The notes below the pieces were generated by a model, which was given only the letters and a program-made list of their open reading frames with translations, was not told the DNA's origin and ran no database searches. A stretch of DNA of 64,000 nucleotides. It comes from Pseudomonas putida (GTDB taxonomy: Bacteria > Pseudomonadota > Gammaproteobacteria > Pseudomonadales > Pseudomonadaceae). Positions within the stretch are counted from its first letter, which is position 1. Every line of letters starts with the position of its first letter. Positions 1 through 64,000 of the stretch are shown here, piece after piece. The stretch lies in the NCBI RefSeq assembly GCF_026625125.1, contig NZ_CP113097.1, forward strand, positions 3,534,001 to 3,598,000, written 5' to 3'. The translations under genes were made by a program, and so were the position numbers.

Positions 1-893
1 CCTGCAGCCCACAACCAGTGGCCAGGCAGGCGCAACTGTGCCTGACGGCCGAGCGCGCGCAGGTCCTGGTCGATGGAAAACGGCGCTTTGTAACCACCCT
101 CGATGGCGGTGACGTCGATCGGGGGCAACGTTGCTTGCCTGGCCTCACCCGTCGCCGCATCCCACCACTGCAGTTCGATCGCGGGCAGCTGGTAACGTCC
201 GGCGGCCGATACCACATAGCTCACACTGTCCTCGCGCTGGCCGCCGGTCGAGCCCCCTCGCCCATCGCTTAGCGGCGCAACACGAGGGGTTTGCACATAG
301 CGTTTGAGGCCTTCGATCTCGATCAGCGGTGGCGGTGGTATGAGCATCGCCTGCGCACCTTCGGCTCGCGTCACCACCCGACGGGTAATGCTGTCCCCTG
401 CACGCAGCGGTGAATGCGACAGCTGCGTTTGTTGCTCAAGGCTGACCTTGCGTGCCACCAGGCGGTGCACGGTCGCATCACCGGCGAGTGCCTTGGCGAC
501 GAATGAAAGCGGCGCGCTGGCCAGTGTGACCGGCGCATCCGACTGGCCGGGGAACACCTGAAAGGTTTGCGCAGGAAGGGTGAAGGCCTGGGCCGTTTGC
601 GGGGTGATCTGATAGGTATAGCGCAGGCCGAAGAAGGCCTTGCCGTCGAGCCGTTCGTTCAGATGCTGCGCTTCTCCGCTGGGTGCGCTCACCGTAGCAC
701 CCGGCAACTCGATCACCGGCAGCACGGCCGGCTGGGTGAACCAGGTGTCTACCAGCAGATCGACCTGCAACTCGAGCGTCGCGCCTACCACCGTGTCGCC
801 GGCCGGCAGCAGGCGCGCCTGCACACGAGCCTCGGGTGCCGCGACCGCGAGCAATGGCAGGTAGAGCCCTAGCAGCAACAGCATGCGTTTCAT
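1..893 (-). CDS. BatD-like oxygen-tolerance/aerotolerance protein (partial, C-terminus off the left edge)
   Basis: The open frame runs from an ATG at 893 to the left edge without a stop, so 297 codons are visible. It begins with a signal peptide (MKRMLLLLGLYLPLLAVAAP). An extracytoplasmic beta-rich region follows, typical of BatD proteins, and the last visible residues (near PGHWLWAA) look like the approach to a transmembrane helix. The start overlaps the stop of the upstream VWA-TPR gene by one base (TGATG), so it is the last visible gene of the moxR-bat operon. BatD is a membrane-anchored periplasmic partner of the BatA/BatB VWA proteins in families linked to stress and oxygen tolerance. 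The molecular function is not established. Confidence 0.85.
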   Translation of the reverse strand, partial: MKRMLLLLGLYLPLLAVAAPEARVQARLLPAGDTVVGATLELQVDLLVDTWFTQPAVLPVIELPGATVSAPSGEAQHLNERLDGKAFFGLRYTYQITPQTAQAFTLPAQTFQVFPGQSDAPVTLASAPLSFVAKALAGDATVHRLVARKVSLEQQTQLSHSPLRAGDSITRRVVTRAEGAQAMLIPPPPLIEIEGLKRYVQTPRVAPLSDGRGGSTGGQREDSVSYVVSAAGRYQLPAIELQWWDAATGEARQATLPPIDVTAIEGGYKAPFSIDQDLRALGRQAQLRLPGHWLWAA

Positions 894-2488
894 CAGCTGC
901 CCTCCGCTGTGTGTCGTGAGGCATCCTGAAGCAGGAACTTGCGCCTGAGGAACTGCGCCGGCGACGTCGTCAGGTTATTCAGCCAGACCTGGTCCGAAGC
1001 GGCCTGCGGCGTTTGCTGCTGCTTTTGCCGGGCGCCTTTGGAAGGCGTCTGGTCCTCCACCACCTTGTCGGCCTTCTCGTCGGGTGTGCCTGCCTTTTGC
1101 TGGTCTTCATAGTCTTTGAGCAGCGCCTGCGCCAGTGCCAGGTTGGCACTGGCCTCGGGGAACGCAGGCTGGCGCTGCAAAGCCTGTTGGTAGGCCTGAA
1201 CCGCCTGGGGAAACTTGAACTGGCGCACGTAGATATTGCCCCGGTAGAAAAAAGCCTGGGCGGTGTCGAGCTTGCCGAGGCTGGCCAAGGCAACGTCATA
1301 GTCGGCGGCGGTGTAGGCAGCCAGGCCTTTCCAGTAAGGGTCGTTGAAATGCGCTGCGGCCTGCGGGTAATGGCCATGCTCGAAGGCCCAGCGGCCCTGC
1401 TGGTCAGGGGTGAAGAAGGCATCCGCGACAGGCCCGGCCCGCGCGCTTTGCGGCTGCGTGCCCAACACTACCGCCACCAGCACGGTGGCCATCCAGTGCA
1501 CCTTCCAGCCACGGCGCAGGCACAGCAGCGCAAGCAGCGCCAGCGGCCAGCACAGCCAGTAGCCGGCGTCCTTCCAGTGCACCTGCTGCGGGTCGCCTTG
1601 GGCTGCCTGAAAATGCTGCTGCGCATGCAGTTCGATCCAGTCCAGGTCATCGTCGCTCAGGGTCAGGCTGCCCAGCGGGCCGTTGACGGCGTCGGCCAAC
1701 TGCCTCAAGCCCTGCTGGTCGAAGTCCGCCTGCAGCGGGCGCCCTTCGGCATCGACCCGGGTACGGCCCTGGGCGTCATGCACAACCCCGCTGTCTTGGC
1801 TGCCCACGGCCAGGACCATCACCTGCAGGTCGCTGCCTTTGAGCGCGCCCGTCAGTGCCGACAATTGCCCGGCATCGGCGCCATCGGTCAGCAGCACCAG
1901 CGTACCGGGCACCTGCTCGGCTGCCAGCAAGCGTTTCGCCACGTCGATCACCCCTGCTACATCCTTGCCAGGTTGCGCGATCAAATCGGTGGTCAGTGCT
2001 TGCAAGAAGGTGTCGAGCAACTGTGGGTCTTCGGTGGCGGGCAGCACCAGGTGCGCGCTGCCGGCATACGCGATGAGCGCTGTGCGTGCCCCTGCGCGGC
2101 GCATCACCAGGTCGTGCAAGGTATGTTTGGCGGCTTGCAGGCGGGATGGGGGTACGTCGTCGGCATCCATCGACGGCGACAGGTCCAGCGCCAGGATCAG
2201 CGGCGCACGGTTGTCGACGAACGCGGGGATGTCGCGCTGCCAGGTCGGCCCCGCGGCGGCCAGGGCACCCAGGCCGAGCAGTGCTGCCAGCAGGTGAACG
2301 GGCCGTAACCGCGCTTGCTCCTCGGGGGTGATGAGCAGATGCTCGACCAGGTGTGGAGCGATCACGCCGTGCAACTGCCGCTTCAGGTCATTGCGCCGCT
2401 GCCAGGCCCAGGGCAGCAGCGCGGCCGGTAGCCACAGTAACAACCAATAGGGGCGCAGCAGGTGCAAGGCACTAAGGTCGATGTCCAT
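893..2488 (-). CDS. VWA domain plus TPR membrane protein (BatB/BatC fusion type)
   Basis: This 531-residue protein has hydrophobic segments near residues 10-30 and 60-80. A von Willebrand A domain follows, with MIDAS motif DLSPS (in LALDLSPSMDA, about residues 98-108), and another membrane segment pair lies near 310-345. After that comes a tetratricopeptide region (about 365-450) and a Gln/Lys-rich tail. Fusing the VWA (BatB) and TPR (BatC) modules in one chain is common in Pseudomonas. The gene sits directly behind the BatA-like gene, whose stop codon begins one base after this start, and ahead of batD. It probably acts at the inner membrane as part of a MoxR-assisted complex. Confidence 0.88.
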   Translation of the reverse strand: MDIDLSALHLLRPYWLLLWLPAALLPWAWQRRNDLKRQLHGVIAPHLVEHLLITPEEQARLRPVHLLAALLGLGALAAAGPTWQRDIPAFVDNRAPLILALDLSPSMDADDVPPSRLQAAKHTLHDLVMRRAGARTALIAYAGSAHLVLPATEDPQLLDTFLQALTTDLIAQPGKDVAGVIDVAKRLLAAEQVPGTLVLLTDGADAGQLSALTGALKGSDLQVMVLAVGSQDSGVVHDAQGRTRVDAEGRPLQADFDQQGLRQLADAVNGPLGSLTLSDDDLDWIELHAQQHFQAAQGDPQQVHWKDAGYWLCWPLALLALLCLRRGWKVHWMATVLVAVVLGTQPQSARAGPVADAFFTPDQQGRWAFEHGHYPQAAAHFNDPYWKGLAAYTAADYDVALASLGKLDTAQAFFYRGNIYVRQFKFPQAVQAYQQALQRQPAFPEASANLALAQALLKDYEDQQKAGTPDEKADKVVEDQTPSKGARQKQQQTPQAASDQVWLNNLTTSPAQFLRRKFLLQDASRHTAEGS

Positions 2489-3481
2489 TCATGGCCTCCC
2501 CTGCGCAGGCTGTGCCCGCAACGGGCCAGCCACGGCTGCCAGGCTATGCCCCAAGGCCAGTAACAGCAAGGCCGCCCCCAGGGGCCACCAGAATAGGTCA
2601 CGCTTGGGCTGGTGGCTGAAGGTCTTCACGCTGTGCGGGGTGATCCGGTCCAGCGTGGCATACACCTGGGCCAGCGCGCCCCGGTCGTCGGCGCGGAAGA
2701 ACCTGCCACCGGTGGTGCGTGCGATGCCCTCCAGCGCTTGCAGATCGACCTTGTCTTCACCGCTGGCCTGGGGGTCGCCGATCCCAATGGCATGTACCAC
2801 GATGTTCCGCTCACTGGCCAAGCCTGCCGCGTGTGCGGGTGTGATCGCACTACCGGTGTCATTGCCGTCACTCAGTAGCACCATCACCTTTTCCTGCTCC
2901 TTGGCCTGATCCAGCAGCTTGATGGCAAGGCCAATGGCATCGCCTATGGCGGTGTTCGGCCCGGCCATGCCCACCCCGACTTCATCGAGCAGCAGCGAGA
3001 GACTGGCGTGATCGAGGGTCAGGGGCGACTGTGGGTAGGCGCCGGTGCCGAATACGATCAAGCCGATGCGGTCTTGCTTGCGCTGGGCGATGAAGTCGCG
3101 CACCACCGCTTTCACCGCGCTCAACCTGTCCACTTGCTGGCCATTGGCGTCGGTAAAGTCCTTGGCCTGCATGGACTGAGAAATATCGATCGCCAGCAGC
3201 ATGTCGCGGATGGGCTGCTCACGCTCGATGGCCTTTTCCACCAGTACGGGCCGCGCGCAGGCGGCCAGCAGAAGGCCCCATACCAGCAGGTTCAAAAGCA
3301 CTTGCCAGCGCCCACCCGAGGGTGGCGTGGTGCCGGGGAGCTGGTTCACCGCACGGCTCATGGCGAAGAAAAACGGCACCCGCAATGCGCTGCGCGCCTC
3401 GTGATAGGGGCGCATGAAGCGGTAGGCCAGCCAGGGCAAGGGCAGCAACAAGAACACCCACAGGTAATCAAACTGCCACAT
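2489..3481 (-). CDS. VWA domain membrane protein (BatA-like)
   Basis: A 330-residue protein. Two N-terminal hydrophobic stretches (YLWVFLLLPLPWLAYRF and a second near residues 60-80) precede a VWA domain with MIDAS motif DISQS (LLAIDISQSMQAKD). It ends with a hydrophobic helix (GAALLLLALGHSLAAVAG). This is the BatA architecture: a VWA domain held in the periplasm or at the membrane by flanking helices. It overlaps the upstream DUF4381 gene by 14 bases and abuts the VWA-TPR gene, so expression is likely coupled. The intact MIDAS suggests metal-dependent protein binding. Confidence 0.88.
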   Translation of the reverse strand: MWQFDYLWVFLLLPLPWLAYRFMRPYHEARSALRVPFFFAMSRAVNQLPGTTPPSGGRWQVLLNLLVWGLLLAACARPVLVEKAIEREQPIRDMLLAIDISQSMQAKDFTDANGQQVDRLSAVKAVVRDFIAQRKQDRIGLIVFGTGAYPQSPLTLDHASLSLLLDEVGVGMAGPNTAIGDAIGLAIKLLDQAKEQEKVMVLLSDGNDTGSAITPAHAAGLASERNIVVHAIGIGDPQASGEDKVDLQALEGIARTTGGRFFRADDRGALAQVYATLDRITPHSVKTFSHQPKRDLFWWPLGAALLLLALGHSLAAVAGPLRAQPAQGRP

Positions 3482-3977
3482 GGTGAGCCTCGATCCAGCG
3501 CCTGCAGGTGTTCACCAAGGTTCGCAGCTCAGGCTCGCCGATTGCCTGCACCTGCAGGTCTGGCGCATAAGCCAGCGTGTGCAGTTGCGCGGCGAACTGC
3601 TCAGGCAAGGCAAAGCGTGCCCGCTGCTGCAAAAACACCTGCCATTGCTGGCCTGACAGGCCGCGCACCGCTGGCGCGTCTGGCATGGAAAGCGCTACCC
3701 GCTTGAGCAACGCCGGTAATTCACGCAGCGCTGGCAAACGCTGCTCGGGATGGGCCTGCGCCGCAACAAGGGCGTCGAGCCGCTGCAACGCCTCACGTCG
3801 ATAACGATCACGCTGCCAGCGCCGCCAGGCATACACGGCATACGCGAGCCCTACCACCACCACAACGGCCAGCAATACCGCCCAACCCCAGGTTTGCGGG
3901 GCATAACTGAACGGTGGCACCGGCAACGGCAGCTCCTTGAGCTGGTCGATGGCGGCAGGCGACGGCCGGGCGCTCAT
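3468..3977 (-). CDS. DUF4381 domain protein
   Basis: A 169-residue protein with a short N-terminal segment rich in Leu and Pro (LKELPLPVPPFSYAPQTWG). One clear transmembrane helix follows (about residues 32-50, AVLLAVVVVVGLAYAVYAW), then a basic cytoplasmic helical region. This layout and its place between DUF58 and BatA match DUF4381 proteins of moxR operons. It overlaps the DUF58 gene by four bases (ATGA) and BatA by 14 bases. The function is unknown; it probably scaffolds the VWA proteins at the membrane. Confidence 0.85.
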   Translation of the reverse strand: MSARPSPAAIDQLKELPLPVPPFSYAPQTWGWAVLLAVVVVVGLAYAVYAWRRWQRDRYRREALQRLDALVAAQAHPEQRLPALRELPALLKRVALSMPDAPAVRGLSGQQWQVFLQQRARFALPEQFAAQLHTLAYAPDLQVQAIGEPELRTLVNTCRRWIEAHHVAV

Positions 3978-4915
3978 CGGCCACTGCCCCCAAGCCGCCC
4001 CAGTTCACGCTGCACCTGGCCCAACACCTCATCGCCGGTACTGATCATCATCAGCGGTATCTGGCTGCGGCGCAGCAACTGCGCCACTTGCTCAAGGCGC
4101 CCGGAGAGAAAATCGCCCAGCGGCCGGTGCACCTGGCGCCGCCCGATTTCAAGGTCGATCTGCATCTCGCCCTGGGTTACGCTCAAACGCCCCTTGTCGG
4201 GGACATCCAGCGCGATAGGGTCATACACCTGCATGGCGATCACGTCATTGTGCGCGCCCAGTTGCCGCAACAGCTTCAAGGTCTGTTCCGTCACCCCGGC
4301 AAAGTCACTGATGATGCAGACCAGCGCATCATGCCCGGCCAGGCCGATGACGTTGCGCAGCGCAGTGTCGAGTTGCCCCTCTTGCTCGCTGTCCGGGCCT
4401 GACGCGCTAAGGCGGTTGTTGCTGCGCACCACTGCCGCGCACAGGGCCTGCACCCGTGCGCGGCTGCGCAGCGGCCTGATGTGCACCACTTGCTGATCAT
4501 CGAATACCAGCCCGCCCACCCGATCACCGGCCTGCAGGGCTATCCATGCCGACAATGCGGCAAGCTCGGCAGCGGTGACTGACTTGAAACTGCGCCGGGA
4601 GCCGAAATACATATTCATGCGTTGATCGACCAGCAGCAGTGTCGGCCGGTCGCGCTCTTCGGTGAAGGTGCGCACGAACGGCTTGCCGTAGCGTAACGAT
4701 GCGCGCCAGTCGAGGTGGCGCAGATCATCGCCAGGTATGTAACGGCGCAGCTCATCGAAGCTCAAGCCGCGGCCACGCAGGCGTGAGGCGTGATTGCCCG
4801 CCAGGATGCTTGCCAGCGGCTGACGCGCCAGGAAGCTCAAGCCGCGCACGCGGTATTCGAACGCCATCAGCTGGCTGAGCGAGGCGTAGACGAAACCATC
4901 CTGGGTCGGTTGCAT
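3974..4915 (-). CDS. DUF58 domain protein
   Basis: A 313-residue soluble protein. The conserved DUF58 stretch lies near residues 45-85 (GRGLSFDELRRYIPGDDLRHLDWRAS, quoted in part: RRYIPGDDLRHLDW), followed by a degenerate VWA-like fold (LLLVDQRMNMYFG). DUF58 proteins are near-constant neighbours of MoxR ATPases and are thought to be clients or adaptors of that chaperone-like AAA+ protein. The ATG at 4915 lies 13 bases after the moxR stop; the 3' end overlaps the next gene by four bases. Confidence 0.9.
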   Translation of the reverse strand: MQPTQDGFVYASLSQLMAFEYRVRGLSFLARQPLASILAGNHASRLRGRGLSFDELRRYIPGDDLRHLDWRASLRYGKPFVRTFTEERDRPTLLLVDQRMNMYFGSRRSFKSVTAAELAALSAWIALQAGDRVGGLVFDDQQVVHIRPLRSRARVQALCAAVVRSNNRLSASGPDSEQEGQLDTALRNVIGLAGHDALVCIISDFAGVTEQTLKLLRQLGAHNDVIAMQVYDPIALDVPDKGRLSVTQGEMQIDLEIGRRQVHRPLGDFLSGRLEQVAQLLRRSQIPLMMISTGDEVLGQVQRELGRLGGSGR

Positions 4916-4928
4916 GGGCTCGCTCCGT

Positions 4929-5903
4929 TCAGGCCGGGATGGCGACCGTGTCCAGCAGCCGGTCGATCACCTGGTCGGCGCCGATGCCATCGGCAACCGC
5001 GTCGTAGGAGAGCTGCAATCGGTGGCGCAACACCGGATGGACCACTGCTCGTACATTGTCCGGGGTGACGTACCCCTGCCCGGCCAGCCATGCGTGGGCA
5101 CGCGCCACTCTGTCCAGGCTGATCCCGCCACGTGGGCTGGCGCCGATCTTGATCCAGCGCGCAAGGTCCGGATCATGCTCGACCGGGTGGCGGGTGGCGT
5201 TGATCAAGTCGATCAGGTAACGATCGATCGCCGGCGACACTTCAATGCCCGCGATCGCACTGCGTGCGGCGAACACCACGTCCTGGGGCAGACGCCCAGG
5301 CGCCTGGTGCGGGTGGCCTGCCTGTTGTTCCTCGTTGCGCACCAGGCGCAGCACCCGGGTTTCATCCTCCACCTTGGGATAGTCCAGTTGCAGCTTCATC
5401 AGGAACCTGTCCATCTGCGCCTCGGGCAACGGGTAGGTACCCTCTTGCTCGATGGGGTTCTGGGTCGCCAGCACCATGAACAGGTTTGACATCGGGTAGC
5501 TCTGACCGGCCACGGTAATCTGGCGCTCCTCCATGGCTTCAAGCAGGGCCGCCTGAACCTTGGCCGGGGCGCGGTTGATCTCATCGGCAAGAATCACGTT
5601 GCCGAACAGCGGCCCGGGTTGAAACTTGATCTCGTTGCCCTGTGCGGTCTGCTGGAGGATTTCGCCACCGGTGATGTCCGACGGCAGCAGGTCGGGGGTG
5701 AACTGGATGCGCCGCATGCTGGCCTCCAGGTGGGTGGCCAGCGCCTTGACGGTACGCGTTTTGGCCAGCCCCGGCAGGCTTTCCAGCAATACGTGACCAT
5801 TGGCCAGCAAGCCAAGAATCACATGCCGGATGGTGTCGGCCTGGCCCAGCACGCTCTGCGCCACACTGGCTTCGAGTTCAGCAATTTGCTCGCGTATATC
5901 CAC
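4929..5903 (-). CDS. MoxR family AAA+ ATPase
   Basis: An AAA+ ATPase of 324 residues when started at the GTG at 5903. That codon is preceded by AAGGA at good spacing; an upstream TTG at 5957 would add 18 residues without a comparable site. The Walker A region is the MoxR variant (ESLPGLAKTRTVKALA). Walker B is LADEINRAP, and sensor-1 lies in VLATQNPIEQEGTYPLPEAQ. MoxR proteins act as chaperones that mature VWA-protein complexes. It heads the operon moxR-DUF58-DUF4381-batA-batB/C-batD, all on the minus strand. Confidence 0.93.
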   Translation of the reverse strand: MDIREQIAELEASVAQSVLGQADTIRHVILGLLANGHVLLESLPGLAKTRTVKALATHLEASMRRIQFTPDLLPSDITGGEILQQTAQGNEIKFQPGPLFGNVILADEINRAPAKVQAALLEAMEERQITVAGQSYPMSNLFMVLATQNPIEQEGTYPLPEAQMDRFLMKLQLDYPKVEDETRVLRLVRNEEQQAGHPHQAPGRLPQDVVFAARSAIAGIEVSPAIDRYLIDLINATRHPVEHDPDLARWIKIGASPRGGISLDRVARAHAWLAGQGYVTPDNVRAVVHPVLRHRLQLSYDAVADGIGADQVIDRLLDTVAIPA

Positions 5904-6008
5904 TGCTCGGTCCTTGTCAGTCGGAGCATCGACACGAGGCCCCACGGATGTTCGCAACTGCTCGAAGGCGACGAGGTAAATCTAGCCGCTCACAGCGCCA
6001 TCGCCAGC

Positions 6009-8363
6009 TCAGTTGGTGCTTTCGTACTTTTGCCAGTACGGCTCGATGCCTTGCAGGCGTGAATCGTCAGGGGCCGCTTTGCGCATCCGTTGCACATAGG
6101 CATAGGCTTCGCTGCGTTCACCGGCCAAGGCATGCAGGTAGATCAACGAGTACAGAAGGTCGGCGTTATCCGGTGCCTGCTCAAGGCCACGCTCCAGCGC
6201 CGCCAAGGCCTCATCGCGACGGTTCATGCGCGACAGCAGCAAACCTTGGTTGTAGCGAATCCGCGCATTGCCTGGCAGCGCGACCGCTGCCGACTCCATC
6301 AAGCCCACGGCCTCTTCGGGCTGGCGTCGCTCCACCAGCAGCAGGGCCAGCATGTACGCCAGGTTGCCGTGATCGGTCGTCGACATCTTTTCCAGCGCCA
6401 GGCCTGCGCGCAGTACGTTTTCCGCTTCATCGAGCTGGCCCTCGGCTGTGGCGAGATTGGCCAGGTTGACCCGCGCCGGCACAAAGTATGGGTCAAGGCG
6501 CAGTGCCTGACGGTACTGCTCCATGGCTTCTTGCTGACGCCCCTGGCGGCTCAACAGAACGGCCAGGTTCAAGCGCCCGCCTGGCAGGTCTGCATTGCCA
6601 CGCAGGCGCGCCTCGTAGTCTGCCAGCGCTGTGCTGAACGCCTCCTTCGCCTGGGCCGGCAACTGCGTGCTGGGCACATCCGCAAGCGCCCGCACTGCCT
6701 CATCGCGCACCGCCAGGTAGGGGTCTTCGAGCAGGGGCAACAGCGGCTTGAGGCGCTGCTCTGGCGGCACGCTCGAGAACCCAGACATGGCATAGGCACG
6801 CACCAATGGGCTCGGATCGTTCAACGCCCAGCCCAGGCTGATGAGGGCTTGAGGGCCCAGGTCAGCCATCTGTTCGACGGCAGTGGCGCGCACGATGCTT
6901 GGCTTGGTCTTGTCTGCCAGCACCGTGCCCAAAAGGCTCAATGGGATACCTTGGCCATTGCGCACCGCCTGGAACGCCTCGCCAAACAAAACCGGGCGCT
7001 GCGGCTTGCCAAACCACTGCTCGATCGCCTTGGCGGCCCAAGCCGGTTGCTGGTCTTGGTGGCAAGCCGTGCAGGCATCGGGGCTGTCGACCTTGCTGGC
7101 GAGGTCCGGACGCGGGATCCGCAAGCTGTGGTCGCGCCGGGGGTCGACGACCATGTAGGTCTTGGTCGGCATGTGGCAACTGACACACTGGGCGCCAGGG
7201 CTGCCGGCGACGTGGTGATGGTGCGCGGGCGTATCATAGTCCTTGGCCTGCAGGGTGGCGAAGCGGGCTACCGGTGGATTGCCGTTGTGGCATTGCAAGC
7301 ACAGCCCGTTGCCTTCGACCTTGACCTTGGCGGTATGAGGGTTGTGGCAGTCGGTGCAGCCCACCCCTGCGTTGTACATCTTGCTTTGCGTGAAGGAGCC
7401 GTACTCGTACACCTCACCGTCGATCTGGCCGTCTGCGTGATAAAGCCCCGCGCGCAATGTTGCCGGCAGGCTCTGGTCGAGCTGCGGATGACCGGGGAGC
7501 TGGCCCACGCCAAGGGTCTGCCGCCGGCTGTGGCAGAACGCACACTGCTCGACCAGGCCCTCACTGCCCAACGCCTTGTAATCGACAGCCAGGCCCATGT
7601 CCTTGGCCGACGCATCGGCTTGCTCAGCGGATGTGGCTTTGTTCGCCCAATCGACATGGGCCTGGCCAGGCCCATGACAGCTCTGGCAGCCAACGTTCTG
7701 CTCTTTCCAGGTGGACGCGAAGCTGTCCTGGCGATCGTCGTAGTGCTTGATCAAACGCGTGGAATGGCAATCGGCGCACATGCCGTTCCAGTTCTGGTAG
7801 CGACCGGTCCAGTGCAAAGGGTCATCGGGTGCAAAACGTTGCCCAGGGTAGAGCGAGAACCAGCGTTGCCCGCCCTCGCCCTTGGCTCTGCTGTCCCAGG
7901 CGATGGTCAACGCCTGCAGGCGGCCCCTGGGCAGTGCAACCAGGTACTGCTGCAGCGGATAGTGGCCGAAGGTGTAGATGATTTTAAAGTCTGCCGGCTG
8001 GCCATCCTCACCTTCGGTATTGACGTAAAAGCCGCCGTGCCTGCGAAAGAAACGCGCCGAGACCCCGGCCTCGTCGAAGCGCGCGTCGTTGAAATTGCCA
8101 AGCACATTGGTCTCGTTGGCGTCGCGCATCGCCCAACCGTGATCCGAGTCCTTCCAGGCCTTGGCCTGGTCAACGTGACAGCCAAGGCAAGTAGCGGCAG
8201 CCACATAGCCTTCGGATTCGGTCGAAAAGGCGGGTGCAGCCCCCGCCTGCTCGGCACACAGCGCAGTGCCCACTGAGCCAACCAGGCAGGTGATCAAAAC
8301 TGCAGACCAGGACAAGGCCTTCAATGCCAAGCCCAGAATATTGCCTTTGTCGCGACGCCCCAT
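6009..8363 (-). CDS. Octaheme c-type cytochrome with HEAT and TPR repeats
   Basis: A 784-residue exported protein. The ATG at 8363 is chosen because GGAG stands seven bases upstream and a signal peptide (around LALKALSWSAVLITCLVGSV) then starts properly. The N-terminal half carries eight CxxCH haem-binding motifs: CLGCH, CADCH, CQSCH, CAFCH, CTDCH, CLQCH, CVSCH and CTACH. Next come HEAT-like repeats (RATAVEQMADLGPQ, LVRAYAMSGF, AVRDEAVRALADV) and then about five TPRs to the C-terminus. It resembles periplasmic multihaem cytochrome/TPR proteins of unknown substrate. The repeats suggest protein-protein contact, perhaps with the outer-membrane proteins encoded just upstream. Confidence 0.88.
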   Translation of the reverse strand: MGRRDKGNILGLALKALSWSAVLITCLVGSVGTALCAEQAGAAPAFSTESEGYVAAATCLGCHVDQAKAWKDSDHGWAMRDANETNVLGNFNDARFDEAGVSARFFRRHGGFYVNTEGEDGQPADFKIIYTFGHYPLQQYLVALPRGRLQALTIAWDSRAKGEGGQRWFSLYPGQRFAPDDPLHWTGRYQNWNGMCADCHSTRLIKHYDDRQDSFASTWKEQNVGCQSCHGPGQAHVDWANKATSAEQADASAKDMGLAVDYKALGSEGLVEQCAFCHSRRQTLGVGQLPGHPQLDQSLPATLRAGLYHADGQIDGEVYEYGSFTQSKMYNAGVGCTDCHNPHTAKVKVEGNGLCLQCHNGNPPVARFATLQAKDYDTPAHHHHVAGSPGAQCVSCHMPTKTYMVVDPRRDHSLRIPRPDLASKVDSPDACTACHQDQQPAWAAKAIEQWFGKPQRPVLFGEAFQAVRNGQGIPLSLLGTVLADKTKPSIVRATAVEQMADLGPQALISLGWALNDPSPLVRAYAMSGFSSVPPEQRLKPLLPLLEDPYLAVRDEAVRALADVPSTQLPAQAKEAFSTALADYEARLRGNADLPGGRLNLAVLLSRQGRQQEAMEQYRQALRLDPYFVPARVNLANLATAEGQLDEAENVLRAGLALEKMSTTDHGNLAYMLALLLVERRQPEEAVGLMESAAVALPGNARIRYNQGLLLSRMNRRDEALAALERGLEQAPDNADLLYSLIYLHALAGERSEAYAYVQRMRKAAPDDSRLQGIEPYWQKYESTN

Positions 8364-8437
8364 CCTTAGCTCCGTGATCAATAGAATCAGCAACCCTTGC
8401 GTTGTTCTTGCAGGCGTATTAGCGATGCCGGCGTGCA

Positions 8438-9241
8438 TTACCTTGGAAAAAGCAGCGTTACAGCAAACCGAAAGCCCCAGCCTTCGGGGCCATTATCCGG
8501 TGAGTCGAGCCAATAACGCGGGCCCGCCTGGACGGTAATGGGGTGCCCACCCACTTTCAGTAGTTGGGTCACCATCAGGTTGATTGGAATTGACCATTGT
8601 TTGGATTGCCAGTCGTAGGTCGACTCACTGTTGATGCCAAATGTGGTCAAGGCGCTGTTCGTGTAGGAAAGAAACGGCTGCATGAACGTCTGGTTGACCT
8701 TCTCCTTGCCATCTGCAGGGCTGCCCTCCAGCCCCCAGATATGGTTCGCCAGTATCCCGTGCGTCCACCCGTTGGCTTGCTTCAAGGCTACCGCTGTCGG
8801 TCCGAGCCCCCACTGTTCACTGCTCAGCACGTCGTTGCTGCCTGTTGGTATCAACAGCGCCGGCCCTGCGCCCAGTATCCAGCCACTGGCCGTGGGTTGT
8901 TTCGGTGAGAAGAAAAAGCTTTGGGTCACATCGCCCACACCGGAGGTGTCCGCCGCGCCACCCAAACCGTGTTGGTCGACGACAGGCAGGATGGTCCTGG
9001 AGATCAGGTTCCAGTCATCATTCAGGCTGAACGGCAGCACGGGCTGGATATTGGTCAGGCTGCGCTTGCCCTCGCCATTGGGACCCAGTTTCTGGTCCCA
9101 GTTATATTGCACCGGCAAGCTGTACATGGCCGCAACCGGGTTCAGCGCCTTCTTGGCAAGCTCTGCCGAATCCTCTGCTTGGCCTTGGCCGGCGTGCGCC
9201 AACAAAGCAAGCGCGTAAAGCGGGTAACCGTTCTTTTTCAA
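8438..9241 (-). CDS. Outer-membrane beta-barrel protein (putative transporter, often labelled 'neuromedin U')
   Basis: About 267 residues from a TTG start at 9241. GGGAG lies eight bases upstream, and the frame then opens with a signal peptide (KKNGYPLYALALLAHAGQGQA). The body shows alternating hydrophobic strands and ends in a C-terminal Phe/Arg-rich strand (GFRFAVTLLFPR), as in outer-membrane barrels. It belongs to a Pseudomonas family often listed as transporter or 'neuromedin U' by similarity chains; that label is not functional evidence. The TTG start is inferred. It lies 75 bases before the cytochrome gene and is probably cotranscribed with it. Confidence 0.72.
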   Translation of the reverse strand: MKKNGYPLYALALLAHAGQGQAEDSAELAKKALNPVAAMYSLPVQYNWDQKLGPNGEGKRSLTNIQPVLPFSLNDDWNLISRTILPVVDQHGLGGAADTSGVGDVTQSFFFSPKQPTASGWILGAGPALLIPTGSNDVLSSEQWGLGPTAVALKQANGWTHGILANHIWGLEGSPADGKEKVNQTFMQPFLSYTNSALTTFGINSESTYDWQSKQWSIPINLMVTQLLKVGGHPITVQAGPRYWLDSPDNGPEGWGFRFAVTLLFPR

Positions 9242-9296
9242 CGCGGTGTCTCCCGTCAACTGCAAGCCAAGTGGCCAAACCGGATCAGTCGTTCGG

Positions 9297-9830
9297 CTAT
9301 CCGCTGTGTTTAGGCATGTCGGGCTGTTTTGGCGGCAGCGGCCCAATGAACATGCGTTTAAGGCGCTCGCGGCCAATGACGCGCGCCAGTTCAGCGATGA
9401 CGCAATACATGAATATCAAGGTGATCAACAGGATCTGAACCGCCCAGAAGCGAGGCCAGTTAATGGATGACCACAACAGCGCGTTGGCATCCATCACGCC
9501 AGCCGCCTCTTTCCAATACTCGTACAGACGCTCCAGGTAGTGGACGATCAGCGCGACCAAGGCATACATGCAGGTCTTCCAGGCGACGTTCCAGATCAGT
9601 GGCTTGTCGGGGAAGCGATTGATGAAAGGCAGCATATCCGCCACCAGCACGGACTTGCCCAATATCAGCGCGGCGATCAGGACCGACGCTGAAACAGGCA
9701 GCTCCACCCCTGACCCTTTGATCATCAGCGCACGAATCAGCGCAACGATGTGCAGGATCACGAAAAAAAACACGGTGGGAGGAAGCACTTTCAGGAATTC
9801 ATGTTTGAGCTTGAGCATGACCGTTTTCAT
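9297..9830 (-). CDS. Integral membrane protein of unknown function
   Basis: A 177-residue protein starting at ATG 9830 (AAGGATG five bases upstream), with four hydrophobic segments: TVFFFVILHIVALIRAL, SVLIAALILGKSVLV, TCMYALVALIVHYLERL and AVQILLITLIFMYCVIAELA. The tail is basic and proline-rich. I do not recognise a characterised family, though the layout resembles small four-helix inner-membrane proteins. It sits between a DUF3313 lipoprotein gene and the barrel/cytochrome pair on the same strand, so it may belong to an envelope module with them. Confidence 0.8.
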   Translation of the reverse strand: MKTVMLKLKHEFLKVLPPTVFFFVILHIVALIRALMIKGSGVELPVSASVLIAALILGKSVLVADMLPFINRFPDKPLIWNVAWKTCMYALVALIVHYLERLYEYWKEAAGVMDANALLWSSINWPRFWAVQILLITLIFMYCVIAELARVIGRERLKRMFIGPLPPKQPDMPKHSG

Positions 9831-9912
9831 CGGGGCATCCTTGAAACTTCGAGTCCGTGCATCAAACGCCGATGCCCCCTGCCGCGCAGCCACGGCAGGG
9901 GGAACATTCGGG

Positions 9913-10581
9913 CTATTTTTTCAAAGCCTTGAATGAACTGACCATGTCCTTGGCCCAGCCATCGAGCACGGCACGTGCGTCCGTGGCCTGCATGACCTGC
10001 GAGGCGTTGTCCAATTCAGTACCTGCTCCTTTGCGTACCACTTGGGCCACTACCTCGTTGGAGTTTCCGTCAATGAATGCGGCCTCGGTGGCCACGCTGG
10101 TGTCTTGATCGCGGATCCCCGTCGCCGTGCTGATGCCGGCGGCCACCAACGCGATCGGGATAACTTCATACGGGCGCAACCCCTTGGTTTTAGCGCTTAC
10201 CCCAGTGATCGCCGGGCGCACCACCAGCACACCTGGCCCAGGGCTGGTCGCCAGCGGCAGCACGGTGGAAAACTGGTTTTTCAGCGCCTGATCGTAGTAT
10301 TGGGTTATGCCTTGCAAGGTTTGCTGCGGAATTTTCGCAGTGGGTTGCGGCTTGGGATAAAACTGGCTGGGTTCGATATAGACGCTGGTAAATTGGTTGG
10401 CAGTGATGCCCGGCTTGATCCAGCGCATAACCTCCGCACCTGATGGTGACTTTTCCTCTTTGAGTTTGCTGTAGTCCTTCAGAAACCCGGAGTAATCATC
10501 AGGCTCCACGTATTTGCTCGCACAGCCATGCAGCAACAGCGATGCGAGGCACACGGTTGCAATAAGCGACCTACTTTTCAT
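9913..10581 (-). CDS. DUF3313 family lipoprotein
   Basis: A 222-residue protein with a clear lipoprotein signal: hydrophobic stretch LIATVCLASLLLHGC with lipobox LHGC at the mature Cys. The body matches the DUF3313 pattern (DYSGFLKDYSKLKE near the mature N-terminus, VYIEPSQFYP, LRPYEVIPIALVAAG). DUF3313 proteins are envelope lipoproteins of unknown role, commonly found near outer-membrane transport genes. It lies between fadL and the membrane protein gene. Confidence 0.87.
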   Translation of the reverse strand: MKSRSLIATVCLASLLLHGCASKYVEPDDYSGFLKDYSKLKEEKSPSGAEVMRWIKPGITANQFTSVYIEPSQFYPKPQPTAKIPQQTLQGITQYYDQALKNQFSTVLPLATSPGPGVLVVRPAITGVSAKTKGLRPYEVIPIALVAAGISTATGIRDQDTSVATEAAFIDGNSNEVVAQVVRKGAGTELDNASQVMQATDARAVLDGWAKDMVSSFKALKK

Positions 10582-10627
10582 GCAACTTCTCCTTCCACGT
10601 TGAAGCGGTTATCGAGGATGAAAACCT

Positions 10628-11929
10628 TCAGAATCGCCACGTTGCACCGCCGCCGATGACGTGCAAGGCGGCGTTGTCGAAACTGCCTGACAACGTATCG
10701 CCGGAGCGTGCCTTGGTCTGCTCCACGTCCATATCGCCGAGCCAGAGCAGCGTGTAGGCCAGGTGCAGGTCCAAGCCTTCTTCAACCTGATAGTTCACCC
10801 CGGTCGCGAAGCGCCACGTCTCGCCCATCGGGTTGTCCACGGTGCGGTCCTTGTCATCGACGGCCGAGCTGTCATACCCCACCCCAACGCTCCAGCGCAG
10901 CTGGCGGGTCATTTGGTACTGCGCGCCGAGTGAGGCGTGCCAGGTATCCTTGTACTTGCGATCGACCGTGCGGCTGACACCGGCGGCATTGGCATCGACC
11001 TCCACGCCGATATCCCCGAAATCGCTCCAGTCCTGCCAACCCACGCTGCCAAGCAACGTCCATTGCTCGTCCAACTGGTGGGCCACGCTGAACGTCGCGG
11101 TCTGCGGCACGTTCATGTCCAATTCCAGGGTGTCCACCGCCAAGCGGTTGAGGGCGGCGTTGATGAGGGGGTTGTTGATGCCGCTGACATGCGGGCTGTC
11201 CTCGAACTCCAGCTTCACCTTGCTGGTGTAGGCCAGGCCCATGCGCGTGCGGGGGGCGACCTGGTAGAGCACGCCCAGGTTCACACCCATGCCGAAGTCG
11301 GTGTCCTTGTATTCGAGTTGGCCATCGGGCCGCTCGACCAAACCCAGCAGGCTGTTGTTGACGGCCATCTCAGTGCGGTAATAGCCCAGCATCATGCGAG
11401 GGCCGATGCCGACAGTGAGGTCATCGGTGAACTTGTAGGCAAAGGTGGGTTGAAACGAGACGCCGATCACAGCCGCTTCCTGGGTGAAGTACCGCCCTGC
11501 CCAGTCGTCGTCGTAGTTCAGTGCCAGGCCGAAGTTGCCGTACATGCCGAATCCGATCGCCGAACGGTCATCGAGTTGGTGGCTGATGAACAGGCTGGCG
11601 CCCGGTAGATACTGCAGAGCATTGCCGCCCTCGTTGCCGTCGAACTGGTTGTTGCTGTCGCGTGAGTAACGCAGGTCGCCGAGGATGACCTGTGCGTTGG
11701 CGCTGACCTGCGTGCCGGGCAGCAAGGCGATGCCTGCCGGGTTGCTCATCAACACGCTGGGGTCTGTGGCGAGCGCCGCCGAGCCCGCGTTGGCCAGGCC
11801 GTTACTTTCCTGGCCGGCCTCATAGATGAAGATGCCTCCCGCTGACACGCCACTACTGTGCAAAGCCAATACCGTTATCGCCGCGGGCATCCACCCTTTC
11901 CCGTGCGCGATACGATTCGAAGTGGTCAT
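10628..11929 (-). CDS. FadL/OmpP1/TodX family outer-membrane porin
   Basis: A 433-residue protein starting at ATG 11929 (AAGGA just upstream); a GTG 36 bases earlier is less likely. After a signal peptide (AAITVLALHSSGVSAGGIFIYEAG) it shows the FadL N-terminal plug signature (GLANAGSAALATDPSVLMSNPAGIA, quoted in part: ATDPSVLMSNPAG). Many barrel strands follow, and the C-terminus is aromatic (GGGATWRF). FadL porins take up hydrophobic molecules such as long-chain fatty acids or aromatics. The usual FadL length is about 420-450 residues. Confidence 0.92.
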   Translation of the reverse strand: MTTSNRIAHGKGWMPAAITVLALHSSGVSAGGIFIYEAGQESNGLANAGSAALATDPSVLMSNPAGIALLPGTQVSANAQVILGDLRYSRDSNNQFDGNEGGNALQYLPGASLFISHQLDDRSAIGFGMYGNFGLALNYDDDWAGRYFTQEAAVIGVSFQPTFAYKFTDDLTVGIGPRMMLGYYRTEMAVNNSLLGLVERPDGQLEYKDTDFGMGVNLGVLYQVAPRTRMGLAYTSKVKLEFEDSPHVSGINNPLINAALNRLAVDTLELDMNVPQTATFSVAHQLDEQWTLLGSVGWQDWSDFGDIGVEVDANAAGVSRTVDRKYKDTWHASLGAQYQMTRQLRWSVGVGYDSSAVDDKDRTVDNPMGETWRFATGVNYQVEEGLDLHLAYTLLWLGDMDVEQTKARSGDTLSGSFDNAALHVIGGGATWRF

Positions 11930-12293
11930 CGTTCCTTGCTCCACACTTGGAATGGAACAGGACACCGATTGCTCAGTGCCCCGCCTGGCGCAGTCTGCGT
12001 CAACAGAGCAATCAGGGCGTCAAGGTCGGAAACCAGCTGCCTGGGTGTCTCATGCGTTATTTGAGAACAGCCATTTCCAGTCCCTTTTGAACAATGCCCT
12101 ACATCGTTTCGGCATAGCCTCTATGACGACTAGAGAGAGTAGACCGTGGTTTAGTACTCTGCTTCTCAGTGACGTCGTGTTTACGCAAGGGATCGATACT
12201 CATCATTGGCTTGAGGTCGCACGCGAGCACAACTCGCTGCTGTGCTCACTGTCGGCAGTGGTTGCGTCGGCTAATGGCTAGATCGCCGCAGGT

Positions 12294-12310
12294 GTTTTCA
12301 CACAGCCTGG
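12294..12310. repeat. Solitary 17-bp terminus of the IS1182-type element
   Basis: GTTTTCACACAGCCTGG here is identical to the right end of the insertion sequence at 38599-38615 and is the reverse complement of its left end at 36936-36952. No transposase or partner terminus lies nearby. It may be a relic of a former insertion, or one end of a non-autonomous element. Confidence 0.6.
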
Positions 12311-12362
12311 CCCCTTAGCGACCGCTCAGCCCTGAGAAACTTGCACAATACATGTGTAAATG

Positions 12363-12389
12363 CGTATATTCGGCTATCCATATGTTACG
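12363..12389. promoter_or_regulatory. Candidate ArsR operator
   Basis: An imperfect dyad, CGTATAT then ten bases then ATATGTTACG, ends eight bases before the arsR ATG. ArsR repressors bind AT-rich dyads of this kind at their own promoters. The assignment rests on position and symmetry only. Confidence 0.4.
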
Positions 12390-12397
12390 GTACTGCC

Positions 12398-12745
12398 ATG
12401 TTCACCCCGCCTGATGTCTTCAAATGCCTCTCCGACGAAACCCGTGCTCGGGCCACACTGTTGATTGCCAGTCTCGGTGAACTTTGCGTCTGCGAACTGA
12501 TGTGCGCGCTGAACGACAGCCAACCTAAGATCAGCCGCCACCTCGCTCAGCTTCGCAGCAATGGCATGCTGCTCGATCGCAGGCAGGGCCAGTGGGTGTA
12601 CTACCGCCTGAACCCGGAACTGCCCGCCTGGGTGCATGAAATGTTGCAGGTGACCTTGCAGGCCAACGCACAGTGGTTGGCAGATAACGCTCTGCGGCTG
12701 AAGAACATGGACGGCCGGCCCGTCCGTGATGCTGCCTGCTGCTGA
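12398..12745 (+). CDS. arsR: Arsenite-responsive repressor ArsR
   Basis: A 115-residue winged-helix repressor of the ArsR/SmtB family. The As(III)-binding segment CVCELMC lies in the recognition-domain helix, and the DNA-reading helix is SQPKISRHLAQLRSNGML. A C-terminal Cys pair (AACC) is also present. The ATG at 12398 gives the family's usual N-terminus (MFTPPDVFKCLSDETR). It leads the ars operon and would release the operator when arsenite binds. Confidence 0.95.
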   Translation: MFTPPDVFKCLSDETRARATLLIASLGELCVCELMCALNDSQPKISRHLAQLRSNGMLLDRRQGQWVYYRLNPELPAWVHEMLQVTLQANAQWLADNALRLKNMDGRPVRDAACC

Positions 12746-12766
12746 CCTATATCGAGCGAGGTCTGC

Positions 12767-12851
12767 ATGCTGGTCGCCATTGCAGTCTTTGTATTCACTC
12801 TCATCCTGGTCATCTGGCAACCCGGCTCTGGCATTGGGCCTGAGCCTCTGA
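12767..12851 (+). pseudogene. arsB: arsB remnant (5' end kept, transmembrane body deleted)
   Basis: The ATG at 12767 has a ribosome-binding site (GAGG) and begins MLVAIAVFVFTLILVIWQPG, an excellent match to the first helix of ArsB arsenite pumps (E. coli ArsB begins MLLAGAIFVLTIVLVIWQP from memory). After about 20 codons the homology stops. In the +1 frame the sequence then reads ALGLSL and a TGA at 12849-12851, which could be the last codons of arsB. The next gene, arsC, starts with normal spacing. About 1.2 kb of arsB is therefore missing, most simply through an internal deletion. Confidence 0.8.
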
Positions 12852-12878
12852 CATCCGCCACGAAGCGGAGGAGCCTCT

Positions 12879-13349
12879 ATGCGAGTCCTGTTCATGTGCA
12901 CGGCCAACAGTTGCCGCAGCATCCTTTCCGAGGCCATATTCAATCATTTGGCGCCTCACGGATTTGAAGCAGTCAGCTCCGGCAGCTTTCCCAAAGGCCA
13001 GGTGTTGCCTCGCAGCCTGACAACCTTGCAAGACGCCGGCATCTCGAGCGATGGGCTGAGCAGCAAAGGCAATGACGCGTTCGAGGATTGCCCTCCTGAC
13101 ATCGTCATTACCGTTTGCGCCAAGGCCGCCGGCGAAGCTTGCCCGGTCTATTTCGGCCCGGCCTTGAAGTCGCATTGGGGGCTGGAGGACCCGTCCGATG
13201 TCGTGGGTGAGGCGGCGGCGGTCGACGCTGCGTTCCGCGCCACACTGGCCCGCATCGCCTCACGCTGCCAGGCATTCTTCGCACTGCCTTTCGATCACCT
13301 CGACCGTGACCAGCTCAAGCATGAGCTGGATCGCATCGGCACACTTTGA
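12879..13349 (+). CDS. arsC: Arsenate reductase, low-molecular-weight phosphatase type
   Basis: A 156-residue protein with the phosphatase-like P-loop CTANSCRS (Cys7-x5-Arg13). Further cysteines stand at 80 and 88, in the positions where thioredoxin-coupled ArsC enzymes carry their disulfide relay. It reduces arsenate to arsenite in the cytoplasm. It has a strong ribosome-binding site (GGAGGAG). It normally feeds arsenite to ArsB, which is deleted here, so function depends on another exporter elsewhere in the genome. Confidence 0.93.
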   Translation: MRVLFMCTANSCRSILSEAIFNHLAPHGFEAVSSGSFPKGQVLPRSLTTLQDAGISSDGLSSKGNDAFEDCPPDIVITVCAKAAGEACPVYFGPALKSHWGLEDPSDVVGEAAAVDAAFRATLARIASRCQAFFALPFDHLDRDQLKHELDRIGTL

Positions 13350-13361
13350 GCGGGAGGAAAC

Positions 13362-14063
13362 ATGTCTGAGCACTTGCCCAATCTCGACCTGGCGCTGCTC
13401 GATGGGCCGCCACCGGTAGCCCGTTCCAGCGAGCACAAACCGCGCATCCTGCTGCTGTATGGATCGACCCGTGAGCGCTCCTTCAGCCGCTTGCTGGTGG
13501 AAGAAGCCGCACGCTTGCTGGAGCACTTGGGCGCCGAGACACGGATCTTCAATCCGTCGGAGCTGCCGCTGCCTGATGATGCACCTGCCGAGCACCCCAA
13601 AGTGCAGGAACTGCGTGAGCTGATGCAGTGGTCGGAAGGCCAGGTCTGGTGCTCGCCAGAACGCCATGGTGCGATGTCTGCGGTATTCAAGGCGCAGATC
13701 GACTGGATTCCCCTGGCACTGGGTGCGGTGCGCCCTACTCAAGGCAAGACCCTGGCGGTCATGCAGGTGTGTGGCGGCTCGCAGTCGTTCAACGTGGTCA
13801 ACCAACTGCGCGTGCTTGGGCGCTGGATGCGGATGTTCACCATCCCGAACCAGTCCTCGGTGCCCAAAGCCTACCTTGAGTTCGACGACGCCGGGCGGAT
13901 GAAGCCCTCGCCGTACTACGATCGCGTGGTGGATGTCATGGAGGAACTGGTGAAGTTCACCGTCCTGCTGCGCGACCGCCAGGCGTTCTTGGTAGACCGT
14001 TATTCTGAGCGCAAGGAAAACGCTGAGCAACTCTCTGCCCGTGTGAACCAGCGCTCGATCTGA
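13362..14063 (+). CDS. arsH: ArsH NADPH-dependent FMN reductase
   Basis: A 233-residue flavoprotein of the ArsH family. The flavodoxin-like nucleotide-binding segment is [17 protein letters not shown], with the ArsH signatures [20 protein letters not shown] and [20 protein letters not shown]. ArsH oxidises trivalent organoarsenicals or relieves arsenite-linked oxidative stress. It starts 12 bases after the arsC stop, behind GGGAGG, so it is cotranscribed with arsRC. No terminator is evident after it. Confidence 0.95.
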
Positions 14064-14228
14064 GGCTTTGAGCGGCATGGACGAGACTGGACAACGCCGC
14101 GTTTCTTTGGGTCGACAACAGTTGCTCGCCAATGGCAGCAAACACCCAAAGCCGGCGTTGGTTACCAATGCGTGCCAGGGGTCGAGATCTGCCGGCCGGA
14201 GCGACCGCTTTCGACCTTTGATAGCTGT

Positions 14229-14678
14229 TCAATCATCGTGCTGGCGCCCCTCCTCTCTCCAATGGCCGGACGCGCTCAGCGTTTCGCATAAAAATACCAG
14301 TGCTCGCTGGAAGACTGGGTGACAGTCGCTGTAGGGCAGGTTGTCGAGCGAAGCCCAGAAAAACTCGAAGCGGTGGCCGTGATCATCCAGCGTCTGGTGA
14401 GCCCAGCACTCGGGCAGCTCGCTCTCAGCGCGACAAAGGTGAAACGACCACACCTGATGTTGGTGATCAGCCTTCCAACAACCCAGATCGCTGTCGATCA
14501 CTGCGTCAGTAATACCGGACTCCTCTGCCAGCTCACGCAATGCAGCCATGCGGGGTGTTTCCCCATTCTCGATGGTGCCCTTCACCAGTTGCGTGCCTGC
14601 CAAAGGGTGCCTGAACAGAAGAATCTTGGTGGGTAGTGAATACGAGAGCACTACAGGGCAGACTTTGTCGGGGGTCAT
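14229..14678 (-). CDS. NUDIX hydrolase
   Basis: A 149-residue protein from ATG 14678, chosen because GGGAG stands six bases upstream. The complete Nudix box is present (G-x5-E-x7-REL-x-EE-x-GI, in GTIENGETPRMAALRELAEE). Substrates of this fold are nucleoside diphosphates linked to another moiety; the particular substrate cannot be read from the sequence. It is convergent with arsH and transcribed on its own. Confidence 0.9.
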   Translation of the reverse strand: MTPDKVCPVVLSYSLPTKILLFRHPLAGTQLVKGTIENGETPRMAALRELAEESGITDAVIDSDLGCWKADHQHQVWSFHLCRAESELPECWAHQTLDDHGHRFEFFWASLDNLPYSDCHPVFQRALVFLCETLSASGHWREEGRQHDD

Positions 14679-14840
14679 CGCAATCTCCCTATGCGACATA
14701 AAGGGCCATCCAGGGTACGCCTTAGCTTTGAGGGGCAGAACGCCGAATCGTTGAGGCCACCACCGTATCTTGGTTTGGGACTGTCCCATGACAACGGACG
14801 CCAATAGCGTCATCGAACAATTGCTGCCGCTGGCCGACGC

Positions 14841-15401
14841 TCATTCAACCAATTGAAGCCATGGCCAGCGAGCCCGGTAGCTGGCAGCTTTCGCTCTAAA
14901 TAAATCTGGGCGTGGATTCAACTCGTTCATCCTGAGCCAGTTGTTCGAGAGATCGTTCAAGCCATGGGTGCAATAAAGCTCACCAGTACCGGCGTCAACG
15001 CCGAGACAGGTCGATCGAATGAGATAGCGGTCGATACCATCCGTTACCTTTTTCAACGGTGGATAGGCCCCGCCGAATTTCGCTTCGTACCACAAGTGCA
15101 CGCGGGCCTGGTTGCGGATCTCGATGTTGACGCCCAGATGAGAGAACGCCTGCTGAACCTTAGCTATGACTCGATCTTCCGCCTCCCAGGACAAGTCTGT
15201 GTCGAAGTAGGCAATGTCGTAATCCTTGATGCCCCACTCGGCAGCTTCTCCCGAACGGTGATTCCAGAACGTCTGGAACAGCGCCCCTGCGACCAACATG
15301 GCATTCGGAATGTCGAGTGTTGGCAGCGTCGCCAACAGCGCACGATTTATCGGGTTCTGATGGACGATCGCTTGTAGCTGCTCGTTCGTCAGGGAACACA
15401 T
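14841..15401 (-). CDS. Nucleotidyltransferase family protein (NTP_transf_6/DUF925 type)
   Basis: A 186-residue protein. The signature GALFQTFWNHRSG is followed by KDYDIAYFDTDLSWEAED, with the paired acidic residues (DYD, DTD) expected of a nucleotidyltransferase active site, and then HLWYEAKFG. This family of uncharacterised bacterial proteins is common in pseudomonads. No operon partner is visible. Confidence 0.85.
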   Translation of the reverse strand: MCSLTNEQLQAIVHQNPINRALLATLPTLDIPNAMLVAGALFQTFWNHRSGEAAEWGIKDYDIAYFDTDLSWEAEDRVIAKVQQAFSHLGVNIEIRNQARVHLWYEAKFGGAYPPLKKVTDGIDRYLIRSTCLGVDAGTGELYCTHGLNDLSNNWLRMNELNPRPDLFRAKAASYRARWPWLQLVE

Positions 15402-15516
15402 GGATGTCGTCCTTGGTGTCGTCTCAGAACGCCGAGCATACCTGCCAACAGTGTGACCAGTGAAGACACTGGTACAACTCTAAAGAATGTCGCCAGCCTT
15501 GAGGCAGGCGGTGTAC

Positions 15517-15559
15517 CTGTGGGAGCCGCGCTTGCCGGCGATGGGCTGCGAAGCGGCCC
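15517..15559 (+). repeat. REP element
   Basis: An imperfect palindrome with the core GAGCCGCGCTTGCCGGCGAT and closing arm GCGAAGCGGCC. Related copies occur near 21041, 34182, 34608, 41247 and 50126. It lies three bases from the aroQ stop, so it may also serve as a transcript-end structure. Confidence 0.8.
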
Positions 15560-15562
15560 TGC

Positions 15563-16000
15563 TCAGAGCATGTTGATTGCCGCACGCAACGCCAGCAGGT
15601 AGGTTTCGACACCAAACCCGCAGATCTGCCCTCGCACCACCTCGGCAAACACCGAGTGATGGCGGAACGGCTCCCTGGCATGGATGTTAGACATGTGCAC
15701 TTCAACCACCGGCACTTCGATAATGGCCAGTGCATCACGAATGCCGTAGCTGTAGTGGGTCCAGGCGCCGGCATTGATCAGCACCGCATCCACCCGGTCC
15801 TCATAGGCCTGATGGATGCGTTCGCACATCGCGCCTTCGAAGTTACTCTGGAAGCTCTCGACCTGCGCGCCCAGCTCCTCGCCCAAGGCCTGCAACGCCT
15901 GGTCGATGTCTGCCAGGGTCGCCGTGCCGTACTGGCGCGGGTCGCGCTTGCCGAACATGTTGTGGTTGATGCCATGCAGCATCAGTACTTTGGCGACCAT
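15563..16000 (-). CDS. aroQ: Type II 3-dehydroquinate dehydratase
   Basis: A 145-residue type II dehydroquinase. It has the N-terminal MLHGINHNMFGKRDP loop with the catalytic Tyr replaced by a region reading RQYGTATL, the NAGAWTHYSYGIRDAL substrate loop (catalytic Asn and His region), and EVHMSNIHAREPFR. It interconverts 3-dehydroquinate and 3-dehydroshikimate. It is the last gene of a minus-strand operon, four bases after the aroE-like gene, and is probably a catabolic rather than biosynthetic copy given the neighbours. Confidence 0.9.
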   Translation of the reverse strand: MVAKVLMLHGINHNMFGKRDPRQYGTATLADIDQALQALGEELGAQVESFQSNFEGAMCERIHQAYEDRVDAVLINAGAWTHYSYGIRDALAIIEVPVVEVHMSNIHAREPFRHHSVFAEVVRGQICGFGVETYLLALRAAINML

Positions 16001-16004
16001 CGAC

Positions 16005-16823
16005 CTACTCCAGGGGAATCGTCAGCTGATCGATCACCGCACGTGTGTCGGGCCGCACCCCGCGCCACCAGGCGAACGCCTCGGCGGCCTGCTCCACCAA
16101 CATGCCGACGCCATCGGCCAGGCGCGCCTGGCCCTGCTCGCGCGCCAGGCGCAGGAACGGCGTGAGGCCTTTGCCATAGGCCAGCCCATAGGCCAGGCGC
16201 GCTTCGCCCAGCACATCCGCCGGCAGTGGCGGCAAATCGGCGGTCAGGCTCGCCGAGGTGGCGTTGACCACAATGTCGAACGATTGCCCTTCCAGCTCCT
16301 CGTAGCGGCTGATGCGCAGACGCGGGTGATCGAGTTCGTTACGCAGCGTCAGCGCCTTGGCCATGTCACGGTTCGCGATCACCAGCTCACATGGCCCCGC
16401 CTGCAGGAACGGCAGCAACGCCCCGCGCACCGCACCGCCGGCGCCCAGCAGCAGCACACGGCGGTTGCGCAGCGGCTCGCCAAGGTTCTCCTCGATGTCG
16501 CGCAGCAAACCGATGCCATCGAAGTTCTCGGCAATGATGCAGCCGTCCTCGAACTTCAGCGCATTGGCCGCCCGTGCCAGTTGCGCCCGCTCACTGCGCC
16601 GGCTGGCCAGTTCGAAGGCACGCAGCTTGAACGGGGCGGTGATGTTCATGCCCTTCCCGCCTTCACTACGAAACTGCAGCACCTGAGCTTCGAAGTCATC
16701 CAGCGAGCCTTCGATAGCCCCGTATTCCATCTGCTGGTTGCTGACCTGGGCGAACAGGCCATGAATCAACGGGGATTTGGTGTGGTTGATCGGCCGGCCG
16801 ATCACTGCGTAGCGGTCGCTCAT
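16005..16823 (-). CDS. Shikimate/quinate dehydrogenase family protein (AroE-like)
   Basis: A 272-residue protein with both AroE domains. Substrate loop: GRPINHTKSPLIHGLF. Catalytic Lys: in MNITAPFKLRAF. Paired acidic motif: NFDGIG. Nucleotide-binding turn: GAGGAVRGALLP. The usual Ser-x-Ser of biosynthetic AroE is Thr-Lys-Ser here, which suggests a secondary family member (quinate- or other-substrate-preferring) rather than housekeeping AroE. It overlaps the CoA-transferase gene by four bases (ATGA) and precedes aroQ. The pair could channel quinate or shikimate to 3-dehydroshikimate. Confidence 0.85.
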   Translation of the reverse strand: MSDRYAVIGRPINHTKSPLIHGLFAQVSNQQMEYGAIEGSLDDFEAQVLQFRSEGGKGMNITAPFKLRAFELASRRSERAQLARAANALKFEDGCIIAENFDGIGLLRDIEENLGEPLRNRRVLLLGAGGAVRGALLPFLQAGPCELVIANRDMAKALTLRNELDHPRLRISRYEELEGQSFDIVVNATSASLTADLPPLPADVLGEARLAYGLAYGKGLTPFLRLAREQGQARLADGVGMLVEQAAEAFAWWRGVRPDTRAVIDQLTIPLE

Positions 16824-18052
16824 CGTGCATCTCCGTGGGTAAACAGCACACCATCCGCCTGCAGGACGGCGATTTCTTCAGGGCTGAAGCCAAGCCCGGC
16901 AGCCACTTCGGCGTTGTGTTGGCCAAGGTCCGGGGCGACTTGGTGGATCGTGGTATCGCAGTCGGAAAAGCGGAACGGCAGGTTGGGCAGGCGCAGCGTG
17001 CCGTAGCGTGGATGCTGCTGCTCGATGACCATGTTGCGTGCCTGGATCTGCGGGTCGGCCAGCACTTCGTCGATGCGCTGGACCTTGGCACTGGGGATGT
17101 CGATGGCATCGAGCAACGCCAGAATCTCAGCCACCCGACGCGCGCCGACCCAGTCGCGGACCACCGCCAGGATCGCCTCGCGGTGGGCATTGCGGCCGTT
17201 GAGGCTGTGGTAGCGCTGGTCGCTGCCGAACCCGGGCGGGCCGCCGTTGGCTTCGAGCATGGCCGCGAAGCGCCGCCAGGCATCGTCGACCTGGGCGGCG
17301 ATCACCAGGTCGCCGTCGGCGGCGCGGAACACGCCGTAAAGGGTCGAGGTGGGCATGTCGTGGCCCGTCTGCTGGGGCAATACCGTGCCACCGGACAGCG
17401 TGTAGCACTGCACCGCGTATTCGTGCATCGACACCAGGGTGTCGTACAGGGCCATGTCGATGTGCTGGCCACGGCCACTGTTCACGCGGCCGAGCAGCGC
17501 GGCATTGATCGCCGCCACCGCGTGGATGCCGGTGTACATGTCGCCCAGGGAAATACGCAGCAGCGGCGGCGCCTCACCCGGCACGCCAACCATCTGCATG
17601 ATCCCGCTCTTGGCCTCGGCGATCAGGCCGAAGCCGGCGCGGTGGGCGTCCGGCCCGGTGTGCCCGTAGGCGGAAATCGAGCAGTACACCAGACCCGGGT
17701 TGCGCGCCGACAGCTCGGCGTAACCCAGGCCCAGCTTGTCCAGAGCGCCGGGGCGGTAGTTTTCGATGAACACATCGGCCGAATCGGTCAGGCGTTGCAT
17801 GAAGGCTTTGCCACGCGGGTCCTTCATATTGACGCTGACGCCCTGCTTGCCCATGTTCAGTTGCAGGAAGTAGCCGCTCTGCTGGTCATCCAGGGTAAAC
17901 GCATGCTGGCGGCCGGCATCGCCGCTGCCCGGCCGTTCGACCTTGATCACCTCGGCACCCAGCGCCGCCAGGCAGCGCCCCACATAAGGACCGGCGAGGA
18001 AGTGGCTGTAGTCGATGACGCGGATACCCGCCAATGGCAATGCCTGGCTCAT
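16820..18052 (-). CDS. CaiB/BaiF family (class III) CoA-transferase
   Basis: A 410-residue protein from ATG 18052, preceded by GGAGGG seven bases upstream. Class III CoA-transferase landmarks are GIRVIDYSHFLAGPYVGRCL at the N-terminus, LGAEVIKVERP, the catalytic Asp region in LRISLGDMYTGIHA, and YYLQLNMGKQ-type motif YFLQLNMGKQGVSVNM. It moves CoA between a CoA-thioester donor and a carboxylic acid. It is flanked by a MaoC hydratase (overlap ATGA) and aroE-like (overlap ATGA), so it probably activates the acid that MaoC then hydrates or dehydrates. Confidence 0.9.
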   Translation of the reverse strand: MSQALPLAGIRVIDYSHFLAGPYVGRCLAALGAEVIKVERPGSGDAGRQHAFTLDDQQSGYFLQLNMGKQGVSVNMKDPRGKAFMQRLTDSADVFIENYRPGALDKLGLGYAELSARNPGLVYCSISAYGHTGPDAHRAGFGLIAEAKSGIMQMVGVPGEAPPLLRISLGDMYTGIHAVAAINAALLGRVNSGRGQHIDMALYDTLVSMHEYAVQCYTLSGGTVLPQQTGHDMPTSTLYGVFRAADGDLVIAAQVDDAWRRFAAMLEANGGPPGFGSDQRYHSLNGRNAHREAILAVVRDWVGARRVAEILALLDAIDIPSAKVQRIDEVLADPQIQARNMVIEQQHPRYGTLRLPNLPFRFSDCDTTIHQVAPDLGQHNAEVAAGLGFSPEEIAVLQADGVLFTHGDAR

Positions 18053-18504
18053 GCGTCTGCCCTCCTCGGCACCATCAGGCGGTGCTCGCCGCGCTGCACG
18101 ACTTCGCCATTCTGGTTGATCAGTTCCGACGGCAGGACCACGATGCCCCAGCCCGGGCGGCTTTTGCTGGGACGCATCGCCCCCACGCGCATGCGTACAT
18201 GCAGCACATCGTTGACCTTGATCGGCAGCACGAAATCCCAGGTCCAGCCCAGCGACATGCCCGGCACGAAGCGGTACTCGCATTGGGTCTTCAGGCCGTC
18301 GGCGATCGACAACCCGAACAAGCCGTGGGCGACCAGGCAGCCGAAATGGCTGGCATTGGCGTATGCCTCATCGACATGGACCGGGGTGTGGTCGCCGGTA
18401 AGGTCGGCGTAGGCCAGGATGCGCTCGCGAGTTACCGTGTAGGTGGGGCTGAGGCATTCATCGCCTTCGCGGGCATCGTCCCAGAATTTCTCCACTACGC
18501 TCAT
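18049..18504 (-). CDS. MaoC-like hydratase/dehydratase
   Basis: A 151-residue hot-dog protein starting at ATG 18504 behind GGAGGT. It carries the hydratase-2 signature (DHTPVHVDEAYANASHFGCLVAHG, quoted in part: TPVHVDEAYA), with catalytic Asp/His. Proteins of this type hydrate enoyl-CoA or mesaconyl-CoA-like thioesters. Four-base overlaps join it to the VOC gene before it and the CoA-transferase gene after it. Confidence 0.9.
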   Translation of the reverse strand: MSVVEKFWDDAREGDECLSPTYTVTRERILAYADLTGDHTPVHVDEAYANASHFGCLVAHGLFGLSIADGLKTQCEYRFVPGMSLGWTWDFVLPIKVNDVLHVRMRVGAMRPSKSRPGWGIVVLPSELINQNGEVVQRGEHRLMVPRRADA

Positions 18505-18899
18505 GCCGATACCTCCGCACGCGGGTCGATGGCCAGTGCCTGGGCGACGCATCTGGCCGGCGAGGCCTGGATGAACTCAACCGCCAAACCGTCGGGCAGG
18601 CGTAGCCAGTTGCGGCCCTGAGGCATTTCGCTGACACCGAAGCGCTGGGCTGTGGCCAGGGTGGCTTCCAGGTCCTCGCACATGATGCCCAAGTGCGCCA
18701 TGCGACCCTCCGGCCCGGCGAAGTCAGGCTGGTGAATGAACTGCAGGCCGCCCAGCGTCCAGTACTGCGTCGGCTGCTCGACGTCGCCCTGCACTTCCCG
18801 CATGGTCATACCGCACACTTCGTTGAAGAAACGGATATGCCACTGAATGTCCCGCACCCAGAAGGCAACGTGTTCGAGATAGGCTTTCGGCTGGCTCAT
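18501..18899 (-). CDS. VOC (glyoxalase/dioxygenase fold) family protein
   Basis: A 132-residue protein from ATG 18899, with the VOC opening LEHVAFWVRDIQWHIRFFNE, a single beta-alpha-beta-beta-beta pair, and the closing LRLPDGLAVEFIQ. His and Glu residues for a metal site are present (HV near the start, AHLGI in the middle, VEF at the end). The family includes glyoxalases, epimerases and extradiol dioxygenases, so the reaction cannot be named. It overlaps both operon neighbours by four bases. Confidence 0.85.
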   Translation of the reverse strand: MSQPKAYLEHVAFWVRDIQWHIRFFNEVCGMTMREVQGDVEQPTQYWTLGGLQFIHQPDFAGPEGRMAHLGIMCEDLEATLATAQRFGVSEMPQGRNWLRLPDGLAVEFIQASPARCVAQALAIDPRAEVSA

Positions 18900-19843
18900 G
18901 GAGTGTCCCTTTTCTGGTGATCGGCCATCGCGCGTTCGATGCCCTTGATACAGGCCACCAAGGTCGCGTTGACGGGGGTGGCAACGCCATGGCGCTGGCC
19001 CCAGCGCACGACGGAGCCGTTGATGAAATCGATTTCGGTGATCGAGCCCTTTTCCAGGCTTTGCAGCATCGAGGTACGAAAGCTGGCCGGCAGGCCCTCG
19101 GCAGCCAGCGTCCATGCCGCTTCGGGGCTGGTCAGGCTCAGGCGAATGCCCGCCCGTTCGGCAACGGTGATGGCCTCGGCCACGGCAGCCTTTGCCGTGC
19201 TTTCCAGCAGCGGCTCGCTGTACAGCTGCCCATAGCTGAGCATGGTGATGCCGCTCAACGCGCCCGTCGCGACGTTGACCAGCAGCTTGTCCCACATGGT
19301 GCCGAGGATGTTGTCACTGACCGTGGTGGCCAGCCCGGCGTTGTTGAAAGCTTCGGCGATGGCCTGCACGCGCGGCGTCAGCTGGCCGTCGAGCTCGCCA
19401 ATGAAGGTTTGTTTACCGACGACACCGGCGCTGATCGAACCCGGGGCGAGCAGCACGCCGCCGACATAGGTCTTGCCAGCAAGCACCCGCTCGCGGCCCA
19501 CCGCCTCGGCCAGGATGTCCTCGTGGCCAAGGCCGTTCTGCAGCGACAGCACCAGCGTCTGCGGCCCGATCAGCGCGGCGGCACCGGCGATGGCCTCGGC
19601 GGTGTGAAACGACTTCACCAACACCACCACCAGGTCGGTCACGCCGACGTCCTCGGCTTCGATGGCCGCGTTGACCGGTACATAGCGCTCGCCCCGCTCG
19701 TCCTGCACCCGCAGGCCCTGCTGGTTCATCGCCTCGACGTGCGCGCGGCCGCGGTTCAACAGCCAGGTTTCATGCCCTGCCTCGCTCAGGGCCGCACCGA
19801 TGGCGCAACCCAGTGCACCGGCACCCAGAATGCAGATTTTCAC
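18896..19843 (-). CDS. Ketopantoate reductase family protein (ApbA/PanE-like)
   Basis: A 315-residue NADPH-dependent reductase. It has the Rossmann motif MKICILGAGALGCAIGAALSE (quoted in part: GAGALGCAIG), LQNGLGHEDILAEAVG, and the C-terminal helical domain with KLLVNVATGALSGIT (conserved Lys and Asn). It reduces 2-keto acids; as the first gene of a catabolic operon it is unlikely to be the pantothenate enzyme. It is divergent from a LysR gene 93 bases away, with a perfect palindrome between them. Confidence 0.88.
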   Translation of the reverse strand: MKICILGAGALGCAIGAALSEAGHETWLLNRGRAHVEAMNQQGLRVQDERGERYVPVNAAIEAEDVGVTDLVVVLVKSFHTAEAIAGAAALIGPQTLVLSLQNGLGHEDILAEAVGRERVLAGKTYVGGVLLAPGSISAGVVGKQTFIGELDGQLTPRVQAIAEAFNNAGLATTVSDNILGTMWDKLLVNVATGALSGITMLSYGQLYSEPLLESTAKAAVAEAITVAERAGIRLSLTSPEAAWTLAAEGLPASFRTSMLQSLEKGSITEIDFINGSVVRWGQRHGVATPVNATLVACIKGIERAMADHQKRDTP

Positions 19844-19908
19844 GTCGCAGACCTCCTGTGATTTGCGATCACCTTATGCAGCGGGGATTATTTGCGCTAT
19901 ACAATGAC

Positions 19909-19926
19909 CTCAATAAGCCTATTGAG
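19909..19926. promoter_or_regulatory. Perfect inverted repeat, candidate LysR operator
   Basis: CTCAATA-AGCC-TATTGAG: two perfect 7-bp arms with a 4-bp spacer, in the 93-bp gap between the divergent ketopantoate reductase and LysR genes, 11 bases before the LysR ATG. It contains the T-N11-A spacing typical of LysR-type binding sites. Its position lets it control both directions. Confidence 0.7.
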
Positions 19927-19936
19927 ATTGTTAATA

Positions 19937-20851
19937 ATGACGACCCTGGAGGCCCTGCCCGAGCCCAAGCTGCTGCAACTGTTCGACGTGCTGTACCACT
20001 GCCGCAGCGTGACCCGCGCCGCCGAGCAGTTGGGGCAGAGCCAGCCGACCATCAGCATCTGGCTGGCGCGCCTGCGCGAACAATTGAACGACCCACTGTT
20101 CGTGCGCACGCCGGGCGGCATGGCCCCGACCCCGCGCGCCGACCAGCTGATAGGCCCGTGCCGCGAGGTGCTGGAATCGCTACGGCGGCTGACCGCCTGG
20201 GAGCCGCAGTTCATCGCCGCCACCGCGCAGCGGCGATTTCGCCTGTGTGTCAGCGATGCCAGCCACATCACCTTGCTGCCCAGCATCCTCAACCATTTGC
20301 GCAAGCATGCGCCGGGCATACGCCTGGAGGCGGCGCGGATCGATGGCAATACCGAGAGTGCCCTGGAATCGGGCGAAGCGGACCTGGCCATCGGCTTCGT
20401 GCCCTGGCTGGGAGGGGGGATGTATCAGCAGGTGCTGTTCGAGCAGGACTGGGTGTGCCTGAGCAACCCTCAGCATCCGCGCCTGGGCAAGGGCATGAGC
20501 CTGGAGCGGTATCGGGCCGAGGGGCATGTGCAGATCAGTTTCGGCACCGGGCAGAAGCTGCTGGAAGCGGGATTGGCGCGGGCCGGGATCGAACGGCGAA
20601 TCATGCTGGAGCTGCCGGCGTTTCTCGGCTTAGGGATGATAATCGGGACTACCGATCTACTCGCCACCTTGCCGCGGCATATCGGCCGGACACTGGCCGA
20701 CATGCATGGGCTGCAGGTCCATGATTGCCCGTTCGAAGTTGAAGGGTTCACAGTCAAACAGCATTGGCATGCCCGATATCATCAGGACAGTGGAAACCGG
20801 TGGTTGAGGGAAGTCGTTCGCGGATTGTTTCAGTCCGCAAGCCAGGCATGA
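19937..20851 (+). CDS. LysR family transcriptional regulator (of the aroQ operon)
   Basis: A 304-residue regulator from ATG 19937. The N-terminal winged helix (LLQLFDVLYHCRSVTRAAEQLGQSQPTIS, key part SVTRAAEQLGQSQPTIS) is followed by a type 2 periplasmic-binding-like effector domain. It is divergent from the six-gene operon ending in aroQ and is its likely activator, sensing a pathway intermediate. An in-frame ATG 45 bases earlier lies inside the palindrome region and is less likely. Confidence 0.9.
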   Translation: MTTLEALPEPKLLQLFDVLYHCRSVTRAAEQLGQSQPTISIWLARLREQLNDPLFVRTPGGMAPTPRADQLIGPCREVLESLRRLTAWEPQFIAATAQRRFRLCVSDASHITLLPSILNHLRKHAPGIRLEAARIDGNTESALESGEADLAIGFVPWLGGGMYQQVLFEQDWVCLSNPQHPRLGKGMSLERYRAEGHVQISFGTGQKLLEAGLARAGIERRIMLELPAFLGLGMIIGTTDLLATLPRHIGRTLADMHGLQVHDCPFEVEGFTVKQHWHARYHQDSGNRWLREVVRGLFQSASQA

Positions 20852-23903
<3,052 letters not shown>

Positions 23904-23914
23904 GCCTGCCCAAT

Positions 23915-23933
23915 GCGGCGCGCTTTGCGCCGC
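23915..23933 (+). terminator. GC-rich hairpin after the second aldo/keto reductase
   Basis: GCGGCGC-GCTTT-GCGCCGC, a perfect 7-bp stem 12 bases after the stop. The following tract is weak (CACTTTCAC), so it may be a partial terminator or a processing/stabilising hairpin between operon genes. Confidence 0.45.
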
Positions 23934-23962
23934 CACTTTCACATCTGACCGGAGTTGACCCG

Positions 23963-24430
23963 ATGAACCGATTGATCGCACCACTCGTTGCTTTGTCATT
24001 CATGGCCACAGAATCTCAGGCCGCCAGCGAAATACGCGTCACACCTAACGGCTCGCAGCCCTCGGTCAAGGGCGCGACTCAAAATTTCACCGGCTCGGTG
24101 CGCGTTGATGGCCTGTTCAGCGGTGATGCGCCGGCGCGTATCGGCGGCGGCACGGTGACCTTCGAGCCCGGCGCACGCACGGCTTGGCACAGCCACCCGC
24201 TGGGGCAAACGTTGATCGTCACCGCAGGTGTGGGCTACGTGCAGCAGGAGGGCGGCCCCCGCCAGGAAATACGGCCGGGCGACACTGTCTGGATTCCGCC
24301 ACACATCCGACACTGGCATGGGGCCACGGCCAGCAACGGTATGACCCACATCGCCATCGCCGAAGCCGAAGACGGCAAGACCGTCACCTGGGCGGAACAG
24401 GTCTCGGAGGCGCAATACGCCGGCCAATGA
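23963..24430 (+). CDS. Exported cupin domain protein
   Basis: A 155-residue protein with an N-terminal signal peptide (LIAPLVALSFMATESQAA). The cupin barrel has metal-binding motif 1 in GARTAWHSHPLGQTLIVTAG (His-His-Gln/Glu positions) and motif 2 in PGDTVWIPPHIRHWHGA. Similar cupins sit beside carboxymuconolactone decarboxylase-like genes in many proteobacteria, as here. Function is unknown; a metal-dependent periplasmic enzyme is likely. Confidence 0.88.
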   Translation: MNRLIAPLVALSFMATESQAASEIRVTPNGSQPSVKGATQNFTGSVRVDGLFSGDAPARIGGGTVTFEPGARTAWHSHPLGQTLIVTAGVGYVQQEGGPRQEIRPGDTVWIPPHIRHWHGATASNGMTHIAIAEAEDGKTVTWAEQVSEAQYAGQ

Positions 24431-24445
24431 AGTTACGGAATGTGT

Positions 24446-24470
24446 CAAAGGTGCTCGCCCGGCACCTTTG
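24446..24470 (+). terminator. Terminator-like inverted repeat after the cupin gene
   Basis: CAAAGGTGC-TCGCCCG-GCACCTTTG, a perfect 9-bp stem 16 bases after the cupin stop. No T-tract follows, so Rho-independent termination is uncertain. The remaining bases up to 24659 hold no supported gene. Confidence 0.45.
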
Positions 24471-24659
24471 TCGCAAACCGTCACCCGCCCTACAGGCCCC
24501 GTATCAGCGGAGTCGCGCCGCAATTGCGGCGGTTGTGGCCATTTCTACTCATGAGTTCTGCTCAGAAGTCCTTGCGCAATTTCGGGGTTAATCGACCTAA
24601 CCATCCTCCGTACGATCCAGCGACACCGCGGTGCCCCGCAATGGCTGGAGCCTTTCAAG

Positions 24660-25433
24660 ATGACCACTGATGCACGCAGCAACCCTACCCTCCCCGCACT
24701 CATGGCGTTTTGTCTGGGCATCGGGGCGATGTTCAGCGTTACCACTCAAGCAGCCGAGGCATCGAAGACAATGGCCAGCACGCCCGCCAGCGCAGCCACC
24801 TTGTCGCGCCAACAACAAACGATCCCTCTGATCGCCGCGTTCATGGCGACCAGCGACATGCCCAACCTCAACACCGCCCTCAATCAAGGGCTCGATGCCG
24901 GCCTGACCATCAGCGAAATCCGGGAAATGCTCGTGCAGCTGTACGCCTATGTGGGCTTCCCACGCAGCCTCAACGCCTTGAACGAGCTGATGACGGTGGT
25001 GCAAACACGCAAACAGCGCGGTATCGAAGACGCGCCGGGGCGTGAGCCGAGCCGGGCGATTCCGATGGGGGATGAGCTGCTGGCCGCCGGCACAGCGAAT
25101 CAAACCAGGATCTCCGGCGCTCCGGTCAAAGGCCCGGTGTTCGAGTTCGCTCCGGTGATCAACCGGTTCCTGCAAACCCACCTGTTCGGCGACATCTTCG
25201 AGCGCGACAACCTCGACTGGCAAAGTCGCGAACTGGCGACTGTCGGCGCGCTGGCGGCAACGCCAGGAGTCGAGCAGCAATTGCGCTCGCACATGGCGGC
25301 GAGCCTGCGCGTCGGCCTGAGCACGGCACAGTTGCAAGAGGTCGCGGAACTGCTGAAAAAACACGCTGATGCACAGACGGCTGAACGTGCCAACACCGCG
25401 TTGACACAAGCCCTCGCGGCTTCGGGGAAGTGA
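24660..25433 (+). CDS. Exported carboxymuconolactone decarboxylase family protein
   Basis: A 257-residue protein with an N-terminal hydrophobic export signal (ALMAFCLGIGAMFSVTTQAA) and two CMD/AhpD-like helical repeats (about residues 60-115 and 165-245; the second contains ELATVGALAATPGVEQQLRS). The catalytic Cys-x-x-Cys of AhpD peroxidases is absent, since the only Cys lies in the signal. Cupin plus CMD pairs recur in oxidoreductase clusters like this one. The gene ends one base before the next ATG. Confidence 0.88.
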   Translation: MTTDARSNPTLPALMAFCLGIGAMFSVTTQAAEASKTMASTPASAATLSRQQQTIPLIAAFMATSDMPNLNTALNQGLDAGLTISEIREMLVQLYAYVGFPRSLNALNELMTVVQTRKQRGIEDAPGREPSRAIPMGDELLAAGTANQTRISGAPVKGPVFEFAPVINRFLQTHLFGDIFERDNLDWQSRELATVGALAATPGVEQQLRSHMAASLRVGLSTAQLQEVAELLKKHADAQTAERANTALTQALAASGK

Positions 25434-25434
25434 C

Positions 25435-26499
25435 ATGAAAACTGCAAAGTCCCTGCTGAGCATCACACTGTTGAGCCTGTTGGCGGCCTGCGCGAACCAC
25501 CCCGATGGCTCGTTGCTGATTCAACACCAAGGCAGCTTCGCCGCCGGCGGCTCAGTGACCACTGCACCGGGCACCTTCAACCCACGCCAACCAATGATGC
25601 CAAACGGCCAGACATACCACGGTGACCACGTCTACGCCTTCTATCAAATCCCGGTGGATGCGCGAAAACTACCCATCGTCATGTGGCACGGTGCGGGTCA
25701 GTTTTCCAAGACCTGGGAAACCACCGCCGATGGTCGCGAAGGCTTTCAGAACATCTTTCTGCGCCGCCATTACGGCGTCTACCTGATGGACCAGCCCCGG
25801 CGTGGCGATGCCGGGCGCAGCATGGTCGAGACCACAATCAAGCCCGTGCCTGACGAACAACTGTGGTTCAACCAGTTCCGCATCGGGCTGTGGCCCAACT
25901 ACTTCAACGGCGTGCAAGTTGCTCAGGATGACCAGACCCGCGAGCAGTTTTTCCGGGCGATGACGCCGAACACCGGGCCGTTCGACATGGGCGTGGTCTC
26001 TGATGGCGTGTCAGCGCTGTTCGATAAAATCGGCCCAGGGATTTTGTTTACGCACTCGCAAGGTGGCGGGCCTGGCTGGCTGACAGCGATCAAGAACGAC
26101 AAGGTCAAAGCCATCGTGGCGTTCGAACCGGGCAGCAGCTTCGTGTTCGCTGATGGTGAAGTGCCTGCGCCTATTCCCAGTGCGTTCGACACGGTGCAAG
26201 GCGCGGCAGTGCCGATGGAGCAATTCATGGCCCTGACACGCATTCCGATTCTGATCCTGTACGGCGACAACATCCCGGAACAGGCGGTCGACCTGCCCGC
26301 CCAGGACAGTTGGCGGGCACGCCTGAAAATGGCCCGGCTCTGGCGTGACGCGGTCAATCGCCACGGCGGTGATGTGCGGCTGATCCACTTGCCGGAGATC
26401 GGCATTCACGGCAATACCCACTTCCCCATGTCGGATCTGAACAATGTGCAGATCGCTGACCTGGTCGCGCAATTCCTCAAAGAAAAGCAGCTGGACTGA
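25435..26499 (+). CDS. Alpha/beta hydrolase lipoprotein
   Basis: A 354-residue protein with a lipoprotein signal (SITLLSLLAACAN, lipobox LAAC). The alpha/beta hydrolase fold has an oxyanion region IVMWHGAGQ, the nucleophile in LFTHSQGGGPGW, and a late His in GIHGNTHFPMSD. It is probably an outer-membrane- or periplasm-anchored esterase. It follows the CMD gene directly. Confidence 0.88.
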   Translation: MKTAKSLLSITLLSLLAACANHPDGSLLIQHQGSFAAGGSVTTAPGTFNPRQPMMPNGQTYHGDHVYAFYQIPVDARKLPIVMWHGAGQFSKTWETTADGREGFQNIFLRRHYGVYLMDQPRRGDAGRSMVETTIKPVPDEQLWFNQFRIGLWPNYFNGVQVAQDDQTREQFFRAMTPNTGPFDMGVVSDGVSALFDKIGPGILFTHSQGGGPGWLTAIKNDKVKAIVAFEPGSSFVFADGEVPAPIPSAFDTVQGAAVPMEQFMALTRIPILILYGDNIPEQAVDLPAQDSWRARLKMARLWRDAVNRHGGDVRLIHLPEIGIHGNTHFPMSDLNNVQIADLVAQFLKEKQLD

Positions 26500-26548
26500 C
26501 CCAGATACTTTTGCAACTGCCACCCTTATGCTTGCTCAGGAGCTTCAC

Positions 26549-27601
26549 GTGAAAAACACTCTCAAAGCCACGTTCATGTCGGCATTGGTCGGCCTATCGG
26601 CGGGCGAAGCCTTGGCCGCCGATTACAAAAAGAACCCGTTCACCCTCGCCTACGAAGGCGCGATCAGCAAGAACGAACCGGGCAAGGTCAACATCCACCC
26701 GGTCAGCTACACGCTCAACGGGCTGGATATCGCTGCCAACGTCTACACTCCGGCCAACTATGACGCGAAGAAGACCTACCCGACCGTGGTCGTTGCACAC
26801 CCCAATGGCGGCGTGAAAGAACAGGTCGCCGGCCTGTACGCGCAACGCCTGGCCGAACAGGGCTACATCACCATCACGGCCGACGCGGCGTATCAGGGTG
26901 CCAGCGGTGGTCAACCGCGCAGCATCGATAAACCGGCGTATCGCATCGAAGACATTCACGGCATGGCCGACTTCATCAGCCAGTTCGCTGGCGTCGATGC
27001 CAAGCGTCTGGGCCTGCTTGGCATCTGTGGTGGTGGTGGTTATTCGCTGGCGGCAGCGCAGACCGACAAACGCTTCAAATCACTGGCAACCGTGAGCATG
27101 TTCAACTCGGGCCGGGTACGTCGCAACGGCTACAATGACTCGCAGATGGACAGCATTCAGCAACGCCTGCAACAGTCATCAGCAGCCCGCGCGCAAGAGG
27201 CCGCCGGCGGCGCGGTGCTGTATTCGGGGGATGCCAACCTCACCGACGAGCAGATTGCCAAACTGCCCTTCGCGCTCTATCGCCAAGGTTATGAATATTA
27301 CTGGAAGACCCACGCGCACCCGAACTCGACCTTCAAATACACCACCAGCAGCCTGCTCGACTTGATGCGTTTCGACGCCACTGACCATATCGAACTGATC
27401 AACCAACCGTTGCTGATGATCGCTGGCAGCAAAGCCGACAGCCTGTACATGACACAGGACGCCTTCCCCAAAGCCACCGGCACCACCGACAAGGAAGTAT
27501 TTATTCTCGACGGCGCGACGCACATCGAAACCTATTGGGTGCCGCGTTATGTCGATGCCGCAATTGGCAAACTAAGCGCATTTTACGCCCGCACCCTGTA
27601 A
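26549..27601 (+). CDS. Exported dienelactone-hydrolase-like alpha/beta hydrolase
   Basis: A 350-residue protein from a GTG at 26549; AGGAG precedes it and a signal peptide (KATFMSALVGLSAGEALAA) then follows. The nucleophile elbow is LLGICGGGGY, so Cys160 replaces the usual Ser, as in dienelactone hydrolases. Asp and His candidates lie in AGSKADS and DGATHIETYW. The gene closes the plus-strand cluster before a LysR gene. Confidence 0.87.
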   Translation: MKNTLKATFMSALVGLSAGEALAADYKKNPFTLAYEGAISKNEPGKVNIHPVSYTLNGLDIAANVYTPANYDAKKTYPTVVVAHPNGGVKEQVAGLYAQRLAEQGYITITADAAYQGASGGQPRSIDKPAYRIEDIHGMADFISQFAGVDAKRLGLLGICGGGGYSLAAAQTDKRFKSLATVSMFNSGRVRRNGYNDSQMDSIQQRLQQSSAARAQEAAGGAVLYSGDANLTDEQIAKLPFALYRQGYEYYWKTHAHPNSTFKYTTSSLLDLMRFDATDHIELINQPLLMIAGSKADSLYMTQDAFPKATGTTDKEVFILDGATHIETYWVPRYVDAAIGKLSAFYARTL

Positions 27602-27681
27602 TCAAGCTCTTGGGGTCGCGCATTCGCGTGCAACCTGCTTTTATGGATTAATTCCGCGCCCCTTATGAGAGGTTCTCATCA

Positions 27682-28575
27682 ATGTCCCGCGCCAATCTCA
27701 ACGACCTGCAAGCCTTCGTGGTCATCACCCGCGAAGGCAGTTTCACCCGCGCGGCCGCTCAGCTTGGCGTCTCGCAGTCGGCGCTGAGCCACACCATGCG
27801 CGCGCTGGAAAGCCGATTGGGCGTGCGCCTGCTGACACGTACCACCCGTAGCGTTTCGCCGACCGAGGCCGGTCAGCGGCTGTATCAGGCGATGGCGCCG
27901 CGGTTCGATGAGATCGAGCTCGAACTGGCTGCGGTCAGCGAGTTCCGTGACACCCCGGCAGGCAATGTGCGGATTCAAGCATCCGAACATGCCGCCAACA
28001 ATATTCTGTGGCCCAAGCTTTTAAAGGTGCTTCCCGACTATCCGGACATCAAAGTCGAAATCACCGTCGACTACGCCCTCTCCGACATCGTCGCGCAACG
28101 CTATGACGCCGGTGTACGCTTGGGAGATCAGGTGGCCAAGGACATGATCGCCGTTCCTATCGGGCCACCATTGCGGATCGCGGTCGTGGGCTCACCCGAG
28201 TACTTCAAACAGCGGCCGGTGCCGAAGGAGCCTGGAGATCTGGCGGTGCAAAATTGTATCAATCTGCGCCTACCCACCCATGGCAGCCTGATGCAATGGG
28301 ATTTTGAAAAGGATGGTCACGAACTGAAGGCCCGTGTAGAAGGCCAATGGACGTTCAACAGCAGCATGCCGATCCTGCGTGCGGCCGTGGCGGGATGCGG
28401 CTTGGGTTTCCTGCCGGAGGACATGGTGGCGAAGGAGCTCGCTGACGGTACCCTTGTGCGGGTGTTGGAAGATTGGTGCCAACCCTTTGCCGGATACCAT
28501 CTCTACTACCCCAATCGCCGAGAACACTCATCAGCGTTTGGCGTTGTAGTTGACGCGTTACTCTACAAGCGCTGA
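27682..28575 (+). CDS. LysR family transcriptional regulator
   Basis: A 297-residue regulator with an N-terminal winged helix (LQAFVVITREGSFTRAAAQLGVSQSALSHTM, key part SFTRAAAQLGVSQSALSH) and a substrate-binding domain. It lies downstream of, and codirectional with, the aldo/keto reductase cluster and may control it, though no divergent arrangement proves this. It belongs to the subgroup (YafC/DmlR-like) often adjacent to aldo/keto reductases. Confidence 0.9.
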   Translation: MSRANLNDLQAFVVITREGSFTRAAAQLGVSQSALSHTMRALESRLGVRLLTRTTRSVSPTEAGQRLYQAMAPRFDEIELELAAVSEFRDTPAGNVRIQASEHAANNILWPKLLKVLPDYPDIKVEITVDYALSDIVAQRYDAGVRLGDQVAKDMIAVPIGPPLRIAVVGSPEYFKQRPVPKEPGDLAVQNCINLRLPTHGSLMQWDFEKDGHELKARVEGQWTFNSSMPILRAAVAGCGLGFLPEDMVAKELADGTLVRVLEDWCQPFAGYHLYYPNRREHSSAFGVVVDALLYKR

Positions 28576-28834
28576 GCCAACGACCTCCTTTGTATGACAC
28601 TTAGTCGATCGTTACCCTCCGCTCATGTCTCTGTGAGTAAATCTTCGGCGTCTCAATACTCAATAGAAACAGTGATGAGTCGTTCCTATCGCGTCAATGG
28701 GGATGTCAGTCGCTCTCCAACCGAAGCGACAGTCAGGCAGCCCGAAGCACAAGCCAATGCTGCAAACATCGCTTCCTGCGCACCAATGCAGTTTTGGGCT
28801 TGCGCGTTTACGGTCGGCAAAGCGGTGGCCCTAT

Positions 28835-29950
28835 CTAGGCGGGCTGATGACTGGTCACACAGTGAATGCCACCACCACCGGCGGCGATGGCGTCGATGTT
28901 GATCTGCACCACGTCTCGGCTCGGGTAGAGTTTTTTCAGCAGGTCGAAGGCCTTATTATCCGCCTCCTTGTCGCCGAACTCCGGGGCGAGCACCGCGCCG
29001 TTGATCACGAAGTAGTTGATGTAGCCGGCCGCAAAGTCGTCGTTATCCTTGTTGAATTTGGTTTTGCGCGGTTTCAGAGGTGGCGAAACGGTTTGGATCT
29101 GCAATGGCCGACCATCGGCGTCGGTGGCCTTTTTCAGGATGTCCAGGTGCGCCATGGTGACCTTGCTGTCGTAGGAGCGCGGGTCGGTGTCGAGGTTGGC
29201 GATCACCACGCCGGGTGAGACAAAGCGCGCGTAGAAATCGACGTGGGCATCGGTGATGTCCTTGCCCTTGATGCCCGGCAGCCAGATGATTTTGCGCAGA
29301 CCGAGGCACGCCTTGAGCTCCGCCTCCACGTCACCCTTGCTCCAGCCGGGGTTGCGGTTTTCGTTGATCCAGCAGCTCTCAGTCATGATCGCGGTTCCGT
29401 GGCCGTCGACTTCGATGCCGCCGCCCTCGCCCACCAGCCCGCTGCGCTGATAGGTCGCCTGCGCATCGGCCGCCACGCGTTTGGCGAGCTTCGCGTCCTT
29501 CGAGTGCCGCTGCTTGTTGCCCCAGCCGTTAAAGTTGAAGTCCACGGCACCCAGGCCATTGTCGTTGATGACAAAGTTGGCGCTGATGTCACGCATCCAG
29601 ATGTCGTCGAGATTGGCGATCTGGTAGGTGATGTTGGAGGTGCCGCACATCTCTTCAGCTAGGCCGCGTTCGCCACTGCGGCAGTAGAGGGTCAGCGGTT
29701 CGTAGCGGGCAATAGCGCGGGCGATCCGGCCGAGGGCTTCCTGGACGTCTTCGGTGAAGTCTTCCCAGATCGCATCCTGCGCGCCAAAAGCCATGTAGGC
29801 GCGTTCGTGTTCATTGCCCTCGTCGGGCATGAACCAGCGCTGTTCGCTGGCCGCCACTACGCGCGCCGGAGACAGGCCGAGGCCCATGACGGCAGCGCCT
29901 ACACCGGCAGCGACAGAAACCTGTTTGATGAACTCGCGACGGGTTGGCAT
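28835..29950 (-). CDS. Tat-exported agmatine deiminase/peptidylarginine deiminase family protein
   Basis: A 371-residue protein from ATG 29950. A twin-arginine signal begins at once (MPTRREFIKQVSVAAGVGAA). The mature part is an AguA/PPAD-type deiminase with WFMPDEGNEHERAYMAFGA, IWMRDISANFV, DAHVDFYARF and the C-terminal catalytic Cys in GGGGIHCVTSHQ. The cytoplasmic AguA two genes away lacks a signal, so this paralogue is likely periplasmic and may act on agmatine or related guanidines there. It lies 47 bases after the stop of the binding-protein gene. Confidence 0.88.
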   Translation of the reverse strand: MPTRREFIKQVSVAAGVGAAVMGLGLSPARVVAASEQRWFMPDEGNEHERAYMAFGAQDAIWEDFTEDVQEALGRIARAIARYEPLTLYCRSGERGLAEEMCGTSNITYQIANLDDIWMRDISANFVINDNGLGAVDFNFNGWGNKQRHSKDAKLAKRVAADAQATYQRSGLVGEGGGIEVDGHGTAIMTESCWINENRNPGWSKGDVEAELKACLGLRKIIWLPGIKGKDITDAHVDFYARFVSPGVVIANLDTDPRSYDSKVTMAHLDILKKATDADGRPLQIQTVSPPLKPRKTKFNKDNDDFAAGYINYFVINGAVLAPEFGDKEADNKAFDLLKKLYPSRDVVQINIDAIAAGGGGIHCVTSHQPA

Positions 29951-29997
29951 GGGTAACTTCCTGATAGGTAGGGGAATGCCGAAGCAGCCCGGCAAAA

Positions 29998-31101
29998 TCA
30001 CTTTGCAGTGGCGGTCTTGAACTTGGTCCAGGTGCGCATGCGGGCGCGCATGTCGGCCTGGGGAATATCCTTGCCCGGTATCAGGCGAGCATAGGTCGCT
30101 TCGTCCAGGTAGATGTCCGGGTTGTTGCGCATCGCCTCATCCACGTTTGGCCGGGCCTTGGCATTGGAGGTCGGATAACCGGTGAAATTGCTGATCGCGG
30201 CCATGTTTTCCGGGCGCATCACGAAGTTGATGAAGGCGTAGGCGTATTCCGGATGTTTGGCATCCACGGGAATGGCCATGGTGTCCATCCACACCGTGGT
30301 GCCCTCGCGCGGCACGCGGTACTGGAAGCGGGTCTGCTTGCCGGCGCTGTCCGAAGTGCGCTGGGCCTGGGTCATGTCGCCGCTGTAGCCGAGGGACAGG
30401 CACAGGTTGCCGTTGACTAGGTCGGTGACCGGTTGCGACTGGAACTTGCGAATGTACGGCCGCAGCTTCATCAGCAGATCACTGGCCGCTGCCAGGTCCG
30501 CAGGCTTGGCGCTGCGCGGGTCGCGGCCCAGATAATTGAGCACCACGGCGAGCACTTCGTCCGGCGAGTCGATCATCGAAATCCCGCAATCGGCGAACCT
30601 GGCGGCCAGCTCCGGTTTGAACAGCATGTCCAGGCTGTTGGCCGGGGCGTCGGCCATGCGCTGCTCGATCTGCTCGGCGTTGTAGGTCAGGCCGATGGTA
30701 CCCCAGGTGTACGGCACCGTGGCCTTGTTCGACCGCTCGTAATGGCTGCGCAGTTTTTGCAGGCCTGGTTCGATGTCGTTCATCGCCGTGATCTTCGAAG
30801 CATTCAGCGGCAACAGGCTGCCGGCGCGCATCAGGCGTTCGGCCACAGTGTCGCCGGGAAAGATCAGGTCGTAGCCGCTACCGCCGGAAAGCATCTTGGC
30901 TTCCAAGGTTTCGCTGCCGTCCATGACGTCGTAGATCACCTTGATCCCGGTTTCGGCGGTGAATTGGGTCAGGGTATCTTCGGCAAAATAATCCGCCCAG
31001 TTGTACAACCGCAGGGTTTTGTCTTCAGCGTGCACGGCAGGCATCATACCGGCCAGCGCCAGGCCCAGAGCGCCCAGCAACCACTTGTGTGAAGTCGGCA
31101 T
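29998..31101 (-). CDS. Periplasmic polyamine-binding protein (PotF/SpuD family)
   Basis: A 367-residue solute-binding protein with a signal peptide (LGALGLALAGMMPAVHA). It carries the family landmarks LRLYNWADYFAEDTLTQF, YDLIFPGDTVAERLM, VPYTWGTIGLTYN and the late SNFTGYPTSNA. It binds putrescine-like polyamines for an ABC importer; no permease or ATPase gene is adjacent, so it may serve a transporter elsewhere or act as a sensor. It is one base from the aguB stop. Confidence 0.9.
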   Translation of the reverse strand: MPTSHKWLLGALGLALAGMMPAVHAEDKTLRLYNWADYFAEDTLTQFTAETGIKVIYDVMDGSETLEAKMLSGGSGYDLIFPGDTVAERLMRAGSLLPLNASKITAMNDIEPGLQKLRSHYERSNKATVPYTWGTIGLTYNAEQIEQRMADAPANSLDMLFKPELAARFADCGISMIDSPDEVLAVVLNYLGRDPRSAKPADLAAASDLLMKLRPYIRKFQSQPVTDLVNGNLCLSLGYSGDMTQAQRTSDSAGKQTRFQYRVPREGTTVWMDTMAIPVDAKHPEYAYAFINFVMRPENMAAISNFTGYPTSNAKARPNVDEAMRNNPDIYLDEATYARLIPGKDIPQADMRARMRTWTKFKTATAK

Positions 31102-31102
31102 A

Positions 31103-32011
31103 TCAGACTCCTTGAGGATTCCAGCGAGCGTTAAGGTGACGACCGTCCTGGCTCAGCAAGGCGCCGTACATTTCCGGGCGGCGGTCGCGGTAGATGCCCC
31201 AACTCAAGCGATCTTCACGCATGGCTGACAGATCCAGGCTTTGCAACAAAACACCGGTGCTGGTGCGGTCGGCTTCGGCGAGCATTTTTCCCTTGTGGTT
31301 GCAGATGAACGATGAGCCGTAGAAATTCATTTGCAGCGTTGCATCGGTGCCCGCCACTTCACGGCCGACCCGGTTGGACGCAATCACCGGCAGCAGATTG
31401 GCAGCGGCGTGGCCGCGCATGGTCATCTGCCAGTGGTCCCGCGAGTCCAGATCCGCGCAGCCCGGTTCAGAACCGATAGCCGTAGGGAACAGCAGAACTT
31501 CAGCGCCCATCAAGGCCAGACAGCGGGCGGTTTCCGGGAACCACTGATCCCAGCAGATGCCCACCCCCAGGCGACCGAACGCGGTTTCCCATACTCTGAA
31601 ACCGGTATCGCCGGGACTGAAATATTCCTTCTCCTGATAGCCGATGGCGTTGGGGATGTGGGTCTTGCGGTACACGCCCAACAGGCGCCCGTCGGCATCC
31701 GCCACACTCAGGGAGTTGAAGTAAGCATTGCCAGCCTTCTCGTACCAGCTCAGCGGCAACACGACACCCAGTTCACGGGCCAGCGTGGCGAAACGCGACA
31801 GCACCTGACTGTTGCCGTACTCCTCGGCCAGCGCCATGTGTTGATGGCGCTGCTCGATGCAGAAATACGGCGTGGCGAACAGCTCCTGCAACAGGATCAC
31901 CTGCGCGCCCTGCCCAGCCGCTTCACGCACCAACTGCTCGGCTCTGTCGAGGTTGCTCTTCAGATCCCAGGTGCATGGCATCTGGGTGGTGGCGACTTTA
32001 AGTGACGTCAT
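31103..32011 (-). CDS. aguB: N-carbamoylputrescine amidase
   Basis: A 302-residue nitrilase-superfamily enzyme with the catalytic triad in place: Glu in LLQELFATPYF, Lys in YRKTHIPNA and Cys in GICWDQWFPE. It hydrolyses N-carbamoylputrescine to putrescine, CO2 and ammonia in the cytoplasm. It follows aguA by three bases, forming the two-step agmatine-to-putrescine route. Confidence 0.94.
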   Translation of the reverse strand: MTSLKVATTQMPCTWDLKSNLDRAEQLVREAAGQGAQVILLQELFATPYFCIEQRHQHMALAEEYGNSQVLSRFATLARELGVVLPLSWYEKAGNAYFNSLSVADADGRLLGVYRKTHIPNAIGYQEKEYFSPGDTGFRVWETAFGRLGVGICWDQWFPETARCLALMGAEVLLFPTAIGSEPGCADLDSRDHWQMTMRGHAAANLLPVIASNRVGREVAGTDATLQMNFYGSSFICNHKGKMLAEADRTSTGVLLQSLDLSAMREDRLSWGIYRDRRPEMYGALLSQDGRHLNARWNPQGV

Positions 32012-32014
32012 CTA

Positions 32015-33067
32015 TCAACCCTCCACCGGCAAAGCTGGCTGTTGCTGAGTGATGCAGTGCACACCGCCACCACCATGAGCCAAGTGATTGATTTGCACTG
32101 GCACCACTTCACGTCCCGGGAACGCCTTGGCCAGCGTTTCTGCCGCGACATGATCGGCTTCGATACCGTACGCCGGCATGATGATCGCGCCATTGGCGAT
32201 GTAGAAGTTGGTGTACGAAGCGCAAAACACCTCGGCTTCGCTGTCTATCGCATCGGTGGCTTCGTACAGCTCGATCATCTCGAACTTGCGGCCCTGAGCG
32301 TCGCTGGCCAGCTCCAGTGCGCGGCGGTTTTCCCTTACGACTTCGGCGTACACCGAGGTGCGATCGTGCGTCGCATCCACCAGCAACACACCGGGACGAG
32401 CGAAGGCGCAGATGCCATCGACGTGGCCGTCGGTCATGTCGCCCGTGACGTAATCCGGATCGCCCGGCAGCCAGATGGTTTTCTTCACACCGAGCAAGCG
32501 GCTGAAGATCTCTTCCATCTCGGACTTGCTCACGCCGGGGTTGCGGTTGGGGTTGAGCAGCACCGATTCGGTGGTAATCAGCGTGCCCTCGCCGTCCACG
32601 TGGATCGCGCCACCCTCATTGCTCAGCGCCGTGCCGAAGCACTCGCTGCCCAAGTGATTGAGCACGCGACGGGCCAGGCTTTCGTCCAGATCATGGGCCG
32701 ACTTGCCGCCCCAGGCGTTGAAACGCCAGCTCACCCCGGCCAGACCTTGCTCCGGGTGAATGACGAAGCTCGGGCCGGAGTCGCGGCACCAGCTGTCGTT
32801 GACCGCCAGCGTGATCATGTCAATGTTCGGCCCGCACAGGGCGTTGGCACTGGCGAGGGCCGACGGATCGACAACCATTTTCACCGGTTCGAAACGGGCG
32901 ATGGCATTGGCGACGCGGGCGAAGTCCTCCTGAACCTGCGCCAGCGTCACGCGCCAACCCGACTCCCACTGCGCCTGGTTGTGCGGCCAGACCATCCACG
33001 TAGCGGCGTGCGTGACCCACTCGGCGGGCATCATCCAAGCGTTGTTGTTATTCTCGTTGCGCGGCAT
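32015..33067 (-). CDS. aguA: Agmatine deiminase
   Basis: A 350-residue enzyme from ATG 33067 (AGAGGTG upstream). It has the family motifs WMMPAEWVTHAATWMVWPHN (start), WCRDSGPSFV, GHVDGICAFARPG and the catalytic Cys in GGGGVHCITQQQ near the C-terminus. It converts agmatine to N-carbamoylputrescine. It leads the minus-strand operon aguA-aguB-binding protein-Tat deiminase and is divergent from a LysR gene. Confidence 0.94.
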   Translation of the reverse strand: MPRNENNNNAWMMPAEWVTHAATWMVWPHNQAQWESGWRVTLAQVQEDFARVANAIARFEPVKMVVDPSALASANALCGPNIDMITLAVNDSWCRDSGPSFVIHPEQGLAGVSWRFNAWGGKSAHDLDESLARRVLNHLGSECFGTALSNEGGAIHVDGEGTLITTESVLLNPNRNPGVSKSEMEEIFSRLLGVKKTIWLPGDPDYVTGDMTDGHVDGICAFARPGVLLVDATHDRTSVYAEVVRENRRALELASDAQGRKFEMIELYEATDAIDSEAEVFCASYTNFYIANGAIIMPAYGIEADHVAAETLAKAFPGREVVPVQINHLAHGGGGVHCITQQQPALPVEG

Positions 33068-33202
33068 GGCAAGCACCTCTCGATTAAGCCATTGTGTTCA
33101 ATGACAACTGCCGTGATTTGGCGTGAGATGGATGCTACCCACGTGAAACCGCGCCAACAAACGATGGATTTTGCGCACAACTGATTAGAGGAACTTATCA
33201 AT

Positions 33203-34066
33203 ATGCTGAAGCACTGGCCTCCGCTCAGTTGGCTGCGCGGCTTTGAAGCGGCTGCTCGCCTTAGCAGCTTTCATAAGGCGGCCGATGAGCTGCACCTCAC
33301 CCAGTCGGCGATCAGCCAGCAGATCCGCAGCCTCGAGGCGTACCTTGAACAGCCTCTGTTCTTTCGCAGCGGGCGCAGGGTGACACTGACAGACGCCGGC
33401 CACGATCTGCTCAGCACCACCCAGGCGATGCTCCAGCAACTGGCAGTCGGCATCCGTCGCCTCGGGCAATATCAGAAGCCCAACCAGCTGGTGCTCAACA
33501 CCACGCCGGCGTTTGCCCGGCACTGGCTGCTGCCGCGTCTGGCGGATTTCCGGCAACAGCACCCGCATGTCGATCTGTGGATTTTCAGCACCGACGAGGT
33601 GCCGGACATGGTCAGCCAAACAATTGACCTCGCCGTGCGCGACGACATCAGCTCGCAAGCCGAATGCAGCTTTAAGGTGCTGCATACTGACCGACTCTAC
33701 CCGGCCTGCCACCCGAGCGTATTGGCGCAGCCCGCCGTACAACGCACGACGCTGCACGGCGAACGGGAGATGGACTGGAGCCATTGGGCGGTGGAAGCCG
33801 GGATCGATGTCGGTCAGCAGGATCAGGGGCTGAACTTCTCCGATCCGGGCCTGTTGCTGGACGCTGCGTGCGCCGGCTTGGGGATTGCGTTGGTCAGCCA
33901 GGTGCTCAGCCGTCAGGCGCGGGACAGCGGTCTGTTGCAGCCGCTGGTAGAGCAAACCATTCGCGGCCCGAACTGGGCCTTACTGACTCACCGTGACAGT
34001 GAAAGCAATGCTCAACAGCTCATCGATTGGTTGACAAGCAACCTGGAAGCTGACAATCCAGCCTGA
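33203..34066 (+). CDS. LysR family transcriptional regulator (of the agu operon)
   Basis: A 287-residue GcvA-like regulator with the helix-turn-helix LSSFHKAADELHLTQSAISQQI. It is divergent from aguA across 135 bases and is the likely activator of agmatine use, a LysR-type arrangement that differs from the TetR-type AguR of P. aeruginosa. No strong palindrome stands out in the gap. Confidence 0.88.
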   Translation: MLKHWPPLSWLRGFEAAARLSSFHKAADELHLTQSAISQQIRSLEAYLEQPLFFRSGRRVTLTDAGHDLLSTTQAMLQQLAVGIRRLGQYQKPNQLVLNTTPAFARHWLLPRLADFRQQHPHVDLWIFSTDEVPDMVSQTIDLAVRDDISSQAECSFKVLHTDRLYPACHPSVLAQPAVQRTTLHGEREMDWSHWAVEAGIDVGQQDQGLNFSDPGLLLDAACAGLGIALVSQVLSRQARDSGLLQPLVEQTIRGPNWALLTHRDSESNAQQLIDWLTSNLEADNPA

Positions 34067-34181
34067 TCGAAGACGATCACTCACAAATGGCGGCTGGTGG
34101 CCGAAAGCTCCATCTGAGGGAAGACAAGGATGGTCAGCTCGACCCCAAGGCGCTAACCGCCCCAAAGCAGACATTTGTAAA

Positions 34182-34229
34182 CGGGGCTGCTTCGCTGCCC
34201 ATCGCCGGCAAGCGCGGCGCCCACAGGTG
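34182..34229 (-). repeat. REP element
   Basis: Inverse-orientation REP (GCTTCGCTGCCCATCGCCGG, then CAAGCGCGGCGCCCACAGG). It abuts the left edge of the pseudogene and faces the REP at 34608. Confidence 0.75.
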
Positions 34230-34230
34230 A

Positions 34231-34570
34231 ACCTGGATGTCGGCCGGATAGTGCATAGGGCCGAAGTCGAAGGGCTGGTTCGCGTGGCCTTGCCACCAGT
34301 GCCCCTCCCCATATTGGCGATCCACGATCATGATCAGTGAGCGCATTTCGATCCCCAGTACCTTGACCGGGCGCTCCTCTGACCTCCTGCGCCAGTTTCA
34401 GACGACGCACAGGCATGCCCATGATGTGACCTGGCGTGCGGTCGAAATCAGCCTGATCCAGGCGCTGCATGCCATAGGGCACGGGATCGCCGGACAGGTC
34501 GTTGAAAGGCTCCAGATCTGGCAGATGGACTCGCGTACCAGGCGCAAGCACCAAGTCACCAAGCACTTCC
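34231..34570 (-). pseudogene. Degraded copy of the 38691-39683 membrane-protein gene
   Basis: This stretch aligns closely to 38873-39425 of the intact gene downstream but lacks about 220 bases in the middle; the junction after GACCT at 34385 corresponds to a jump from 39029 to about 39250. It also lacks the N-terminal membrane helices and the C-terminus. One frame still reads EVLGDLVLAPGTRVHLPDLE and GHIMGMPVRRLKLA before shifting out of frame. It is flanked by facing REP elements. Confidence 0.85.
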
Positions 34571-34607
34571 TCCCACAGAGATATGACCAGTCTCCGGGCC
34601 TGCGCAG

Positions 34608-34655
34608 TACCTGTGGGAGCCGGGCTTGCCGGCGATGGGCCGCGAAGCGGCCCCG
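34608..34655 (+). repeat. REP element
   Basis: GTGGGAGCCGGGCTTGCCGG then CGATGGGCCGCGAAGCGGCCCCGG, the best-formed copy in the window, abutting the right side of the pseudogene. Confidence 0.8.
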
Positions 34656-34842
34656 GCCTTCCGATGTCCGCCATGGGCCGAAATAAGTTATTGCTGACTG
34701 AGTGCTTTCGACCCAACTGCCGTTCGCGACAGGCAGCTAACGGCCATAAGCGGACACTCGGCCGCGACCGCTACGGCCAGAAACAGTCATTGGACGACAT
34801 TAAAAAACGTGGCAACTCTATGGCTTCTGTTTATTTAAGGGG

Positions 34843-34864
34843 AAAAAGCCCGCATAGGTGGGCT
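34843..34864 (-). terminator. Rho-independent terminator of the kaiC-response regulator operon
   Basis: On the minus strand this reads AGCCC-ACCTATGC-GGGCT followed by TTTTCCCC, 56 bases after the response-regulator stop. Confidence 0.7.
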
Positions 34865-34920
34865 CTCGCAGTGAAGGAGAACCTAAGATTAATGGTGGTG
34901 ATCATCAGCACGGCACAGGT

Positions 34921-35283
34921 CTATTCGAGAGAAAGTAGCTTTCGAACTTCGGCTAGAACCGCGTCCATCCTGAATGGCTTTGGCAATACCGCGTCAAACA
35001 GATCCGATCTCTGCATGCCTATGTGCGCCTGAGCGCCGCTCATCAAAATAATTGGCAAATCCTTACAGGAAGGAAGGGCGCGGACGGCGGTGGCGAACTC
35101 TTGGCCATCCATGACCGGCATCATAAAGTCGGTAATGATCAAATCTGGACGTTCTCTATCAAGTACTTCGAGCCCTTTTTGGCCATTACTGGCCGTCACC
35201 ACCATGAAGCCTTCATCCTCCAGCGCAAAACTGAGAATGTCAGCGATCAGATACTCGTCGTCGACGACCAGGATGGTGGCCAT
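34921..35283 (-). CDS. Single-domain response regulator (CheY-like receiver)
   Basis: A 120-residue receiver domain with no output domain. Acidic pair Asp8-Asp9 (ILVVDDE), phospho-acceptor Asp52 (IITDFMMPVMDG), Ser82 (ILMSG) and Lys102 (LPKPF) are all present, so it should be phosphorylatable. It follows the KaiC-like gene by 23 bases and no histidine kinase is adjacent. It may be the readout partner of the KaiC-like ATPase. Confidence 0.93.
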   Translation of the reverse strand: MATILVVDDEYLIADILSFALEDEGFMVVTASNGQKGLEVLDRERPDLIITDFMMPVMDGQEFATAVRALPSCKDLPIILMSGAQAHIGMQRSDLFDAVLPKPFRMDAVLAEVRKLLSLE

Positions 35284-35306
35284 GTTAATTCAACCCGCAC
35301 AAAAGC

Positions 35307-36746
35307 TTAAGATTTTGAACCAGGCGATGACTCAGTGGGTACTGATGGTTCATGTCTTGAAGCCTTTTTCAGGAAAACGTCTTGGTCACGGATGACGACC
35401 TCGAATTGCGAAGGGTCGTAAGAGTTGTCTCGTACTTTAAGAATGGAAAGCGTCCTGCTTAATTCAGAGTGATTCTCAGCGAATCGCATCAGCATCAGGT
35501 TGTCGACGATGCTGGACAGGTCAGAGTTTGGTGCGCTGACCTCGGAGCCAAATAAATCGCGCATCTCCCAGGATGCGAATACCGTAACCCCCCTGGATCG
35601 AAGCTCGTTCATCAGAGCACTGAAGAAATCATTTATCCGCGCCGGATTTGTCGTAACTCGTGTCATGCCGCTCAGACTATCGATGAATACGCGGTTGATG
35701 CCCTTTTCTTCGACAAGACTCAGCAGTCGTGTGCCCAGCCCGTCCAGAAGACCTTCAGTAGTAGGCTGCCAGGCAATGCTCAACGCGCCGCTGTCTTCCA
35801 TGCCTTTGATATCAATACCCAATGACAGGCCTTTGAGTCGCAACCTCTGTGGACTTTCGTAAAAGCCAAAATGCAGGCCCGGAGACTCTGCGGTCGACTC
35901 AGCCAGAAATTTGAGGCCCAGTGTTGTTTTGCCGATCCCGGAGGGGCCTATTACCAGCGACACGCTGGAACTGTGCAGGCCTCCGCCTAAGATGTCGTCC
36001 AGTGACTTAATGCCGCTGGGGATTCGCGTCATGCCAGCGCTATCGGGAGACGACGGGTGGCTGTAGAGACTTTCGAGTCGCGGGTAAACAACCAAGCCAT
36101 TTTCGGTAATTTCACACTCATGAAGACCGGTCATTGCGCCACTGCCCCGAGTCTTTCGCAGCTGAATACGACGCACTGAGCGAGTACCGTATAGCTCTTC
36201 GCCCATCTCAATTACGCCATCAACCATGGTGTGCTCAGGACTGCCATCGTCAAGTCGCGAGCTGGTGAGAAATAGCACCGTGCAACCAGCAAAAGCTGCA
36301 TGCCCTTGCAGCTCCGAGATGAACTTCTTAGTGTCGATGGGGGAGTCAGCTTTCGAACGTGCATTGAGCAAACCATCCACGACCATAACAGTGGCTTTCT
36401 GGCGGCTAATTTCACGCCGAAGCAGTTTCACTACCTCATCCAGCCCCTCGTTTTCCAAGGTGTCAAAGGCACTGACAAACTGGATTTCGGCACCGACTTT
36501 TGACGAGTCGAAAAAGCTAAGGGTAGAAAGAAACTGGAATAGACGATCATGTGACTCAGCCAGCAGCGTGGCGACGAGAACCCGACCGCCATTGTTCGCA
36601 TGATGAAACCCAAGCTGGTTGGCGAGGATTGTTTTTCCAGACCCCGGACGCCCTTGGATTATGTATGAGGCGCCTGCGACCAGACCTCCCTTGAGCAGAG
36701 CGTCGAGCCCTTCGATTCCACTTTGGAGGCGTTTTAGCTTTTCCAC
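35307..36746 (-). CDS. KaiC-like double-domain RecA-superfamily ATPase
   Basis: A 479-residue protein with two KaiC domains. CI has Walker A GRPGSGKT (32-39) and Walker B VMVVDG. CII has Walker A GPSGIGKT (267-274), acidic FYES (295-298) and Walker B VFIDSLSG. In CII, DLSSIVDNLML (409-419) aligns by eye with the cyanobacterial KaiC phosphosite region (HISTITDTIIL), giving Ser411-Ser412 at the Ser-Thr phosphosites. No kaiA or kaiB is present. Lower GC than neighbours suggests transfer. It is the first gene of a two-gene operon with the receiver protein. Confidence 0.92.
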   Translation of the reverse strand: MEKLKRLQSGIEGLDALLKGGLVAGASYIIQGRPGSGKTILANQLGFHHANNGGRVLVATLLAESHDRLFQFLSTLSFFDSSKVGAEIQFVSAFDTLENEGLDEVVKLLRREISRQKATVMVVDGLLNARSKADSPIDTKKFISELQGHAAFAGCTVLFLTSSRLDDGSPEHTMVDGVIEMGEELYGTRSVRRIQLRKTRGSGAMTGLHECEITENGLVVYPRLESLYSHPSSPDSAGMTRIPSGIKSLDDILGGGLHSSSVSLVIGPSGIGKTTLGLKFLAESTAESPGLHFGFYESPQRLRLKGLSLGIDIKGMEDSGALSIAWQPTTEGLLDGLGTRLLSLVEEKGINRVFIDSLSGMTRVTTNPARINDFFSALMNELRSRGVTVFASWEMRDLFGSEVSAPNSDLSSIVDNLMLMRFAENHSELSRTLSILKVRDNSYDPSQFEVVIRDQDVFLKKASRHEPSVPTESSPGSKS

Positions 36747-36935
36747 AATGCGACCCTGATCTGAAAAACAGGCTGTTTAAGCCGAGAGGATAGAATGCTA
36801 CCGCCATTCTTGTTTCTTAGCCATTCAGAGCGAGCTGAAAGCTGGAGCGACGGTACCGTGTTGCGGACAAGAGAGCTGCCTACGAGAATCCGCTTTTGGC
36901 CGACAGCCGCCCCTTCGCGGATGGCCGATTTGGGT
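36747..36935. other. Upstream region of the KaiC operon, truncated by the IS
   Basis: Only 189 bases separate the KaiC-like ATG from the left end of the insertion sequence, so its promoter must lie here or inside the IS. No strong consensus promoter was recognised. Confidence 0.5.
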
Positions 36936-38615
36936 CCAGGCTGTGTGAAAACTCGCGGAATGCGTTGAAGGTCGTGGCTATCTAGGGGCGCTTGCAAAAC
37001 TGGCAGGAAATTGCCTGGATTAGCTCAGTTGGCCTCGCAAGGGTGCATCTGGCCGGTATGAGTCCTTCGTGGAGACTTTGGGGCCCCTAACTGGCGGCTC
37101 AGTAGGCCATTTCACCTTTTGAGCGCTTCGAGCAGCCCCCTGATGCCCAAGATGCTCATCATTCGCTTGAGGTTGTAAGCGAGCACATGGAGGCTCATTT
37201 CAGTACTGACCCTTGGCAGGGTCCTGGTCAGGAAGTGGGTCGCCCCCATCCAGTACTTGAGCGTTCCAAATGGATGCTCAACGGTTTGGCGGCGCACCTT
37301 CATTTTCCCCGGATCGTGCTCCAGTTGAACCTGCATCGAGTCGAGGGTCGCTTCATGTTCCCAGCGTTTCAACCGGCGCTCTTTGCCCGTCGTACATTGC
37401 TTGTGCATCGCGCAGGACTGGCAGCCCGAGAACCAATAAACATGCATCAGCATCCCGTCTTCCCAAGTTGAGTAACGCTTGGTCAGTAATTGCTCCGCAG
37501 GGCATCGATACTCATCCGATGCCGAGACGTATAGGAAATCCTGCTTGCCAAATCGACCTTCGGCTTTGCTGCTAGAGGTCAGTGGTTTCGGTACGAAGGG
37601 CGAGATTCCAGCTTGCTCACATGCAACGATTTCCGTGCCTGTGTAGTAGCCCCGGTCGGCAACGACATTCAGCGATTCAGTACCGATTTGGTCACGCGCT
37701 TGCTTCGCCATGTTGCTCAACTGGCCGCGATCATGACCGACATTCGTCACCTCATGTGCAACGATCAGATGGTGCTGATCGTCAACGGCCGTCTGCACGT
37801 TATAGCCAACGGTGCCACTGCCCCGACCACCAACTGACATGGAGCGAGCATCGGGATCTGTGAGAGAAATTTGTTTGTCTGGGGTTTGAAGTAGCTGCGT
37901 TTCAATGTCTTTGAGCTTCTGCATCTGCTGTTTCAGCGTTTCGATCTTCTCTTTCAGTCGCTCGGCCTTGGCCACAGCCACCTCCGGCATTGCCCGGTCC
38001 GCCGAATCCATCGCTGTCAGATAGCGCTCAATGCTCTGCTCGACTTGCTGCATACGGGCCTTCACCTTGGCCTGGGTGAAGTTACGGTCGCGATTGTTCA
38101 CGGCTTTGAACTTGCTGCCGTCGATGGCAATGATTGAGTCAGAGAACAGGTTGAGGTTGCGACAGAGGATCACGAACTGACGGCAGACACTGCGAATGGC
38201 TTTACCGTTGTCCTTGCGAAAGTCGGCGATGGTTTTGAAATCTGGAGCCAGACGCCCCGTAAGCCACATCAACTCGACATTGCGTTCAGCTTCACGCTCG
38301 AGCCGGCGGCTGGACTGAATGCGGTTTAGGTAGCCGTAGATGTAGATCTTCAGCAGGACCGCTGGATGGTAGGCCGGGCGACCTGTTGCTGCCGGATCGA
38401 CGCCTGCGAAACCGAGCGCGCTCAGGTCGAGTTCATCAACAAAGACATCGACCACTCGCACTGGGTTTTCATTGGTGATGTAGTCATCCAGGCACTCTGG
38501 CAGCAATGTGACCTGCGTCCGAGCTTCACCTTCGATGAACCGCTTCATGATTGTCCCCGCCACGATCACGACGGTCAGAAGGTTAGACAACTGCGGGCGT
38601 TTTCACACAGCCTGG
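36936..38615 (-). mobile_element. IS1182-family insertion sequence
   Basis: About 1.68 kb bounded by 17-bp perfect terminal inverted repeats: left CCAGGCTGTGTGAAAAC at 36936-36952, right GTTTTCACACAGCCTGG at 38599-38615. It holds one transposase gene on the minus strand. No convincing target-site duplication was seen in the immediate flanks. The exact outer base of each repeat is uncertain by one or two bases. Confidence 0.85.
37112..38548 (-). CDS. IS1182 family transposase
   Basis: A 478-residue DDE transposase from ATG 38548 (MKRFIEGEARTQVTLLPECL). It has the DUF772-type N-terminal domain (YHPAVLLKIYIYGYLNRIQSSRRLE, key part LLKIYIYGYLNRIQSSR), IIAIDGSKFKAV (first Asp), VVADRGYYTGTEI (second Asp) and the C-terminal TVEHPFGTLKYWMGATHFLT (Glu). 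The frame is complete, so the element may be active. Confidence 0.93.
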   Translation of the reverse strand: MKRFIEGEARTQVTLLPECLDDYITNENPVRVVDVFVDELDLSALGFAGVDPAATGRPAYHPAVLLKIYIYGYLNRIQSSRRLEREAERNVELMWLTGRLAPDFKTIADFRKDNGKAIRSVCRQFVILCRNLNLFSDSIIAIDGSKFKAVNNRDRNFTQAKVKARMQQVEQSIERYLTAMDSADRAMPEVAVAKAERLKEKIETLKQQMQKLKDIETQLLQTPDKQISLTDPDARSMSVGGRGSGTVGYNVQTAVDDQHHLIVAHEVTNVGHDRGQLSNMAKQARDQIGTESLNVVADRGYYTGTEIVACEQAGISPFVPKPLTSSSKAEGRFGKQDFLYVSASDEYRCPAEQLLTKRYSTWEDGMLMHVYWFSGCQSCAMHKQCTTGKERRLKRWEHEATLDSMQVQLEHDPGKMKVRRQTVEHPFGTLKYWMGATHFLTRTLPRVSTEMSLHVLAYNLKRMMSILGIRGLLEALKR

Positions 38616-38690
38616 GTCGGTAGCGGTCATCCACGACCGGAAGCTTGCGACCCATTGCGGACACTGCGGCCCGCCTGAGCTCATTGACCC

Positions 38691-39683
38691 TCAGCGCACT
38701 ATGATTTCGTCAGGAAAATAAACACCCATGGAGCGGTTGGTACGTACTGCCAGCACCTCCCCGGCCATACTCTGCACCACCGTCTGCCCGCCCTCTATGG
38801 GCGCACCAGTACGTCGATCCTGGGCTTGTGCGTCCGGTGGCAGACTGAACAGCATCTGGCCTCGATCACGGCTGACCTGGATGTCGGCCGGATAGTGAAT
38901 AGGGCCGAAGTCGAAGGGCTGGTTCGCGTGGCCTTGCCACCAGCGCCCCTCCCCATATGGGCGATCCACGATCATGATCAGTGAGCGCATTTCGATCCCC
39001 AGTACCTTGACCGGGCGCTCCTCTGACCTGGCCAGCCAACCAGTAGTGTCGGGGGATACGCTTACCGGCCCAGGCCAAACGATGCCGCCCAGCTCGGTAC
39101 CTGGCGCCAGCGTGCATCGACTCATCTTCCATTCGGCAAACTTGAAATGAGCACCGAACGGAAAATCAAACTCGATCTCCCCAGGCTCACATTTCCATCC
39201 TGCCAGGTCATGGGCCGACAGGGTCTCGACCGTCGCGAAACCATGGCCCAGCGCCAGTTTCAGACGACGCACGGGCATGCCCATGATGTGACCTGGCGTG
39301 CGGTCGAAATCAGCATGATCCAGGCTCTGCATGCCATAGGGCACGGGATCGCCAGACAGGTCGTTGAAAGGCTCCAGGTTTCCCAGATGGACCCGCGTCC
39401 CGGCTGGAAGCACCAGATCACCGAGCACTTCATCGTGTTCGAGGCGAGGATTGTGCGCACGCCAATCCTGCCAGAGCCTGTAGCTGGACTCGATGTAAGG
39501 CACACTCCCGACTGCCAGCAACATCAGCAACAAGCCGAACCTCCAGCGCCGCGCCACCATACAACGACGGCTTCGCGGAATCAGCAAGGCGATCAGGCCG
39601 GCGATGAAAAGCCAGAGAAAAACTTCGGAAAAGAGGTAGATCATGTAGCCGAGCAACATGAGCGGCATATCGACGGGAATCAT
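38691..39683 (-). CDS. Membrane-anchored protein of unknown function
   Basis: A 330-residue protein. Two N-terminal transmembrane helices (LMLLGYMIYLFSEVFLWLFI and LIALLIP; then RFGLLLMLLAVGSVPYI) precede a long soluble domain. Features of the latter are VLGDLVLPAGTRVHLGNLEP, GHIMGMPVRRLKLALGHG and CTLAPGTELGGIVWPGP. I do not recognise a family; the beta-rich repeats with 'L.PGT.' could be a cupin- or sandwich-like periplasmic domain. A decayed partial copy exists at 34231-34570, on the other side of the kaiC module. Confidence 0.8.
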   Translation of the reverse strand: MIPVDMPLMLLGYMIYLFSEVFLWLFIAGLIALLIPRSRRCMVARRWRFGLLLMLLAVGSVPYIESSYRLWQDWRAHNPRLEHDEVLGDLVLPAGTRVHLGNLEPFNDLSGDPVPYGMQSLDHADFDRTPGHIMGMPVRRLKLALGHGFATVETLSAHDLAGWKCEPGEIEFDFPFGAHFKFAEWKMSRCTLAPGTELGGIVWPGPVSVSPDTTGWLARSEERPVKVLGIEMRSLIMIVDRPYGEGRWWQGHANQPFDFGPIHYPADIQVSRDRGQMLFSLPPDAQAQDRRTGAPIEGGQTVVQSMAGEVLAVRTNRSMGVYFPDEIIVR

Positions 39684-39774
39684 GGACGTCCTTGTGAACC
39701 CTTACATGAACGCCGCAGAATGTACCCATTGGCAGTGATGCCACAAGCCCGGACATAGAAGGACATCCCACGCA

Positions 39775-40059
39775 ATGACGCCCGACGAGGCTTTGAAATT
39801 CACCCGCACGGTGGCTGGCCTTTCGATCACAACAGTGATCCTTGGCCCGATCCTGGCGCTTTACGTACTTCAGTCGCCAACCACTTCCCCCGTCAAGATC
39901 TCGGGCATTCTTGCATTTGCGATCCTGGCGCTCACCAACCTGATTTCAATGATCTTCAACGCGGTTTACTGGTTTATACGGCGGGAGCCCAAATGGCTCT
40001 CGGTCACGCTCTTGGTTCAAGCCGGTGTCGCAGTTGCCACGTTAACTCCATTCTTATAA
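39775..40059 (+). CDS. Small membrane protein, three predicted helices
   Basis: A 94-residue hydrophobic protein (helices near GLSITTVILGPILALYVL, ISGILAFAILALTNLISMIF and SVTLLVQAGVAVATLTPFL). It is divergent from the 38691-39683 gene with a 91-base gap. Its amphipathic composition and positive loop (WFIRREPKW) support a genuine gene. Function is unknown. Confidence 0.65.
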   Translation: MTPDEALKFTRTVAGLSITTVILGPILALYVLQSPTTSPVKISGILAFAILALTNLISMIFNAVYWFIRREPKWLSVTLLVQAGVAVATLTPFL

Positions 40060-40259
40060 CCCGTTCATTGCTTCGGCTGAGCAGCCTCAACAATGCTCAC
40101 GAGGCCAATCCCCGCAACCGACTGGCAGGTCACCATCCAAGCGCCCGAATCTATAATACCGAGCGTCGCCGAGCCGCTCCTCCAGCCATGGGTGAAAGTG
40201 CTGAGCCATGACCTGTGGTGTTTCAAGACTCCGTCACCCACATCTCGAGCGCTGGAAAC

Positions 40260-40560
40260 GCCAAGAAATCAGATTTTGCCTCTTCCTTGTAGTCCATTTC
40301 CCAAACATACTCTCGCCGCACTTTTTCCGTTGCCGTCGCTTGGGCTGCGTTCTAGTCTCGGCGGGTCGTTGCTCATCAACGATACAGCTTTGACAGGCTG
40401 TGACGGCAAATAGTGTGCGGCCCCCTTATGGTGGCTGTACGTGCGGGCACGCTTGCGTGCGCCGGAACTTAGCTATTTCCGCCGGTCTGTCAACCCACGT
40501 ACAGCTGCCACCCTTCTGTTTGACAGCAGACAGGTGGCAGCACAAAAAAGGTAAATAGCT
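40260..40560 (+). promoter_or_regulatory. Structured 5' leader with mutually exclusive pairings (copy 1)
   Basis: Segments: A 40408-40414 (AAATAGT), B 40470-40478 (TAGCTATTT), C 40553-40561 (AAATAGCTA, ending in the A of the ATG). B pairs with C over nine bases, and with A over six Watson-Crick pairs plus one wobble. Other helices: TCGTTG/CAACGA (40366-40371/40377-40382); CAGC/GCTG around loop TTTGACAG (40389-40396); CTGTACGTG/CACGTACAG (40435-40443/40496-40504) enclosing hairpin GCACGC/GCGTGC; CTGTCAA (40487-40493) able to pair with either TTTGACAG (40389 or 40519); GCTGCCACC/GGTGGCAGC (40504-40512/40533-40541). The ribosome-binding site AAGG (40548-40551) is next to helix B-C. Confidence 0.8.
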
Positions 40561-40803
40561 ATGCTAAAGGCCGTCCCCGATCCACCCCACAACCACCACT
40601 CCCTCGAAGACACGATCATCCAGGCTGCGGAGTTCGCCCTGTGCGCGCAGAGCGTGGCGCAGCAGGCTGTTTCGCTACAGCCCAGAACGTCCGCCTCGGT
40701 TCTAATGATGGCCTCGATGCATGAGCTCGAGTCGCTACGCGTGCTGCTCGAATCAGCGCTGATCCAGCTGCAGATGCCGACCGAACCACGCACCCTGCAC
40801 TAG
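40561..40803 (+). CDS. DUF6124 family small protein (copy 1)
   Basis: An 80-residue, largely helical acidic protein: HHSLEDTIIQAAEFALCAQS then SVLMMASMHELESLRVLLES. The pattern matches DUF6124 proteins, found in many copies in pseudomonads, usually before a DUF3077 gene. It has no signal peptide or membrane helix. The start codon is embedded in helix B-C of the leader, so translation should depend on leader folding. The second copy (49440-49682) differs at only a few residues. Confidence 0.85.
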   Translation: MLKAVPDPPHNHHSLEDTIIQAAEFALCAQSVAQQAVSLQPRTSASVLMMASMHELESLRVLLESALIQLQMPTEPRTLH

Positions 40804-40947
40804 GCCGTTAAGCCTGTGTTGCCTGGGCGGGCGCTGTGGCCGGCAAGCCCGTACGCACAGCGCGCTGCGTGAGACCGGTGCTGAGCTAAAGGCGGGTTGT
40901 CCGTCATGACGTTCGCCCAGGCCCTAAACCTTCAGGGAGGCAACGCA

Positions 40948-41211
40948 ATGACCCCAGATGACACCAAAGTTACTGTCGGTAAGACCACGTTCTACCAGGG
41001 TGAAAACCAGACCCATCCATTGTTTCGCATCGAAGCGGGCATCCCTTGCCAGAATGCCCGCGAACAGGCTTCAGAGCTGATGGGCTATGTGCGGGACCTG
41101 ACCATCGAAGGCTTGATGGACGGTAAACCACAGCTGATCTGGGCCTCGCACTACCTGAGTGCGTTGGCCAAAGCACTGATGGATGATGCCGAGCTGGGCA
41201 TGATGCACTAA
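40948..41211 (+). CDS. DUF3077 family small protein (copy 1)
   Basis: An 87-residue protein from ATG 40948 behind GGGAGG: KTTFYQGENQTHPLFRIEAG then ASELMGYVRDLTIEGLMDGK and WASHYLSALAKALMDD. This is the DUF3077 pattern, unknown function, Pseudomonas-specific. An upstream GTG (40897) is possible but lacks a comparable site. It follows the DUF6124 gene after 144 bases with an 8-bp hairpin. The pairing of these two genes in both copies implies a joint role. Confidence 0.88.
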   Translation: MTPDDTKVTVGKTTFYQGENQTHPLFRIEAGIPCQNAREQASELMGYVRDLTIEGLMDGKPQLIWASHYLSALAKALMDDAELGMMH

Positions 41212-41246
41212 GGGCTGAACTGCCTGACCATGGCGGACATCTGCAA

Positions 41247-41295
41247 CCGGGGCCGCTTCGCGGCCCATCGCCGGCAAGCGCGGCTCCCACGGGTA
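41247..41295 (-). repeat. REP element at the end of cassette copy 1
   Basis: GGGGCCGCTTCGCGGCCCAT then CGCCGGCAAGCGCGGCTCCC, 36 bases after the DUF3077 stop. It marks the 3' edge of the duplicated unit. Confidence 0.8.
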
Positions 41296-41393
41296 CAGCG
41301 CATGCCTGAAGGCTGGTGACATTCCCGGACTGCCTCCAAGGGGCGGATGGCGTCCAACTTCATGGGGGCAGTCCAGAGCTTGAGTTTCCCGGC

Positions 41394-42314
41394 TCAGGTC
41401 GCTCCCTCATTATCCTCAACATGGTCGATATGAGCGAAACGTTCGACCAGGAAGTCGATAAGGCTGCGCACGCGCGTTGAAAGATGTAGCTGCTGGGGGT
41501 ACACCGCATAGACATCCGCACACGTCGGGGTCTCATTCTCCAGTACCAGGCGCAGCCGGCCGCTGCGTACGTAACGGGCGATATCCCACTCGGCACGCAT
41601 CAGTATCCCGTAACCCTGCAATGCCCAGTTCAGTGCGACCTCCCCGTCGTTGCAACCCAAAGCAGCGCGTACCTTGATGTTTTGCGTACGGCTACCCGTG
41701 GTGAAACTCCATACGCCATAAGGTGTTTCGTTCTGGCGGATGAAGATGCAGTTGTGCTGCTGCAGATCCGACAGGCGCGTGGGAATGCCGTGCTTTTCCA
41801 GGTACAGCGGCGAGGCGCACAACAGTCGGCGGTTGGAAGCTATCTTGCGAGCATGGAATGCAGAATCCGGCATCGTGCCGAAGCGGATTCCAAGGTCAAA
41901 ACCGTGAGTAGCCAGGTCCAGTGGGTGGTCGGTGATTTCAAGCTGGACTTCCACTTCCGGGTAGCGGCTGTAGAACGCCGCCAACGCCGGGCCGATATGC
42001 CGCCGACCAAAACCGAGGGAGGCATTGACGCGAATCAGGCCTTTGGGCGTCGCGCGACTGCTGACGACCATCTGCTCCACCTCGTTGATTTGCGTGAGGA
42101 TCCGCGCAGCGTGTGAAAAATACAGCTCACCCTCCGACGTCAGGCTCATCGCGCGGGTGGTGCGATTGACCAGGCGCACACCAAACCGTGCCTCCAAGGC
42201 CGCCAGCCGCTTGCTCACCGCCGGTGGCGTTATGCCGAGCTCGCGCGCAGTGGCCGCGAGGCTGCCTTGGGTGGCGAGCAGATGGAAAAAGGAAAGATCC
42301 AATGTCTGGTTCAT
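41394..42314 (-). CDS. LysR family regulator (DmlR-like)
   Basis: A 306-residue regulator with helix-turn-helix LSFFHLLATQGSLAATARELGITPPAVSKRL (key part SLAATARELGITPPAVSK) and a substrate-binding domain. It is divergent from the tartrate/D-malate dehydrogenase gene by 181 bases, the arrangement of dmlR-dmlA in E. coli. It probably activates the dehydrogenase-dctA-ttdAB genes in response to D-malate or tartrate. Confidence 0.88.
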   Translation of the reverse strand: MNQTLDLSFFHLLATQGSLAATARELGITPPAVSKRLAALEARFGVRLVNRTTRAMSLTSEGELYFSHAARILTQINEVEQMVVSSRATPKGLIRVNASLGFGRRHIGPALAAFYSRYPEVEVQLEITDHPLDLATHGFDLGIRFGTMPDSAFHARKIASNRRLLCASPLYLEKHGIPTRLSDLQQHNCIFIRQNETPYGVWSFTTGSRTQNIKVRAALGCNDGEVALNWALQGYGILMRAEWDIARYVRSGRLRLVLENETPTCADVYAVYPQQLHLSTRVRSLIDFLVERFAHIDHVEDNEGAT

Positions 42315-42495
42315 GCCTGGCTCAGCACAGTGAATGGGCCTACAGAATGGGCCTGGCGATTAGTAACCTCAAGTAATTTATCTAGTTATTTTGCATGACT
42401 TATTGCCTTTGGATTTCTGATTACACTCTGCTCACAACCTGTCCCTCGGTGTGATCGACAGGGAAAACAAGAAAATCCAGAGAAGGTAGGTGTCC

Positions 42496-43551
42496 ATGAA
42501 TAGTTACAACATCGCAGCTGTCCCTGGCGACGGAATTGGCATTGAAGTGATTGCCGCCGGCGTTGAGGTTCTCAAAGCCCTGTCGAAAAAATCCGGCTTC
42601 GAAATGACCTTCAAGGATTTTGACTGGAGCTCGGAGAAGTATCTGCAGACTGGCCATTACATCCCCGAGGGTGGCCTGGAAGCATTGAAGGCCTTCGACG
42701 CGATCTTCTTCGGCGCGGTCGGTGCCCTGGACGTACCGGACCATATTTCCTTGTGGGGCCTGCGCTTGCCGATTTGCCAGGGTTTCGATCAGTACGCCAA
42801 TGTGCGCCCGGCACGCGTGCTGCCCGGCGTGAAGAGCCCGTTGCACAACGGCGACCAGATCGACTGGGTGGTGGTGCGGGAGAACTCGGAGGGTGAATAC
42901 TCCGGTAATGGTGGTCGCGTACACCGCGGCCTGCCGGAAGAAGTGGCCACCGAGGTATCGGTATTTACGCGCGCCGGTGTCGAGCGCATCCATCGCTTTG
43001 CCTTCCAGCTGGCGCAGAGTCGCCCACGCAAGCACCTGACCATGGTGACCAAATCCAATGCCCAGCGCCATGGCATGGTGCTGTGGGATGAGATCTTCTA
43101 CGAAGTCGCCAAGGACTTCCCGGATGTGAGGATCGACAAGGAGCTGGTCGACGCTGTCACTACGCGCATGGTACTCAAACCGGCCACCTTGGATGTGATC
43201 GTGGCCACCAACTTGCACGCCGACATCCTGTCCGACCTGGCCGCCGCATTGTCTGGCAGCTTGGGTATCGCCCCCACCGCCAACCTCAACCCATCGCGTC
43301 AATTCCCCTCGATGTTCGAGCCGATTCACGGTTCAGCCTTCGACATCACCGGCAAAGGCGTAGCCAACCCGATTGCGACCTTCTGGACCGCGGCGATGAT
43401 GCTTGAACACCTGGGCGAGGTGGCAGCGGCAAAACAGCTGATGTCAGCTATCGAAGCCGTTACCGAAAGCGGCCTGCACACCCCTGATCTGGGCGGGACA
43501 GCGACTACCCGGCAGATCACTGATGCAGTGATCGCGCTCATAAATCGCTGA
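42496..43551 (+). CDS. Tartrate/D-malate dehydrogenase (isocitrate dehydrogenase superfamily)
   Basis: A 351-residue beta-decarboxylating dehydrogenase of the DmlA/TtuC type. N-terminus: NIAAVPGDGIGIEVIAAGVE. Then FFGAVGALDVPDHISLWGLR, the substrate arginines in YANVRPARVLPG, metal ligands in LVDAVTTRMVLKPATLDVI, and NAD preference region EPIHGSAFDITGKGVANPIA (key Asp-Ile). It oxidises D-malate and/or tartrate, feeding pyruvate, glycerate or oxaloacetate. A GTG six bases upstream is an alternative start. Confidence 0.92.
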   Translation: MNSYNIAAVPGDGIGIEVIAAGVEVLKALSKKSGFEMTFKDFDWSSEKYLQTGHYIPEGGLEALKAFDAIFFGAVGALDVPDHISLWGLRLPICQGFDQYANVRPARVLPGVKSPLHNGDQIDWVVVRENSEGEYSGNGGRVHRGLPEEVATEVSVFTRAGVERIHRFAFQLAQSRPRKHLTMVTKSNAQRHGMVLWDEIFYEVAKDFPDVRIDKELVDAVTTRMVLKPATLDVIVATNLHADILSDLAAALSGSLGIAPTANLNPSRQFPSMFEPIHGSAFDITGKGVANPIATFWTAAMMLEHLGEVAAAKQLMSAIEAVTESGLHTPDLGGTATTRQITDAVIALINR

Positions 43552-43648
43552 CTGTTCAGAACCGTAATCGAGACATAGCGCCGAGAGGGGGGCCGTTGAC
43601 CTGCCTTCTTGGTATCGCCTGACAAGAATAAAAAATCAGGGTCCTGTC

Positions 43649-44989
43649 ATGAAAAGCCTTCTGGGTAAGTTATATGTACAAGTATTGATCGGCGTCGCCG
43701 CCGGCATAGCGCTGGGTGTGTTTTGGCCGCAGATCGGCACCGACCTGAAACCACTTGGCGATGCGTTCATCAGGCTGATCAAGATGGTGTTTGCACCCAT
43801 CATTTTCGCCACGGTGGTGCTGGGCATCGCCAAGATGGAAAACATGAAAGAGTTGGGGCGCGTGGGCGCCCGGGCACTCATTTACTTTGAAGTGCTTTCT
43901 ACCTTCGCCTTGGTGCTGGGGCTCCTGGTGGTCAACTTCGTGAAGCCTGGCGCGGGAATGAACGTTGATGCCGCACACCTCGACGCCTCCAGCATCGCCA
44001 CCTATACCGTGGCTGCGCAAAGTGGCGACGGTATCACTGAGTTCTTGATGAAAATCATCCCGGCCAGTGTCACCGATGCGTTTGCACAGAATCAGATTTT
44101 GCCGATCCTGCTGTTTTCCACCCTATTCGGTATCGCCTTGGCGCATCTGGGGCCACGTGGCAAACCCATGGTCGATGTGCTCGAGTCTTTCTCTCACGGC
44201 ATGTTCCACATCGTCGGCATGATCATGCGCCTTGCACCGCTGGCAGCCTTTGGCGCGATGGCGTTCACCATCGGCAAGTACGGCCTGGGTTCGATCGTGT
44301 CGCTTGGCAAGTTGGTCGCGACCATGTACGTCACCTGCTTCCTGTTTGTCGCGGTGGTACTCGGCTTTATCGCACGCTTGTCCGGCTTCAGTTTGTGGAA
44401 GTTCCTCAAGTACCTTCGCGAGGAACTGTTCACCGTGCTGGGCACCAGTTCGTCTGAGTCGGTGGTACCGCAATTGATGAACAAGCTGGAAAAGGCCGGG
44501 GTCTCCAAGCCGGTGGTGGGCCTGGTGATTCCGTCTGGGCTGACCTTCAACCCCGACGGCCAGTGCATCTACTACACAATGGCCGCGATCTTCATCGCTC
44601 AGGCCACGAACACGCCGCTGAGCCTGATGGACCAGCTGATCGTGCTGGGCGTGCTACTGCTCACCTCCAAGGGGTCGGCCGGCGTAACAGGCTCGGGCTT
44701 CATTACCCTGGCCGCGACCCTGGCGACCATGGACAAGATCCCGGTGGCCGGCATGGTTCTGCTGCTCGGAATAGATCGTTTCATGTCCGAGGCCCGCGCC
44801 ATCACCAACACCATCGGCAATGCGGTCGGCACCGTCGCCATCGCCAAATGGGTTGGCGCCTTGGATGGCGAACGAATGAAACAGGTCCTCGATGGTCGGG
44901 CAGTCGAGAAGGCAGAAGAACGCCCTTCCAACACCGTGCCTGCCACGCCCGCTGCCGTTTCCGACAAAAAAAACCTTGTGATGCCCTGA
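43649..44989 (+). CDS. dctA: C4-dicarboxylate/H+ (Na+) symporter
   Basis: A 446-residue DAACS-family transporter. Landmarks: N-terminal helices with [19 protein letters not shown], the first re-entrant loop [13 protein letters not shown] (serine-rich motif), [20 protein letters not shown], and [14 protein letters not shown]. It imports malate, succinate, fumarate and, in this context, probably tartrate. It lies between the dehydrogenase and ttdAB on the same strand. Confidence 0.94.
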
Positions 44990-44999
44990 GGAAAACACC

Positions 45000-45908
45000 G
45001 TGGATAACCTAGAAAAAGAACATGCCGTGTCGTCGCTGACCGACACCTTGGCCAGGTTCACCGCTTATATCGGCAAGCGTCTGCCCAAGGACGTCAAAGC
45101 CAAGACTGCGAAGCTGCGTGCGGCAGAGACCAACCCACTGGCCATCGCTGTGTACGACTCGATGGCCGACAACCAGGAATACGCCGACAAGCTGAACCGC
45201 CCCAGCTGCCAGGATACCGGCGTGATTCAGTATTTCATCTCGGCGGGCGCGCGGTTCCCGCTGCTCGGTGAAATGGAGGGCATCCTGGAAGGTGCCACCA
45301 AGCAGGCCACTGTCCACGGGCCCTTGCGCCACAACGCAGTGGAAACGTTCATCGAAAAGAACACCGGCACCAATACCGGCTCGAAGATCCCTTGGCTCGA
45401 CTGGGAGATCATCCCCGATGCGGACTACGCGATCGTCGACGTGTACATGGCCGGTGGTGGCTGCACCCTGCCGGGCTCAGCCAAGGTGCTGATGCCGGGG
45501 CAAGGTTACGAAGGGGTGACCGAGTTCGTCTTCGATGTGATCACCTCCCGCGGCATCAATGCCTGCCCGCCACTTCTGGTGGGGGTTGGCGTATCGACCT
45601 CGGTAGAGACTGCGGCCCGCCTGTCGAAGAAGGCCATCCTGCGCGAGGTGGATTCCAGCCACCCCAACCAAAGCGCGGCAATGATGGAGAAGCTGCTGGA
45701 GGAAGGCTTGAACGAAATCGGTATCGGCCCCCAAGGCCTGACCGGTAATAGCAGCGTGATGGGCGTGAACATCGAGTCATCGGCGCGTCACCCTTCGACC
45801 ATTGGCGTGGCCGTTTCCACCGGCTGCTGGGCGCACCGTCGCGGCAAGATCCGCATCAACGCCGACCTTTCCTATGACATCCTCTCCCATGAAGGCGTAG
45901 TACTGTGA
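45000..45908 (+). CDS. ttdA: L(+)-tartrate dehydratase alpha subunit / class I fumarase N-terminal type
   Basis: A 302-residue iron-sulfur hydro-lyase subunit. Candidate cluster cysteines lie in [23 protein letters not shown] and [12 protein letters not shown]. It starts at GTG 45000 with GAGG eight bases upstream and overlaps the beta-subunit gene (GTGA). With TtdB it dehydrates L-tartrate to oxaloacetate; a two-subunit class I fumarase is the alternative. Position next to dctA and the tartrate/D-malate dehydrogenase favours tartrate. Confidence 0.9.
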
Positions 45909-46525
45909 ACAGTCCAGCGAAAAAGATCATCAACACCCCGATCAGCGACGAAGACTTGGCTGGCCTGAACGTCGGGGATGTCGTTTACCTCACTGGCCAA
46001 TTGGTGACCTGCCGTGACGTGGCTCACCGCCGCCTGATCGAGCTCGGTCGCGAGCTGCCGGTGGACCTGCGTGGCGGCGCGATCTTCCATGCCGGGCCGA
46101 TCGTGAAGAAAAAAGACGATGGCAGCTTCGAAATGGTGTCCATCGGCCCGACCACCAGCATGCGCATGGAAAAGTTCGAGAAGCAATTCATCGAGCAGAC
46201 GGGTGTGAAGCTGATCGTCGGCAAGGGCGGCATGGGGCCGGAGACCACCACCGGTTGTCTGGAGAACAAAGCCGTACATGCGGTGTTCCCTGGTGGCTGC
46301 GCGGTACTGGCGGCAACTCAGGTCGAAGAGATCGAACGCGCCGAATGGCAGGATCTGGGCATGCCGGAAACCCTATGGGTGAACCGCGTACGCGAGTTCG
46401 GGCCGTTGATCATTTCCATCGATACCAAAGGCAATAACCTGTTTGAGCAAAACAAGGTGCGTTTTAACGAGCGTAAAGGTTCGGTGATCGAAAAGATCAA
46501 CTCACAGGTTCGCTTCATCAAGTGA
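45905..46525 (+). CDS. ttdB: L(+)-tartrate dehydratase beta subunit / class I fumarase C-terminal type
   Basis: A 206-residue partner subunit from GTG 45905. It has the swivelling-domain motifs [23 protein letters not shown] (key part [17 protein letters not shown]), [23 protein letters not shown] and [14 protein letters not shown]. The four-base overlap with ttdA implies translational coupling and equal stoichiometry. It ends the tartrate operon, with a long inverted repeat 33 bases downstream. Confidence 0.92.
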
Positions 46526-46830
46526 TGTAGCAGCGTGGCGGTTTTCCGTTGCAGAACGCGAAACCTGCTTCCTCAGGTTTCGCTAACGCCCTCGTAACGC
46601 TGCTCCCGCAGATCATCACTGCCACGTGCATCTGCGCCCAGCATTCAGGTTGCAGAAAAAGGCGAAGGTATCGCGACGAGCAGTCAATGGACGGCACCAC
46701 GCCAAGCAGCTCCATGACGCGGGTCTCATGCCTGAAGCGATTGCCGAAATCAGTACGGGCCGCCTCCTCTACTTCCCACCTGTGAACGAGATCCACCGCG
46801 CACTTTGACCAGATTGGCCCTGCGCACGGG
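46526..46830. other. Intergenic region after ttdB
   Basis: About 300 bases between two convergent transcription units. Apart from the hairpin at 46558-46583, I see no gene that can be supported. Confidence 0.6.
46558..46583. terminator. Terminator-like hairpin between ttdB and the OYE gene
   Basis: GCGAAACCTG-CTTCCT-CAGGTTTCGC, a perfect 10-bp stem, 33 bases after the ttdB stop. There is no T-tract on the plus strand; it may act as a transcript-end stabiliser. Confidence 0.5.
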
Positions 46831-48087
46831 TCATCTTGCGTCTCTCAGGCCGTTGTAATGCTCCGACCTTTCACTCCATTTACGATACTGGCGAGTACGA
46901 AAAGCCATGTTGAGCTGTTGCAGGATCAGCGCGCGCAGCGGCGACACGCTCGGGTCGGGCTTTTTACCCCGGCTCAGTTTGCGCAATTGAAACTTCACCA
47001 CCGCCATGTTCGCCAAGGCCGAGATGGCTTTGTTTTTCCACGTGATCGGCGGTAATTCAGGGGCGTTGTCTTTGCCCTGCAACCAGGCACGAGGCAGGTG
47101 CGGATCGATGGCTAACGCCGTTCCGATACCCACCATGTCCACCCCGCTGTGCACGACGCTTTCGGCCACCGGGTGGCGACGTATACCGCCGGTGACCATC
47201 ACCGGCATTCTGGCAACGGTTTGGAGATCACGGGCAAACTCGACGAAATACGCTTCGCGAGCCAGGGTGCGACCATCGCGTGCGTGCCCCTGCATGGCAG
47301 GTACTTCGTAACTGCCTCCCGACAACTCCACCATGTCTACGCCCAGGTCATTGAGCAGCTCAACAACCTTTTTCGCGTCATCGGTGGTGAATCCTCCGCG
47401 CTGAAAATCGGCGGAATTGAGTTTGACCGCCACCGCAAAATCCGCAGAAACCACGGCCCTTACCGCCTTGACGATTTCCAGCAACAGGCGCGCCCGGTTT
47501 TCCAAAGAGCCACCCCACTGGTCGTTCCGTTGGTTGGTCAACGGCGAAAGGAACTGGCTCAACAAATAGCCATGGGCGGCGTGGATCTCCACACCGGTGA
47601 ATCCGGCTTGTTCACCCAGGCGAGCGGTGTTGGCGAAGCGCTGAATAACTTCTTCGATCACGCCAGGGGTCATCGCGTGAGGCATGGCAAAACGCTTGGA
47701 CATGTTGCCCAGTTCCAGCGGTACGGCTGATGGTGCCCAGGTTTTTTGCCCAAGATTGGACTGCATCTGCCGCCCTGGGTGGTTGATCTGCAACCAAAAC
47801 TGCGCACCGCCGGATCGACCAATACGCGCCCAGCGCTTGAACTTGTCCAGTTGCTGATCGTCCTGTAATACCACGCCCCCCGGCCCGGTCATGGCACGGC
47901 CGTCGACCATCACATTGCCGGTGATGATAAGGCCGGCACCACCGTCCGCCCACGCTTGATACAAACGCATGAGTGCTTCGGAAGGCGCTTGGTCGGCATC
48001 CGCCATATTCTCTTCCATGGCGGCTTTGGCGATTCGGTTCTTGACGGTCGAACCGTTGGGAAGCATCAGGGCGTCGAACAAATTCAT
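46831..48087 (-). CDS. NADH:flavin oxidoreductase of the old yellow enzyme family
   Basis: A 418-residue FMN-dependent TIM-barrel enzyme starting at ATG 48087. Landmarks: LPNGSTVKNRIAKAAMEENM (N-terminal strand), WLQINHPGRQ, EIHAAHGYLLSQFLSP (His-x-x-His-Gly active-site region), QWGGSLENRARLL, and late MVTGGIRR for FMN phosphate. It lacks a C-terminal iron-sulfur/FAD domain, so it is a single-domain ene-reductase type. It is controlled by the adjacent MerR gene, as the shared operator sequence indicates. Confidence 0.9.
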   Translation of the reverse strand: MNLFDALMLPNGSTVKNRIAKAAMEENMADADQAPSEALMRLYQAWADGGAGLIITGNVMVDGRAMTGPGGVVLQDDQQLDKFKRWARIGRSGGAQFWLQINHPGRQMQSNLGQKTWAPSAVPLELGNMSKRFAMPHAMTPGVIEEVIQRFANTARLGEQAGFTGVEIHAAHGYLLSQFLSPLTNQRNDQWGGSLENRARLLLEIVKAVRAVVSADFAVAVKLNSADFQRGGFTTDDAKKVVELLNDLGVDMVELSGGSYEVPAMQGHARDGRTLAREAYFVEFARDLQTVARMPVMVTGGIRRHPVAESVVHSGVDMVGIGTALAIDPHLPRAWLQGKDNAPELPPITWKNKAISALANMAVVKFQLRKLSRGKKPDPSVSPLRALILQQLNMAFRTRQYRKWSERSEHYNGLRDAR

Positions 48088-48123
48088 GGAGCAGTCCTCA
48101 ACTGGGTATGAGGCCACCTTAAG

Positions 48124-48142
48124 CTTGAAGTTAACTTTAAGG
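48124..48142. promoter_or_regulatory. Candidate MerR-type operator of the oxidoreductase gene
   Basis: CTTGAAGTTAACTTTAAGG, centred on the palindrome AAGTTAACTT, 37 bases upstream of the oxidoreductase ATG. A near copy (CCTTGAAGTTGACTTTAAACC) lies upstream of the merR gene. Long, slightly over-spaced dyads like this are typical MerR targets. Confidence 0.7.
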
Positions 48143-48274
48143 TCAATGCCTTCTTCAAGGTCAGGCGATTTTCAATCGCTCCTTACGGTATCGAAAATGT
48201 GTTCAATTGCCCAAAGCCGTGGCTGAGGCCGTGATGGCGGTGCTTTCTGGCGACAACGGGGCGCGCTGAGTCTG

Positions 48275-48754
48275 TCAGGCCCCGGACGCCTGGCGGGCGT
48301 TTTTTCTGGTGGAAGACTTCACCGCAGGTTTGCCGGAGGCTTGGCCAACCCCTTCTTCGCGCAGACGATTGATCAGCATTTGCGCATTGTCGGCACACGC
48401 CATGCCCTCGGGCTTATCCTCGATGCCCTTGATGACGAGCAGAAGTTGCGCTTTGTTCTGTGCGAGCCGTTGCTCCAGAACAGTGATTTCCTCCACCTTC
48501 TGTTTGAGTCCTGAGAGCAACTCGTCATGCCGCCAGCCACTGGCGTACATCGGCATCAATTGCCGGATCTGCTGCAAAGAAAAACCTGCCGCTTGTGCGC
48601 CGGTTATCAGTTCCAGAACCCATTCGGTATCAGGCGCATAGTCGCGGTATCCATTGGCCTTGCGCTCGACGGAGCTGATCAAGCCACTGGCCTCGTAGAA
48701 TCGGATGCGTGACGGAGTCAATCCACTGATTTTCGCCAGTTCGCCTATTCTCAT
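48275..48754 (-). CDS. MerR family transcriptional regulator
   Basis: A 159-residue regulator. MerR DNA-binding domain at the N-terminus (MRIGELAKISGLTPSRIRFY then EASGLI), GYRDY wing, and a long dimerisation coiled coil (LLSGLKQKVEEITVLEQRLA). The tail holds one Cys (ACADN), too few for a classical metal site, so the inducer is probably an organic or redox signal. It is codirectional with, and upstream of, the oxidoreductase, and both promoters share the same dyad. Confidence 0.92.
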   Translation of the reverse strand: MRIGELAKISGLTPSRIRFYEASGLISSVERKANGYRDYAPDTEWVLELITGAQAAGFSLQQIRQLMPMYASGWRHDELLSGLKQKVEEITVLEQRLAQNKAQLLLVIKGIEDKPEGMACADNAQMLINRLREEGVGQASGKPAVKSSTRKNARQASGA

Positions 48755-48778
48755 GCCTCACCCTGAAATGCCTGTTGA

Positions 48779-48799
48779 CCTTGAAGTTGACTTTAAACC
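48779..48799. promoter_or_regulatory. Candidate MerR operator at its own promoter
   Basis: CCTTGAAGTTGACTTTAAACC, 25 bases upstream of the merR ATG. It shares CTTGAAGTT-A/G-ACTTTAA with the site at 48124, implying autoregulation. Confidence 0.65.
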
Positions 48800-49110
48800 T
48801 AAAGCCAGCGGGCGGCCAGGCATCAGGTAGGACTTGGTCGCCATGGTATTCATGGGGAAGCGGAGGCTCATCCAGCGCGCGTCCGCTAAACTGCCTCAAG
48901 AAGGCTTTACTCTGCGGGCGGCCTGCGATAGCCACCAGGTAACAGCAAATGACCGTCAGCGCTTAACGCAGGCTTGCAACCAGCTCCTAGGGACCATGAG
49001 GCCCACACTCCAGCCTAGGAAATCCTTCACATACTTGTGTTTCGATCATCACTTCCCCGGCATCAGTCACATCGATTCGTCACGAGACTGGTTGACATAG
49101 ACCGATCAAT
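48800..49110. other. Intergenic region between merR and cassette copy 2
   Basis: About 310 bases; the only frame is short, lacks a ribosome-binding site and resembles nothing I know. No repeat, terminator or RNA gene recognised. Confidence 0.5.
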
Positions 49111-49133
49111 ACCCGCACACCTTGAGCGCTGAA

Positions 49134-49439
49134 AACGCCAAGAAATCAGATTTTGCCTCTTCCTTGTAGTCCATTTCCCAAACATACTCCCGCCGCACTT
49201 TTTCCGTTGCGGTCGCTTGGGCTGCATTCTAGTCTCGGCGGGTCGCTGTTGTTCAGCGATCGGCTTTGACAGGCCGCGACGGTATTATGCATACGGCTTG
49301 CCTTCAATGGCGGCTGTACGTGCGGGCACGCTTGCGTGCGCCGGAACTTGCATAGTCCGCCGGTCTGTCAACCCATGTACAGCTGCCACCCTTCTGTTTG
49401 ACAGCCGATAGGTGACCGCCTAATTGAAGGTACTATGCA
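49134..49439 (+). promoter_or_regulatory. Structured 5' leader with mutually exclusive pairings (copy 2)
   Basis: Segments: A 49284-49291 (ATTATGCA), B 49348-49356 (TTGCATAGT), C 49432-49440 (ACTATGCAA, ending in the A of the ATG). B-C pair over nine bases; A-B pair over eight with one wobble. The hairpins TCGCTG/CAGCGA (49243-49248/49254-49259) and CGGC/GCCG round the loop TTTGACAG carry compensatory changes against copy 1. CTGTACGTG/CATGTACAG (49314-49322/49374-49382) keeps a G-U pair. CTGTCAA and both TTTGACAG elements are unchanged. The GCTGCCACC/GGTGGCAGC helix of copy 1 is weak here. Confidence 0.8.
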
Positions 49440-49682
49440 ATGCTCAAAATGGTCCCCGATCCACCCCACAACCACCACGCCCTCGAAGACACGATCATCC
49501 AGGCTGCGGAGTTCGCCCTGTGCGCGCAGAGCGTGGCGCAGCAGGCTGTTTCGCTACAGCCCAGAACGCCCGCCTCGGTTCTGATGATGGCCTCGATGCA
49601 TGAGCTCGAGTCGCTACGCGTGCTGCTCGAATCAGCCCTGATCCAGCTGCAGATGCCGAACGAACCACGCACCCTGCACTAG
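49440..49682 (+). CDS. DUF6124 family small protein (copy 2)
   Basis: An 80-residue protein like 40561-40803, with changes such as Ala to Met at residue 4, Ser to Ala at 14, Ser to Pro in RTPASV and Thr to Asn near the end. The ATG overlaps helix B-C of its leader by one base, exactly as in copy 1. GAAGG precedes it as ribosome-binding site. Confidence 0.85.
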   Translation: MLKMVPDPPHNHHALEDTIIQAAEFALCAQSVAQQAVSLQPRTPASVLMMASMHELESLRVLLESALIQLQMPNEPRTLH

Positions 49683-49826
49683 GCCGTTAAGCCTGTGTTG
49701 CCTGGGCGGGCGCTGTGGCCGGCAAGCCCGTACGCACAGCGCGCTGCGTGAGACCGGTGCTGAGCTAGAGGCGGGTTGCCCGTCATGACGTTCGCCCAGG
49801 CCCTAAACCTTCAGGGAGGCAACGCA

Positions 49827-50090
49827 ATGACCCCAGATGACACCAAAGTCACTGTCGGTAAGACCACGTTCTACCAGGGTGAAAACCAGACCCACCCATT
49901 GTTTCGCATCGAAGCGGGTATCCCTTGCCAGAATGCCCGCGAACAGGCTTCAGAGCTGATGGGCTATGTGCGGGACCTGACCATCGAAGGCTTGATGGAA
50001 GGTAAACCACAGCTGATCTGGGCCTCGCACTACCTGAGTGCGTTGGCCAAAGCACTGATGGATGATGCCGAGCTGGGCATGATGCACTGA
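49827..50090 (+). CDS. DUF3077 family small protein (copy 2)
   Basis: An 87-residue protein identical to copy 1 apart from Asp to Glu in GLMEGKPQ. Same GGGAGG ribosome-binding site and same intercistronic hairpin (GCGCTGTG 49710-49717, CACAGCGC 49735-49742). Strong conservation of both proteins contrasts with the altered leader segments. Confidence 0.88.
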   Translation: MTPDDTKVTVGKTTFYQGENQTHPLFRIEAGIPCQNAREQASELMGYVRDLTIEGLMEGKPQLIWASHYLSALAKALMDDAELGMMH

Positions 50091-50125
50091 GGGCTGGGCT
50101 GCCTGACCATGGCGGACATCTGCAA

Positions 50126-50175
50126 CCGGGGCCGCTTCGCGCCCCATCGCCGGCAAGCGCGGCTCCCACGGGTAC
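50126..50175 (-). repeat. REP element at the end of cassette copy 2
   Basis: Same element and position as at 41247-41295, with CGGCCC changed to CGCCCC in the arm. Similarity to copy 1 ends 15 bases beyond it. Confidence 0.8.
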
Positions 50176-50370
50176 AGCGCATGCCTGAAGTCCATTCTGT
50201 GGGCCAGATTCGTAGGGAATGAGGCTACTGACCAACACGCGAGCTGGAACAATGGCTATGGTGGTAACTGCCGGCTGAAAGACGCCGCATCAGTCCCGAC
50301 TCATCCTCGCTTTTGCCAAATGCCTGGAGCAGGGTCGATACCACTGATATCCATGCCAAAGGAGTCACCT

Positions 50371-51504
50371 ATGTCAACGCTTTATCCCAGTATTGATCCT
50401 GAGGGGCTGGTCGAGTACTCGGTGGTCTACACCGACCGCTCGCTCAATCACATGTCACAGGTATTTCAAGGCGTGATGAAAAACATTTCCAGGACCCTGA
50501 AACAGGTCTACAACGCCCAGGCTGTTGCGGTGGTCCCAGGGAGCGGCACATTCGGCATGGAAGCGGTGGCCCGGCAGTTTGCCACTGGCCAGCAATGCTT
50601 GGTGATACGCAACGGCTGGTTCAGTTATCGCTGGAGCCAGATACTTGAAATGGGCAACATCCCGGCGGCCACGACGGTGCTCAAAGCCCGACCGATAGAC
50701 GCGGGTCGCCAAGCGGCTTACGCCCCACCTCCGCTTGACGAAGTCCTGGCGGCCATCAAGGCGCACAAGCCGCAAATGGTCTTCGCCCCCCACGTTGAAA
50801 CCTCATCAGGGATTGTCCTGCCCGACGAATACATACGGGCCGTCGGCGACGCTGTCCATGAAGTGGGTGGTTTGTTCGTGCTGGACTGCATTGCCTCAGG
50901 CACGCTTTGGGTTGATATGCAGAAATGTGCAGTGGACTTGCTGATCAGCGCCCCGCAGAAAGGCTGGAGCGCCTCCCCTTGCTGTGCCCTGGTGATGTTC
51001 AGCGCGTTGGCCCTGGAGCGCATGGAGCACACGCATAGCAGCAGTTTTGCCTGCGACCTGAAAAAGTGGCTGCAGATCATGCAGGCCTACGAACAGGGCG
51101 GGCATGCCTACCATGCGACCATGCCCAGCGACTCGCTCGCGCGATTCAACGACGTGATGAACGAGATGCAGGCCTACGGTTTCGATAAGGTCCGCGGGGA
51201 ACAACAGGCTCTGGGCGATCGGGTGCGCACCATGTTGACCCGCAAAGGCATCAAAAGCGTGGCTGCGGACGGTTTTCAGGCCCCTGGCGTAGTAGTGAGC
51301 TATACCGACGATGCGGGGATCAAGACCGGTAAGAAATTTGCCGACCACGGCCTACAGATCGCCGCCGGGGTGCCGTTGCAATGCGACGAGCCCGCCGATT
51401 TCCAGACCTTCCGCATCGGCCTGTTCGGGCTCGAAAAACTGCACAATATCGAGCGCACGGTCAGCACCCTTGAGCAGGCGATCGACAAGGTGATGGCGAG
51501 CTAA
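50371..51504 (+). CDS. Class V (SPT/AGAT-type) PLP-dependent aminotransferase
   Basis: A 377-residue enzyme from ATG 50371 behind AAGGAG. PLP landmarks: VVPGSGTFGMEAVARQF (phosphate-binding turn), PHVETSSGIVLPDEYI, LDCIASGTLWVDM (Asp to the pyridine N) and the Schiff-base Lys in SAPQKGWSASPCCALV. The fold type I subgroup includes serine-glyoxylate and alanine-glyoxylate aminotransferases and PhnW; the substrate is not clear. It stands alone. Confidence 0.88.
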   Translation: MSTLYPSIDPEGLVEYSVVYTDRSLNHMSQVFQGVMKNISRTLKQVYNAQAVAVVPGSGTFGMEAVARQFATGQQCLVIRNGWFSYRWSQILEMGNIPAATTVLKARPIDAGRQAAYAPPPLDEVLAAIKAHKPQMVFAPHVETSSGIVLPDEYIRAVGDAVHEVGGLFVLDCIASGTLWVDMQKCAVDLLISAPQKGWSASPCCALVMFSALALERMEHTHSSSFACDLKKWLQIMQAYEQGGHAYHATMPSDSLARFNDVMNEMQAYGFDKVRGEQQALGDRVRTMLTRKGIKSVAADGFQAPGVVVSYTDDAGIKTGKKFADHGLQIAAGVPLQCDEPADFQTFRIGLFGLEKLHNIERTVSTLEQAIDKVMAS

Positions 51505-51877
51505 GCCATCATCCTGGCCGCAGCGCCTGTCAGTGGTGAATGTGCCCCCAAGGCGCGCCGAACAGCATCGGCCATTACACGCCCTCATCGCTAGGCGGGT
51601 TCGCGGCAGAAGGAGCACGGCAGCAAAGCCACTTGCAGGGCTCGGCTCAGACTGGGCGTCTCGAGTGAGCTTCAAGCAGCAAGAATGATTTGTCGGTAGA
51701 GCGAAGCACTGGCTTGAGCCTGGCCTGCGGATTTAGCATGTGGCCTGGAAATGCTGCAGTTTGCGTCCTATACCAGAACATCCCGTTTCGCTAGAAATCG
51801 CGTGCTGATCCTGTCCTCGCAACGAATGCCGCAGCCTCTGACAGGTGCCGCCCGCACCCCCAGAAAAAGGAAGCCCC
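51505..51877. other. Intergenic region before the diguanylate cyclase gene
   Basis: About 370 bases in which I recognise no gene, repeat or terminator. Confidence 0.5.
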
Positions 51878-52915
51878 ATGCCAGCTTGTCCCCTGCCCTC
51901 CGACGAAGCAGCTCGCCAACGCACTCTGGATGAGATGCACCTGCTCGACACACCGGCCGAGCATTACCTCGACACCCTGGTACGGCTTACCCAGCAACTG
52001 GCACAAGTGGACACCGTGCTGATCAGCCTGATCGACCAGGAGCGCCAGTGGTTCAAGGCACGTATCGGGCTGGAGGCCACCGAGACGCCGCGCAACGTTT
52101 CATTCTGTGGCTACGCCATCCTTGGCGAAGGCACCTTGTTGGTGCCCGATGCCACGCATGACCCGCGTTTCGTCGACAACCCGCTGGTACTCAGCCCACC
52201 CTACATCCGCTTTTACGCCGGCCATCCGTTGCGCGCGGGGAATGGCAAAGCCATAGGGACGTTGTGCATGCTCGACCCTCGCCCGCGCACGCTGAACGAA
52301 ACGCAGCAAGCCAACTTCAAGGACCTGGCCACCCTCGCAGAGGGTTACCTGCAGTTGCGTGGCCTGATCCAGACCAACCGTGACCTGCGCCTGGAAATGG
52401 ACCGAGAGCAGCGCAAGGCCATGCTCGACCCTTTGACGCAGCTGTGGAACCGCAACGGTCTGACAGCGTTCGAGGACCACGAGCGGCGCCGCGCAGCACA
52501 GAGCAGCCTGCGCCTGGGGGCGATCTATGCAGACCTCGACCACTTCAAAAGCATCAACGACCGGTATGGCCATGCCACTGGCGATCAGGTGCTGTGCGAA
52601 TGCGCCCGCCGCCTGCGCGCAGCGCTGCGCCCGGACGATCTGGTGGTGCGCCAGGGCGGCGAGGAATTCGTCGCGCTGGTCATGGTCAACGACAGCGAAG
52701 AGCTCAAGGGGATTGCAGAGCGGGTGCGGCAGATGATTGGCAGCGAACCGCTACAACTGCCCACCGGCCCGCTGCGTGTCAGCCTGAGCATCGGCTGCAC
52801 GCTGCTCAACGATCAAGAGCACCTCGACCGGGCGCTGGAACGCGCCGACTCCGGGCTCTACAGCGCCAAGCAGAATGGGCGTGACCGGGTGGTTTATGTA
52901 GCAACCGTTGACTGA
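51878..52915 (+). CDS. GAF-GGDEF diguanylate cyclase
   Basis: A 345-residue cytoplasmic protein from ATG 51878 (AAGGAAG upstream). A GAF domain spans about residues 20-165 (FKARIGLEATETPRNVSFCG, then GHPLRAGNGKAIGTLCMLD). The GGDEF domain spans about 180-340 with DPLTQLWNRNGL, YADLDHFKSIND and active site RQGGEEFVAL. RPDD five residues before GGEEF is an intact inhibitory site. It makes cyclic di-GMP from GTP, probably in response to a ligand or redox state sensed by the GAF domain. Confidence 0.93.
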   Translation: MPACPLPSDEAARQRTLDEMHLLDTPAEHYLDTLVRLTQQLAQVDTVLISLIDQERQWFKARIGLEATETPRNVSFCGYAILGEGTLLVPDATHDPRFVDNPLVLSPPYIRFYAGHPLRAGNGKAIGTLCMLDPRPRTLNETQQANFKDLATLAEGYLQLRGLIQTNRDLRLEMDREQRKAMLDPLTQLWNRNGLTAFEDHERRRAAQSSLRLGAIYADLDHFKSINDRYGHATGDQVLCECARRLRAALRPDDLVVRQGGEEFVALVMVNDSEELKGIAERVRQMIGSEPLQLPTGPLRVSLSIGCTLLNDQEHLDRALERADSGLYSAKQNGRDRVVYVATVD

Positions 52916-53019
52916 CCTGGACGGCGGCGAGCACCTCCTCAGGGTGTACGCCGCCATGGCCAGTCTTCCAGTGCCCGGTAAGCGAGCTAGTGATCGCTAC
53001 CCTCAGACAGAGACAAACA

Positions 53020-54339
53020 TCACCCCGGCAGCGCCGCCAATACCGCAGTGACCATGCCGTTGAACGTCGCCGGTGAGTCCACCACGCGTGCAGTGACTTT
53101 CGCCTCACCGTCGGCACGGGTGGCGCGCCGGGCCTGGTCGGCAGTGGCCGACAGCTTGACGATCACTACTTCGCGGCGCGGGTTGATATAGATTTTCTGA
53201 CCGAAGCGCCCGCTGGCCTCGACAGAGCCGTCGCCATCGTTTTTCTGATACCAGTAGTTGCGATAAGCGTAGCCCGGGCGGCCGGGGGCAAGGTTACCTT
53301 GGGCGAACGACGCCGGATCGGCGGGCTGGAACGTGCTGCGCACCGCTTGGTTGAAACTGTCACCCTTGACGTCACGGGCCAGCTCACGGCGCACCCGTTC
53401 AGCGAAGCGCGCCGTGTCGCGCAGGTTGCAGCTGATACCGCCGCTGGCCATCTCGGTACCGAGCGGGTCGACTTGCACATAGGCGTCGTCCTGGGCGAAG
53501 CGTGACCAGATACGTTGTTCAACCAGTTGCGCCCAGTTCAGCCCGGTGATGCGCCGCAGTGCCCAGGCCAACGCTTCGGGTGAGCCGTTCTGGTAAAAAA
53601 ACAGCGGTTTGGCGCCTGAGTCGGGCGCCTTTCGTGCGTGCTGGAGGAAACTGTAGATATCCCCCGGCATGCCTTCGGCCCGAGGTATAAGCCCCGTGGC
53701 GGCAAACAGCCCCAGGTCCGGCGGCATCTGCGGCGGGTACTCCACCGCCACCTGCATGTCGAGGTTGGCCTGCACCGTTGCCTCGCCAAATGGCGTGCCG
53801 CTGAGTTCCGGCACGTAATGCGCCAATGTACGTTGCGGGTCCAGCGTGCCTTCGGCGATCAGTTGGGCGGCGATCAGGCCAGTCACGGACTTGGTCATCG
53901 AGGCCCAGATATGCGGCTGCCCGGGTTGGAAACCTTCCAGATAACGCTCGTACACCACCTGGCCACGGTGCAGCACGATGAGCCCATCGGTGCTGGTCTG
54001 TTGCAGGTAGCTCGCCAACGTCAGGGGCTGCTCGCCGGCAGTGAACGCCACCTGGTCAAGCGCCAGCTCGGTGCCTGTTGGCAAGGCCAGCGGCGTGGAC
54101 GCGCGGCCGATGCCCCGGGTCGGCGAAACCTCGCGGGCGTGGCGCATGGACCAGCGCAGGAACGGTGGCTGGAACGCGTTGGCCTGGTTCACGCGCAACT
54201 GCGGTGCGGGGGGAAACCCTTGCATCACGCCCTGCTCTGCCGGTGCGCTGCTGGCCACGCCCGGGGCAAGTGTACCGGCCAGCATCAAAGCGATGGCCGG
54301 CAGGTTGGCCGGTGATGGGTGCATGCTGCGTTTGGACAT
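53020..54339 (-). CDS. Exported beta-lactamase-fold serine hydrolase
   Basis: A 439-residue protein with a signal peptide (LPAIALMLAGTLAPGVASSA). The class C/NylB fold has catalytic Ser-x-x-Lys in WASMTKSVTGLI and a Tyr-containing second motif near YRNYWYQKN. It resembles 6-aminohexanoate-dimer hydrolase/EstB-type esterases rather than true beta-lactamases. It follows a DUF1302 gene on the same strand, a pairing seen in lipid or polyester use loci. Confidence 0.87.
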   Translation of the reverse strand: MSKRSMHPSPANLPAIALMLAGTLAPGVASSAPAEQGVMQGFPPAPQLRVNQANAFQPPFLRWSMRHAREVSPTRGIGRASTPLALPTGTELALDQVAFTAGEQPLTLASYLQQTSTDGLIVLHRGQVVYERYLEGFQPGQPHIWASMTKSVTGLIAAQLIAEGTLDPQRTLAHYVPELSGTPFGEATVQANLDMQVAVEYPPQMPPDLGLFAATGLIPRAEGMPGDIYSFLQHARKAPDSGAKPLFFYQNGSPEALAWALRRITGLNWAQLVEQRIWSRFAQDDAYVQVDPLGTEMASGGISCNLRDTARFAERVRRELARDVKGDSFNQAVRSTFQPADPASFAQGNLAPGRPGYAYRNYWYQKNDGDGSVEASGRFGQKIYINPRREVVIVKLSATADQARRATRADGEAKVTARVVDSPATFNGMVTAVLAALPG

Positions 54340-54360
54340 GGTCTTGTCTCCTTGAACGGT

Positions 54361-56214
54361 CTAGAAGTTGGCGCCGACGCTCACGGCCACGTAGTCGCGG
54401 TCGCCGCGGATGCCGTAATCGCCATCGAGATAATCGGTGTAGGCAAGGCTTGCCCAGTACTTGCTGGCCAGCGCCACGTCCACGCCCAGGCTGATCGAGC
54501 GCGAGCCTTCATTGAAGCCCGACCCATCGGCGGGCGAATAGCCTTTCACGTCGTGGGACCAGGCCAGGTTAGGGCGAATGTCCACGCCCGGGACCAGGTT
54601 CTGGTAGCTCCAGGTCGCCCGTAGGCGGTAGCCCCAGGAAAACGGCGTAACGAACCCTTCGCCGTTGCAGTCAGCAGGGCTTTTCGAGATCGTCTGGCAG
54701 AGGCCGTTATCGGCCAGCTCACCGTTGCCGTAGGCCCCCGAGCGGCCATAACGCGGCCCGAAACGCCCCTCGAGCCCGCCCACATAGGTTGCGCCCACCT
54801 CCCCCATCAGCAGCAACTGGTTGGCGCCCATCACCTGGCTGAACGCCTGCATCGCCGACACTTGGGCCTGGGTCACTTCCTTGCGTCGATACCCGTCGAA
54901 CAAGGTGTCGTCGGTCGATGGGCGCAGGCCTTCGGCGTTGAGCGGGCTGCGGCCCGGGGCGTTGAGCAGCGACTGCAGCACATCGTTACCGTTGAGCTGC
55001 ACCGGCTGGTTGGGGCGGTGGCTCAACTCCCCCTGCACGGCGGTGCCGTTGTGCAGGGTGGTGGCGAAGGTGATGCCGTAGAGCCGGATATCCTCGGGGT
55101 ACTGCGCCAGGTACTGCGAGGTTCCCATGCGCAGGGCGCCGGCCAGGGACTGCCCGCTGCTCGACGCCAGGAAGGCACCGCAGCCAGACAGTGGCACGCC
55201 AAGGGTGCTGCACAGGTCCCTGGCAAATCCGGTATTGGCGTAGTAGCGGCTGCTGACCGTGCCCAGGTAGGGAGAACGGCTGTGGTAGTTGGCCGCGAAC
55301 AGGCCGAACTCGGTATCCAGCGATTGGACATACCAGTGCAAGGCAAACCCCCATTGGCCTCCATTACGCGCATCCTGGTCGGCCCCGCGCGGCACGCGCA
55401 CGCCCTCATCGGTGAGCGTCACACCCAGGGACGCCAGCGCTTGGGAAACACCCGGGTTGGCGACCATCTGCCCACCGACATCCAGGCCTTGGCAGCCCTC
55501 GGGCATGAAGTCGTTGTTGGAGAAGAAGGTCGCACAGTTGTCCAACCGGGTCTGCTCCCAGTCCAGTTGGTAGAAGGCGTCGAATGACAGGGCCTGGTTG
55601 AGGTTCTGCGTGACATACAGAAGGTTGACCGGCGCCAGCGCGTCTTTGACCTCTGAGCCCGGCCGGCGCAACGCGGCCTGATTGAACGGGCTGATTACGT
55701 TCAGGCCACCCTGGATGAACAGGCTTTCGCCCCAGTTCACGACCTGTTTGCCCAGGCGCACCGAGCCGGGCTCGCCGTCGATGTCGTAGAGGGCATAGGC
55801 AAAGGCATCGAGCAGTTCCGCTGCGGCAGTTTTAGCCGATGCCTGGCGGTTGTGGTCGTCGATGTCGACTGCACGCTGGCTATGGTCGCGTTGCACCGTG
55901 TCATAACAGTAGGTGCCGCGCAGAAACACCCCAACGTTGTCCCGGTGCAGTTCCAAGTCATGGGTTGCTTTGAAAATGGCCGAGAACACATCACCCGAGC
56001 GGTAGTTCCGCCGCCCGTCATTACTGTTGGCGGCCTGCAACTGCTGTTTGTCGGGGTTGGCTGTGCTGACGGCAGTGCCGAACGACAGCGCCGTGTCGAA
56101 GCGCCCTTCGAGCGGGCCGGCCTGGAACTGCAAGGCAGCCGCCGGGGCGGCGAGCAGGCAGCATAGAGCCGCCAGCGGCGCTTGGCGCCGGCAGATACGG
56201 ATGTATTCGCTCAC
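54361..56214 (-). CDS. DUF1302 family protein
   Basis: A 617-residue exported protein with signal peptide (LAALCCLLAAPAAALQFQAG) and the DUF1302 opening GPLEGRFDTALSFGTAVSTA. It has many predicted beta-strands, the motif RLGKQVVNWGESLFIQGGLN and a terminal strand DYVAVSVGANF typical of an outer-membrane barrel. DUF1302 proteins commonly accompany DUF1329 proteins in hydrophobic-substrate loci; here the partner is a serine hydrolase. Probably an outer-membrane channel for lipid-like substrates. Confidence 0.88.
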   Translation of the reverse strand: MSEYIRICRRQAPLAALCCLLAAPAAALQFQAGPLEGRFDTALSFGTAVSTANPDKQQLQAANSNDGRRNYRSGDVFSAIFKATHDLELHRDNVGVFLRGTYCYDTVQRDHSQRAVDIDDHNRQASAKTAAAELLDAFAYALYDIDGEPGSVRLGKQVVNWGESLFIQGGLNVISPFNQAALRRPGSEVKDALAPVNLLYVTQNLNQALSFDAFYQLDWEQTRLDNCATFFSNNDFMPEGCQGLDVGGQMVANPGVSQALASLGVTLTDEGVRVPRGADQDARNGGQWGFALHWYVQSLDTEFGLFAANYHSRSPYLGTVSSRYYANTGFARDLCSTLGVPLSGCGAFLASSSGQSLAGALRMGTSQYLAQYPEDIRLYGITFATTLHNGTAVQGELSHRPNQPVQLNGNDVLQSLLNAPGRSPLNAEGLRPSTDDTLFDGYRRKEVTQAQVSAMQAFSQVMGANQLLLMGEVGATYVGGLEGRFGPRYGRSGAYGNGELADNGLCQTISKSPADCNGEGFVTPFSWGYRLRATWSYQNLVPGVDIRPNLAWSHDVKGYSPADGSGFNEGSRSISLGVDVALASKYWASLAYTDYLDGDYGIRGDRDYVAVSVGANF

Positions 56215-56458
56215 TCTTAACCTCTTGTTGTTTTATTCGAGAGTGAAAGGTGGGGTAGCACAGATGAAGTGCCGGTCGCCGAGGCAGGCGGTACCGGTAA
56301 TCTGGATTATCGGGGCAGTGAAAGCGGGCTCACAAATAGCGTCTTCGGATCAGTGCCATGCCAGATTGTTATGGCCTGGGCAGGGTTTGAGAGAGGCCTT
56401 CAGGGCTGCCTGGGCTCATGGGGCGGCGCGAATCGAGCACCGCCCCCCGCAGGTGACC

Positions 56459-56890
56459 TCAAACCGCCAACAGTTCCAAGGCCCTGCGCACGTTGCCTGG
56501 TATGGCAACCGCCCGCTGCTCACGACGATCGACGAATACATGGGTGAAACGCCCGGCCGCGCACGCTTGAGGTTCCCCCTCGACGAAGACGGCCAGCGCG
56601 TAGTTCACCGAACTGTTGCCTATCCCCGTGACCGCAATACCCACTTCGATGCGTTGCGGAAAGGCGACCGCGGCGAAGTAGTCGCAAGCAGACCCGGCCA
56701 CATAGGCCACCACCGGGTCGCGGTGAATATCCAGACCGGCATGCTCGATCAGCCAGGTGTTCACCGCGCTGTCGAAAAAACCGTAGTAGACGACATTGTT
56801 CACATGCCCATACAGGTCGTTGTCGTGCCAGCGCGTGGTGATCGGCTGGAAGTGGCGATAGGCGCCGCGTAGCGGGCGTTCCCTGGCCAT
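56459..56890 (-). CDS. Acyl-CoA thioesterase (4-hydroxybenzoyl-CoA thioesterase-like hot-dog)
   Basis: A 143-residue hot-dog protein. The catalytic Asp lies in TRWHDNDLYGHVNNVVYYGF, the classical YbgC/4HBT motif. It should release free acids from acyl-CoA. It is two bases from the stop of the alcohol dehydrogenase gene, in the same minus-strand operon as the acyl-CoA enzymes. The 244 bases after it, up to the DUF1302 start, hold no gene I can support. Confidence 0.9.
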   Translation of the reverse strand: MARERPLRGAYRHFQPITTRWHDNDLYGHVNNVVYYGFFDSAVNTWLIEHAGLDIHRDPVVAYVAGSACDYFAAVAFPQRIEVGIAVTGIGNSSVNYALAVFVEGEPQACAAGRFTHVFVDRREQRAVAIPGNVRRALELLAV

Positions 56891-56892
56891 GA

Positions 56893-58056
56893 TCAGAACG
56901 CCGCCTGGTAGAGTTCGACAGCATCGGCAAGGGTGACCTTGCGCGGGTTGTTCACCAGCAGGCGCTGCTGTTGCAGCGCTTCTTCAGCAAGCTGTTGCAA
57001 ACTGTGCCGGGGCACGCCGACATCCCGCAACCGGCTCGGCAAGCCGCAGCGAGGTGCCAATTGCTCCAGCTCGGCAATGAACTGGCTGCACAACTCATGG
57101 GGCCCGCCAGGCACCAGCCGCTCGCCCAACAAGGCCGGCGCCAGCGCCGCGTAGTCGGCGAATGCCTCGCTACGGTTGAAGCGCATGACATGCGGCAGGA
57201 CCAAGGCATTGGCCAGCCCGTGCGGTACGTGAAAGCGCGCCCCCAGCGGGTAGGCCAGGGCGTGCACCGCAGCGACCGGTGCGTTGGCGAACGCCTGGCC
57301 GGCCAGGCAAGCCCCTAGCAGCATGGCCTGACGGGCCTGCAGATTACCGCCGTTGTGGACTGCCTGGTCGAGGTTGCCTGCCAGCAGTGTCAAGGCTTCG
57401 CGGGCCAGCAGGCTGGACAGTGGGTTGCGCTTGAACTTGCTGGTGCTGGCTTCGATGGCATGCACCATCGCATCGATGCCCGTGGCGGCCGTGATCGCCG
57501 GTGGCAGGCCCAGCGTGCGCTCGGCATCGAGCAGCGCCAGGTCTGGCAGCAGCAGCGGTGAAATCACCGCCATCTTGGCGCACTCGCCGGTGGTGATGAC
57601 GGCAATGGGCGTGACCTCCGAGCCGGTACCCGCAGTGGTTGGGACCTGGATCAGGGGCAGGCGCTGGCCCTTGGCCTGGTCAATGCCATACACCGCCTCC
57701 AGGGTCTGGTCGCACCCTGGGTGGGCCAGCAGCGCGACCAGCTTGGCGACATCCATGGAGCTGCCGCCACCGAACCCGACAATCAGCTCGGCACCGATAT
57801 GCCGGGCACGGCCGACGGCAGCCAGCACGCAGGCATGGCTGGGGTCGGCGCTGACATCACTGAAGATCGCCGCACTCAGGTTCGCCTGGGTGAAGCCAGG
57901 CAGGATGTCGTCGAGCATCCCCAGGCTGACCAGACCGGGGTCGGTAACGATCAGCACGCGACGCACGCCGCGTTGCTGACACAACTGGGCCAGGCGGCCC
58001 GCGGCGCCCGGTTCGCAGAGCAGGTGAGCGGTCGTGGCAAAACTGAATGGCTGCAT
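56893..58056 (-). CDS. Iron-containing alcohol dehydrogenase
   Basis: A 387-residue group III alcohol dehydrogenase. NAD-binding GFGGGSSMDVAKLVALL, VPTTAGTGSEVTPIAVI, and metal ligands Asp and His in GIDAMVHAIEAST and the later AVHALAYPLGARFHVPHGLA (quoted in part: HALAYPLG). It oxidises a primary alcohol to an aldehyde; in this operon a fatty alcohol freed by the alkylsulfatase is a plausible substrate. Confidence 0.92.
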   Translation of the reverse strand: MQPFSFATTAHLLCEPGAAGRLAQLCQQRGVRRVLIVTDPGLVSLGMLDDILPGFTQANLSAAIFSDVSADPSHACVLAAVGRARHIGAELIVGFGGGSSMDVAKLVALLAHPGCDQTLEAVYGIDQAKGQRLPLIQVPTTAGTGSEVTPIAVITTGECAKMAVISPLLLPDLALLDAERTLGLPPAITAATGIDAMVHAIEASTSKFKRNPLSSLLAREALTLLAGNLDQAVHNGGNLQARQAMLLGACLAGQAFANAPVAAVHALAYPLGARFHVPHGLANALVLPHVMRFNRSEAFADYAALAPALLGERLVPGGPHELCSQFIAELEQLAPRCGLPSRLRDVGVPRHSLQQLAEEALQQQRLLVNNPRKVTLADAVELYQAAF

Positions 58057-58097
58057 GTTCAGGGTCCTTTTGTTCTTGTGGGTGAACGGCGCAGCGC

Positions 58098-59885
58098 TCA
58101 GAAGGCGAAGTGCGCTTCATTCAGGCTCATCAGGCACTGCGCGCCGCCACGCAAAGCCTCACAGTGGGCACTTGCGCGCGGCAGGATGCGCCGCCAGTAA
58201 AAGTCCGCTGCGTGCAATTTGGCCTGATAGAAAGCGCTGTCGCCGCTGCCGGCGGCCAGTGCCGCACGGGCCCGCTGGGCCGCCCGCAGCCACAGCGCAG
58301 CCAGCAGCACATAGCCTGAATAGGCAAGAAAATCGACCGACACCGCGCCAATTTCCTGTGGGTCGCAGCGGCAGGCATCGAGCACCTCGGTGCTCAGGTT
58401 GCGCCACTCCTGCAGGCGCAGGGTCACCGCCTCGGCCATCGCAGCCAGGTCATCTGCGCGGCACGCGTGCGCCGCCTCCAGCAGGTCATCGATCAACAGA
58501 CGCAGCTGCTCGCCACCATCGGCCAGCACCTTGCGGCGCACGAGGTCCAGGGCCTGAATGCCATTGGTGCCCTCATACAGCTGGGTGATGCGGCTGTCGC
58601 GCATCAACTGCTCCATGCCCCACTCGCGAATGTAACCATGGCCGCCATACAGCTGCACGCCCAGGCTGGCGACCTCCTGGCCGACATCGGTGAGGAAGGC
58701 CTTGACCACCGGAATCAGCAGCGCTGCCCGACGCCCGGCGGCAGCCTGCACTTCAGGCTGGGCCGCACCCTGCTCCAGGTCTAGCGCCTGTGCAGCATAG
58801 GCCGCCAGCATCCGGCAACCCTCGCTGAGGGTCTTCTGGGTCAGCAGCATGCGCCGCACATCAGGGTGGCAGATGATCGGGTCGGCGCTGCGCTCGGGCG
58901 CCACCGAGCCGGCCAGGCTACGCGACTGCAAGCGCTCGCGGGCGTAGGCCAGGCCGCCCTGGAAGGCAGCTTCGGCAATGCCCAGCCCCTGCAGCCCCAC
59001 CTGAAAGCGCGCATCGTTCATCATGGTGAACATGCACGCCAGGCCCTGGTTGGCTTCACCCACCAGCCAGCCGCGGGCGCCGTCGAAGTTCATCACGCAG
59101 GTGGCTGCCCCCTTGATGCCCATCTTGTGTTCAAGGGCACCGCAGCCCAAGGCGTTGGGCACCCCCGGCCCACCGTCGGCCGCGCACTCGAACTTGGGCA
59201 CCAGGAACAGGCTGATGCCGCGGACACCGGCCGGCGCATCGGGCAGGCGCGCCAGCACCAGGTGGATGATGTTGTCGGTCAGGTCCTGGTCGCCGCCACT
59301 GATGAAGATCTTGCTGCCACTGATGCGATAGCTGCCATCGCCTTGCGGCTCGGCCCGGGTACGCAACAGCGCCAGGTCGGTGCCAGCCTGCGGTTCGGTC
59401 AGGCACATGGTGCCGGCCCACTCGCCGCTGACCAGCTTGCCCAGGTAGTCGCGTTTGAGCGCCGGGCTGCCATGGCGATGCAGCGCCAGCACAGCGCCTT
59501 CGGTGAGGCCCGAATAGATGCGAAACGACAGCGAGGCGCCCATCAGCATTTCGTGGAAACAGGCGGCGACCATCTGCGGCAGGCCCTGGCCATCGTGCTC
59601 GGTCGGGCCGGTCATGCCGCCCCAGCCCTGCTCGACATACAGCCGGTAGGCCTGGCGGAAGCCTTCGGGGGTCAGCACCTGCCCCTGTTCCAGGCGGCAG
59701 CCCTGCTCGTCGCCCTGGCGATTGAGCGGGGCCACCACCTCGCTGGCAAAGCGAGCGCCCTGTTCAAGGATGCCATCGATGGTTTCACGGTCCAGACCGT
59801 TGCCCAGGCGGGCGCAATGCTGCGCCACATCGAACACCTCATGCAGGACGAACTGCATGTCACGCAGGGGGGCTCGGTAGCTCAT
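58098..59885 (-). CDS. Acyl-CoA dehydrogenase with extended C-terminus
   Basis: A 595-residue FAD enzyme of the large ACAD group. The N-terminal helical domain is followed by MCLTEPQAGTDLALLRTRAE (FAD region), KIFISGGDQDLTDNI, and YEGTNGIQALDLVRRKV, with a long C-terminal extension as in FadE-type or AcdB-like enzymes. The catalytic base is likely a Glu just before GTNG. It introduces the alpha-beta double bond in acyl-CoA. It overlaps the hydroxyacyl-CoA dehydrogenase gene by four bases. Confidence 0.93.
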   Translation of the reverse strand: MSYRAPLRDMQFVLHEVFDVAQHCARLGNGLDRETIDGILEQGARFASEVVAPLNRQGDEQGCRLEQGQVLTPEGFRQAYRLYVEQGWGGMTGPTEHDGQGLPQMVAACFHEMLMGASLSFRIYSGLTEGAVLALHRHGSPALKRDYLGKLVSGEWAGTMCLTEPQAGTDLALLRTRAEPQGDGSYRISGSKIFISGGDQDLTDNIIHLVLARLPDAPAGVRGISLFLVPKFECAADGGPGVPNALGCGALEHKMGIKGAATCVMNFDGARGWLVGEANQGLACMFTMMNDARFQVGLQGLGIAEAAFQGGLAYARERLQSRSLAGSVAPERSADPIICHPDVRRMLLTQKTLSEGCRMLAAYAAQALDLEQGAAQPEVQAAAGRRAALLIPVVKAFLTDVGQEVASLGVQLYGGHGYIREWGMEQLMRDSRITQLYEGTNGIQALDLVRRKVLADGGEQLRLLIDDLLEAAHACRADDLAAMAEAVTLRLQEWRNLSTEVLDACRCDPQEIGAVSVDFLAYSGYVLLAALWLRAAQRARAALAAGSGDSAFYQAKLHAADFYWRRILPRASAHCEALRGGAQCLMSLNEAHFAF

Positions 59886-61120
59886 ACGCGGCCCTCATTC
59901 ACGTCAGCCAACTGTTTGCCAGCTGCCGCCAGCCGCATCAGAAGACCCGCCGGGCGCCAGTGTTCGCCAAACAGGCCTTGCAGCCGCTCCAGCCTCGCCA
60001 GCAGCAGCCCCAACCCTTGTCGATCGGCCCAGGACATCGGCCCGCCCGTCTCTGCCGGGAAGCCATAACCATGCAAGTAGACCCGGTCGATGTCCTGGCT
60101 GCTGCTGGCTATGCCCTGCTCGAGAATCTTCGCCCCTTCATTGACCAGCGCCAGCAGGCAGCGCTCACGGATTTCCTCATCGTCGATCGGACGCCGACGC
60201 ACCCCCAGGTCCTGAGCGACCTTGAACACCAAGGCATCCACTTCGGGGTCATGCACGGCTTCGCGGCTGCCGGGTGCGTAACGGTAATAGCCCTGGCCAA
60301 CCTTCTGCCCGAAACGACCGAGTGCGCACAGGGCATTGTCGACCTGGACCAACGGGGCATCCATCCCCTGCCCGGCCAATTGACGTGCGCGCCACTCCAG
60401 GTCGATGCCTACCACGTCGTACATACGGAACGGCCCCATGGCAAAGCCGAACCCCTGCAGCGCCTCGTCCACCTGCCGCGGCGTGGCGCCCTCGAGCAGC
60501 AACTGCCGGGCCTCGGCGACATAGGTGCGCAACATGCGGTTGCCAATGAAACCGGGGCAGTTCCCAGCGACCACCACCTCCTTGCCGATGCGCTGGCCCA
60601 GCGCCACGGCCGCCTCCAGCACTGCGGGCGCGGTGCACTTCCCACGCACCACTTCCAGCAGCTTCATCACATGCGCCGGGCTGAAAAAGTGCAGCCCCAA
60701 CACCTGTTCAGGCCGCCCGGTAACGGCGGCGATGGCATCGATGTCCAGCGCCGAGGTATTGCTGGCCAGGATCGCTTCAGGCTTGAGTGTGCTGTCCAGG
60801 GTGCGGAAGATCTCTTGCTTGAGCGCCAGGTTTTCGTACACCGCCTCGATCACCAGGTCGGCCTCGGCCAGCTCGGTGTAAGCCGTGACCTGCCGCACGC
60901 GAGCCAGGCAGGCATCGGCCTGGGCCTGGTCGATGCGGCCTTTGGCGACCTGCTGCGCCCACGTCTGCGCAAGCATGGCAAGGCCTGCCTCGGTGGCGCT
61001 GGGGTCGTTGTCCAGCCACAGCACAGGCAGCCCGGCACGGGCCAGGCTGATGACGATGCCGCGGCCCATGGTGCCGGCGCCGATCACTGCAGCCTGCTGA
61101 ACGTTATAGGAAGTACTCAC
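59882..61120 (-). CDS. 3-hydroxyacyl-CoA dehydrogenase
   Basis: A 412-residue NAD enzyme from GTG 61120. That start is eight bases after AGGAG; a GTG nine bases earlier is too close to it. Rossmann motif AAVIGAGTMGRGIVISLARA, catalytic His region GLHFFSPAHVMKLLEVVRG, and two C-terminal 3HCDH domains (GFIGNRMLRTYVAEA; RPIDDEEIRERCLLALVNEG). It lacks the enoyl-CoA hydratase part of FadB. First gene of a minus-strand operon with the acyl-CoA dehydrogenase, alcohol dehydrogenase and thioesterase. Confidence 0.93.
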   Translation of the reverse strand: MSTSYNVQQAAVIGAGTMGRGIVISLARAGLPVLWLDNDPSATEAGLAMLAQTWAQQVAKGRIDQAQADACLARVRQVTAYTELAEADLVIEAVYENLALKQEIFRTLDSTLKPEAILASNTSALDIDAIAAVTGRPEQVLGLHFFSPAHVMKLLEVVRGKCTAPAVLEAAVALGQRIGKEVVVAGNCPGFIGNRMLRTYVAEARQLLLEGATPRQVDEALQGFGFAMGPFRMYDVVGIDLEWRARQLAGQGMDAPLVQVDNALCALGRFGQKVGQGYYRYAPGSREAVHDPEVDALVFKVAQDLGVRRRPIDDEEIRERCLLALVNEGAKILEQGIASSSQDIDRVYLHGYGFPAETGGPMSWADRQGLGLLLARLERLQGLFGEHWRPAGLLMRLAAAGKQLADVNEGRV

Positions 61121-61218
61121 GGGTGACACTCCTGATTCGGTGTAAAGGCATTGCCCCCACCCTAGTCAGGCGCCTACTATTTTTGAAATTCTAATTTTCC
61201 ATCCCATGTATTTTTCGC

Positions 61219-62118
61219 ATGAATATAGCCAACTTTGATCTCAACTTGCTGCGTGTGCTGGACATGCTGCTGCGTGAACAGAACGTGTCACGTGCTGCCG
61301 AGCGCCTGGCGTTGACCCAGCCGACGGTGAGCAACGCCCTGGCGCGTCTACGGGACATTCTCGGTGACCCGCTGCTGGTGCGGGTCGGCCGACGCATGCG
61401 CCCAACCCCCCGCGCCCTGGCCCTGGAAGGGCCGATTCGCGCGGCCCTGCAGCAGATCGAGCAGACCCTCGGCGCTGGCGACAGCTTCGACCCAGGCCGC
61501 AGCCACCGGCAACTGCGCATCGCCCTGACCGACTTCGCCGAACAATTGTGCATGCCCAGGTTGCTTGCCACCTTGCAAACCCAGGCGCCGCATCTGCGTG
61601 TGGATGTGCTGCACCTGGCACCCAACCTGCCGGCCGAAGCCCTCGACCGTGGCGAACTCGACCTGGTGCTGGGGCGCTTCGACGATGTGCCGGCGCGCTA
61701 CGAGCGCCGCCACTGGCGCAGCGAAACCCTGCACGTGGCGGTGCGCCAGGGGCATCCAGAGGTCGATGGCGCGCTCGACCTGCAAGCCTTCCTGGGCTTG
61801 CGTCACCTCTGGGTGCACGGCGGCCAGACCCGGGGCATGGTCGACCAGTGGCTGGCCGAACAGGGCCTTGCGCGGCGCATCGCCTATACCACGCCCAATT
61901 ACCTGCAGGCCGCACACCTGGCCGCCAGCTCCGACCTGTGCGTGGTCTTGCCCACCGCACTGGCCCGCCATTTCGCCCAGCTACTGCCCTTGCAGGTCTT
62001 TGACCTGCCCTTCGCCCTGGAGCCCTTCGAGCTGGAACTGGTGTACCTTGCCCATCGTCAGCACGACCCGGCACTGGCCTGGCTGGTCGCGCGCATCATG
62101 GATATTCGCGCCGGCTGA
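61219..62118 (+). CDS. LysR family transcriptional regulator
   Basis: A 299-residue regulator with helix-turn-helix NVSRAAERLALTQPTVSNAL near residue 25 and a substrate-binding domain. It is divergent from the 3-hydroxyacyl-CoA dehydrogenase operon and lies about 100 bases before the alkylsulfatase gene on the same strand. It may control both, comparable to SdsB1 for the P. aeruginosa sulfatase. Confidence 0.9.
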   Translation: MNIANFDLNLLRVLDMLLREQNVSRAAERLALTQPTVSNALARLRDILGDPLLVRVGRRMRPTPRALALEGPIRAALQQIEQTLGAGDSFDPGRSHRQLRIALTDFAEQLCMPRLLATLQTQAPHLRVDVLHLAPNLPAEALDRGELDLVLGRFDDVPARYERRHWRSETLHVAVRQGHPEVDGALDLQAFLGLRHLWVHGGQTRGMVDQWLAEQGLARRIAYTTPNYLQAAHLAASSDLCVVLPTALARHFAQLLPLQVFDLPFALEPFELELVYLAHRQHDPALAWLVARIMDIRAG

Positions 62119-62220
62119 GCCATCGCATTCAGGTATGGCCACCCATGCAAGAGTGGTATTGGTTCGCTGGCAATCGATGTCCTTAGAGTGGTGGCCCCCA
62201 TAACAACAAGGACCACCCCT

Positions 62221-64000
62221 ATGCGCCTACGCTACCTGCCCACCCTGCTGGCCCTCGCCCTGCCCTCTGCGGTGCTGGCCCAGGCACCGGCCAAGGACGC
62301 CACCGAGCTGACGCGCCAAAGCAACCAGCAGTGGCTGCAGCGCCTGCCCTTCGAGAACCGGGCAGACTTCGACAACGCCCGCCGCGGCCTGCTGGAAAGT
62401 GCCGACCAGGCGGTGCTCAATGCCGATGGCAAGACGGTCTGGGACCTGCAGCGCTACGCCTTCCTCAAGGGCGAGGCGCCGGCGACGGTCAACCCCAGCC
62501 TGTGGCGCATCGCCCAGCTCAATACCATCGCCGGCCTGTTCAAGGTTACCGACCGCATCTACCAGATACGCGGCATGGACCTGGCCAACATGACCTTGAT
62601 CGAAGGCGAACACGGGCTGATCGTGATGGACCCGCTGCTGTCGGTGGAAACCGCCCGGGCCGGGCTGGCCATGTACTTCAGGCATCGCCCGCAGCGGCCG
62701 GTGGTGGCAGTGATCTACACCCACCCACACGTCGACCATTTTGGCGGCGCGCGCGGGGTGATCGATGAGGCCGACGTAAAGGCCGGCAAGGTTCAGGTCA
62801 TCGCCCCTCAAGGTTTCTTGGAACATGCCATCAGCGAGAACGTACTGGCCGGGCCGGCGATGAAGCGCCGGGCGCAGTACATGTATGGTGCGCCTCTGCC
62901 ACGCAGCGCCCGCGGGCAGGTTGACGCAGGCCTCGGCAAGGCCGTGCCGGCCAATGCCACAGTCAGCCTCATCGCCCCGACACGGCTGATCGAAAAACCG
63001 TTCGAGACCCTGCGCATCGACGGCGTGGATATCGAGTTCCAGCTGACGCCCGGCACCGAAGCACCGGCCGAGATGAACCTGTGGTTCCCGGCGTTCAAAG
63101 CCCTGTGCATGGCCGAAAACGCCTCCCATGTGCAGCACAACATCCTCACCCTGCGTGGCGCGCAGGTGCGCGATGCGAAGGTCTGGGCGCACTACCTGGA
63201 CCAGTCGCTGCTGCGTTACGGCGACAAGGCCGAGGTGGTGTTCGCCCAGCACCATTGGCCGACCTGGGGCGGCGCGGCGATCCGTGAATACCTGGCCGAT
63301 CAGCGCGACATGTACGCCTTCCTCGACAGCCAGACGCTGCGCCTGCTCAACCGCGGCCTCACCCCTACTGAGATCGCCGCCGAACTGACCTCGCTGCCCC
63401 CCCGCCTGGCCAACAAATGGTACAGCCGTGACTACTACGGCTCACTCAGCCACAACGTGCGGGCGGTGTACCAGCGCTACATGGGCTTCTACGACGGCAA
63501 CCCGGCGACCCTCAACCCCTTGCCGCCGAGCGATGCGGGCCAGCGCTACGTGGCGGCGCTGGGCGGCAGCGAGCGGGTGCTGACGCTGGCGCGTGAGGCG
63601 TACGACAAGGGTGACTACCGCTGGGTGGCGGAGCTCACCCGGCACCTGGTGTTCGCCCAAGCCGACAACAGCGCTGCACGTAACCTGCAAGCCGATGCCC
63701 TGGAGCAACTGGGTTACCAGAGCGAGAACGCCACCTGGCGCAACGCCTACCTGACCGGTGCGCAGGAGCTGCGCAACGGCGTCGCGGCCGGTGCCAGCAA
63801 AGGCGGCAGCGCCGACGACCTGGTACGCGCACTGACCCCATCGCTGTTCTTCGACTACCTGGGTGTGCGCGTCGATGCCGCCAAGGCGGCTGAGCAGGAC
63901 CTGACCATCAACTGGCGCTTCACCGACATCGATGAAGACTACGCCCTGACCCTGCGCAATGGCGTGCTGACCCACCGCGACCATGCACAGCACGCCCAAG
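62221..64000 (+). CDS. Alkylsulfatase of the metallo-beta-lactamase fold (SdsA1 type; partial, runs off the right edge)
   Basis: 593 codons are open from ATG 62221 to the right edge without a stop; SdsA1-type enzymes are roughly 650 residues. A signal peptide (YLPTLLALALPSAVLAQ) is followed by the metallo-beta-lactamase domain, with the zinc motif His-x-His-x-Asp-His in YTHPHVDHFGG and further ligands likely in MAENASHVQHN and FAQHHWPTWGG. An alkylsulfatase dimerisation region follows (AIREYLADQRDMYAFLDSQT). It cleaves linear primary alkyl sulfates such as dodecyl sulfate to alcohol and sulfate in the periplasm. Confidence 0.9.
   Translation, partial: MRLRYLPTLLALALPSAVLAQAPAKDATELTRQSNQQWLQRLPFENRADFDNARRGLLESADQAVLNADGKTVWDLQRYAFLKGEAPATVNPSLWRIAQLNTIAGLFKVTDRIYQIRGMDLANMTLIEGEHGLIVMDPLLSVETARAGLAMYFRHRPQRPVVAVIYTHPHVDHFGGARGVIDEADVKAGKVQVIAPQGFLEHAISENVLAGPAMKRRAQYMYGAPLPRSARGQVDAGLGKAVPANATVSLIAPTRLIEKPFETLRIDGVDIEFQLTPGTEAPAEMNLWFPAFKALCMAENASHVQHNILTLRGAQVRDAKVWAHYLDQSLLRYGDKAEVVFAQHHWPTWGGAAIREYLADQRDMYAFLDSQTLRLLNRGLTPTEIAAELTSLPPRLANKWYSRDYYGSLSHNVRAVYQRYMGFYDGNPATLNPLPPSDAGQRYVAALGGSERVLTLAREAYDKGDYRWVAELTRHLVFAQADNSAARNLQADALEQLGYQSENATWRNAYLTGAQELRNGVAAGASKGGSADDLVRALTPSLFFDYLGVRVDAAKAAEQDLTINWRFTDIDEDYALTLRNGVLTHRDHAQHAQ

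Follow-up and report, generated by a model that had tools for sequence, protein, structure and literature searches.

Two closely similar leaders in the window, the 64,000-nt stretch of Pseudomonas putida DNA analysed here, are very probably C4-type antisense RNA modules, and many Pseudomonas genomes carry at least ten such modules, mostly privately addressed, ahead of small genes of unknown function. A bolder reading, to which we give a probability of roughly 45%, is that Pseudomonas chromosomes hold between 10 and more than 50 C4 switches as a diversified and largely insulated array. Every switch would have a private two-part address, kept in agreement at three sites, a bistable leader with a1b1 as an anti-C4 element, and small DUF3077- or DUF6124-type cargo; the whole would be a phage immunity circuit turned host repertoire. 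The element itself is already described, as C4 and c4-a1b1 in Rfam, and on sequence grounds it is the b' address and the multi-copy setting with linked targets that appear to differ.

A sequence-only reading had described the leaders as three-segment switches in which B pairs with A, leaving the start free, or with C, masking it. The parts of the two modules, as now assigned, are listed below in window coordinates.

40330..40358, plus strand: putative sigma-70 promoter of module 1, from reading the sequence (TTGCCG, 17 nt, TAGTCT)
40352..40404, plus strand: c4-a1b1 element (RF03163) of module 1, Rfam 49.1 bits, cut-off 46.7
40390..40396, plus strand: a1 target site TTGACAG of module 1, exact complement of a', the same 7-mer as the annotated P1 a1
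40408..40414, plus strand: b1 target site AAATAGT of module 1 (segment A), 6-bp run to b'
40424..40515, plus strand: C4 antisense RNA of module 1 (RF01695), 66.8 bits, cut-off 45
40470..40478, plus strand: b' loop of C4, TAGCTATTT, module 1 (segment B), placed by Rfam model alignment and pairing
40487..40493, plus strand: a' segment CTGTCAA of C4, module 1, identical 7-mer in the P1 C4
40520..40526, plus strand: a2 target site TTGACAG of module 1, exact complement of a'
40553..40561, plus strand: b2 target site AAATAGCTA of module 1 (segment C), including the A of the start codon
40561..40803, plus strand: ORF1 of module 1, 80 aa, begins MLKAVPDPP, without a Pfam or NCBIfam match
40948..41211, plus strand: ORF2 of module 1, 87 aa, DUF3077 (PF11275), E 8.2e-18
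49207..49235, plus strand: putative sigma-70 promoter of module 2, from reading the sequence (TTGCGG, 17 nt, TAGTCT)
49229..49280, plus strand: c4-a1b1 element of module 2, Rfam 51.5 bits, cut-off 46.7
49266..49272, plus strand: a1 target site TTGACAG of module 2, exact complement of a'
49284..49291, plus strand: b1 target site ATTATGCA of module 2, 6-bp run to b'
49303..49393, plus strand: C4 antisense RNA of module 2 (RF01695), 68.4 bits, cut-off 45
49348..49356, plus strand: b' loop of C4, TTGCATAGT, module 2, complementary to the b2 of module 2
49365..49371, plus strand: a' segment CTGTCAA of module 2, exact complements at a1 and a2
49398..49404, plus strand: a2 target site TTGACAG of module 2, exact complement of a'
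49432..49440, plus strand: b2 target site ACTATGCAA of module 2, perfect complement of the b' loop
49440..49682, plus strand: ORF1 of module 2, 80 aa, begins MLKMVPDPP, 95% identity to ORF1 of module 1
49827..50090, plus strand: ORF2 of module 2, DUF3077, E 7.8e-18, 99% identity to ORF2 of module 1

The mature C4 of module 1 probably spans about 40430-40512, judging from the GG at 40430 and the ACC ending at 40512. CTAGTCTC, from the promoter region of module 1, is found upstream in 7 of the 22 C4 modules of the genome. The putative promoters are preceded, at about 40285-40315 and 49165-49190, by blocks such as GTAGTCCATTTCCCAAA or ATCCTACG, which also accompany other C4 copies; the 9-mer ATTTCCCAA occurs upstream of 9/22 copies, with no occurrence in a control flank. 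The blocks may be a common operator. Between the modules (41394-48754) are genes that we take, by eye, to encode a LysR regulator, a tartrate-type dehydrogenase, a transporter, dehydratase subunits, a flavin oxidoreductase and a MerR regulator, and a 492-aa minus-strand ORF at 37112-38590, 1.7 kb upstream of module 1, looks by eye like a transposase.

Among 4227 Rfam families searched with 40300-40620 at E values up to 1, C4 and c4-a1b1 were the sole matches, in a search that covers known families and to which an unfamiliar aptamer would be invisible. The leaders thus match motifs familiar from phages P1 and P7, where the sequence-only reading had known of no described motif, and a riboswitch-like element finds no support. 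Alignment to the C4 model, with its stems P1, P2 and P3, places segment B in the loop of stem P3. B is therefore the loop of a folded three-stem RNA, described in the accessible text of PMC5320573 as a processed antisense RNA in P1 and P7, rather than part of a bare cis attenuator. The address is also not single, as had been supposed: a'/a1/a2 form a second one, CTGTCAA having exact complements at both a1 and a2.

The pairing that had drawn attention to the leaders was confirmed, with TAGCTATTT (40470-40478) perfectly complementary to AAATAGCTA (40553-40561) and TTGCATAGT (49348-49356) to ACTATGCAA (49432-49440). Between 40404 and 40563 there are four 9-nt complementary pairs, namely 40434/40497 and 40435/40496, which are neighbors in stem P1 of C4, the B-C pair, and 40504/40533, which joins the end of C4 to the stretch preceding ORF1; in the same stretch of copy 2 (49283-49442), B-C is the only one. 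Segment A is present and matches B as proposed, but it is weaker and slightly misplaced (AAATAGT at 40408-40414 and ATTATGCA at 49284-49291), and its longest run to B is 6 bp in each copy. Of the earlier interpretation, the match of B to C across the start region and a likely role in blocking translation are both supported.

Phage P1 served as a positive control. Its GenBank record (AF234172) gives the order a1, b1, C4, a2, b2, icd, with a1 and b1 marked putative. Both a1 and a2 of the phage read TTGACAG, the window's 7-mer, and its C4 contains the same a'; its b2 complements C4 exactly, which the annotated b1 does not. The same Rfam library scores the phage C4 at 68.8 bits and its a1b1 at 51.0 bits. 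Because order, 7-mers and scores agree, the window modules fit the layout of the founding member, with a different b'. In P1 and P7, RNase P excises C4, which then works as an antisense RNA, according to the accessible text of PMC5320573, and RNase P release and a translational block are likewise given in the available parts of PMC5320573 and PMC8198154. Our modules share with the P1/P7 system (c4-icd-ant, immI) the Rfam model, the order promoter-a1-b1-C4-a2-b2-ORF, the a' 7-mer CTGTCAA and a b2 close to the translation start. In contrast to that system, they are chromosomal, present in many copies and altered in b'. The icd and anti-repressor genes of a P1-type immunity operon are absent downstream in the window, where an ORF1 without a Pfam family and a DUF3077 gene take the place of icd and ant.

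Across 77 C4 copies from two genomes, on average 95% of the 14 pairs of stem P1 are formed, by several pair types (compensatory types were counted for this stem only). The base of the stem has the 5' edge ATGG in 69/77 copies and the 3' edge CCACC in 65/77, and we call it acceptor-stem-like. Of the RNase P processing to about 77 nt that characterizes C4, this base is the one sign seen in the sequence. Translational repression is the most likely role of the window modules, which would represent a C4 variant present in many copies and perhaps have a self-capture state.

The window's genome carries 22 C4 copies, all above the Rfam cut-off, and 16 matches to c4-a1b1 (RF03163), 11 of them above its cut-off, both window leaders included. 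A congener (G049) has 55 C4 copies, 52 above the cut-off. Among 59 genomes of the genus, the window's included, C4 is matched at E ≤0.001 in 54 and above the cut-off in 53, with a median of 17 copies per genome; 37 genomes have at least 10, 26 at least 20 and five have none. In a sample of 145 genomes from the order, again counting the window's own, C4 was found in 20, the other 19 carrying 1-6 copies, and none was found in 14 well-known control genomes.

The c4-a1b1 motif (RF03163) is listed by Weinberg et al. 2010, as is C4 for Proteobacteria and phages, in the accessible portion of that paper (PMC2864571), and the Pseudomonadales are named among C4 carriers in that of an Acinetobacter baumannii study (PMC5320573). 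The latter offers a likeness, many related C4-homologous RNAs per genome with a variable address: 21 related Group 1 sRNAs in one genome, of which 15 full-length ones were studied, with RNA-seq hints of processing. In the available text of that study the variability lies in the a' loop and a linked a1b1/a2b2 target set is not mentioned, whereas in the copies nearest to those of the window it is b' that varies most, and most Pseudomonas copies have their own targets. Pseudomonas C4 arrays with linked targets were not described in the mainly open-access literature that we consulted, as far as the accessible texts go (including PMC2864571, PMC8198154, PMC5320573, PMC9630843 and PMC12197685). What goes beyond known C4 is the high copy number (22 in the window's genome, 55 in the congener, median 17 over 59 genomes) combined with own-fitting targets.

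This fit was measured in the window's genome (G000; 22 copies, the window's being L014 and L012) and in the congener (55 copies, weak ones included). The mean longest Watson-Crick runs to own and non-own targets are, in the two genomes respectively, 7.77 versus 4.30 and 6.89 versus 4.27 for b'-b2, 7.18 versus 4.68 and 6.87 versus 4.03 for a'-a2, 7.18 versus 5.40 and 6.96 versus 5.20 for a'-a1, and 6.05 versus 5.00 and 6.64 versus 4.92 for b'-b1. None of 10,000 permutations of run length reached any of these eight own means. Duplex energy upholds seven of these own-pair contrasts; the exception, b'-b1 in the window's genome, is not significant (997/10,000).

Copy by copy, the own b'-b2 run is uniquely longest in 16/22 cases in the window's genome and the own b'-b1 run in only 2/22; by duplex energy, own b'-b2 pairing is uniquely best less often (12/22, and 14/55 in the congener). 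When a2 and b2 are summed, 18/22 and 43/55 copies fit their own target better than any other, and in 4/22 and 12/55 the own target is tied or beaten; for a1 plus b1 a unique best fit to the own target is reached in only 8/22 and 16/55, and for all four sites together in 16/22 and 48/55. No b' segment occurs twice in either genome (22/22 and 55/55 distinct). There are 11 kinds of a' in the window's genome and 31 in the congener, counted from 7-mers cut at a set distance from where C4 ends, which may be shifted in copies with indels. Since one kind is common to nine copies of the window's genome, cross-talk is possible. Own targets are usually best and b' is always distinct, yet a' is shared, and insulation thus appears strong and incomplete.

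Some copies depart from the common layout. L018 has a C4 of 65 bits, no ORF1 and a longest b' run to the b2 zone of only 5, and is possibly an orphan antisense RNA. L002 and L009 (G000:C1:5077965 and 5078495) are C4 copies about 530 nt apart whose ORFs begin MHAYPKPIQDPR, a variant head motif.

Covariation was followed in 61 modules that closely resemble the window's and come from 35 genomes; they were obtained from 63 loci (10 own, 4 of 30, 29 and 20) by a pattern scan that allowed five errors and kept cases with PDPP near the start; L019 and L182 yielded none. The set contains 36 distinct b' loops, of which 27 pair with their own b2 over at least 7 bp, against 29 of 1260 non-own combinations; own pairing is uniquely best for 18/36 and best or tied for 28/36. 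For b1 the corresponding figures are 16/36 own and 44/1260 non-own, with 10 uniquely best and 19 best or tied. Runs to b2 of at least 7 occur in 47/61 modules, and their ends fall in the interval from 10 nt upstream to 3 nt downstream of the A of ATG. With the register kept, Watson-Crick pairs fill 133 of 184 b'-b2 cells and G-U pairs a further 18; a slide of 1-2 nt leaves 47-58 Watson-Crick pairs. These cells come from 23 non-redundant modules out of 32 that share a given loop ending and start distance. The covariation that had been proposed between the paralogues thus extends across genomes, own b'-b2 pairing standing above non-own, and chance pairing was rejected on the own versus non-own permutations and this in-register covariation.

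The window's two copies present the same pattern at close range. Over 1 kb they differ at 5/7 positions of b1, 5/9 of b' and 5/8 of b2 and at none of the 21 a positions, and the 8-nt cores of B and C, which differ at 5/8 positions, keep their pairing. That the copies are nearly identical elsewhere, as had been claimed, holds with 49 differences at 977 other positions, the 21 a positions included, against 15 of 24 at b positions; Fisher's test gives 1.9e-13 for all b sites, which were picked for pairing after their differences had been noted. Within the two ORFs, 15 of 507 positions are changed. The b address has been rewritten at all three sites on a backbone that is little changed (about 95% the same) and, because a' is identical, b alone can separate the two copies.

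Duplicated prophage relics, drifting neutrally and matching in address from recent common origin alone, might account for copies in which targets or ORF1 are missing (L018, L072, L103, L104 and L106) and for the fact that avoidance of b' sharing within a genome is not significant in the 61 modules (a b' is shared by 43 of 1775 pairs from different genomes and by none of 55 pairs from one genome, with 2608 of 10,000 shuffles as low). We consider such an origin highly improbable, given that altered addresses remain matched at two or three separate places, that the changes between copies 1 and 2 concentrate in b1, b' and b2, and that the same b' recurs across genomes. AACTTAGCTATTTCCG, for example, is found in 4/61 modules from four genomes, one of the same species as the window. 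Five loops recur in four modules each, from which it follows that addresses can outlast speciation, with the reservation that G358, one of the genomes concerned, belongs to the window's own species. In G358 the starts of the two modules are 2.2 kb apart, compared with 8.9 kb in the window.

Predicted folds of whole leaders suggest a possible second state. In these folds a1b1 captures a' and b' (at least 5 nt each) in 13/22 leaders of the window's genome and 34/55 of the congener, 47/77 in total and both window copies among them; when the upstream part is taken from another copy, capture falls to 1/110 and 5/275 (6/385 in total). Stem P1 (at least 10 of 14 pairs) forms in 8/22 and 18/55 own-leader folds, against 88/110 and 214/275 with a foreign upstream part, and is as a rule unformed where capture is predicted. 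The cost of the C4 fold over the best whole-leader fold has a median of 1.9 kcal/mol and is below 5 in 55/77 leaders; copy 1 stands at 9.4 and copy 2 at 0.9 kcal/mol, energies of 250-nt folds being rough. The earlier suggestion of an A-B state that frees the start is therefore plausible, with A redefined as a1 plus b1 and B as b' plus a'. Unlike these Pseudomonas leaders, that of phage P1 is predicted to fold as native C4 without self-capture, and self-capture accordingly remains a prediction only for every C4.

That capture is specific to the own upstream part, and that all parts lie within one short leader, would also suit an attenuator acting in cis only, in which B pairs with A or C within one molecule and no free RNA is ever made. 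This seems quite unlikely: the RNA adopts the C4 fold, whose acceptor-like base is conserved, the P1/P7 C4 is a processed antisense RNA in the accessible text of PMC5320573, and own-leader folds almost never pair either segment to the downstream target in cis (at least 5 nt in 0/22 and 1/55 for a' and in 1/22 and 0/55 for b').

The antisense mechanism that we propose would run as follows. From the layout, a single transcript would carry a1b1, then C4, a2b2 at the start of ORF1, and ORF2. Before processing, a1b1 may pair with a'b' in the same transcript, as the predicted folds suggest, disrupting the C4 fold and leaving the start free, and the leader may thus be bistable. Alternatively, C4 would fold into a three-stem RNA exposing b' in a hairpin loop and a' in a junction and, by analogy with P1/P7, would be freed by RNase P. 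The freed RNA would pair a' with a2 and b' with b2 on the mRNA, masking the ribosome site or start codon of ORF1, as in P1/P7; ORF1 would then not be made, nor would ORF2, through polarity or coupling. Private b' and often also a' addresses would stop most modules in one genome from silencing one another.

The genes under this putative control are small. The pair had been named DUF6124-DUF3077; the second assignment stands, and the first gene of the window has no Pfam match, DUF6124 (PF19619) included, at a limit of E 10, above 0.1 of which HMMER filters drop most matches. Its alignment to the DUF6124 profile covers the first 11 residues only, and on both counts DUF6124 identity was rejected; no relation to DUF3077 was seen either. 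Its predicted structure is a helical hairpin (mean pLDDT 82). Among 71 ORF1s of the two genomes (all but L101 and the copies without ORF1, L018 in the window's genome and L072, L103, L104 and L106 in the congener), 31 match DUF6124, 3 Bro-N and 2 DUF3077, and the remaining 35 none of these; NCBIfam gave no family for any of the 71. A head motif, xP[DN]P[PR], lies within the first 14 residues of 53/71 and beyond residue 20 in none, a count that may be inflated by L012, L090 and L097, whose start codons were picked by hand over the script's. The codons of its core vary, and the constraint therefore seems to be on the peptide.

DUF3077 genes have a same-strand C4 within 900 nt upstream in 15/15 cases in the window's genome and 5/6 in the congener, and DUF6124 genes in 0/1 and 35/41; conversely, 15/22 and 40/55 C4 copies have a DUF3077 or DUF6124 gene downstream. 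Around the seven genes of these families without a listed C4, the Rfam C4 model found none (0/7). A PrrF sRNA gene adjoins two of the seven, one per genome (L225 489-637, L227 1-120), an iron-linked neighbor in place of C4. By sequence association, then, DUF3077 and DUF6124, families of unknown function, appear to be tied to C4 control. Homology between the two is not claimed: a profile comparison gave a probability of 96.7 only while a DUF6124 protein (L057) stood among the 19 "DUF3077" rows, and 54.8 with clean alignments from which it had been removed. One gene of the congener matches both models. A PDB fold search with the DUF3077 structure model, which was built on an alignment including L057, returned no match at E ≤0.001.

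The cargo also bears on whether the true targets lie in trans, on related messages elsewhere such as those of incoming phages, the array then being a superinfection barrier. C4-DUF6124 modules do occur on viral contigs, with C4 just upstream in 30/30 DUF6124 loci, the Pseudomonas phage phiAH14b carries C4, and Bro-N proteins are among the C4-linked genes. The three Bro-N ORF1s are L056, L085 and L105, all in the congener, and 3/71 ORF1s match phage anti-repressor families; genes of this type are under C4 control in P1, which also speaks for the C4 assignment itself. On the other hand, most modules own a matched target, which a pure trans defense would not need, and the window's DUF3077 had no tblastn match in 50,697 phage records. 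A barrier of this kind is unlikely in our view. In the record of phiAH14b (L189), a 16.8-kb Pseudomonas phage with AlpA and Rha-like regulators, a C4 of 89 bits at 2999-3085 overlaps an annotated gene, and on two viral contigs (L199 and L204) a tandem pair of C4 copies precedes one DUF6124 gene.

In place of a single phage regulator, the Pseudomonas modules offer a naturally occurring library of antisense RNAs and matched targets, in which one can study how RNA addresses come to differ and still avoid cross-talk. A clear example of such divergence is the window's duplicate pair, with a backbone about 95% the same and a b address changed at all three sites.
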